NCBI GenBank assembly: GCA_017620235.1
Contig: JAFZQT010000013.1
Coordinates: forward strand, 1 to 35,283
Direction: 5' to 3'
Source: Butyrivibrio sp.
GTDB lineage: Bacteria; Bacillota; Clostridia; Lachnospirales; Lachnospiraceae
Length of the DNA: 35,283 bases
Part shown: positions 1 through 35,283 of the stretch, one piece after another
Layout: every line of letters begins with the position of its first letter
How positions within the stretch are numbered: position 1 is the first letter of the stretch
Notes under the pieces: model-generated
What the model was told of the DNA's origin: nothing
Databases searched by the model: none
Seen by the model: only the letters and a program-made list of their open reading frames with translations
Made by a program: the position numbers and the translations under genes

Positions 1-2283
1 ATCACCGAAATCTGCAGGCACACAAGGATCGATTGAAAGACCGTTGTGAGTCGGATAAACACCGAGGATGTACTGTGAAATATTTACAAATGTCCAAGCA
101 GCGGTTCCTGTAAGCCAGCTGTTCTTGCCCTGGCCGAAGAACTTAGCATCTCTTCCTGCAACCATCTGAGAATATACATAAGGCTCAGTGCAGTGAACTT
201 CACTGATCTCTTCAATGTAAGCAGGACATGTCTTTTTGTAGATCTCGAAAGCTCTCTCGCCGTGTCCGAGAACTGTCTCGGCGATAGATACCCAAGGATT
301 GTTGTGACAGAAGATACCGCCGTTCTCCTTGTATCCCGGTGGATATGAACTAACTTCACCGAGTTCGAGGTGATATTTTGTATAAGCAGGCTGTAAGATC
401 ATTACACCGTACTTTGTATCAAGTCTTTCTTCAACGCTCTTAAGAGCCTTCTCTGCAAGACCTTCCTTTACACCGATTCCTGCAAGAACGCAGAAGCCCT
501 GAGGCTCGATGAAGATCTGGCCTTCTTCACATTCTTTTGAACCAACCTTGTTGGAATTTGCGTCATAAGCTCTTACGAACCATTCGCCATCCCAACCTGC
601 TGTGCAAGCTGCATCGTAAACTTTCTTGATTTCTTCTCTTGCTCTTTTTGCTTCAGCATCATCGCCGAGGAGTTCAGCGAGCTGTGCATACTCTTCGCCG
701 TACTTTACAAACATACCTGCGATGAATACAGACTCAGCAACAGGACCTTCTGAAGGACCGAAAGTCTGGAATGACTCACCGGGATGCTCTGAGAAGCAGT
801 TAAGGTTGAGGCAGTCGTTCCAGTCAGCACGTCCGATAAGAGGAAGACCGTGAGGACCCTTGTGAGTAGCAGTGAAGTTGAATGAGCACTTAAGGTGATC
901 CATAAGTGTCTTTGCAACGCTCATATCGTTATCGAAAGGTACCATTTCTTTCAAGATAGAAAGGTCACCTGTTTCTCTTACATATGCGCTTGTACCTGCG
1001 ATGAGCCAGAGCGGATCGTCGTTAAAGCCTGATCCGATATCTGAGTTACCCTTCTTTGTAAGAGGCTGGTACTGGTGATAAGCGCTTCCGTCCTGGAACT
1101 GAGTAGAAGCGATATCGATGATACGTTGTCTTGCTCTGTCGGGAATGAGGTGAACGAAACCGAGAAGATCCTGACATGAATCTCTGAATCCCATTCCACG
1201 TCCGATACCTGACTCATAGTAAGAAGCAGATCTTGACATGTTAAATGTAACCATGCACTGATACTGGTTCCAGATATTTACCATGCGGTCAACCTTCTCA
1301 TTTGAAGAAGATACATGGTAGATTCCGAGAAGGTTCTTCCAGTAATCGTTGAGCTCAGCAAGAGCCTTGTCAAAAGCTTCTTCAGTCTTATATGCGTCAA
1401 GCATTGCGTATGCAGGCTTTTTATTGATAACGCCGTATGATTCCCACTTGTCGTCTTCAGGATTCTCGATGTATCCGAGAGTGAAGATGAATGTCTTGGA
1501 CTCGCCGGGCTTAAGGTCGATGTTGATCTGGTGAGCAGCGATAGGAGACCATCCGCTTGCTACAGAACCTGTGCACTTACCTGCAGCAACAGCGTCCGGG
1601 CTGTCAGGTCCGTTGTATGCACCAAGGAATGCATCTCTGCTTGTGTCAAAACCGTCAACTTTAGTATTTACGCCGTATACTGCGTAGTGATTTCTACGCT
1701 CTCTGTACTCTGTCTTGTGGAAAAGAGTTGCACCGTCATTTGTAACTTCAACTTCACCTGTGCTCAGATTACGCTGGAAGTTTTTCATGTCGTCATCTGC
1801 ATTCCACAGACACCATTCTACATATGAAAAGAGAACAAGCTTAGCGTTTTCCTTCTTATTATTAGTGATAGTAATTTTAGAAACTTCACAATTGTCATTC
1901 ATAGGAACGAAAGTTAACACATCGGCTTTGATATCTGATTTTGATGATGAGAACTTACTATAACCTAATCCATGGCGACACTCATAGCTGTCAAGAGCTG
2001 TCTTTACAGGCTGCCATCCGGGATTCCAGATAACTTCATTTCCCTTATCTGTTTCATCCTTAATATAGAAGTATTTACCGTTGTTATCATAAGGAACATT
2101 GTTATAACGGTATCTTGTAAGCCTTAAAAGCTTTGCATCCTTATAGAATGTGTATCCGCCGCAAGTATTGGATATCAGTGAGAAGAATTCCTTATTTCCA
2201 AGGTAGTTGATCCAAGGAAGAGGAGTCTTTGGTGTAGTGATGACGTATTCACATGCATTGTCATCAAAATAGCCGAATTTCAT
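1..2283 (-). CDS. Cellobiose phosphorylase (GH94), C-terminus cut by window edge
   Basis: Phosphorolyses cellobiose to glucose 1-phosphate and glucose in the cytoplasm, saving ATP. The 761 codons present are open to the window edge; the family is about 810 residues, so roughly 50 C-terminal residues are missing. The N-terminus ([18 protein letters not shown]) and the stretch around [20 protein letters not shown] are typical of true cellobiose phosphorylases rather than cellodextrin or chitobiose enzymes. The RADWNDC motif places the general acid at Asp490, and RDSCQD (Arg367, Asp372) matches the glucose-binding motif of the family. A GGAGG at 2293-2297 lies 9 nt before the ATG. It is divergent from lacI and the transporter, which supports a role on imported cellobiose or short cellodextrins. 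Family assignment is very firm; exact chain-length preference is inferred. Confidence 0.95.
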
Positions 2284-2302
2284 AGAATATAACCTCCGTT
2301 CA

Positions 2303-2316
2303 CTTAAACGTTTAAG
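2303..2316 (-). promoter_or_regulatory. LacI-family operator upstream of cellobiose phosphorylase
   Basis: CTTAAACGTTTAAG is a perfect 14-bp palindrome with the central CG typical of LacI/GalR operators. It lies between the predicted transcription start and the ribosome binding site of the phosphorylase gene, a position suited to repression by blocking. The adjacent divergent gene encodes a LacI-family protein, the likely ligand. Binding is inferred. Confidence 0.75.
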
Positions 2317-2331
2317 ATAATTACTAGACAC

Positions 2332-2360
2332 ATTATAAATGGGAAATCCTTATATTGCAA
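2332..2360 (-). promoter_or_regulatory. Sigma-A-type promoter of the phosphorylase gene
   Basis: On the minus strand TTGCAA (2360-2355) is followed after 17 nt by a consensus TATAAT (2337-2332). The start would fall near 2325, leaving a leader of about 40 nt that contains the CTTAAACGTTTAAG operator and the GGAGG site. Confidence 0.7.
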
Positions 2361-2426
2361 CACAAAATATCACAAATTCCATTGCGCTAAAACCGTTGCT
2401 ACATGCACATTTCAGAGATAATGCGC

Positions 2427-2456
2427 TTGAAAACTGCCAATGGGAGCGGGTATAAA
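2427..2456 (+). promoter_or_regulatory. Predicted promoter of the lacI-transporter unit
   Basis: TTGAAA (2427-2432), 18 nt, then TATAAA (2451-2456). Transcription would begin near 2463, directly at the AAAACGTTTT palindrome. It is divergent from the phosphorylase promoter about 70 bp away. Confidence 0.55.
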
Positions 2457-2466
2457 TGTTATTCCG

Positions 2467-2476
2467 AAAACGTTTT
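2467..2476 (+). promoter_or_regulatory. Second LacI/CcpA-like operator, upstream of lacI
   Basis: AAAACGTTTT is a perfect 10-bp palindrome sharing the AAACGTTT core with the operator at 2303-2316. It sits at or just after the predicted lacI start, which suggests autoregulation. A cre site for a CcpA-type protein would look similar, so the ligand is not certain. A weaker related sequence, AAAACGATTAAG, occurs at about 2629-2640 in the lacI leader. Confidence 0.55.
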
Positions 2477-2658
2477 ACTAAATCATTAACAAATCGTAAC
2501 CAAAATCAGAATTATATATGAAAAAAGAGGGTAGAATTTGTAAAAAACAAACAAAGATATATAATGTGCACAAAAAAAGCAATTTTTTTATTGCTTCTAG
2601 AGTCATTATGATGTATATTTATCGTGCGAAAACGATTAAGTTCAAAGGTATTTATGAT

Positions 2659-3690
2659 ATGGCTAAGCGTAATGTTTCACTAAAGGATATTGCCGTTGCT
2701 TGCGAGGTGTCCATTGCTACAGTGTCTAAGGCACTTAATGATCATAGCGACATAGGGCAGGAGACTAAGGAACATATACGGGCAGTTGCTGATAAGCTCG
2801 GATATCATCCGAACGCAGCTGCGCAGGCTTTGAAGACAAACAGAACCAATAACATCGGAGTCTTGTTTGTTGATGAAGCAAATAGCGGTCTTACACATGA
2901 CTACTTCAATCATGTATTGAACAGTTTTAAGAAGACTGCGGAGGAGAATGGTTTTGATATAACCTTCATTAATGGAGGTAAGGCAAGGATCAACAATATG
3001 TCTTATCTTTCACATGCGATATATAGGGGCTTCGATGGAGTCGTTATAGCATGTGTGGATTTTTCAGATCCGGAAGTTGAGGAACTGGTTAAGAGCAATA
3101 TACCGGTTGTAACCATTGACCATATCTTTTATAACAGAACATCGGTCGTGTCTGACAACGTAAACGGTATGAGAGAGCTTGCGACTTATATTTTTGCGCA
3201 GGGGCACAGAAAAGTGGCATATGTTCACGGCGCCGGATCATCTGTTACACAGAACAGACTAACTAGTTTTTATAAGACACTTCAGGAATTGGGAGTAGAG
3301 ATTCCGGATGAATATGTGGTTGTTTCTCCTTACAGAGATACAGATGCCGCATATGAAGCTACTAATAAACTTTTGGATTTAAAGGAACCTCCTACATGCA
3401 TCCTGTATCCCGATGATTTTGCGGCACTGGGCGGAATAAACGCCATAAGACAGAGAAATCTCAGAATACCGGAAGATATCTCAGTGGCAGGATATGACGG
3501 ACTTGAACTTGCCAGACGTCTTTCACCCAGACTTACAACTGTGGTGCAGAATTCTGAGAAGATTGGTGAGATAGCTGCAACTAAGCTGATCGACCTTATT
3601 AATAATCCTAAGGGGACACTGGTTGAGCAGATTGTAGTTGAAGGAACACTTGATAAAGGCGAATCCGTAAGTAATATCATTAAGATTTGA
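2659..3690 (+). CDS. LacI/GalR-family regulator of cellobiose use
   Basis: A DNA-binding repressor of 343 residues. The N-terminal helix-turn-helix (residues about 5-26, SLKDIAVACEVSIATVSKAL) is followed by the hinge (HPNAAAQALKTN) and a periplasmic-binding-protein-like effector domain. The frame stays open upstream to an ATG at 2518, but the extra 47 residues are Lys/Ile-rich and unrelated to the family. The chosen ATG puts MAKRNVSLKDIA at the N-terminus and has AAAGG at 2644-2648, 10 nt upstream. Its position between the phosphorylase and the ABC genes, with matching palindromes at both promoters, points to local control of the locus. The effector, probably cellobiose or a cellodextrin, is inferred. 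The next gene begins 64 nt later without a clear promoter, so the two are probably co-transcribed. Confidence 0.9.
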   Translation: MAKRNVSLKDIAVACEVSIATVSKALNDHSDIGQETKEHIRAVADKLGYHPNAAAQALKTNRTNNIGVLFVDEANSGLTHDYFNHVLNSFKKTAEENGFDITFINGGKARINNMSYLSHAIYRGFDGVVIACVDFSDPEVEELVKSNIPVVTIDHIFYNRTSVVSDNVNGMRELATYIFAQGHRKVAYVHGAGSSVTQNRLTSFYKTLQELGVEIPDEYVVVSPYRDTDAAYEATNKLLDLKEPPTCILYPDDFAALGGINAIRQRNLRIPEDISVAGYDGLELARRLSPRLTTVVQNSEKIGEIAATKLIDLINNPKGTLVEQIVVEGTLDKGESVSNIIKI

Positions 3691-3754
3691 GATGGCAGAG
3701 CCATTTTAAATACACACAACAATTATTTAACGCAAAAGAATGGGAGGTACGGTT

Positions 3755-5152
3755 ATGAAGAAAAGAGTACTTGGTTTACTTCTTTCTATGACTATGGTAG
3801 CAGGAATGCTTACTGCTTGTGGCGGAAATGCAAATAGTGCTGCCTCAACCGGAGCATCAGCTGACGGAAATGCAGCAGATGCAACTGCAGCAGCTGCACC
3901 TGCTGGAGACGAGGGCAAAGTCCTCAATATTTACTGCTGGAACGAAGAGTTCAAGAGCAGAGTTGCAGATCACTATCCTGGATACACAGAGACAGATGCT
4001 ACTTCAGGAAAAATCGGTGATGTAACTGTAAAGTGGAATATCACACCTAACGAGAATAACGCTTATCAGAACAACCTCGATGAGGCTCTTCTTAAGCAGG
4101 CTGATGCAGCTGCTGATGATAAGATTGATATTTTCCTTGTAGAAGCTGACTACGCACTTAAATATGTAGATGCAGATGTTACAAAGCCTGTTGCTGATCT
4201 TGGCATCACGGACGCTGACATCGCAAATCAGTACAAGTATACACAGGATGTTATGACAGATTCTAACGGAAAGCTTAAGGGTCTTTCATGGCAGGGATGC
4301 CCCGGTGTTCTTATTTACAACCGTGCGGCTGCTAAAGACGTTCTTGGATCAGATGAGCCTGCTGAAGTTCAGAAGGCTGTAGCTGATTGGGATACATTCC
4401 TTAAGACTGCTGAGCAGATGAAAGCTAAGGGATACAGCATGACTTCAACAACAAATGATGCTTACCGTGTATTCTCTAACAACGTATCAGGCAAGTGGGT
4501 ACAGGATGGCAAGGTTAAAGTTGACGCTAACATCATGAAGTGGGTTGAGATGACAAAGAAGATGGTTGACGCTAAAGAGGTTGGTTCTACATCAGATCTT
4601 TGGAGCGATGACTGGAAAAAAGGATTCTTCCCTGATGGAAAGGTATTCTGCTACTTTGGACCAGCTTGGATGATCAATTTCTCAATGTCTGCTGATGAGC
4701 AGGGCTCAATCGCTTACGATGGTGGTTGGGGTGCTACAGAGGGACCTCAGGGCTTCTTCTGGGGCGGAACATGGATCTGCGCAGCTGAAGGAACAGACAA
4801 TGCAACACTTGTTGCAGACATCATGAAGCAGCTTACAACAAACAAGGATATCATGCTTGATATCGTTTCTAAGGACAGCGACTTCGTAAACAACAAGCCT
4901 GCTATGGAAGAAGCAGCAACAAAGGATGAGTATGCATTCAAGCCTCTCGGAGGACAGAATCCTCTTGCAATGTTCTGCAACGGCGCTGAGAAGTGCGATC
5001 TTTCTAACCAGTGTGAATACGATCAGGGTTGTAACGAAGAGTTCCAGAAAGCTATGAAGAACTACTTCGATGGCAACGCTACTCTCGACCAGGCTCTTGA
5101 GATGTTCAATTCAGCTATCGTTGAGAAGTATCCTGAATTAAAGACTGAGTAA
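3755..5152 (+). CDS. ABC sugar transporter, solute-binding lipoprotein
   Basis: The 465-residue extracytoplasmic receptor of a carbohydrate ABC importer (CUT1 type). A signal peptide ends in the lipobox LTAC with the lipidated Cys at residue 22, followed by a low-complexity Ala/Asn/Asp/Gly spacer to about residue 55 that tethers the domain to the membrane. The rest is a family 1 solute-binding fold rich in Trp and Tyr (for example GGWGATEGPQGFFWGGTW), as in oligosaccharide binders. An ATG at 3740 overlaps the GGGAGG ribosome site (3741-3746) and would add five residues; the ATG at 3755, 8 nt after that site, gives a canonical MKKR start. It precedes two permease genes and belongs with the cellobiose phosphorylase, so the ligand is probably a beta-gluco-oligosaccharide (inferred). 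Confidence 0.92.
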   Translation: MKKRVLGLLLSMTMVAGMLTACGGNANSAASTGASADGNAADATAAAAPAGDEGKVLNIYCWNEEFKSRVADHYPGYTETDATSGKIGDVTVKWNITPNENNAYQNNLDEALLKQADAAADDKIDIFLVEADYALKYVDADVTKPVADLGITDADIANQYKYTQDVMTDSNGKLKGLSWQGCPGVLIYNRAAAKDVLGSDEPAEVQKAVADWDTFLKTAEQMKAKGYSMTSTTNDAYRVFSNNVSGKWVQDGKVKVDANIMKWVEMTKKMVDAKEVGSTSDLWSDDWKKGFFPDGKVFCYFGPAWMINFSMSADEQGSIAYDGGWGATEGPQGFFWGGTWICAAEGTDNATLVADIMKQLTTNKDIMLDIVSKDSDFVNNKPAMEEAATKDEYAFKPLGGQNPLAMFCNGAEKCDLSNQCEYDQGCNEEFQKAMKNYFDGNATLDQALEMFNSAIVEKYPELKTE

Positions 5153-5184
5153 TCAGTAAGTAATTTGTAGTTTTAGATTTATCA

Positions 5185-5220
5185 TTGTGGAACGTATTGT
5201 TCGCGCAATGCGTTCCACAA
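5185..5220 (+). terminator. Intra-operon hairpin between binding protein and permeases
   Basis: TTGTGGAACG (5185-5194) pairs with CGTTCCACAA (5211-5220). After a T/G position an inner ATTG/CAAT extends the stem around a TTCGCG loop. An AT-rich tail with no long T-run follows. It probably acts as a partial terminator or as an mRNA stabiliser that keeps binding-protein expression above that of the permeases. Confidence 0.6.
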
Positions 5221-5245
5221 ATATTTATTCAGAAGGGTAACGGGT

Positions 5246-6154
5246 ATGAAAAAGAAGAGTAAAGTAGTCAGTTATAATAAATGGGGCTACATTTTCCTTA
5301 TTCCGTTCGTGGTAATTTATCTGGTATTTCAGATGATTCCGCTTTTTTCAACAATTTATAATTCATTCTTTGAGAATTATCGCTCAGGATTGAAGCAGAT
5401 TGGTCCTAATTTTGTTGGATTACAGAATTTTATAACAATAATTACAAACGGAGATCTTCCTACATATTTAAAGAACACATTGATAATGTGGATTTTGGGA
5501 TTTGTTCCGCAGATCCTTCTCTCACTTTTATTGGGAGCATGGTTCACAGATCCGTCATTAAGATTAAAGGCACAGGGCTTTTTTAAGACAGTTATTTATC
5601 TTCCTAATCTGATAATGGCCTCAGCGTTTGCAATGTTATTTTTCACATTGTTCTCAAATTCAGGCCCTATCAATTCGATTATGTTACAGTTCGGACTTAT
5701 ACAAGAACCTTATCAGTTCATGTCCCATATTTGGTCGGTTCGTGGATTGGTTGCTTTTATGAACTGCCTTATGTGGTTTGGAAATACGACAATTCTTTTG
5801 ATGGCAGGAATGATGGGTATTGACCCTTCACTTTTCGAAGCAGCACAGGTTGATGGTGCTACAGCCACTCAAATTTTTTATAAAGTTACATTGCCTTTGT
5901 TAAAACCGATCCTTATTTATGTTATGATTACATCATTGATCGGTGGACTCCAGATGTTTGACGTACCTCAGATTCTTACAAACGGTACTGGTGATCCGAT
6001 GAGATCTTCAATGACCTTGATCATGTATCTTAACAAGCATCTTTTCAGTAAGAACTATGGTCTTGGCGGAGCTCTTTCGGTATTTATGTTCATTATTACC
6101 GGTATACTTAGCCTGATAGTATTTAAGTTTACAACTGGCGAAGATAAGGATTGA
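5246..6154 (+). CDS. ABC sugar transporter permease, MalF-like
   Basis: A 302-residue inner-membrane subunit of a CUT1 carbohydrate importer with six predicted membrane segments, starting at about residue 12 (YIFLIPFVVIYLVFQMIPL). The EAA loop that contacts the ATPase lies at about residues 198-221 (EAAQVDGATATQIFYKVTLP). It pairs with the next permease 15 nt downstream, and both follow the binding-protein gene. No ATPase gene is in the unit, so a shared MsmX/MsmK-type ATPase from elsewhere probably drives it. Substrate inferred from neighbours. Confidence 0.93.
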   Translation: MKKKSKVVSYNKWGYIFLIPFVVIYLVFQMIPLFSTIYNSFFENYRSGLKQIGPNFVGLQNFITIITNGDLPTYLKNTLIMWILGFVPQILLSLLLGAWFTDPSLRLKAQGFFKTVIYLPNLIMASAFAMLFFTLFSNSGPINSIMLQFGLIQEPYQFMSHIWSVRGLVAFMNCLMWFGNTTILLMAGMMGIDPSLFEAAQVDGATATQIFYKVTLPLLKPILIYVMITSLIGGLQMFDVPQILTNGTGDPMRSSMTLIMYLNKHLFSKNYGLGGALSVFMFIITGILSLIVFKFTTGEDKD

Positions 6155-6169
6155 TTTGGAGGCTAGACA

Positions 6170-7045
6170 ATGGAAGAAAAAAGAATTGCGATGGCCGGGC
6201 AGAGTGATGCCGGCGCATCGGTTCACGCAAGACGCGTGATCGCGTATGTAGTGCTTATATTGATAACATTTATCTGCCTTTTCTGGTTCTATGTTTTGTT
6301 TGTAAACTCAACCAGATCAAATGCAGAATTGGCAAGAGGATTTAGACCACTTCCGGGAAATTATCTCGGAACAAACTGGGATAATCTTGTACATGGAACT
6401 TTGCCGATATTTAGCGGCTTGATTAATTCGCTTATTGTTGCTACACTTACAGCGGTATTTGCTACATATTTTTCAACAATGACAGCGTATGCAATACACG
6501 CTTACGACTTTAAGCTGAAGAAGTTTATTTTCACATTTATATTGATGGTTATGATGATCCCTACTCAGGTAACTGCACTTGGTTTCTTGCAGCTTATCGG
6601 AAAGATGGGATTGGATGATAAGTTTACACCACTTATTGTTCCGGCTATTGCTTCACCTGCTGTATTTTTCTTTATGAAGCAGTATATGGATTCTACACTT
6701 CCTCTTTCTCTCGTGGAAGCTGCCAGAATCGACGGATCTACAGAGTGGGGCACATTCAACAAGATTGTAGTACCGCTTATGAAACCTGCTGTTGCTGTTC
6801 AGGCAATCTTCAGTTTCGTAACAAGCTGGAATAACTACTTTACTCCTGCGCTTGTGCTTCACACAGACACAAAGAAAACACTTCCAATACTTATAGCTCA
6901 GCTCAGAAGTGCTGACTGGCTTAAGTTTGATATGGGACAGGTATATGTAATGATTTCATTCTCTATCTTCCCTGTTATAGTTGTTTATCTTTTATTATCC
7001 AGACACATTGTCGGCGGTGTTACGCTCGGTGGTGTAAAGGGATAA
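6170..7045 (+). CDS. ABC sugar transporter permease, MalG-like
   Basis: The 291-residue second membrane subunit of the same importer. After a charged cytoplasmic N-terminus the first segment (VIAYVVLILITFICLFWFYV) is followed by five more, with the EAA loop at about residues 183-206 (EAARIDGSTEWGTFNKIVVP). The C-terminus LLLSRHIVGGVTLGGVKG is characteristic of MalG-type subunits. A GGAGG lies just before the ATG, 15 nt after the upstream permease stop, so translation is probably coupled. The unit ends at the hairpin at 7124-7154. Confidence 0.93.
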   Translation: MEEKRIAMAGQSDAGASVHARRVIAYVVLILITFICLFWFYVLFVNSTRSNAELARGFRPLPGNYLGTNWDNLVHGTLPIFSGLINSLIVATLTAVFATYFSTMTAYAIHAYDFKLKKFIFTFILMVMMIPTQVTALGFLQLIGKMGLDDKFTPLIVPAIASPAVFFFMKQYMDSTLPLSLVEAARIDGSTEWGTFNKIVVPLMKPAVAVQAIFSFVTSWNNYFTPALVLHTDTKKTLPILIAQLRSADWLKFDMGQVYVMISFSIFPVIVVYLLLSRHIVGGVTLGGVKG

Positions 7046-7123
7046 TCTGACTTAGTTATTTACTACTCTTCATCTTGCTTGTCCGCGAGGTGAAGATACT
7101 CTTTCCTTTTATAAGCGTTATGG

Positions 7124-7154
7124 AAGGCCATGGTATTCCCCATACCATGGCCTT
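7124..7154 (+). terminator. Terminator of the transporter operon
   Basis: A perfect 13-bp inverted repeat, AAGGCCATGGTAT (7124-7136) and ATACCATGGCCTT (7142-7154), with a five-base loop. The T-run is short (TTTCG), so termination could be partial. No other terminator follows the MalG-like gene. Confidence 0.7.
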
Positions 7155-7210
7155 TCGCATGCCTAAAAATATTTTTCCCCGGATTTATTATTTAAGAGCA
7201 TATAGTTTTA

Positions 7211-7342
7211 AAATGGCCTCAAATACTGATAAAATGGACTTGGTACCGTATTGGAAACACGGATTTTTAAAGTGGTACTTGTAGATTGCAGGAGCATAAC
7301 CGATACTGAGATTACGCTTGCAGGTGTAATTTTTGAAAGGAG
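7211..7342 (+). promoter_or_regulatory. Promoter and leader of XRE gene 1, shared with XRE gene 2
   Basis: CTGATAAAAT at 7226-7235 (a -10-like box within AAAATG...CAAA..CTGATAAAAT.GG) and CTTGCAGGTG followed by GAAAGGAGTA just before the gene recur upstream of the paralogue at 10767-11792. AAAGGAG at 7336-7342 is the ribosome site. Together with the terminator at 7124-7154 this accounts for the 309-base gap after the permease gene; I see no further gene in it. Confidence 0.55.
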
Positions 7343-7354
7343 TATGAAAGATAT

Positions 7355-8380
7355 ATGGTTGAATTTGGCGAGCAGCTAAGAAAGGCGCGTGAAGATAAAG
7401 GTATGACGCAGCAGACACTTGCTGACAAGTTGTTTGTAACAAGACCGACAGTTTCAAGATGGGAGCGCGGTGAAAGATACCCTGATCTTCTTACTACAAA
7501 GAAAATAACGGAAATTCTTGATGTGAGCCTTGACAACCTGTTATCAGGAAAAGATATTTCTATTGAAGTGGAAAGAAACCCTGTAATTGAAAACAGAACG
7601 GCACATAATGCAATAATTGCTCTTTATGCTTTTGTTATATTTTCGTGTATGATGGTTCTCTTTAGTAACATTGCCAATTATTTTATGATGTACGGTCAAC
7701 CGCGCGTTTTTGGAGGCCCCGGAGGAGCGGAAGCAGAACTGATAGGATATGCCAGCATTGTTGGTATGAATTTTGGCACCGATCAGATTATACCGACAAT
7801 TAAAACTATTATGCAGATAGTTGTTTTTTCCTTTGGACTTGCTCAGGCAATAAAAGAAACTCTTTCTCCCAAAATGACGGGAGGGATAATTGTGTTGTTT
7901 CTTGCTTTGGAAAGTCTTGTAAGGTTTGCAGAGGTGCTGACTACGTGGATAACTGCTTGGGCTATTGACGTTAAATTTATTATTGCAGACTTTTGCATTT
8001 TTCTTATTCCAACAGTCAGCGGAGCGCTATTGACATATTTTCTTTTTATTCGAAACAGTAAAAAAATAATTCTTCCAATAATGATTATTTTTGTTTCTGT
8101 GCTCGAAGTGGTATTGAATCTGGACTACACAATATACTGGATTATATATGCCATAAAAGAAAGTTCTGTAGTTTATTACGTGGATGAGCATGTTTTTAAT
8201 AACATTGATTTCGGTATGAGGAATAGTTTTACGATAAATAATGTGCTGGTACTGCTTGTTGATGTGGCTGTTTACGGTTTGATCGTTTTTCAGACTGTAG
8301 CACTGTGGATAAAGAGGAAAAGAGTGGAAGAAGCTATTATGAAAAATGCAGAGGGTGAAGTAAAAGAAACAACCACTTAA
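7355..8380 (+). CDS. XRE-family HTH regulator with C-terminal membrane domain (paralogue 1)
   Basis: A 341-residue protein. Residues 1-68 are a Cro/C1-type helix-turn-helix ending in DVSLDNLLSGKDI. From about residue 85 onward there are several hydrophobic segments (for example AIIALYAFVIFSCMMVLF, IMQIVVFSFGLAQAI, ALLTYFLFI, ILPIMIIFVSVLEVVL and VDVAVYGLIVFQTVALWI), so it is a membrane-anchored DNA-binding protein. It is a full-length paralogue of the gene at 10767-11792, but the recognition helix reads TRPTVSRWERG instead of the common TRQAVSKWE, suggesting another DNA target. The lipoprotein gene follows after 19 nt and is probably in the same transcript. Signal and target are unknown. Confidence 0.88.
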   Translation: MVEFGEQLRKAREDKGMTQQTLADKLFVTRPTVSRWERGERYPDLLTTKKITEILDVSLDNLLSGKDISIEVERNPVIENRTAHNAIIALYAFVIFSCMMVLFSNIANYFMMYGQPRVFGGPGGAEAELIGYASIVGMNFGTDQIIPTIKTIMQIVVFSFGLAQAIKETLSPKMTGGIIVLFLALESLVRFAEVLTTWITAWAIDVKFIIADFCIFLIPTVSGALLTYFLFIRNSKKIILPIMIIFVSVLEVVLNLDYTIYWIIYAIKESSVVYYVDEHVFNNIDFGMRNSFTINNVLVLLVDVAVYGLIVFQTVALWIKRKRVEEAIMKNAEGEVKETTT

Positions 8381-8399
8381 TAGAAATATAAAAAATCGT

Positions 8400-10673
8400 A
8401 TGAGAAAAAGTATATATTTCAAGAGGGTTACAGTATGTATTCTTGCGACAGCAGTTCTTTTATCAAGTGTTACAGGATGCGGCAAGAAAAAAAGCAGTAC
8501 GGATGGAAGTGCTGTTGTTCAGAATAAAGCATTGGACAAGGAACATATTTTTAAAGAGGAGGAAATTAAAGACGTCATTGAAAAAGGCTCCGAAGAGCTT
8601 TATCTCGATTATGTCGGAGATAAAATAAAGTGTGTCTATTTGGATAAAGCCGGTAAGTATAAGTTCGTATCGGCAAATACAGACGGAACGGTTGAGAAGT
8701 CGTATGAAATCCCGGTTTCTACAAATGACAGACATGCGTATTTTACAATGGATGACTCCGAGAATCTCTATATGCAGTATTCCGAGTATGAGGATGAAGA
8801 AAGCGATAAGAAGATAGGCTATTATCTCGTGAAGTTCGATAATACCGGAAAAGAAGTAGTAAGAGAGGATTTATTAAAAGATGGTCCCGAGATAAGCATA
8901 TTTTCTGTGCAAGGTGTTGCATGGACTAAGGATAACGGGCTTGTTATAAGCTCTTCAAGAGGGCTCGATACATATAGTGAACAGAACGGGTTTACCCGAA
9001 TCATTGAACCAAAAGATCTAAATCGCTTTGAATATGGCGGTTTGTTGATTAAAGGCAGCAATGATCAGCTGTATATAAAAGCCAGCGAAAATAACGAGGC
9101 GCAGCTGATGAAAGTTGATCTTGCAAATAAAAAAATAGGTGAACCGATTAAATGCTTTGGGGCAAATAATATAAAAAATAAATATTATGCTCTTTCAGGC
9201 GGAGAAGGATATGATCTGTATGTATCATGTGACAGATTTATATATGGATATGATAGCAAGTCGGATAAGCTTACAAAGATCGTAAATCTTAGGGATTCTG
9301 ATATTGGTTATGAAGAAGGCATCGATCGTTTTGTGGCAGTTAATGAAGGCGAATTTTGGGCAATCTTTTATAAAGCGAATGGTGATAAATATTTATCCAA
9401 ACTGACCAAAGTCGATCCTAAAGATGTAAAAGAAAAGACAGTTATCTCGCTTGGAGGAATTTCCATTCGAGATGAGGTTTTAAATGAAGTATATAAATTT
9501 AACAGAACGAATGATGAGTATAGGATACAGGTTTTAGATTATGCTGAGGATAGCTTTTCTGATGGATTACTGGATGGAGATGAAGCTGATCAGGCTATAA
9601 ATAAGTTTAATCTTGATGTTTTGTCGGGGAAGGCTCCGGATATTTTGGCTATAGAGGATGGTTATGCAGATATATCTAACTATATAGACAAAGGAGTATT
9701 GATGGATCTGGGACCTCTTTTTGAAAAAGGGGGAGCGCTTGGAAACATAGAGATTCTTCCGAATGTTTTTGAGATGATGCACACAAACGGTAAGCTTTAT
9801 ACAGTGTTTTCTGAATTTAATGTTTCGACGATCGCTATGAGGAGCCGATTTGCAGAAGGGAGAACTAGTCTATCGGTAAGCGATTGCAATGAGATCATAA
9901 ACAAGACAGGTTGTGATTATAAAACTGCATTTGGAAGTGAAAGTAATAAGCAATGTGTTCTTTATTTAGGGCTGGATAACACTAAGTTTTTGGACCAAGA
10001 GAACAAGAAATGTAATTTTACAGATCCTGAATTTATAGAGCTTTTGAATTTCGCAAATAAGTTTCCGGAAGAAGCAGGTTACGACTACGGAATATTCGAT
10101 CTGGACCTGGGATATTTGGAGGATAAAGCAATCTTTAGGGATAGCCCTTTATATAATTTCAAAGACTACGGAATGCTTAAGCATGCAGTATTTAGAGATG
10201 ATGTTGCGCTTGTAGGTCTTTTGAATAACAGCGGAGAGAACTCTGCGGAGATAGTTCCCTGCAATAAAGTGGGCATAAACAGTAAATCGAAATATACAGA
10301 AGTGGCTGTTCAATTCATAAAGAATATGTTTGAAAATTACGATCCTTTAAATGATAATATTCAATTCCCTTCAGATAAAGCATCTTTTGAAGCGGCAAAA
10401 AAAGCGGCTACAGAGAAAAATGGAAACAAGACTGATTATTACAATCTCGGTTACGAAAAAGTACAGGTAACTCCTTTGACTGAAGCCGAGGTGCAGGAGT
10501 GTAGCGATTATATTCTTTCTATTAAGAATAATAGAGCCTTTTATAGTAATGGGGAAATCAATTCTATTATTTATGAAGAGACTTCTGCATTTTTTAGCGG
10601 AAATAAGACCGCGGAAGAAGTGGCAGGTACTATTCAGAACAGGGTAACAACATATATGAATGAGAACAGCTGA
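8400..10673 (+). CDS. Large surface lipoprotein: propeller-like N-part plus solute-binding-like C-part
   Basis: 757 residues. A signal peptide ends in lipobox VTGC with Cys27, followed by a Lys/Ser spacer. Residues about 45-345 are made of short beta-strand repeats with Tyr, Asp and Gly turns (DGTVEKSYEIP, DNTGKEVVRED), resembling a beta-propeller. From about residue 347 the sequence resembles a family 1 ABC solute-binding protein (INKFNLDVLSGKAPDIL near 400-416, then a domain ending with a helical segment near 750). No permease or ATPase is adjacent, so it is more likely a sensor or capture protein than a transporter subunit. The start has no clear ribosome site and lies 19 nt after the XRE gene, so translation may depend on coupling. 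Domain calls are by eye; function unknown. Confidence 0.82.
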   Translation: MRKSIYFKRVTVCILATAVLLSSVTGCGKKKSSTDGSAVVQNKALDKEHIFKEEEIKDVIEKGSEELYLDYVGDKIKCVYLDKAGKYKFVSANTDGTVEKSYEIPVSTNDRHAYFTMDDSENLYMQYSEYEDEESDKKIGYYLVKFDNTGKEVVREDLLKDGPEISIFSVQGVAWTKDNGLVISSSRGLDTYSEQNGFTRIIEPKDLNRFEYGGLLIKGSNDQLYIKASENNEAQLMKVDLANKKIGEPIKCFGANNIKNKYYALSGGEGYDLYVSCDRFIYGYDSKSDKLTKIVNLRDSDIGYEEGIDRFVAVNEGEFWAIFYKANGDKYLSKLTKVDPKDVKEKTVISLGGISIRDEVLNEVYKFNRTNDEYRIQVLDYAEDSFSDGLLDGDEADQAINKFNLDVLSGKAPDILAIEDGYADISNYIDKGVLMDLGPLFEKGGALGNIEILPNVFEMMHTNGKLYTVFSEFNVSTIAMRSRFAEGRTSLSVSDCNEIINKTGCDYKTAFGSESNKQCVLYLGLDNTKFLDQENKKCNFTDPEFIELLNFANKFPEEAGYDYGIFDLDLGYLEDKAIFRDSPLYNFKDYGMLKHAVFRDDVALVGLLNNSGENSAEIVPCNKVGINSKSKYTEVAVQFIKNMFENYDPLNDNIQFPSDKASFEAAKKAATEKNGNKTDYYNLGYEKVQVTPLTEAEVQECSDYILSIKNNRAFYSNGEINSIIYEETSAFFSGNKTAEEVAGTIQNRVTTYMNENS

Positions 10674-10710
10674 AGAAATACCATAAAAAATGAAGATAAA
10701 TATTGATGAT

Positions 10711-10752
10711 AAAAACACCATCTGAATCTTAGCGGATTCAGATGGTGTTTTT
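10711..10752. terminator. Bidirectional rho-independent terminator
   Basis: AAAAACACCATCTGAATC (10711-10728) and its exact complement (10735-10752) form an 18-bp stem with a six-base loop. A-rich and T-rich ends make it work on both strands: after the lipoprotein gene on plus and after the XRE paralogue, which ends at 10767, on minus. Confidence 0.92.
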
Positions 10753-10766
10753 GATCGTTAGAAGTA

Positions 10767-11792
10767 TTATGTTTCGCTTGATGCTATATTGTTTTGGGCG
10801 GGTGATTCCACGTCACGTGTAATCTTGGATTTCTTTATCCATAGTGCTACAGCTTGGAAAAGAAGGAATACATAAACTTCTACATAAAACTTATAGTTTT
10901 CATCTATATACTCGGCTATGTATAACATATCATAATAATCTGTTTGCAAATATGTTGCAAAATTCCATTTTATTTGATTACTATTCATAATAAAAAGAAT
11001 GTTGAGTATCATTTCCAATACTGCCATTATCATGAATATAATCGGAAATATATTCTTATTGCTCTTACGATTGAAATAGAAGAATGAAGCTACTGCTCCG
11101 ATGATAGCCGGAAGAGCAGTAATGATCAGAATTAAATAATGGGGCTTAATATTCAATATAGCAGTTGCAATGTCGGGAACATAGTTATAATTGACTAAGT
11201 GTATACCACTTATTGAGATTATCTGTGCGACATGCATCATGCTGTTTGTAGCAAAAGTCACTATTCCAATCATGCCAATTATCTTAGGGGATAAAGTACC
11301 TTTTGCTGCCCGAATGAATCCGTAAGTCAATATCAATGTCAGAGCCAAGAAGAGAATTTTAGGTATTATATTCCACAAAATATTTAGCATTATAGAAGAT
11401 GGTAATTGAGAATAAACAGGAAAATTAAAATGTTCTACTAAGTTGGGGTTTAAAATGTTAATAACAAGCCAGGGAATATCAAAAAAAACTTTTTTCAGAA
11501 AATGACTTAAAAAAATAGCATAGATAGCCAGGATTAGTTTTTCTGCAAGGTTATTATCTATTATAGAGTTTCTTTCTACAACTTTATTCATATCTTTTCC
11601 GGATAACAGGTCATCGAGGCTCACATCCAGTGCTTCCGATATTTTCATTGTAGTAGGAAGATCGGGGTATCTTTCGCCGCATTCCCATTTAGAAACAGCC
11701 TGTCTTGTTACAAATAACTGTTCCGCGAGAGTCTGCTGTGTCATTCCTTTCTCCTCACGTGCTTTTCTGAGCTGCTCGCCAAACTCGACCAT
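10767..11792 (-). CDS. XRE-family HTH regulator with C-terminal membrane domain (paralogue 2)
   Basis: Same length (341 residues) and layout as the protein at 7355-8380: HTH in residues 1-68, then several membrane segments and the shared ending FQAVALWIKK. The first 68 residues are about 80% identical to paralogue 1, while the membrane part is much more diverged, with recognisable anchors such as GTLSPKIIG and PIIFMIMAVLEMILNI. Its recognition helix is the common TRQAVSKWECG. It converges on the lipoprotein gene with a shared terminator between them. The duplication includes the promoter and leader. A membrane-anchored regulator is likely; signal and regulon are unknown. Confidence 0.87.
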   Translation of the reverse strand: MVEFGEQLRKAREEKGMTQQTLAEQLFVTRQAVSKWECGERYPDLPTTMKISEALDVSLDDLLSGKDMNKVVERNSIIDNNLAEKLILAIYAIFLSHFLKKVFFDIPWLVINILNPNLVEHFNFPVYSQLPSSIMLNILWNIIPKILFLALTLILTYGFIRAAKGTLSPKIIGMIGIVTFATNSMMHVAQIISISGIHLVNYNYVPDIATAILNIKPHYLILIITALPAIIGAVASFFYFNRKSNKNIFPIIFMIMAVLEMILNILFIMNSNQIKWNFATYLQTDYYDMLYIAEYIDENYKFYVEVYVFLLFQAVALWIKKSKITRDVESPAQNNIASSET

Positions 11793-11940
11793 ATTATTCC
11801 TTACTCCTTTCGAAATATCACCTGCAAGTGTAATTCAAGTATCCGTTACAATCATAAAAATCACAAGCAACAGCTCCAAAATGCTTGTAGACAGTCTGTC
11901 GCTATCCCTATTTTATCAGCTTTGTAAGCATTTTTACTTT
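11793..11940 (-). promoter_or_regulatory. Promoter and leader of XRE gene 2
   Basis: The minus strand carries CTGATAAAAT (plus 11910-11919) in the same context as paralogue 1, a leader of about 110 nt with CAAGC/GCTTG arms, then CTTGCAGGTG and GAAAGGAGTA before the ATG. Conservation between the two copies where the intervening leader differs suggests these blocks are functional. Confidence 0.5.
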
Positions 11941-11970
11941 GAAATTAATTTGATAGACACGTAATTCATT

Positions 11971-12056
11971 AAAAAACTAGTTTTTTGACTAATACGATAA
12001 AAAGATTTCGAATTAGTCACAGTTTTTCCTGAATTTATAAGTTGTGAGTGACTAAT
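11971..12056. other. Intergenic cluster of palindromes and GTGACTAA motifs
   Basis: AAAAAACTAGTTTTTT (11971-11986) is a perfect 16-bp palindrome, followed at once by GACTAAT. ATTAGTCAC (12012-12020) and GTGACTAAT (12048-12056) form inverted arms 27 nt apart. The same GTGACTAA core recurs in the terminator arms at 12132-12167. No gene is visible in 11793-12255 other than the leader of XRE gene 2 and these elements. Confidence 0.5.
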
Positions 12057-12125
12057 GTGGTTCATAACGTTTGATATAGTCAAAATCCTTATTTGAAATT
12101 GCAATTCATAAGGCAGATTTTAAAG

Positions 12126-12173
12126 AAAAAAGTGACTAAGGAGCATGAAAAAGCTCATCTTAGTCACTTTTTT
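12126..12173 (-). terminator. Terminator of the UbiA operon
   Basis: AAAAAAGTGACTAAG (12126-12140) pairs with CTTAGTCACTTTTTT (12159-12173). The loop contains an inner GAGC/GCTC pair. The T-run on the minus strand suits termination after the UbiA-type gene, which ends 83 nt upstream at 12256; the element is symmetric and may also act on plus. A second GC-rich hairpin (GCGGG/CCCGC, 12229-12248) lies between the two. Confidence 0.8.
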
Positions 12174-12255
12174 GGCTTTTGTAGAAAAATCATTTAGAAG
12201 AAATGTAGTGTTTCGAATATGATATGTGGCGGGCTTTCCGCTCCCCGCAAGGACG

Positions 12256-13191
12256 TTAGTCCAAGCGGACCCAAACGAGGGAGTTTGAGGTGAGGCCGTG
12301 AAGGAAATCAAGGTTTATGCTGGTGAGTACTATAAAGGCGATGATTATAACGAAGACCAACAGCATAAGCTTTTTTTCCTTAAAAAGCTTTTCAGGACGC
12401 TGTACCGCAGAGTCAGGGTTGAGCGCCATTGCAACGTAGTAGGAGAAGAGCAGGAATACAAGCGGCATGCACAATAAGTATTCGATGCGATATTTTATGA
12501 GGAAAACTCCGAGGCAAAATGTTGATACGAGTGAATAGAAGAGTGCTGATGCCAAAAGAGTTTTCTCAGAATAATATTTGAATGAACGTCTGTATAAGCC
12601 GGCTGTTTCGGGATTGCCGATCATTCTGTACTCTGCAAAACGCTTTGTTGCCATGAGGAAAGCACCGCCCATCCAGTAACCAATCAGGATGCTTGAGGGT
12701 GGAAGCGAAGAGTCTGTTACGACAAACCATCCCATCATGAGACGGAGCATATTGTTTACTGATTCGGAGAGAACATCGAAGTACGCAATGTCTTTTGTTC
12801 TGAAGGGTTTTACGTTGTACAAAAAGCCCATGAGTAATAGGATAAGTGATGTTATAAGAAACAGCTTATCAACAAGTAGTGAAAGGATAACGCCGGCAAC
12901 AATAAGTGCAATGTATTCGGCGATAACAATCGAAAATTTCATGTTCTCAGTTACGACAGGCCTGTTCTTCTTGGTCGGATGGAACTTATCGAAAGGTGCA
13001 TCGAGCCATTCATTTATTACGTAATTTGCACTTGCTATCATGCAGGTCGCGAAGAATCCGCATATCAGTTTAATGAGATTTATATCTCTGACCGAATGAT
13101 CCGTAAGAAGGAATGCGATTGCAACTCCGGGCATTATGAACAAGTTTTTTATCCAGTGATCGGGACGAGCGATTTTAATGTATTTTTTCAT
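12256..13191 (-). CDS. UbiA-family polyprenyl-phosphate transferase (decaprenyl-phosphate phosphoribosyltransferase-like)
   Basis: A 311-residue integral membrane prenyltransferase-fold protein. The N-terminal RPDHWIKNLFIMPG and the metal-binding NEWLDAPFDKFHPTKKNRP (Asn60, Asp64, Asp68) match the subgroup that transfers 5-phosphoribose from PRPP to a polyprenyl phosphate, rather than the quinone or haem prenyltransferases; this subgroup call rests on motifs remembered from the family. Eight or nine membrane segments are visible. GGAG lies about 11 nt before the ATG, and the upstream gene ends 23 nt away, so the two form an operon. The product would be a lipid-linked pentose donor for surface glycan, probably used by the neighbouring GT-C-like protein (inferred). 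Confidence 0.82.
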   Translation of the reverse strand: MKKYIKIARPDHWIKNLFIMPGVAIAFLLTDHSVRDINLIKLICGFFATCMIASANYVINEWLDAPFDKFHPTKKNRPVVTENMKFSIVIAEYIALIVAGVILSLLVDKLFLITSLILLLMGFLYNVKPFRTKDIAYFDVLSESVNNMLRLMMGWFVVTDSSLPPSSILIGYWMGGAFLMATKRFAEYRMIGNPETAGLYRRSFKYYSEKTLLASALFYSLVSTFCLGVFLIKYRIEYLLCMPLVFLLFSYYVAMALNPDSAVQRPEKLFKEKKLMLLVFVIIIAFIVLTSINLDFLHGLTSNSLVWVRLD

Positions 13192-13214
13192 TGCGTATTA
13201 CATCTCCAAGCTTT

Positions 13215-14978
13215 TTATAATGAGTAGACCCATATGGTGTAGGGCGATTTCACATCCGAGTATTCGCCGATGAGCTTAAGACCGGCTTCATCGCTGTTTG
13301 AAATTTCTATTCGTGAGAATACATATTTTCCGTTTAAATGCTCAAATGCAGGTTTATCGATAAGAAGACGATTGTCTTCAACATCAACTGTTCTGACAGG
13401 ATTCCAGATACCGTAATCGCTGCCTGAGAAGATATAGGCGCGGGCGCCCCAGTCATCGTAGTAGGTGCGCGCTTCCTCAGATTCGGCAAGCGAAGGTGCA
13501 ATCACATTTCTGAATGAATCTTTATATGACTGATAGTAATAGCTAAGGCATCCGTCCAGAGTCGCGATCTCGTTGTAAGACAGGACTGCGGGATGAAAAC
13601 CGTAGGCTACGCTGTATTCGCCGTTATAATCTATGTCTTTCTTTATCTTCTCGAATAAATCTTTTGAAAAGAAATCCCCGTAGGACAAGGTTTCCGACTT
13701 CTTTTTGTTCACAGCTTCCCAAGTGTTCACGTAGCATGTGTTGAAAAAGTCGTTATATAAGGACTGAGTGCCCATTACAGAGAGCAGAACGATAATCGTA
13801 AGTGCCTTTGGGATAAAAGGTAATATCGCGCTTAAACGGCTTTTTTCACCCTCTCTGGAAGCAATGTAGTCTGAAAGACGTATCATCGCGATAAAGCCCT
13901 CTGTGTACCACAAAATCGGGTTAAAAAATATCGTTCTGTTAAACTGCCATCCCTTTAAAGGTGGCACAAGTGTCTCGAACAAAAATCTGACTGCATGGTT
14001 GTTGTAAAGCCCGTAAACAATGCAGTTTGCGACGATAAAGAAAAATACAAGGTTAAAAGGATCCGTATAAAGCTGCTTGTATTCTCTATTTTTAATATGC
14101 ATAAAATTTATCGCTGCAAAAGAAATAACGAACAGAGGAAGTACGACAACTCTGTGAAGATCTTCGCAGTGGAAGATGTTATTGACGAAAACGTTTAAGA
14201 TGCTGTGCAAAATTTCAGGCGCAGAGAGATCGTCGATCACCATGGTGTCTCGGATAGTCGCCTGTCCGGAACCAAATATAAGCGCAAAGAGCCTGTATTC
14301 TATAAGGATGTAGCTCACAGACATAAGTGCCATTGCGATGAAAATTCTCAGGTTTGGCTTTTTTTCTTTTACCCAGAGATAAATGAAGTAGATAAAGATA
14401 TATCCAAGGATAAAAGGTCCGAAGAATGTAAAATACGACAGTGTCGGATATAGGAACGCGAGCAGGTAATATATCTTTTTGCCGCTGTTCTTGAGCCTTC
14501 TTATTATGAATACGAGAAGAGGGAGCGAAGCAAAAGAAAACGAGAATGCCGGATAGAGCGGCAGCAGCCCGTAAATGAAGCTGAAAAGAACGACAGCCCA
14601 TTCGTATCTCTTATACTTGTCTCCGAGAATGTCTTTGCACAGAAGGATTCCCGAAAAGAGCGCGATGAATATCTTGAGGAAATAGCCTGTGATATAAGCC
14701 GCGAAATTCGGAAGGATCATGTAAAGCCATGAATATGCGTAAAACTCAGACAACAGGAAATTACGGTCAATTCCGCCAAGAAGGGGGATTGTCTTTCCCT
14801 GTGAAAAGAAAGCATTATTATCTCTAAGTAATTTGTAATCAGTTATGTGAATGTCCAGATTGTCGTGGACTCCGATGAACGTGTGGGATTCGCCTGCGAT
14901 AAGAAAAGTGGCGAGTTGGATGAGTAATATTACTGTAACTAAAGCGATGTACCAATTTCTGGAAAAACTTTGTTTCAT
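13215..14978 (-). CDS. Polytopic membrane protein, GT-C glycosyltransferase-like (YkoS/DUF6044-like)
   Basis: 587 residues with about 10-12 membrane segments up to residue 430 and a soluble extracytoplasmic C-terminal domain of about 150 residues. The first external loop holds an acidic motif (GVHDNLDIHITDYKLL, about residues 37-52), the usual place of the catalytic Asp in GT-C enzymes that use lipid-linked sugars. The overall plan resembles Bacillus YkoS-type proteins (DUF6044); this is a resemblance by eye. It is the first gene of a unit with the UbiA-type transferase. Likely role: transfer or assembly of a lipid-linked sugar on the cell surface. An extended -10 (TGTTATACT, plus 15021-15029) lies about 45 nt upstream of the start. 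Confidence 0.72.
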   Translation of the reverse strand: MKQSFSRNWYIALVTVILLIQLATFLIAGESHTFIGVHDNLDIHITDYKLLRDNNAFFSQGKTIPLLGGIDRNFLLSEFYAYSWLYMILPNFAAYITGYFLKIFIALFSGILLCKDILGDKYKRYEWAVVLFSFIYGLLPLYPAFSFSFASLPLLVFIIRRLKNSGKKIYYLLAFLYPTLSYFTFFGPFILGYIFIYFIYLWVKEKKPNLRIFIAMALMSVSYILIEYRLFALIFGSGQATIRDTMVIDDLSAPEILHSILNVFVNNIFHCEDLHRVVVLPLFVISFAAINFMHIKNREYKQLYTDPFNLVFFFIVANCIVYGLYNNHAVRFLFETLVPPLKGWQFNRTIFFNPILWYTEGFIAMIRLSDYIASREGEKSRLSAILPFIPKALTIIVLLSVMGTQSLYNDFFNTCYVNTWEAVNKKKSETLSYGDFFSKDLFEKIKKDIDYNGEYSVAYGFHPAVLSYNEIATLDGCLSYYYQSYKDSFRNVIAPSLAESEEARTYYDDWGARAYIFSGSDYGIWNPVRTVDVEDNRLLIDKPAFEHLNGKYVFSRIEISNSDEAGLKLIGEYSDVKSPYTIWVYSL

Positions 14979-15099
14979 TTATAACCCCGTGCAATAAAAT
15001 TTCAATGTGACCGATTAAAAAGTATAACATAATTATAAAGTCTATAGGTCTGATATATTTACCGTTCACAGTTTTTTCGCATTTTATCGGATGATATTC

Positions 15100-15128
15100 T
15101 TGAAAATGCTTTTGGAAGGTGATAGTAT
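15100..15128 (+). promoter_or_regulatory. Promoter of the PheB-hom unit
   Basis: TTGAAA (15100-15105), exactly 17 nt, then TAGTAT (15123-15128). The start near 15135 leaves a leader of about 140 nt before the PheB-like gene. Confidence 0.6.
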
Positions 15129-15265
15129 GGCATGATTACCAAAGAGGAAGGGAGAGGAAAAGGTTTTTTTGGCAAAAATAAGCCTTGCCTTTAAAACTTT
15201 AGCATGCTAAACTCTTTACGTCGCACACAAATGTCCGTAGCAGAAAAACAAGATGATACAAATGC
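15129..15265 (+). other. Structured leader of the PheB-hom unit
   Basis: The leader holds nested short arms (AAAGG/CCTTT enclosing GGC/GCC, about 15157-15193) and a perfect 14-bp palindrome, TTTAGCATGCTAAA (15198-15211). I cannot match it to a T-box or a known riboswitch, and no Thr-rich leader peptide is present. It may be an operator or an attenuator. Confidence 0.35.
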
Positions 15266-15276
15266 GGAGGTTAGGG

Positions 15277-15729
15277 ATGCAGCAGGACACAGGATACTAT
15301 GTTATTAGGAAACAGGCGGTTCCGGAAGTGCTGCTTAAGGTTGTTGAAGCCAAGAAGCTCTTGGAGTCAGGCAAGGTTAAGACAGTAAATGAAGCGTCTG
15401 CGATGCTCGGCATTAGCCGCAGTTCTTTTTATAAATATAAAGAAGATATATACGAATTTCACGATTCTTTGCAGGGAACCACATTTACCCTGACATTCCA
15501 GATGAATGATGAAGTGGGACTTTTATCGTATGTATTGAATCTTATTGCGGATTTCGGAGCAAATATCCTGACGATCCACCAGTCAATCCCACTTAACGGT
15601 GTGGCGTCAATCTCGATCACCATACAGGTGCTTGAGGCAACTAAGGATATAATGGAGATGATCTCTATTATGGAAGGTAAAGAAGGAATACATAAGGTGC
15701 ACATTACAGGAAGAAGTGCAACTTATTAA
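15277..15729 (+). CDS. ACT domain protein, PheB/UPF0735 family
   Basis: 150 residues. The N-terminal half carries a small helix-turn-helix-like segment (VNEASAMLGISRSSFYKY, about residues 41-58); the C-terminal half is an ACT domain (about 70-148) of the type that binds amino acids. Length and order match the PheB/UPF0735 family, often found next to homoserine dehydrogenase in Firmicutes. The frame extends upstream to an ATG at 15253, but GGAGG at 15266-15270 lies 6 nt before the ATG at 15277, which is the better start. hom follows after 21 nt. A role in sensing an amino acid and regulating the pathway is inferred; the historical link to phenylalanine biosynthesis is uncertain. Confidence 0.88.
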   Translation: MQQDTGYYVIRKQAVPEVLLKVVEAKKLLESGKVKTVNEASAMLGISRSSFYKYKEDIYEFHDSLQGTTFTLTFQMNDEVGLLSYVLNLIADFGANILTIHQSIPLNGVASISITIQVLEATKDIMEMISIMEGKEGIHKVHITGRSATY

Positions 15730-15750
15730 AAATATTCAGTGGAGGATGAG

Positions 15751-16959
15751 ATGGCAAAAGTAGCAGTTTTAGGTTACGGAACAGTTGGAAGCGGCGTTGT
15801 GGAAGTTCTTGATACAAACGCGGCAGAAGTTGCAAATAGCGCAGGTGAAGCTGTAGAAGTTAAGTACATACTTGACCTTAGAGATTTCCCGGGCGATAAG
15901 CATGAGAGTCAGGTTGTACATGATTTTGATATCATACTTAACGATCCCGAAGTAGATGTTATCTGCGAAACAATGGGAGGTCTTGAGCCTGCTTTTACAT
16001 TTGAGAAGAAAGCGCTTGAGAAAGGAAAGAGCGTATGCACATCCAATAAGGAACTTGTAGCTGCGCACGGCCCTGAGCTTGTAGAGATTGCAAAGAAGAA
16101 CGGCGTCAGCTATCTTTTTGAAGCAAGTGTAGGCGGCGGTATTCCGGTTCTTCGCAGCATCAACGATTCTCTCAAGCATGAGAAGATTGATGCGATAACA
16201 GGTATTCTCAACGGAACAACAAACTACATCCTCACTAAGATGGATAAAGAGGGCATCGGATTTGCTACAGTTCTTAAGCAGGCACAGGATAAGGGCTATG
16301 CTGAGAGAAATCCCGAAGCCGATATCGAAGGATACGATGCATGCCGTAAGATTGCGATCCTTTCAAGTCTTATGAGCGGAGAGCACGTAAACTACGAGGA
16401 TATTTATACAGAAGGAATCACCAAGATCAGCATTGAAGATTTTGCTTATGCAAAGAGCCTTAACATGGCGATCAAGCTTCTTGGAATGTGCAAGAAGAAC
16501 GAGAGCGGATTCTTTACTATAGTTGCTCCTTTCATGATTCCTATGGAGAATCCTCTTGCGAACGTAAACGGCGTATTCAATGCTATCGACGTTCACAGCA
16601 ACATGCTCGGAGACGTAATGTTCTACGGAAAGGGCGCAGGAAAGAGCGCTACAGCAAGTGCGGTTGTTGCAGATGTAGTTGATATACTTAAGCACAAGGA
16701 TAAGCACATCGAAGTAAACATGAATTCAAAGAAGGCAGTGCTTACTTCAAAGGACAACGCTGTTCGTAAGTTCTTTGTAAGAGTTACAGAGAATCTTGAA
16801 GAGCAGGCAAAAGAGCTCTTTGGAAATAAGATAGAGATCATCAAGAGCGATGAAGTAAAAGGCGAGTTCGCGTTTGTGACAGATCTTGTTTCTGAGAAAG
16901 ATTTTGAAGAAAAGCTTTGGAAGCTTGACAGTGTTAAGGGATATATCAGACTTTATTGA
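15751..16959 (+). CDS. hom: Homoserine dehydrogenase
   Basis: Reduces aspartate semialdehyde to homoserine with NAD(P)H, the branch step toward threonine and methionine. 402 residues: Rossmann motif VLGYGTVGSG at the N-terminus, catalytic-domain signatures NGTTNYILTKM and ERNPEADIEGYDACRK (with conserved Glu, Asp and Lys), and a C-terminal ACT domain (about 325-402) likely to carry feedback control. A GTG at 15739 would add four residues but overlaps the ribosome site; GGAGG at 15741-15745 lies 5 nt before the chosen ATG. It follows the PheB-like gene by 21 nt and precedes aspartokinase, with the 168-bp repeat between them. Confidence 0.96.
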   Translation: MAKVAVLGYGTVGSGVVEVLDTNAAEVANSAGEAVEVKYILDLRDFPGDKHESQVVHDFDIILNDPEVDVICETMGGLEPAFTFEKKALEKGKSVCTSNKELVAAHGPELVEIAKKNGVSYLFEASVGGGIPVLRSINDSLKHEKIDAITGILNGTTNYILTKMDKEGIGFATVLKQAQDKGYAERNPEADIEGYDACRKIAILSSLMSGEHVNYEDIYTEGITKISIEDFAYAKSLNMAIKLLGMCKKNESGFFTIVAPFMIPMENPLANVNGVFNAIDVHSNMLGDVMFYGKGAGKSATASAVVADVVDILKHKDKHIEVNMNSKKAVLTSKDNAVRKFFVRVTENLEEQAKELFGNKIEIIKSDEVKGEFAFVTDLVSEKDFEEKLWKLDSVKGYIRLY

Positions 16960-16980
16960 TATCTTTTCCAAAAAAATATA

Positions 16981-17148
16981 TGATATACGAATTGCTTCGT
17001 TTCTTCGAAACTCTCGCAATTCTACAAACATTCGGAAACCGCTAATTTACAATGTAAATTGCTAATTCCTCATGTTTGTTCGGGTCATAAAGTCAAAATG
17101 CTTAACATGCAAGCATGTACGCATTTTGGACTTTTGACACCTATATCA
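16981..17148 (+). repeat. 168-bp structured intergenic repeat, copy A
   Basis: The inverse copy lies at 24381-24548, same length, about 154 of 168 positions identical by hand. Ends are TGATATA and TATATCA. Three hairpins are visible: GAATTGC/GCAATTC with inner GTTTC/GAAAC (16989-17022); ACAAACA/TGTTTGT with inner AATTTAC/GTAAATT (17024-17079); and AAAGTC/GACTTT with AAATGC/GCATTT and CATGC/GCATG (17089-17134). No coding capacity. It begins 21 nt after the hom stop and ends 29 nt before aspartokinase, and could be an insertion, an RNA processing site or a terminator-like element. Confidence 0.9.
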
Positions 17149-17177
17149 AAAAATACAAATAAAGAGGTTTGTACATT

Positions 17178-18497
17178 ATGAAGAAGGTAGTTAAATTTGG
17201 TGGAAGTTCACTTGCTAGTGCAGAGCAGTTCAAGAAGGTTGGCGAGATAATCAAGGCTGATCCCAATCGTGTGTATGTTGTTCCTTCTGCTCCGGGAAAA
17301 AGAAATTCCAAGGACACAAAGGTTACAGACATGCTCTACAAGACATATGCTCTTGCTGAGGCAAAGAAGGAATTTTCAAAGCAGCTTGCTGACATCAAGG
17401 CGAGATATGACGAGATCATCGACGGACTTAAGCTCAAACTCGACCTTTCCGATGAGTTCAAGACAATCGAGAAGAACTTTAAGGCTCTTGCAGGTAATGA
17501 CTATGCTGCGAGCCGCGGAGAGTACTTAAACGGAATAATCATGGCAAACTATCTCGGCTATGAGTTCATTGATTCCGCAACAGTAGTAGTGTTTGACAAG
17601 AACGGTGAGTTTGACGGAGAGAAGACAAACAAGCTTATGTCTAAAAAGCTTGAGAAAACTCCCAAGGCTGTTATCCCGGGATTTTACGGTGCATATCCTG
17701 ACGGAAAGATCAAGACATTCTCAAGAGGTGGTTCTGATATAACAGGTTCTATCGTTTCAAGAGCTATCAAGGCAGATGTATACGAGAACTGGACAGACGT
17801 TTCGGGATTCCTTGTTGCAGATCCCAGAATCATCAACAAGCCGCCGCACATTGAGACTATCACATATACAGAGCTCAGAGAGCTTGCTTACATGGGAGCA
17901 TCCGTTCTTCACGAAGACGCTATCTTCCCTGTAAGAAAAGAGGGTATTCCGATCAATATCAGAAATACCAATAAACCCGAGGATCCTGGAACATGGATCG
18001 TTGAGTCAACAGCTAAGAAGTCTAAGTATGTTATTACCGGTATTGCCGGAAAGAAGGGATTTTGCTGTGTAAATATCCTGAAAGATCAGATGAATTCAGA
18101 GATTGGATTTGTAAGAAAGGTACTTCAGGCATTTGAAGATCAGCAGATCTCAATCGAGCACGTACCTTCAGGAATTGATACCATGACGGTATTTGTTCAG
18201 GAAGATGAGTTTATCGAGAAGGAGCAGTCAGTTGTTTCTGAGATTCACAGACTTGCACATCCCGATATGCTTGAGATTGAATCAGATCTTGCCCTCATCG
18301 CAGTCGTTGGACGCGGAATGAAGTCAACAAGAGGAACAGCAGGAAGAATATTCTCAGCACTTGCTCATGCAAGCGTTAACGTAAGAATGATCGACCAGGG
18401 TTCTTCAGAGCTTAACATCATCATCGGTGTTGATGCGCGTGACTTTGAGAAGGCAATCCGTTCAATATATGATATCTTTGTAACTACTCAGTTCTGA
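17178..18497 (+). CDS. lysC: Aspartate kinase, monofunctional
   Basis: Phosphorylates aspartate, the first step to lysine, threonine and methionine. 439 residues. The N-terminal KFGGSSLASAEQF is the ATP/aspartate-binding signature, PGFYGAYPDGKIKTFSRGGS continues the kinase domain, and two C-terminal ACT domains start near residues 285 and 365 (VRKVLQAFEDQQISIEHVPS; SALAHASVNVRMIDQGSSEL), typical of a feedback-regulated enzyme. A TTG three codons upstream is rejected because AGAGG at 17163-17167 lies 10 nt before the ATG at 17178. The pairing with hom suggests threonine-type control, but the inhibitor cannot be read from sequence. The last 14 nt overlap the convergent gene at 18484-19284. Confidence 0.95.
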   Translation: MKKVVKFGGSSLASAEQFKKVGEIIKADPNRVYVVPSAPGKRNSKDTKVTDMLYKTYALAEAKKEFSKQLADIKARYDEIIDGLKLKLDLSDEFKTIEKNFKALAGNDYAASRGEYLNGIIMANYLGYEFIDSATVVVFDKNGEFDGEKTNKLMSKKLEKTPKAVIPGFYGAYPDGKIKTFSRGGSDITGSIVSRAIKADVYENWTDVSGFLVADPRIINKPPHIETITYTELRELAYMGASVLHEDAIFPVRKEGIPINIRNTNKPEDPGTWIVESTAKKSKYVITGIAGKKGFCCVNILKDQMNSEIGFVRKVLQAFEDQQISIEHVPSGIDTMTVFVQEDEFIEKEQSVVSEIHRLAHPDMLEIESDLALIAVVGRGMKSTRGTAGRIFSALAHASVNVRMIDQGSSELNIIIGVDARDFEKAIRSIYDIFVTTQF

Positions 18498-19284
18498 TAA
18501 ATTCAATGAATTTTTTGGCAGCATCGGTTCGTTTGGAATTAGCGATAATTCCGACGACCGGTGTCTTGCCTGAGTATAATCCGGCTTTTTCGTAGGCTTT
18601 AGAATTATTGATGATAATTCCTACGGGAACCGGATTTTTCATTTCTTCTATAGGAAGCTTGGTGTAAGAGCCGGTCTTGTCAGCCTCTGCGCACATAACT
18701 GCGTATTTGTTGTTCTCATCATATTTGCCGCTAGTTAAGTATTCCTGATACTCGTCGGATGCAATGTACTCGATGTAAGCTTTGTCGACATAGAGAATAT
18801 CGTCTTTCATATCCTCAAGTTCTTTTTCCGAATATATTGTAGAAAGGTCGAGGAAAACGTCCTGTCCCGCATACTGGAAGAAGTAGTTAAAGTCAGCGCC
18901 GAAAATATCAAGTTCCTCAGCGGCGATGTGTGCGGTTATCTTCTGGGAAGTGGCAACCGTGATCTCGTCGATGTTATCTTTATTAATAACTCCTGCAGTA
19001 TCTATGGCACAGTCGTATTTTGATGTATCGACACCTGCATATGCCAAAAAGTCGTCTCCGATCGTATCTTCTAAAGAAGTTGGAGTGGAATTAAGGAGAA
19101 TGGCACTAAGATACACATCTTTTTCCATAATAATGTTCTTGATGCCCGATATAATGAAGATAAGTGCGACAACTGCGGTCAGCACGTGGAATTTGTAGTA
19201 TTCCCAGAAATAATCCCACTTTTCCTTAAAATCTTTATCCTTCATTTTGTCCTGCTGCTCTTTGACTTCATCGCGAATTGACAT
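18484..19284 (-). CDS. Conserved membrane-anchored protein of unknown function
   Basis: 266 residues. A charged cytoplasmic start with Lys/Glu-rich helix (residues 1-30) is followed by one membrane segment (about 33-52, FHVLTAVVALIFIISGIKNI) and an outside domain of about 210 residues that contains patterns reminiscent of an extracytoplasmic binding fold (a late PVGIIINNSKAYEKAGLYSG segment and a final FIEFIRTE helix). I do not recognise a named family. A GGAGAGG lies before the ATG. Its 3' end overlaps that of aspartokinase on the other strand by 14 nt, and it is divergent from the DUF6106 gene. Confidence 0.75.
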   Translation of the reverse strand: MSIRDEVKEQQDKMKDKDFKEKWDYFWEYYKFHVLTAVVALIFIISGIKNIIMEKDVYLSAILLNSTPTSLEDTIGDDFLAYAGVDTSKYDCAIDTAGVINKDNIDEITVATSQKITAHIAAEELDIFGADFNYFFQYAGQDVFLDLSTIYSEKELEDMKDDILYVDKAYIEYIASDEYQEYLTSGKYDENNKYAVMCAEADKTGSYTKLPIEEMKNPVPVGIIINNSKAYEKAGLYSGKTPVVGIIANSKRTDAAKKFIEFIRTE

Positions 19285-19340
19285 ATCAAAACCTCTCCAA
19301 TCTTATTTACTAAAGTGCATGGTCATATATAAAAAGAATT

Positions 19341-19369
19341 AACATAAAATAATGTCTTTTTAATTCCAA
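19341..19369 (-). promoter_or_regulatory. Possible promoter of the 266-residue protein gene
   Basis: On the minus strand TTGGAA (19369-19364), 17 nt, then TATGTT (19346-19341), about 55 nt before the start codon. Moderate match only. Confidence 0.4.
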
Positions 19370-19454
19370 AACATATATAATGAAATAGAGCTTGTACATT
19401 TATAATGATATAAACGTTATTTAACTATAAGTCAACTGATTGGTCAAAAAAAAC

Positions 19455-19483
19455 TTGAAAGAGTTACGGAAATAATATAAGAT
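19455..19483 (+). promoter_or_regulatory. Promoter of the DUF6106 gene
   Basis: TTGAAA (19455-19460), 17 nt, then TAAGAT (19478-19483) within TATAAGAT. The start would be about 40 nt before the gene. Confidence 0.5.
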
Positions 19484-19532
19484 AGTCGATAAAATGGCAG
19501 GCAGTCAAGTATGTAGGAGGTTGGATTTTTAC

Positions 19533-20048
19533 ATGATCGGTAATGACAACAGTTATGTTGAATGTCTAGTAGCCAGTAAAGCGTCTCCGCTTGTTATTGT
19601 TTTAAAGTATGTGAGCTTTGGATTGGCTATATTTTTCTTAGTTTCAACTCTATTATTAAATGCAAATATCATTTGTGTTCTACTTTGTTTGGCAGCTTTT
19701 GCGGGATATTATTTTGCAAATCAGAATTCCAGTATAGAGTATGAATATCAGTATTGCGACAAAGAAATTTCCATTGATAAAATCCTCAATAAGAGTTCTC
19801 GTAAACATATCGGAAATTATGAAGTTGAGAAGATCGCAATTATGGCGCCTTCGAAGTCATATCATCTTTCTGAGTACAAGAATCAGACACTTAAAACTCT
19901 TGATTTTTCGGCAAAAGAAAAAAATGTACAACCCGATCCGACATATACATTTTATTATGACGGTAAGGAAAAGATCATATTTGAGCCAAGCAGTGAGTTT
20001 GTTGCTGCCGTGAAAGCTGTTGCACCGAGGAAAGTTTTTACTGACTGA
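19533..20048 (+). CDS. DUF6106 family membrane protein
   Basis: 171 residues. The start YVECLVASKASPL, two adjacent membrane segments (about 23-62), a YEYQYCDKEISIDKILNKS motif, EKIAIMAPSKSYHLSEYKN, and the ending FIFEPS-like to APRKVFTD match a small family common in Lachnospiraceae (DUF6106, recognised from memory). The C-terminal part resembles a membrane-attached PH-like beta domain. An ATG at 19494 would add 13 residues, but AGGAGG at 19515-19520 sits inside that extension and 12 nt before the ATG at 19533. guaB follows after 84 nt. Function unknown. Confidence 0.85.
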   Translation: MIGNDNSYVECLVASKASPLVIVLKYVSFGLAIFFLVSTLLLNANIICVLLCLAAFAGYYFANQNSSIEYEYQYCDKEISIDKILNKSSRKHIGNYEVEKIAIMAPSKSYHLSEYKNQTLKTLDFSAKEKNVQPDPTYTFYYDGKEKIIFEPSSEFVAAVKAVAPRKVFTD

Positions 20049-20078
20049 GCTGCAAGGCGTTTGTTTTAGTTGTAGATA

Positions 20079-20101
20079 TTACGGAGGTTTTTCCTCCATA
20101 A
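20079..20101 (+). terminator. Short hairpin between DUF6106 and guaB
   Basis: GGAGG (20083-20087), TTTTT loop, CCTCC (20093-20097), extended by ATTA/TAAT across one mismatch. It is short and has no T-run after it, so it is at best a partial terminator; it could also hide a ribosome-like GGAGG. Confidence 0.4.
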
Positions 20102-20129
20102 TCATTATTATTATTTAGATTGGAGTTAA

Positions 20130-21590
<1,461 letters not shown>

Positions 21591-21637
21591 TTTCCTGTTC
21601 CTTATTCAAAAGATAAACAGGGATGAGGGGGGATATT

Positions 21638-24367
21638 TTGCAAGAGACATTAAATGAGATGGACACGATTAATGCTACCAATAAGGGCTCTTCTTCGTCA
21701 GTAAGCGGAGCTCTTGGTAGTTTTACGCTTAAATATGCCGATGAAATGCAGGCTTGGCAGGACAAGTTCTGTGAGATGGCGGGAGTCTACGCTTTCTGCA
21801 TCGACAAATCCGGTGTCCCTCTCAGTAAATTTTCAGGAAATCCTCATGAGATAGAGATCATAAAAAAATATGTGACGGAATCCAGGATAAAGAGTATCCA
21901 CAAGCGCGTGTCAGAAGGTGACCTTGAGGACCAGGCGGTCGAGATGACCGAAATTCCAAACCTGAGACTTGCGGCGGTAGCTGTTAAGAGTGGCAACACG
22001 ACAGCTGCTGTTTGGATAGTCTGTGGAGTATTCACGGATTTTGAATACGATTCCGAGTATTTTCATCTTGAGCCGATAGATTCTTTCGGCTACAAAACAT
22101 CAGAGAGTAAATTTTATAAGACGCTGAATATATTGCGGACAACGCTGGATATTCTTATAAAGCTTGAAGCTTCAAGATCCAAGGCGGTGGCTGTAAGTGA
22201 AGAGAGCAGGCAGCAGGAGCTTGAAATGACCAACTCATTCAGGCGTGCCGAGACAATGACTGAGATAGTATCGCTCCTCGACAGCGACGATACTATTGAG
22301 GAGATAATGGTCGAGATACTGAAAAAACTCTGCACTTATCTTCAGATAAGTAATGGTTTTACCTGCAAGGTTCACCACAATTCGCTTATGGATATTGTTG
22401 TTCAGTGGACTGCGTCCGGTGTTGAAAAGATTTTCCCTGAGACGACAGACAGGGAGCTTTGTTGGTTCCTTGGAGGCGAGAAGGCAGTCGTTATTTCAAG
22501 TGATACGGCTATGAATGCGGGCGAGCGTGAGCAGATAGACGATCTGGGCATCAAAGCTCTCGTTGCAATGCCTGTTATCATCAACGGATCGGCTCTTTTC
22601 TATGCATGTCTTACAGAAAACAGGGAGAACAGGATATGGTCTATTGATGACGTTAAGTTCATCAATGATGCGATCCGCGTACTTCAGACCATAATAACAA
22701 AGAGACTTCAGAAAAATTCGCTGGCAAGTTCTTTTGCCTCGCTTGAAGCTGTGCTTGATAACGTGGGAAGTGCCATATATGTAAGGGATATAGGCACGGG
22801 AGTTCTTCTGTTTGCGAACAGGAGCTTTAAAAAGAACTTTAATAAAGAGCTTATGGAGAACACTCTCGTTGATCTATTTGAATCCAATATTCCCGCAAAG
22901 AGCAGAAGCGGAAACTATGAGGTTCATCACAAGGATAGAGAGAAGTGGTACGACGTTTACTACACAAGGATCAAGTGGGTGGACGGAAGACCGGTTTCTT
23001 TGTGCGCTATATACGATATAACTGAGAAAAAGCTGTATCAAAAGAGAATTGAGCAGCAGGCATATACAGATTTCCTTACAGGTCTTTACAACAGAATGTG
23101 CTGTGAAAAAGACCTCGCAAGATATATTGATGAAGCCAGAACGAAGCGTATTCACGGTGCGCTCATGTACCTTGATCTCGATGATTTCAAGCATATCAAC
23201 GATAGCTTGGGACATCAGTACGGCGATGTTCTGTTAAGGGATATTTCTAAGGCGATAAGCAGGATTGAGGGAATAACCAATTCCTGTTACAGAATGGGTG
23301 GAGACGAGTTCGTTATCATCGTTCCGCCGGAGAGTTTTGACAGGCTTCCCAAGATTATTGAGGAGATAAAAAATACATTTGCAACGCCATGGTACCTTAA
23401 GGACAGCGATTACTACTGCACGATGAGTATGGGTGTTGTAAAGTATCCCGATCACGGTGACAATGTTTCGGAACTCATCAGAAAGTCTGACGTTGCGATG
23501 TACGAAGCAAAGAAGTCAGGTAAGAACAGGATTGCTGAGTATTCCGACAATATTGATTCCTCATCGATACACAGGCTCGATCTCGAGAAGAATATGTATG
23601 ACGCTATAACGAAGAGCTGTAGTGAGTTTGAGGTTTATTTCCAGCCCGTTATAAGCGAGCCTATAGACAGCAAGAGCGGAAGAAAGCAGTACAAGCACGT
23701 TGGTGCCGAGGCTCTTGTCAGATGGAACAGTTCGAAACTTGGTTTCTTAAGTCCTGATGAGTTTGTTCCGCTTGCGGAATATCTCGGACTTATTACACCT
23801 ATCGGCAACCATGTTCTCAAGAAAGCATGTGAGTGCTGCAGACAGTGGAATGAGTCTGGAACGGGAGAGTATGCGGTTTCGGTAAACCTTTCTGTTGTGC
23901 AGATCATGCAGAATGATATAGTGGATGTCATCAGAAAGAACATCGAAGAAAACCACATAAATCCCAGAAATCTTGTGCTTGAGCTTACTGAGAGACTTGC
24001 GATAAACGATCTTGCAAGAACAAAGCAGACGCTTCTTGATATAAAGGCACTCGGAGTAAGGCTTGCGCTTGATGATTTCGGAACGGGTTACTCGGCTCTC
24101 AGCAGTATCAGAGCGCTTCCTTTCGACATAATCAAGGTTGACCAGAACTTTGCCAAGGATCTTGCGGAGGATGACTATTCACAGGCATTCATACGTATGA
24201 TGGCAGAGCTTGGAAAAGCAATAAATGCCGAGATATGCGTAGAGGGAATAGAGACTCAGGCACAGCTTGATGCGATCAAGGGCATGGGAGTTAAGTACGT
24301 ACAGGGCTATTATTACGACAAACCCATGCGTAGAGTGGCTTTCGAGGAAAAGTACGTTTATAATTGA
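21638..24367 (+). CDS. Bifunctional-type c-di-GMP protein: sensor-GAF-PAS-GGDEF-EAL
   Basis: About 910 residues, no membrane segment, so a cytoplasmic c-di-GMP enzyme. Order, numbered from the upstream ATG at 21623: a PocR-like or other ligand-binding domain (about 38-180), a GAF domain (about 210-360), a PAS domain (about 370-475), a GGDEF domain with intact GGDEF (559-563), and an EAL domain with EALVRW (696-701), LELTE (786-790), DDFGTGYS (817-824) and VEGIE (873-877). Both catalytic motifs look intact. The RxxD inhibitory site expected before GGDEF is absent. The ATG at 21623 overlaps the ribosome site, whereas GAGGGGGG (21625-21632) lies 5 nt before TTG at 21638, so the TTG is preferred; the difference is five residues. 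Domain limits are by eye. Confidence 0.93.
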   Translation: MQETLNEMDTINATNKGSSSSVSGALGSFTLKYADEMQAWQDKFCEMAGVYAFCIDKSGVPLSKFSGNPHEIEIIKKYVTESRIKSIHKRVSEGDLEDQAVEMTEIPNLRLAAVAVKSGNTTAAVWIVCGVFTDFEYDSEYFHLEPIDSFGYKTSESKFYKTLNILRTTLDILIKLEASRSKAVAVSEESRQQELEMTNSFRRAETMTEIVSLLDSDDTIEEIMVEILKKLCTYLQISNGFTCKVHHNSLMDIVVQWTASGVEKIFPETTDRELCWFLGGEKAVVISSDTAMNAGEREQIDDLGIKALVAMPVIINGSALFYACLTENRENRIWSIDDVKFINDAIRVLQTIITKRLQKNSLASSFASLEAVLDNVGSAIYVRDIGTGVLLFANRSFKKNFNKELMENTLVDLFESNIPAKSRSGNYEVHHKDREKWYDVYYTRIKWVDGRPVSLCAIYDITEKKLYQKRIEQQAYTDFLTGLYNRMCCEKDLARYIDEARTKRIHGALMYLDLDDFKHINDSLGHQYGDVLLRDISKAISRIEGITNSCYRMGGDEFVIIVPPESFDRLPKIIEEIKNTFATPWYLKDSDYYCTMSMGVVKYPDHGDNVSELIRKSDVAMYEAKKSGKNRIAEYSDNIDSSSIHRLDLEKNMYDAITKSCSEFEVYFQPVISEPIDSKSGRKQYKHVGAEALVRWNSSKLGFLSPDEFVPLAEYLGLITPIGNHVLKKACECCRQWNESGTGEYAVSVNLSVVQIMQNDIVDVIRKNIEENHINPRNLVLELTERLAINDLARTKQTLLDIKALGVRLALDDFGTGYSALSSIRALPFDIIKVDQNFAKDLAEDDYSQAFIRMMAELGKAINAEICVEGIETQAQLDAIKGMGVKYVQGYYYDKPMRRVAFEEKYVYN

Positions 24368-24380
24368 AAATGTGTTATTA

Positions 24381-24548
24381 TGATATGGGCGTTGAAAGTC
24401 AAAAATGTGTACATGCTTGCATGTTAAGCATTTTGACTTTACAACCCTAACAAACATGAGGAATTAGCAATTTACGAAGTAAATTAGCGGTTTCTGAATG
24501 TTTGTAGAATTGCGAGAGTTTCGAAGAAACGGAGCAATTCGTATATCA
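24381..24548 (-). repeat. 168-bp structured intergenic repeat, copy B (inverted relative to A)
   Basis: Reverse complement of 16981-17148 with about 14 differences, several in loops (AAT versus TTC between AATTTAC and GTAAATT) or near one end. It begins 13 nt after the GGDEF-EAL stop and ends 41 nt before glnS. An 11-bp direct repeat, ATTATGATATG, lies at 24377-24387 and 24550-24560, overlapping one end, and could be a target duplication. No coding capacity. Confidence 0.9.
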
Positions 24549-24589
24549 TATTATGATATGCAATAAAATATAAAGGTTAGGTTTTTATA

Positions 24590-26293
24590 ATGGCAGAAGT
24601 AATTACAAATACAAGCGATAATGCTGAGGTGGAGAATACACCATCCAGACATTTTATAGAGCAGGCTATCGACAAAGATCTTGCAGAGGGAGTGTACGAT
24701 CACGTATGTACAAGATTTCCTCCCGAGCCAAATGGCTTTTTGCATATTGGACATGCCAAGAGTATTCTTCTTAATTACGGAATGGCAAAAGAGTACAACG
24801 GCAAGTTCAACATGAGATTTGACGATACCAATCCCACCAAGGAAAGATCTGAGTTCATGGACTCAATTATTGAGGACGTGAAGTGGCTTGGCGCGGATTA
24901 CGAAGATCGTCTTTTCCACGCTTCCGATTACTTTGACGAGATGTATGAAAACGCCGTTAAACTTATCAAGAAGGGTAAGGCGTATGTTTCTGAGCTCACT
25001 GCCGAGGAGATGCGTGAATACAGAGGAACTCTCACAGAACCCGGTAAGGACGATCCTAACAGAAACAGAAGCGTAGAAGAGAATTTAAAACTTTTTGAAG
25101 ATATGAAGAACGGCAAGGTCGAGGACGGAGCAATGACTCTCAGAGCCAAGATTGACATGTCGTCACCTAATATAAATATGAGAGATCCCATTATATACAG
25201 GGTTGCTCATATGACACATGCGCGTACTCAGGATAAATGGTGCATTTATCCTATGTATGACTATGCTCATCCCATCGAGGATGCCATTGAGGGCATAACA
25301 CATTCACTTTGCACACTTGAATTTGAGGATCACAGACCTCTTTACGACTGGGTGAAGGAAGAGTGTGAGTACAAGAATCCTCCGCGTCAGATCGAGTTTG
25401 CGAAGCTCTACCTCAACAACGTGGTAACAGGTAAGAGATATATCAAGAGACTTGTTGAAGAGGGGATCGTTGACGGATGGGACGATCCGAGACTTGTGAC
25501 AATCGCTGCTCTTAGGAGAAGAGGATTTACTCCCGAGTCTATCAAGATGTTCGTTGATATGTGCGGAATCAGTAAGGCACAGTCAACAGCAGAGTATGCG
25601 ATGCTTGAGTATTGCATAAGAGAAGACCTTAAGCTCAAGGCTAAGAGAATGCTTGCAGTTCTCGATCCCGTTAAGCTTATAATAGACAATTATCCCGAGA
25701 ACGAGACAGAGTATCTCGAGATTGAGAATAACAAAGAAGTTCCGGAGATGGGAACAAGAAAGATTCCTTTTGGAAAAGAGCTCTATATCGAGAGAGAAGA
25801 CTTCATGGAGGAACCTCCGAAGAAGTATTTCCGTCTTTTCCCCGGAAACGAAGTAAGACTTATGAACGCTTACTTTGTAACATGCACAGGATGTGATAAG
25901 GATGAGAACGGCAACGTTATCGCCGTACATTGTACTTACGATCCTGAAACTAAGTCCGGAAGCGGATTCAACGCCAGAAAAGTTAAGGGCACGATTCACT
26001 GGGTTGCTGCAAAAGAAGCAGTTAATGCAGAAGTTCGTCTTTATGAGAATATAATTGATGAGGAGAAGGGCGTATATAACGAGGACGGTTCACTTAACCT
26101 CAACCCCAACTCTATTACGGTTATCAAGGACGCTAAGTTGGAGCCTGAACTTGCAGAAGCAGTCAGCTATGATAAATTCCAGTTTGTAAGAAACGGATTC
26201 TTCAGTGTTGACAGCAAGGATTCTAAGCCGGGTGCACCTGTATTTAACAGGATTGTTTCCCTTAAGAGTTCTTTTGTTCTGCCTAAGAAATAA
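24590..26293 (+). CDS. glnS: Glutaminyl-tRNA synthetase
   Basis: Charges tRNA-Gln with glutamine. 567 residues: class I HIGH motif (HIGHAKS, 52-58) after the PPEPNG signature, GlnRS-specific [18 protein letters not shown] and [21 protein letters not shown] and [11 protein letters not shown], and a C-terminal beta-barrel region ([16 protein letters not shown]). The position of the KMSKS loop reads [10 protein letters not shown] (278-287) instead of the usual MSKRK, keeping Lys282 and Arg283. I believe this variant is shared by related Lachnospiraceae enzymes. The 168-bp repeat fills the upstream gap. A DUF2225 gene follows after 43 nt. Confidence 0.96.
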
Positions 26294-26336
26294 CTAAGGA
26301 TACTACCTATTAGTATTTTAGAAAAGAGGTATAGAA

Positions 26337-27191
26337 ATGGCTGATATTTTTTCAGGACTGGAGAAGCTTGGACTCGGAAACATTGACGGAGGAAATCTTT
26401 TTGAGGATCCAAACAAGAAGGATACCAATGTCAAGAAAGCTGAGCCTCAGAAAAAGCTTACACTTGTCAATGAGGAGGATTATCTCTTCGACAAGAAATA
26501 TAAATGTCCTATCTGTGATTCGGATTTTGAATCAAAGACTGTACGTACAGGTAAGGTAAGAATGAAGTCCGTTGATGTGGACCTTAGACCTGATTACTCA
26601 GAAGTTGATCTTACAAAGTATGACATCATTGCTTGTCCGGAATGTGGATATGCGGCACTTGGAAGATATTTCACAACGCTCAACAAATATCAGATCGATG
26701 ATATCAGAAACAAGATCTGCATGAATTACAAGAAGCAGAAGTTTACTGATCCTATATACACATATGAGCATGCCAGAAGCCTCTATCAGCTTGCACTTGC
26801 AAATGCGGTTGTAAAGAAGGCTAAGAACAGCGAGAAGGCTTATATCTGCCTTAAGACAGCCTGGGTTATCAGAGGCGAGACACAGAGACTCGATCAGGAT
26901 GACGCTGATTACGAGAAGAAGAAAAAAGAGAACGATAGTCAGGAACTTGAGCTTTTGAAGAATGCGCTTAACGGATTCATCATGGCAAGACAGTCAGAGG
27001 ACTTCCCTATTGCCGGAATGGACTCTACAACACTTGATTATCTCATCGCAGCACTTGCTTATGAGACAGATCAGTTCGACATCTCCAGCAAGATGATCTC
27101 AGAGCTTCTTATGTCCAGAACTGCAAACAGCAGAATTAAGGACAAAGCCAGAGCCCTTAAAGACTTGGTTGCTGAGAAACAGGGCAAGTAA
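26337..27191 (+). CDS. DUF2225 family zinc-ribbon protein
   Basis: 284 residues. Two Cys pairs, CPIC (57-60) and CPEC (100-103), flank a segment with VDLRPDYSEVDLTKYD, forming a probable zinc ribbon as in DUF2225. The C-terminal 170 residues are helical and TPR-like (ANAVVKKAKNSEKAYICLKTAW), which suggests protein binding. AAAGAGG lies before the ATG. It follows glnS by 43 nt and may share its transcript; the terminator at 27225-27255 closes the unit. Molecular function is unknown. Confidence 0.85.
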   Translation: MADIFSGLEKLGLGNIDGGNLFEDPNKKDTNVKKAEPQKKLTLVNEEDYLFDKKYKCPICDSDFESKTVRTGKVRMKSVDVDLRPDYSEVDLTKYDIIACPECGYAALGRYFTTLNKYQIDDIRNKICMNYKKQKFTDPIYTYEHARSLYQLALANAVVKKAKNSEKAYICLKTAWVIRGETQRLDQDDADYEKKKKENDSQELELLKNALNGFIMARQSEDFPIAGMDSTTLDYLIAALAYETDQFDISSKMISELLMSRTANSRIKDKARALKDLVAEKQGK

Positions 27192-27224
27192 GCTCTGTCA
27201 TCAAAATAAATACCGAAATAATAA

Positions 27225-27255
27225 AACCCCATGGATATCAATTATCCGTGGGGTT
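27225..27255. terminator. Terminator between convergent genes
   Basis: AACCCCATGGATA (27225-27237) pairs with TATCCGTGGGGTT (27243-27255) with one T/G position. On the minus strand it is followed by TTTTATTATTT, so it best ends the small-protein gene, whose stop is at 27261; the DUF2225 gene ends on the other side. Confidence 0.75.
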
Positions 27256-27260
27256 AAATA

Positions 27261-27590
27261 TTATAATATATCTTCTTTGTTACCAAAGAACTCATCGGGT
27301 GTAGCGGAATCAGTACTCTCGGTTGTGCCGGTTGATTCAGTAGCAGAGGTGGTCTGGGCTGTCTTTTCTTCGGCGGTCTTGATGTCAACATATTTTCTGG
27401 AACCGAATCTGGATTCGTTTGTTTCCTCCAAATCCTCGTCGAAATCCTCGAACTCTTCAAAATCATCGTCATCAAAACTGTCGGCAATCTCAGCATCTCT
27501 TTTACTTAAGTAATAATATACACCGGCAGCTGCTGCACCTACAGCAGTACAGAATAAAATAAACTTTCCGAATCCATTTCCCTTGGACAT
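27261..27590 (-). CDS. Small membrane-anchored acidic protein
   Basis: 109 residues. One membrane segment near the N-terminus (about 7-27, GKFILFCTAVGAAAAGVYYY) precedes a strongly acidic stretch (DDDDFEEFEDFDEDLEE) and a Thr/Ser/Glu-rich disordered tail. AGGAGG (plus 27601-27606) lies 10 nt from the ATG at 27590 and only 4 nt from one at 27596, so the former is preferred (two residues shorter). No family recognised; composition alone gives no function. Confidence 0.72.
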   Translation of the reverse strand: MSKGNGFGKFILFCTAVGAAAAGVYYYLSKRDAEIADSFDDDDFEEFEDFDEDLEETNESRFGSRKYVDIKTAEEKTAQTTSATESTGTTESTDSATPDEFFGNKEDIL

Positions 27591-27691
27591 AATCATACAT
27601 CCTCCTATCCAAACGTTGAATTAATTTTATAACAATTTTCAGATAAATAAAAGTCCGTTGTATTAAAAATTAATAAATAACGGCAAATCGT

Positions 27692-27720
27692 TTGAATTAG
27701 TACGTACAAAATGATATATT
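27692..27720 (+). promoter_or_regulatory. Promoter of the TetR-pfkB-malQ operon with possible operator
   Basis: TTGAAT (27692-27697), 17 nt, then TATATT (27715-27720). The spacer contains GTACGTAC (27700-27707), a palindrome that could be part of an operator for the TetR protein encoded first in the operon. Confidence 0.6.
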
Positions 27721-27761
27721 AAAATCAGACTGATGTAGTCAATTATTATCGGAGAACGCAT

Positions 27762-28364
27762 ATGAATGAACGTTTTTTCGAATTAAAAAAAGAAAAACAG
27801 GAGAGAATGATAAATGCGGCTTTGAAAGTTTTTGCTGAGCACGGCTATTATCATTCCAGTACAGACGAGATAGTGAAAACTGCGAACATCAGTAAGGGTC
27901 TGCTTTTTCACTATTTCGGGAATAAAATAGGTCTGTATTCTTTTTTGTATGATTACGCAACGAGGTCTGTGACTCTTGAGCTGTCGACGCATGTTGAAAA
28001 GAATGAGACGGGCTATTTTGAGCTGTACAAGCAGGTTCTTATGGCAAAAGGCGATGCGCTTAAGCGTTTTCCGTATATCTTTGCTTTCTTGAAAAAAGCT
28101 GATGAGGAGACGGACAGCGCCGCTGTAGAGGAGATAAGCGAAAGACGCGATAAGTATTCAAGAATAATGCAGGCCTTGAAGGAAAGGGCTGATATAACAG
28201 TTTTTTCCAAGGGGATGGACTACAACAAAATATGGGACATACTTGATTATACGGTGGAAGGATTACTTGAGAAGAATATCAGGAGCGAGAGCTTTAGGGC
28301 AGACTTGTTTATGGAAGAAGCTTCGGAATACGTTGATATGGTTCAAAAGATGGTGCTTACATAA
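27762..28364 (+). CDS. TetR/AcrR-family regulator
   Basis: 200 residues. The N-terminal HTH (about 10-55; INAALKVFAEHGYYHSSTDEIVKTANISKGLLFHYFGNK pattern, with the usual G..Y..T..I....G.S.G..Y.YF spacing) is a clear TetR domain; the rest is the helical ligand-binding part. GGAG lies 7 nt before the ATG. The PfkB-like gene begins 15 nt after its stop and malQ follows, so it probably controls this operon. Ligand unknown. Confidence 0.93.
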   Translation: MNERFFELKKEKQERMINAALKVFAEHGYYHSSTDEIVKTANISKGLLFHYFGNKIGLYSFLYDYATRSVTLELSTHVEKNETGYFELYKQVLMAKGDALKRFPYIFAFLKKADEETDSAAVEEISERRDKYSRIMQALKERADITVFSKGMDYNKIWDILDYTVEGLLEKNIRSESFRADLFMEEASEYVDMVQKMVLT

Positions 28365-28379
28365 TAAGGAGGCTAAAAA

Positions 28380-29294
28380 ATGGGTAAATTTTTAGTTGCT
28401 GGTGTAACACAGATTGAAACTATCGTAAGAGTAGATAAGATTCCTGTCAGTTTTGCGCCCATGACAAGCGCTATAGATTCGATCTATACCGCGATGGGAG
28501 GCGATGCCTACAATGAGTCGCTGGCGCTTGAGTGGCTTGGCGACGATGTTGTCTTTATGTCAATTGTCGGACGAAATCAGGATCTTGAGATGATCAATCC
28601 TCCTGACAGAAAGATCACGCTGTCCACCGAATATATTATCCAACAGATGAATGATACGCCTACCGAGGTCGTTCTGTACGACAAGGAGAGAAGGCAGCAG
28701 ATCTTTGAGGATATCAAGGATCTTCGAGACAATACTTATGACATGTCCATGGTTCCGCCGATCGCGGAGAGCTGTGACATGATCGTTCTTGCTAATGCGA
28801 ATTTCTGCAGACCGTTTGTTAAAGTTGCGATGGAGCACAATAAGCCGGTCGCAGTCAATATCAGATATTACGACAAAGAAAAAGAGAAATATAACGCAGA
28901 CTTTCTAGACTCCGCAAAGATACTGTATTTTAGTGACGATACTTTGACGGAAGATCCATACGATTTCATAGACAGAATGGCAACTACATACGGAACGGAG
29001 ATTATCATTCTCGGACAGGGAAGCGAAGGACTGATGCTTTATGACAAGAATCAGAATCTGCGTATTCACTACAATACCGTTAAGACTAATGAGGTAGTGA
29101 ACACTATCGGTGCCGGTAATGCGCTTTTTGCTTGCTTCCTTCATTACTATCTTGAGACGGGCGATAGCGTAAATGCTATTAAGAATGCGCTTTTGTTTGC
29201 GTCTTACAAGATTGGATATATGGGAACATCGAACGGATTTATGACAACAGATCAGCTTGAGCAGTGGAGGAATCTGATCTGGGGTATTAAGTAA
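28380..29294 (+). CDS. PfkB/ribokinase-family protein with altered catalytic motif
   Basis: 304 residues with the ribokinase fold: the substrate-side glycine motif GGDAYNESLAL (about 40-50) and the ATP-side motif near the C-terminus. That motif reads NTIGAGNALFA: the catalytic base Asp of the usual GAGD is Asn247 (codon AAT at 29118-29120). Either phosphotransfer is impaired or the protein serves as a sensor or regulator. AAGGAGG lies before the ATG. It sits between a TetR gene and 4-alpha-glucanotransferase, suggesting a link to maltodextrin or glycogen use. Substrate unknown. Confidence 0.88.
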   Translation: MGKFLVAGVTQIETIVRVDKIPVSFAPMTSAIDSIYTAMGGDAYNESLALEWLGDDVVFMSIVGRNQDLEMINPPDRKITLSTEYIIQQMNDTPTEVVLYDKERRQQIFEDIKDLRDNTYDMSMVPPIAESCDMIVLANANFCRPFVKVAMEHNKPVAVNIRYYDKEKEKYNADFLDSAKILYFSDDTLTEDPYDFIDRMATTYGTEIIILGQGSEGLMLYDKNQNLRIHYNTVKTNEVVNTIGAGNALFACFLHYYLETGDSVNAIKNALLFASYKIGYMGTSNGFMTTDQLEQWRNLIWGIK

Positions 29295-29318
29295 AAACAG
29301 ATTTTTAAGGGGGCTTAA

Positions 29319-30842
29319 ATGAAAAAGAGCGATAATGTGCAAAAACGAGCCTGCGGTGTCTTACTTCCCGTGTTTTCGCTTCCGTCAGACTATGGGATTG
29401 GAGCATTTTCTAAAGAGGCATACAGCTTTGTTGATTTCCTGAAAAATGCCGGTCAGAAGTATTGGCAGATCCTGCCCCTTGGACCTACGGGATACGGTGA
29501 TTCGCCGTATCAGTCTTTTTCAACATTTGCGGGGAATCCTTTTCTTATAGATCCTGAGTATTTTGTGGAAAAAGGTCTTTTGACCAAGGGAGAACTTGAT
29601 GTCTTAAAGAGTGATGAGCCGTCTGACAAAGTCGACTATAAGACGATCGAGGCGCATAAATACGAGGTTATTCACAAGGCATTTGGAAATATTGATAAAG
29701 CCAAAGAGGCTTCAAAGATAAAGGCGGATTTTGAGAAATTTAAGAAGAATAACGGCAATAAGTGGCTCTTTGATTATGCGCTTTTTATGGCACTTAAAGA
29801 TATGTACGGCGGAAGGTCGTGGAATACCTGGGATGAAGAGATCAGGTTGAGAAAAAAGGCAGCTCTTTCGCGGTATCAGGAGAAGCTTGCTAGGGAAGTT
29901 GATTTTTACTGTTTTGTGCAGTTCGTTTTCTATGTTCAGTGGGATGCACTTAAGACTTATGCCAATAAAAGCGGGATAGAGATCATCGGCGACATTCCTA
30001 TCTATGTTGCTTTTGACAGCTCAGATACATGGGCAAATCCTGAGCTTTTCCTTCTTGATAAGGATAATGTGCCGATTGAAGTTGCGGGGTGTCCGCCTGA
30101 TGCTTTTGCCAAAACAGGGCAGCTCTGGGGAAATCCGCTTTACAAGTGGGACTATCACAAGGAGACGGGATATAAGTGGTGGCTTCAGAGAATAGAGCAC
30201 TGTTTCAAGCTTTATGATGTGCTTAGAATAGACCATTTCCGTGGTTTTGATGAGTATTATGCGATTCCTTACGGCAATCCCACGGCTGAGATCGGTAAGT
30301 GGAGAAAAGGTCCGGGGTATGATTTCTTTGACGCGATAAAAAAGAAATTCGGAGATGTGAAGGTTATCGCAGAAGATCTGGGATTCCTTACACCTTCGGT
30401 TCTTAAACTTGTTAAAAAGACGGGATATCCCGGAATGAAAGTGCTTCAGTTTGCCTTTGGCGCGGATGATGACAGCGAGTATCTCCCGCATTACTATGGC
30501 AGCAACTGCGTTGTTTACACTGGTACTCACGATAATGATACGACAAGAGGCTGGTATAAGTCGCTTAACAGGAATGACAAGAAATTTGTGAGAGACTATC
30601 TTGGAGTAAACAGTGGAAGACAGGTGATTAGTGCACTTATACGTGCGGCTTTCTCAAGTGTTGCAGATACTGCGATAATTCCTATGCAGGACTATCTTGA
30701 GCTTGATGAGAGTGCCAGGATAAATATTCCGTCTACTCTGGGTGGAAACTGGCAGTGGCGCATGGAAAAAGACGAGCTTACAGATGAGCTCTGTGAGAGA
30801 ATGAACGACTATGCAAGAATCTATGGAAGATTAAGGAAATAA
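29319..30842 (+). CDS. malQ: 4-alpha-glucanotransferase (amylomaltase, GH77)
   Basis: Transfers alpha-1,4-glucan segments between maltodextrins in the cytoplasm, for maltose or glycogen metabolism. 507 residues, normal bacterial length. The N-terminal RACGVLLPVFSLPSDYGIG, the nucleophile region LRIDHFRGF (Asp305), acid/base AEDLG (Glu352) and THDNDT (Asp405) match the GH77 triad. It follows the PfkB-like gene by 24 nt, with AAGGGGG before the ATG, as the last gene of the TetR operon. A strong terminator follows at 30847-30884. Confidence 0.97.
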   Translation: MKKSDNVQKRACGVLLPVFSLPSDYGIGAFSKEAYSFVDFLKNAGQKYWQILPLGPTGYGDSPYQSFSTFAGNPFLIDPEYFVEKGLLTKGELDVLKSDEPSDKVDYKTIEAHKYEVIHKAFGNIDKAKEASKIKADFEKFKKNNGNKWLFDYALFMALKDMYGGRSWNTWDEEIRLRKKAALSRYQEKLAREVDFYCFVQFVFYVQWDALKTYANKSGIEIIGDIPIYVAFDSSDTWANPELFLLDKDNVPIEVAGCPPDAFAKTGQLWGNPLYKWDYHKETGYKWWLQRIEHCFKLYDVLRIDHFRGFDEYYAIPYGNPTAEIGKWRKGPGYDFFDAIKKKFGDVKVIAEDLGFLTPSVLKLVKKTGYPGMKVLQFAFGADDDSEYLPHYYGSNCVVYTGTHDNDTTRGWYKSLNRNDKKFVRDYLGVNSGRQVISALIRAAFSSVADTAIIPMQDYLELDESARINIPSTLGGNWQWRMEKDELTDELCERMNDYARIYGRLRK

Positions 30843-30846
30843 TATA

Positions 30847-30884
30847 AAGGCGGCGCAGAATGGATTGCGCCGTCTTAGTTTTTT
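30847..30884 (+). terminator. Rho-independent terminator after malQ
   Basis: AAGGCGGCGCA (30847-30857) pairs with TGCGCCGTCTT (30866-30876), one G-T pair, with an eight-base loop, then AG and six T. The T-run overlaps the stop codon of the convergent CYTH gene. Confidence 0.92.
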
Positions 30885-31416
30885 ATAATGATTCTGTGCT
30901 CATGTAGGAGTTGCTGTAGTGGTGATCTCCGGTTACATCTTCATGAAACCATGATGCCGCGTGATATGCACGCGCCGCATCTTCGTTTGGAAATTCAACT
31001 TCTGCAAGGTAACGACCGTCGAAAGGAGCTTTGAAAATATCGAGCTCGATCTTTATGTCGCCGTTTTCAATGGCAGACTTGATCTGAGGATTTGCAGATA
31101 AATACTCGCTATCATATGCGTCTTCATTGAGGGGGATGAGATGGCGGGTTTTCTTTATGATATTGCCGTCACATTTTTTTACAAGATGAGCGTAGCTCTC
31201 TGCATCGAGAGGCATGTTGTATTCTACCTTTCCGATACCGCCTTCCTCAGCGGGAGCAGAGCCCTTGTATGTCATATAGTAGTGGTCATCTTCGCGCCTT
31301 ACGCGGACAGCGGGGCTTGTGTTGAGATAACCCTGTTCAATGATGTGGTACGGGTATTTGTCCAAATCTGTAGGAAGTTCGCGTACCGTAAATTTTTTCT
31401 CTATTTCAATTCCCAT
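30883..31416 (-). CDS. CYTH domain protein (triphosphate-tunnel enzyme family)
   Basis: 177 residues. The N-terminal EIEKK (residues 4-8) is the ExExK signature of CYTH enzymes, which bind triphosphates and divalent metal in a beta tunnel. Alternating charged strands follow: AVRVRRED, YYMTYKGS, KVEYNMPL, KIELDIF and AEVEFP. The ending FHEDVTGDHHYSNSYMS matches bacterial family members of this size. Activity may be inorganic triphosphatase; substrate is not readable from sequence. It is a single gene convergent with malQ and divergent from the DJ-1 gene. Confidence 0.93.
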   Translation of the reverse strand: MGIEIEKKFTVRELPTDLDKYPYHIIEQGYLNTSPAVRVRREDDHYYMTYKGSAPAEEGGIGKVEYNMPLDAESYAHLVKKCDGNIIKKTRHLIPLNEDAYDSEYLSANPQIKSAIENGDIKIELDIFKAPFDGRYLAEVEFPNEDAARAYHAASWFHEDVTGDHHYSNSYMSTESL

Positions 31417-31501
31417 AGTGTATGTACCTTTCTGAGGATTATTAAGCTAAATAATATTATATTATTAAAAGGGCAAATTGTGGGGATATAGTGCATAAAA
31501 A

Positions 31502-31510
31502 TGATATAAT
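31502..31510 (+). promoter_or_regulatory. Extended -10 promoter of the DJ-1/PfpI gene
   Basis: TGATATAAT contains a consensus -10 (TATAAT, 31505-31510) with the TGN extension. No good -35 is seen at 17 nt. It lies about 38 nt before the start codon. Confidence 0.5.
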
Positions 31511-31547
31511 CATTTAGGACGATCAAATCAATGAATGGAGGACAATT

Positions 31548-32099
31548 ATGGCTAAGACAGCGATTTTTTTGGCAAATGGTTTTGAAGAGATAGAGGGACT
31601 TACTGTAGTAGATATACTGAGAAGAGCGAAGATAGATATTACAATGGTGTCAATAACAGGCACTAAGGCTGTTGAGGGATCTCACGGTATAAAGCTTGAG
31701 GCTGATGAGAGAATAGAGGATTTTAACTTTGACGGAGTGGATATGATCATTCTACCCGGAGGTATGCCAGGAACAAAGAATCTTGATGCGTGTGCGCCTC
31801 TGAAGGCTAAGATAGAGGAGTTTAATAACGCAGGCAAGATGCTCGCAGCAATCTGCGCAGCACCTACCGTATACGGCAAGATGGGATTGTTGAAGGGTAA
31901 AAAAGCTTGCTGTTATCCCGGATGTGAGGGCGACCTTATAGGTGCAAACGTAACTACCGACATGGTTACAAAGGACGGAAACTTCATTACTTCACGTGGC
32001 ATGGGAACAGCGATTCCGTTCGCGCTTGCGATTATGGAACACTTTAACGGAAAAGAAGCGGCAGACGAGATGGCAAAAGCAATCGTTTATAAAGCATGA
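31548..32099 (+). CDS. DJ-1/PfpI family protein
   Basis: 183 residues of the DJ-1/ThiJ/PfpI fold. The nucleophile elbow AAICAAPTVYG places the reactive Cys at 103, and the conserved Glu that interacts with it is Glu16 (NGFEEIEGLT). Length and the ending TSRGMGTAIPFALAIMEHF match the DJ-1 subgroup (YajL-like) rather than the proteases. GGAGG lies before the ATG. It is a single gene; probable role in oxidative or glyoxal stress, though the activity of such proteins is debated. Confidence 0.94.
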   Translation: MAKTAIFLANGFEEIEGLTVVDILRRAKIDITMVSITGTKAVEGSHGIKLEADERIEDFNFDGVDMIILPGGMPGTKNLDACAPLKAKIEEFNNAGKMLAAICAAPTVYGKMGLLKGKKACCYPGCEGDLIGANVTTDMVTKDGNFITSRGMGTAIPFALAIMEHFNGKEAADEMAKAIVYKA

Positions 32100-32126
32100 T
32101 TTTTCCAAGTTAAGGAAGATAGAACA

Positions 32127-32214
32127 TTACGCTATAAACAAAATAGGCATATAATATAATTTTTGCGAATTTGTGCCAAAATTATATTATATGCCTTATA
32201 TATTTATAGCGTAA
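32127..32214. terminator. Long two-tier hairpin between convergent genes
   Basis: Outer arms TTACGCTATAAA (32127-32138) and TTTATAGCGTAA (32203-32214) enclose an 18-bp perfect stem, GGCATATAATATAATTTT (32146-32163) with its complement (32178-32195). It separates the DJ-1 gene from the chemoreceptor gene and probably stops transcription from both sides. It is longer and more AT-rich than the other terminators here. Confidence 0.65.
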
Positions 32215-32218
32215 CATA

Positions 32219-34231
32219 TCAGGTCTTGAAGAACTGAATGTCCTCGTTCAGCTTATTGGCAACATCCTTGAGGTTTGTAGCTGAACCTGCAAGTGATGTA
32301 ACTGTAGCGGAGAGCTCTTCCATGGAAGCGCCTGTTTCCTCTGATGAAGCGGCGTTCTGCTGTGAAATAGCAGAGAGCGAATCCATTGAATCCGATACCA
32401 CATTCTTTGAGGATACGCAGGTTTCTGCGCCTGAGGAGATGCTCTTTACGCCGTTTACGGTCTCTCTGATATCTGCGAGCATTTCGTTTACGGAAATGAG
32501 TGTCTCACCAAGAGCATCCTGCTGGTCGAGATTTCCTTTTCTGACTTCATCTGAAGCTTCAACAGCGGCTTTACTCTCATCAAGAAGAATATCCATCTGT
32601 TTTCTGATATCGTCAGCCATTGCCTTGGAATCATCGGCAAGCTTACCAATCTCTTCCGCAACAACCGCAAATCCTTTTCCTGCTTCACCTGCTCTTGCAG
32701 CCTCGATAGAAGCGTTGAGTGAAAGGAGGTTTGTCTGGGTTGCGATACTTGCGATACCTTCAACCTTCTCATTTATACTTGAAACAGCTTCCTGAGTTGC
32801 GGAAATAGTTCTTGAAATGTCATCAATCTTGGATGTCATGTTTGTGCTTGATTCTTGAAGTGCTGAAAGCGACTGTGAAGAAGCTTCCGAAGCATCTCTC
32901 ATTCGTGTTGCAAGAGATTCAAGGCTTCCGGTAGATCCCTGAACATCAGAAACCGCGTTACCGATCTGTACAACATTCTCAGATGCCTTCTGGATCTCAT
33001 CTGCCTGCTGGGTTGCACCGGATGCGATATCCTGAACTGCATTTGACACGTCCTCGGCTGTCTGCGAGATCTGGTTAGCCATATCGGAGAGTTCTTCCGA
33101 TGATTCGCCGATCGTTGAAGCAGATGCCTTAATATTGGTAACAATAGCCTGAAGCTCGTTTATTACGGTATTTGTATTGTTTATGATCGTTCCAAATTCG
33201 TCTTTTCTCTTTAAATGCTTGTTTACTAATGAGAATTTACCATCAGCAAGCTCTGCGAGAGATACGTTGACGTCATTGATGGGATCTGTAAAGGAAATAG
33301 CCATTTTTACAGAAATTACCGCGGTTACAATAAGGAGTACAAGTCCTACAAGGACAATTGAAAGTGCTGCAGTTCTTGTTTCTGCGGTTACCGTTTTTGT
33401 ATCTGTTGCTGCACAGACAACAAATCCTGTGCTTGGTGACTTAACGTAAGCAACTACGGCATTATAGCCTTTTTTTGTATCAACCTGATAAACGCCACTG
33501 TCAAGACCTGATGTCATGAAAGTGGATTTACTTCTGTCATCTTCGTTTGCTTCTGTGATCTCATACTGAGAATGTGCGGCAACAAGTCCGTTTCTGTCTA
33601 CGAAGAAAGCGTCGCTTGATTTTTCAGCAAGAAATTCATGGAATCTGTTAAGATCGAGATTTCGCTGAACAATACCTATAGTCTCACCCTTTGAATTGTA
33701 TACAGGAGCAGCAATTGTAATCTGGCGAACACCTGTTGATGCTGAAACTATGACATTGGAAACATAAGTGTTTCCGTTCATTGCTTCCTTAAAATAATCT
33801 CTTTCACCTACTTCGACAAGATCTCCGGAATTTCTGAGAATCTGCTTTCCGTCTTTGCCTGTGAGAACGGTGATATTGCCGTCGTTAAGCATTGTGTCGA
33901 TTTCTTGAAGATATTCGGCGGCCTCTTCCTGGAAAGTTACATTGAACGGTGTTTCCATAAATCTGGTTGTTGCAGGTGATTTGGCAAGTGTCTGGATACT
34001 CATTATATTTTTTTCCATAATGCCTTCAAATTCAGATTGAATATAGTTTGCCTGCCAACTTAATGTGGTTTCTGCATCACTAACCGCTTTTGATGTTGAT
34101 GATACATAACTTACTATTATAGAAATAATAAGCGGAACAGCTGCTACTAAGAGCATTATCATGATCATTCTTGGTTTAATGCTGTTCATAAAATTGGTAG
34201 TTTTTGTTTTTGGTTTGGGCTCCTTTGCCAT
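32219..34231 (-). CDS. Methyl-accepting chemotaxis protein, dCache type
   Basis: A 670-residue chemoreceptor. Order: cytoplasmic start, membrane segment 1 (about 22-43), extracellular double-Cache sensor (about 45-285, with [11 protein letters not shown] and [13 protein letters not shown]), membrane segment 2 (about 289-308), HAMP (about 309-362, starting TDPINDV), and the signalling coiled coil (about 365-665) with the conserved hairpin tip ([20 protein letters not shown]). It signals through CheW/CheA to the flagellar motor. No C-terminal CheR/CheB-binding pentapeptide is seen (ending DIQFFKT). AGGGAGG lies upstream of the ATG, and a flagellar-sigma-like promoter lies about 165 nt further up. 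Ligand unknown. Confidence 0.96.
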
Positions 34232-34399
34232 CTAGATTGCCTCCCTACATAATTCAAATGAGTAATACTGTGACGTATTAAAACCATTAAAAATAAATAC
34301 AATTGTATACTAAAATAATACTATTTAGCAGTTAAAAAATGACTAAAAATAGGAAAATTTTATAGAGATTTAATGATTTTTCGCGCCTAGTTCAGTATA

Positions 34400-34427
34400 A
34401 TATCGGCGATTGCCACGCTTAAAATTA
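34400..34427 (-). promoter_or_regulatory. Sigma-D/sigma-28-type promoter of the chemoreceptor
   Basis: On the minus strand TAAT (34427-34424), 16 nt, then GCCGATAT (34407-34400), an exact match to the flagellar sigma -10 octamer. It lies about 165 nt upstream of the chemoreceptor start, leaving an AT-rich leader in which I see no gene. Confidence 0.65.
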
Positions 34428-34513
34428 GTCCTTGGATAAAAAATAGCAATTTTTTACATACTGGAAATCGATTAAAAAGCATGAATAAAAACATGGAAAT
34501 TATTATTTGCTTA

Positions 34514-34522
34514 TGTTATAAT
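34514..34522 (+). promoter_or_regulatory. Extended -10 promoter of trigger factor
   Basis: TGTTATAAT with consensus TATAAT at 34517-34522; the -35 region is poor. The start near 34529 gives a leader of about 88 nt with AGGAGG at 34598-34603. With the sigma-D-type promoter on the other strand, this accounts for the 385-base gap; nothing else is evident there. Confidence 0.55.
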
Positions 34523-34616
34523 TTGAAACGATTGTGCCTATATGTGGGCAAAAGGGCTTGAAACTGTGTTTTTCGGCTCTTTATTATAAATACTTTTAGG
34601 AGGAATTACAGATAAA

Positions 34617-35283
34617 ATGAGCATAACAGTTGAGAAGCTTGAAAAGAGCATGGCTAAGCTTAAGATTGAAGTATCTGCTGAGCAGCTCGAGAAGGCAATT
34701 CAGAAGGCCTATGAGAAGAACAAGAACAAGATCCAGTTACCCGGTTTCCGTAAGGGTAAGGCTCCCCGTAAGATGATCGAGCAGATGTACGGAAAGGGAG
34801 TATTCTATGAGGATGCTGCAAATGACCTTATCGAGTCAGAGTATCCTAAGGCTGTTGAGGAGTGCGGAGAGAATGTTGTATCTTCTCCCAAGATTGACGT
34901 TGAGCAGCTTGAGGCAGGAAAGGACTTCATCTTCACAGCTGAAGTAGCTCTTAAGCCTCCGGTTAAGCTTGGAAAATATAAGGGTGTTGAAGTTGAGAAG
35001 ATGGATATCGACGTTACAGACGCTGACGTTGATGCTGAGATCGACAAGCAGAGAAGCACCAATGCAAGAACTGTTGATGTAACAGACAGAGCAGTTCAGA
35101 ACAACGATATCGTTACTCTTGATTTCGAGGGATTTGTTGACGGTGTTGCATTCCCCGGCGGTAAGGGAACAGATTATCCTCTTACAATCGGTTCAGGTGC
35201 ATTCATCCCCGGATTCGAAGAGCAGCTTATTGGATTTGAGATTGGCAAAGAAGGCGATGTAAACGTTAAGTTCCCTGAGGAAT
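34617..35283 (+). CDS. tig: Trigger factor, 5' part only
   Basis: Ribosome-associated chaperone and peptidyl-prolyl isomerase. About 222 residues are present, about half the protein; the rest is beyond the window. The N-terminal domain carries the ribosome-binding signature GFRKGKAPRKM (about 43-53), and the FKBP-type isomerase domain begins near residue 150 (NNDIVTLDFEGFVDG; GSGAFIPGFEEQLIGF). AGGAGG ends 13 nt before the ATG. In many Firmicutes clpP and clpX follow; this cannot be seen here. Confidence 0.97.
   Translation, partial: MSITVEKLEKSMAKLKIEVSAEQLEKAIQKAYEKNKNKIQLPGFRKGKAPRKMIEQMYGKGVFYEDAANDLIESEYPKAVEECGENVVSSPKIDVEQLEAGKDFIFTAEVALKPPVKLGKYKGVEVEKMDIDVTDADVDAEIDKQRSTNARTVDVTDRAVQNNDIVTLDFEGFVDGVAFPGGKGTDYPLTIGSGAFIPGFEEQLIGFEIGKEGDVNVKFPEE

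Follow-up and report, generated by a model that had tools for sequence, protein, structure and literature searches.

Clostridiales-1 RNA (Rfam RF01699) is a candidate RNA of 2010 with no known function assigned; Weinberg et al. 2010 (PMC2864571) tabulate it as a probable RNA, probably without a cis-regulatory role, from Clostridiales and the human gut. Among the papers listed by searches of a mostly open-access literature, none treats this RNA as mobile, and the available portion of PMC5171806 does not mention the family. Among small repeated DNA elements of bacteria, REP sequences are 20-40 bp long, many of them are tied to RAYT transposases, and stabilisation of mRNA has been put forward for them as a hypothesis (PMC3116915, PMC3733652). 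The DNA analysed here (the window) is a stretch of 35,283 nucleotides from Butyrivibrio sp., positions 1 to 35,283 of contig JAFZQT010000013.1 in assembly GCA_017620235.1. It holds two copies of an element that, with a probability of about 0.85, belong to a MITE family found in Lachnospiraceae; Rfam lists the greater part of its unit as Clostridiales-1 RNA, and the Rfam model thus covers the MITE unit incompletely.

Copy 1 lies at positions 16981..17148 on the minus strand, antisense to hom and lysC, and copy 2 at positions 24381..24548 on the plus strand, downstream of an EAL-domain gene and upstream of glnS. Both are matched over the whole RF01699 model (1-166), with scores of 118.2 and 110.8 bits against a covariance-model cut-off of 48 bits, and by score and structure both are full-length members of the family. 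The original prediction, made by inspection of the letters, had described two 168-bp copies in inverted orientation, about 92% identical by hand, each filling the gap between two co-oriented genes and resembling each other far above chance. The coordinates and the orientation proved correct, the ungapped identity is 154/168, and the neighbours are indeed co-oriented (hom and lysC; the EAL-domain gene and glnS). The resemblance was borne out by Rfam E-values of 1.5e-26 and 1.4e-24 and by 13 matches in the same genome, 12 of them over the cut-off. The gaps are nearly but not wholly filled, since the 168 bp lie within gaps of 222 and 225 bp.

Three hairpins per copy, closed by a helix (P1) of TGATATA and TATATCA ends, were likewise recovered by folding, with TGATATG in copy 2. 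Fold z-scores were -9.5 for copy 1 and -7.5 for copy 2, and 0/200 shuffles were as stable for either. In copy 1, read on the minus strand, the predicted 5' arm of P1 (TGATATA) is at 17142..17148, hairpin 1 with a gCTTGc loop at 17082..17141, hairpin 2 with its conserved ATGAG...CGAATG internal loops at 17024..17079, hairpin 3 with a cGAAg loop at 16989..17022, and the 3' arm of P1 (TATATCA) at 16981..16987. The predicted hairpins of copy 2, on the plus strand, are at 24388..24447 (approximate limits, carried over from copy 1), 24450..24505 and 24507..24540. The loop difference reported earlier (AAT versus TTC) is real, and the pairs 13-63 and 14-62 in the fold of copy 1 show double, compensating differences relative to copy 2.

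A total of 61 genomes were searched with the RF01699 model. All 37 genomes of the genus contained matches, 1-32 each (in G011 none reached the cut-off). Of the 24 genomes from other families of the order, two contained matches, 8 and 17 in number. A pattern derived from hairpin 2 was found in at least 119 stretches of named genomes, including a record of Butyrivibrio hungatei DSM 14810; the 80 matches listed carry Lachnospiraceae or broader Clostridia/Eubacteriales names. Further copies, which the original prediction had proposed to look for in this genome and its relatives, are therefore abundant, and so are compensatory changes among them. The MITE reading also gives a nature to an Rfam family that lacks a known function and is widespread in Lachnospiraceae. 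The hairpin-2 pattern also occurs in three IMG/VR contigs (L332, L333 and L334), with the whole element in L332 and L333.

Complete units were identified in another genome of the genus (G066), in which 11/27 matches have the identical score of 110.6 and nine loci are 97-99% alike across 203-214 bp, with unrelated surroundings. The complete unit in this genome is 190 bp long; its ends read TGACGTAAGGGTCAAAAGT and, inverted, TGAGGTAGGTGTCAAAAGT, and are 16/19 identical (end pattern TGA.GTA.G.GTCAAAAGT). This 19-bp terminal inverted repeat is carried by 14/14 complete 190-bp units, a sample that comprises all listed 190-bp G066 units with both ends. Direct repeats of at least 5 bp flank the same 14/14 units (9/9 and 5/5 in two readings; 13 with 5 bp, one with 6) and, by eye, begin with T in 12/14 and end with A in 13/14; when flanks of nine units were paired with those of other units as a control, 6/72 combinations agreed. 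Units of other lengths in G066 have such repeats in 1/3 cases (5 bp; two-ended units of 241-242 bp) and 2/3 cases (5-6 bp; 39-bp units with both ends), and 3/3 complete 203-bp units found in G028 and G020 by regular-expression search have repeats of 5-6 bp. The 39-bp units L528 and L539 in G066 are barely more than two terminal repeats, with 5-6 bp direct repeats alongside.

Because terminal repeats and flanking direct repeats occur together in complete units, the family was assigned to the MITEs. It is short, noncoding and multicopy, has terminal inverted repeats and a duplication of constant length in complete units, varies in presence and copy number among relatives, with empty sites in some of them, and carries no transposase of its own; the MITE-like option of the original prediction is favoured by these properties. 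Compared with Clostridiales-1 RNA as published, the complete unit extends further and is distinguished by terminal inverted repeats, target duplications and stems that are almost free of G-U pairs. Several features speak against a MITE: copies that end at P1 are seldom flanked by a duplication and copy 1 of the window has none, compensatory changes are found at orthologous sites, and copies are concentrated at stop codons. The structure of a typical MITE is far less conserved than that of the Clostridiales-1 element, and the elaborate, conserved three-hairpin core with its compensatory changes, the peak at stop codons and the lack of a detected parent transposon all set the family apart from known MITEs.

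Both window copies carry the left terminal repeat only and end at P1. In copy 1 this repeat (19 bp; 17130..17148, minus strand) is identical to that of the complete 203-bp units (L034, L038 and L069), and inspection of the flanks revealed neither a second terminal repeat past the P1 3' arm nor a 5-bp target duplication. Copy 2 is flanked by the direct repeats TATTA at 24376..24380 and 24549..24553, a probable target duplication judging from the sequence and the related empty site L157. It is one of 4/84 copies ending at P1 that have a repeat of at least 5 bp, against 0.95 expected from shuffled partners (maximum 4 in 500). The second terminal repeat was either lost from the window copies by deletion, or they represent a shorter type of unit.

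Pairing just outside P1 reaches 75, 60, 48 and 43% at the first four positions, versus 36, 36, 33 and 37% in shuffled partners. Copying of the P1 extension from the left flank was considered on account of this excess and rejected, as drift with compensation explains it equally well; insertion into natural palindromes fits L007 but not the family in general, and a flank palindrome at L034/L038 turned out to be the same flank read in both orientations. An alternative pairing is possible in L014, L015, L043, L044 and L045, where the right flank immediately adjoining P1 could pair with the 5' strand of hairpin 1 by complementarity.

The following course of events is proposed for the MITE family. 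Complete units measure 190-203 bp and are built from a terminal inverted repeat (about 19 bp), the three hairpins with P1 as their closing helix, and a short hairpin on the 3' side in which the second terminal repeat lies. On insertion 5 bp of the target are duplicated, rich in A+T and mostly of the form T...A, and movement is presumably brought about in trans by a DDE-type transposase, to judge from the repeat and the duplication. The hairpins are probably maintained at the DNA level, as indicated by stems that are almost purely Watson-Crick and by tips with DNA-stable loops, and copies at stop codons were perhaps recruited as structures at mRNA ends.

Comparison of orthologous loci separated occupied from empty sites. 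The gap between hom and lysC could be read in 29 of 30 loci (L144 has no lysC match) and contains the element in the window locus only; the other 28 gaps are 29-90 bp long and element-free, and four of them belong to relatives with 97-98% identical Hom. The gap of L139 (G084) includes a terminal-repeat-like stretch with two mismatches, which is a relic perhaps, or chance. Upstream of glnS an intact copy was found in 0/29 other loci read, the site being empty in G035 (L157) and occupied by an internally deleted relic in G070 (L155). The element is also missing in relatives at L001 (one relative, L208, has a relic), L004, L007, L010, L058, L066, L087, L098, L102, L105 and L122. Deleted forms have lost hairpins 2 and 3 (L210, L212), retain 37-40 nt (L366, L379), or consist of P1 and hairpin 3 only (L457, L462), and in 16/28 of the pattern loci that were read the hairpin-2 motif is missing upstream.

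The original prediction had also allowed for a family of RNA processing or attenuation signals, with hom-lysC and glnS as the places to look. This option is not supported for the two window copies, which are lacking in relatives whose neighbour proteins are 97-98% identical. It is weakened further by the antisense position of copy 1 relative to its operon and by the genes upstream of the copies, which have no common function; recurrence of one upstream gene function, as in a riboswitch or other pathway-specific cis-regulation, was not observed among the upstream proteins, to which this comparison was confined. No sign of function was seen for the copies at hom-lysC and glnS, and both are probably selfish insertions without function.

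Several other sites are occupied in more than one species. In the intergene between thiolase and crotonase genes (L008 with L039, L101, L203, L201, L210 and L212) the flanks are alike and the hairpin-1 sequences very different, and two of the copies are without hairpins 2 and 3. At the orthologous site shared by L011, L061, L083 and L088 the element is preceded by a hairpin and T-run, by eye resembling a T-box-type terminator, and P1 reaches into the T-run of this putative terminator. In L005, L086 and L194, again an orthologous site in several species, the element is upstream of a putative gap gene (glyceraldehyde-3-phosphate dehydrogenase; by eye). Natural pairs of occupied and empty gene ends, such as those at thiolase/crotonase, could be used to measure effects of insertions on expression.

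A first alternative, which is compatible with a MITE and is regarded as possible though rather doubtful, makes the element a cis-acting structure at stop codons that shields the mRNA end or slows termination, with P1 containing or abutting the stop; mobility would have supplied the copies, and selection would have kept those at stop sites. Shielding of mRNA ends and slowed termination have both been proposed for the REP sequences of E. coli. In 72/121 copies the stop codon of an ORF of 80 codons or more, running in the same direction, falls at -25..+10 relative to where P1 ends on its inner side, versus 18/121 in a mirrored control, and in other loci a stop falls at -18..+17 of the element start in 17/39 versus 6/39; the latter sample is what remained of 48 matches after six truncated or tandem ones had been left out and another three removed for lying near an end. 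The share of stop-site copies is 59/82 among those unlike the window's and 13/36 in the window's GGTGTC type (L010-L012 excluded). An ORF starts within 150 nt downstream of 44/53 non-redundant stop-site copies (median distance 39 nt). P1 arms that hold host codons and deviate from the consensus are still paired in L016/L063, L017/L064, L042/L108, L055 and L084. In L017, L064, L042 and L108 the upstream frame enters P1 by one or two codons; a sense codon stands where TGA is usual, and the opposite (3') arm is altered to match.

Neither window copy is a case of this kind, however, as copy 1 is antisense and in copy 2 the stop codon is outside P1. The 53 upstream proteins also share no common family: their 61 Pfam families include one that occurs in two proteins and none that occurs in more (examples are ribosomal protein S11, thiolase and Cpn10), and the scarcity of G-U pairs speaks against selection at the RNA level. 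Only 1/9 recent G066 units is at a stop codon in sense orientation, yet two fairly recent copies elsewhere, L058 and L122, are at stop codons and are missing from a relative whose upstream flanks are about 97% identical, so that target choice or tolerance could explain the peak. The peak may thus arise from target choice, tolerance or recruitment, and recruitment of the stop-codon copies as mRNA-end structures is, on this evidence, less likely than not.

A second alternative, considered improbable, is a functional noncoding RNA with its own transcript or cut from an mRNA, its helices under RNA selection and its spread secondary. Covariation is strong: in 81 matches from 69 loci (a few of them from Butyrivibrio), none used for the model, 89.5% of cells pair, 54/57 pairs have double changes, 915 cells are doubly changed and 0/500 shuffles score as high, in an alignment that, being fitted to the model, leans towards the model structure. 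A MAFFT alignment of 68 sequences gave double changes in 24/26 predicted pairs. At 21 orthologous pairs of copies, some of which share a member, 985 base pairs are the same in both copies, 140 differ on both sides and 38 on one side, 78 are broken and 40 gapped. These compensatory changes at orthologous sites and the stop-codon peak fit a functional RNA, and the conserved internal loops are a further point in its favour. Against it are the empty sites in close relatives, the terminal repeats, the target duplications and the composition of the stems.

Selection at the RNA level is expected to tolerate G-U pairs and not A-C. Among pairs with a Watson-Crick share of 90% or more (33 pairs) there are 2484 Watson-Crick cells, 23 G-U, 13 A-C and 37 other, and among those with a share of 75% or more (44 pairs) 43 G-U and 43 A-C; the counts for 135 terminator-like hairpins in the loci analysed are 68 G-U and 30 A-C. 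Near the tip of hairpin 1 the counts of G-U and A-C are 18 and 18 in 98 Butyrivibrio copies, and 2 and 10 in 58 copies of set A3. In predicted folds, G-U pairs make up 1.6% for 118 Butyrivibrio copies, with the same share on the reverse complement, and 2.1% for 76 copies of set A3. The corresponding values for known or likely RNA structures are, with that of the reverse complement second, 13.7% with 8.0% (30 TPP riboswitches from the same order), 95/824 or 11.5% with 28/747 (34 tRNAs), and 75/1504 with 37/1462 (136 terminator-like hairpins). On consensus structures the gap is smaller than in folds, with 1.1% and 1.4% for the element versus 3.6% for TPP.

Terminal loops of the forms cGNAg, cGNNAg, gCNNGc or cCNNGg account for 257/358 in Butyrivibrio and 150/245 in set A3, against 9/136 in terminator-like hairpins and 0/98 in tRNA loops, and RNA parameters gave nearly the same result. 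The loops alone prove little, because gCUUGc is stable in RNA as well, which suits a functional RNA, and because the copies share ancestry. The tetraloop motifs counted are the ones that Nakano et al. 2002 name in their title, as cited in the reference list of PMC5090098; according to PMC5090098 itself, DNA hairpins with GAA loops melt higher than the others tested, and PMC10527192 lists DNA CGCGAAGCG at 88.5 C. Taken together, the scarcity of wobble pairs and the loop motifs suggest constraint or correction at the DNA level; either a folded single-strand intermediate or template-switch correction could keep the hairpins. Compensatory changes, looked for as a check on the original prediction, are many, but they almost never proceed via G-U and are weaker evidence of selection on RNA than they appear.

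A broader form of the MITE reading, in which a catalogued noncoding RNA is mobile DNA with covariation that originates at the DNA level and its stop-codon copies were repeatedly recruited at mRNA ends, is advanced tentatively, with the odds somewhat against it. Covariation is one of the main kinds of evidence for published bacterial RNA candidates, and here a strongly covarying family turns out to be a transposable element. Scarcity of G-U pairs is an easily read warning, and any other family can be examined for it; if the broader form is true, scarcity on both strands combined with DNA-type loops would provide a general test to tell DNA elements from RNAs in covariation-based catalogues.

The last alternative is an element of the IS200/IS605 or REP kind, which a Y1 (HUH) transposase would move in the form of a folded DNA single strand. 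Few G-U pairs and DNA-type hairpin loops would fit it, but it is very improbable, given the terminal inverted repeats, the 5-bp duplications and the absence of any Y1_Tnp (PF01797) match from 9/37 genomes of the genus, all with copies, among them G024 (99% complete, 15 copies) and G033 (100%, 7 copies). Elements of the IS200/IS605 type are not known to have terminal inverted repeats or 5-bp duplications, and Y1/RAYT was rejected as the required mover on the basis of these nine genomes.

For the MITE family itself, neither a transposase nor an autonomous copy was seen among the ends detected in G066 or in the portion of the G084 and G028 end patterns that was read; next to most unpaired G066 ends read, unrelated sequence begins within some tens of bases. 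One candidate for an autonomous copy, the single examined pair of ends with a plausible spacing (G066:C1:2715476-2717207), encloses what looks from its sequence like a glycoside hydrolase gene, and its ends were therefore taken as two relics. An ORF beside L485 was set aside as a transposase because its first residues look like those of a regulator. Copies in G084 look sorted by position, but recent G066 copies are in both orientations, and no claim of a replication-strand bias is made.

With REP sequences and REPINs the family shares the character of miniature, non-autonomous hairpin DNA, compensatory changes and tandem clusters; it is unlike them in its terminal repeats and 5-bp duplications and in the lack of Y1 from some of its host genomes. 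Tandem arrays of the element are present at L236:1-400, L239:4519-5019 and L246:4794-5212; in the first two the units measure about 150 and 175 bp.
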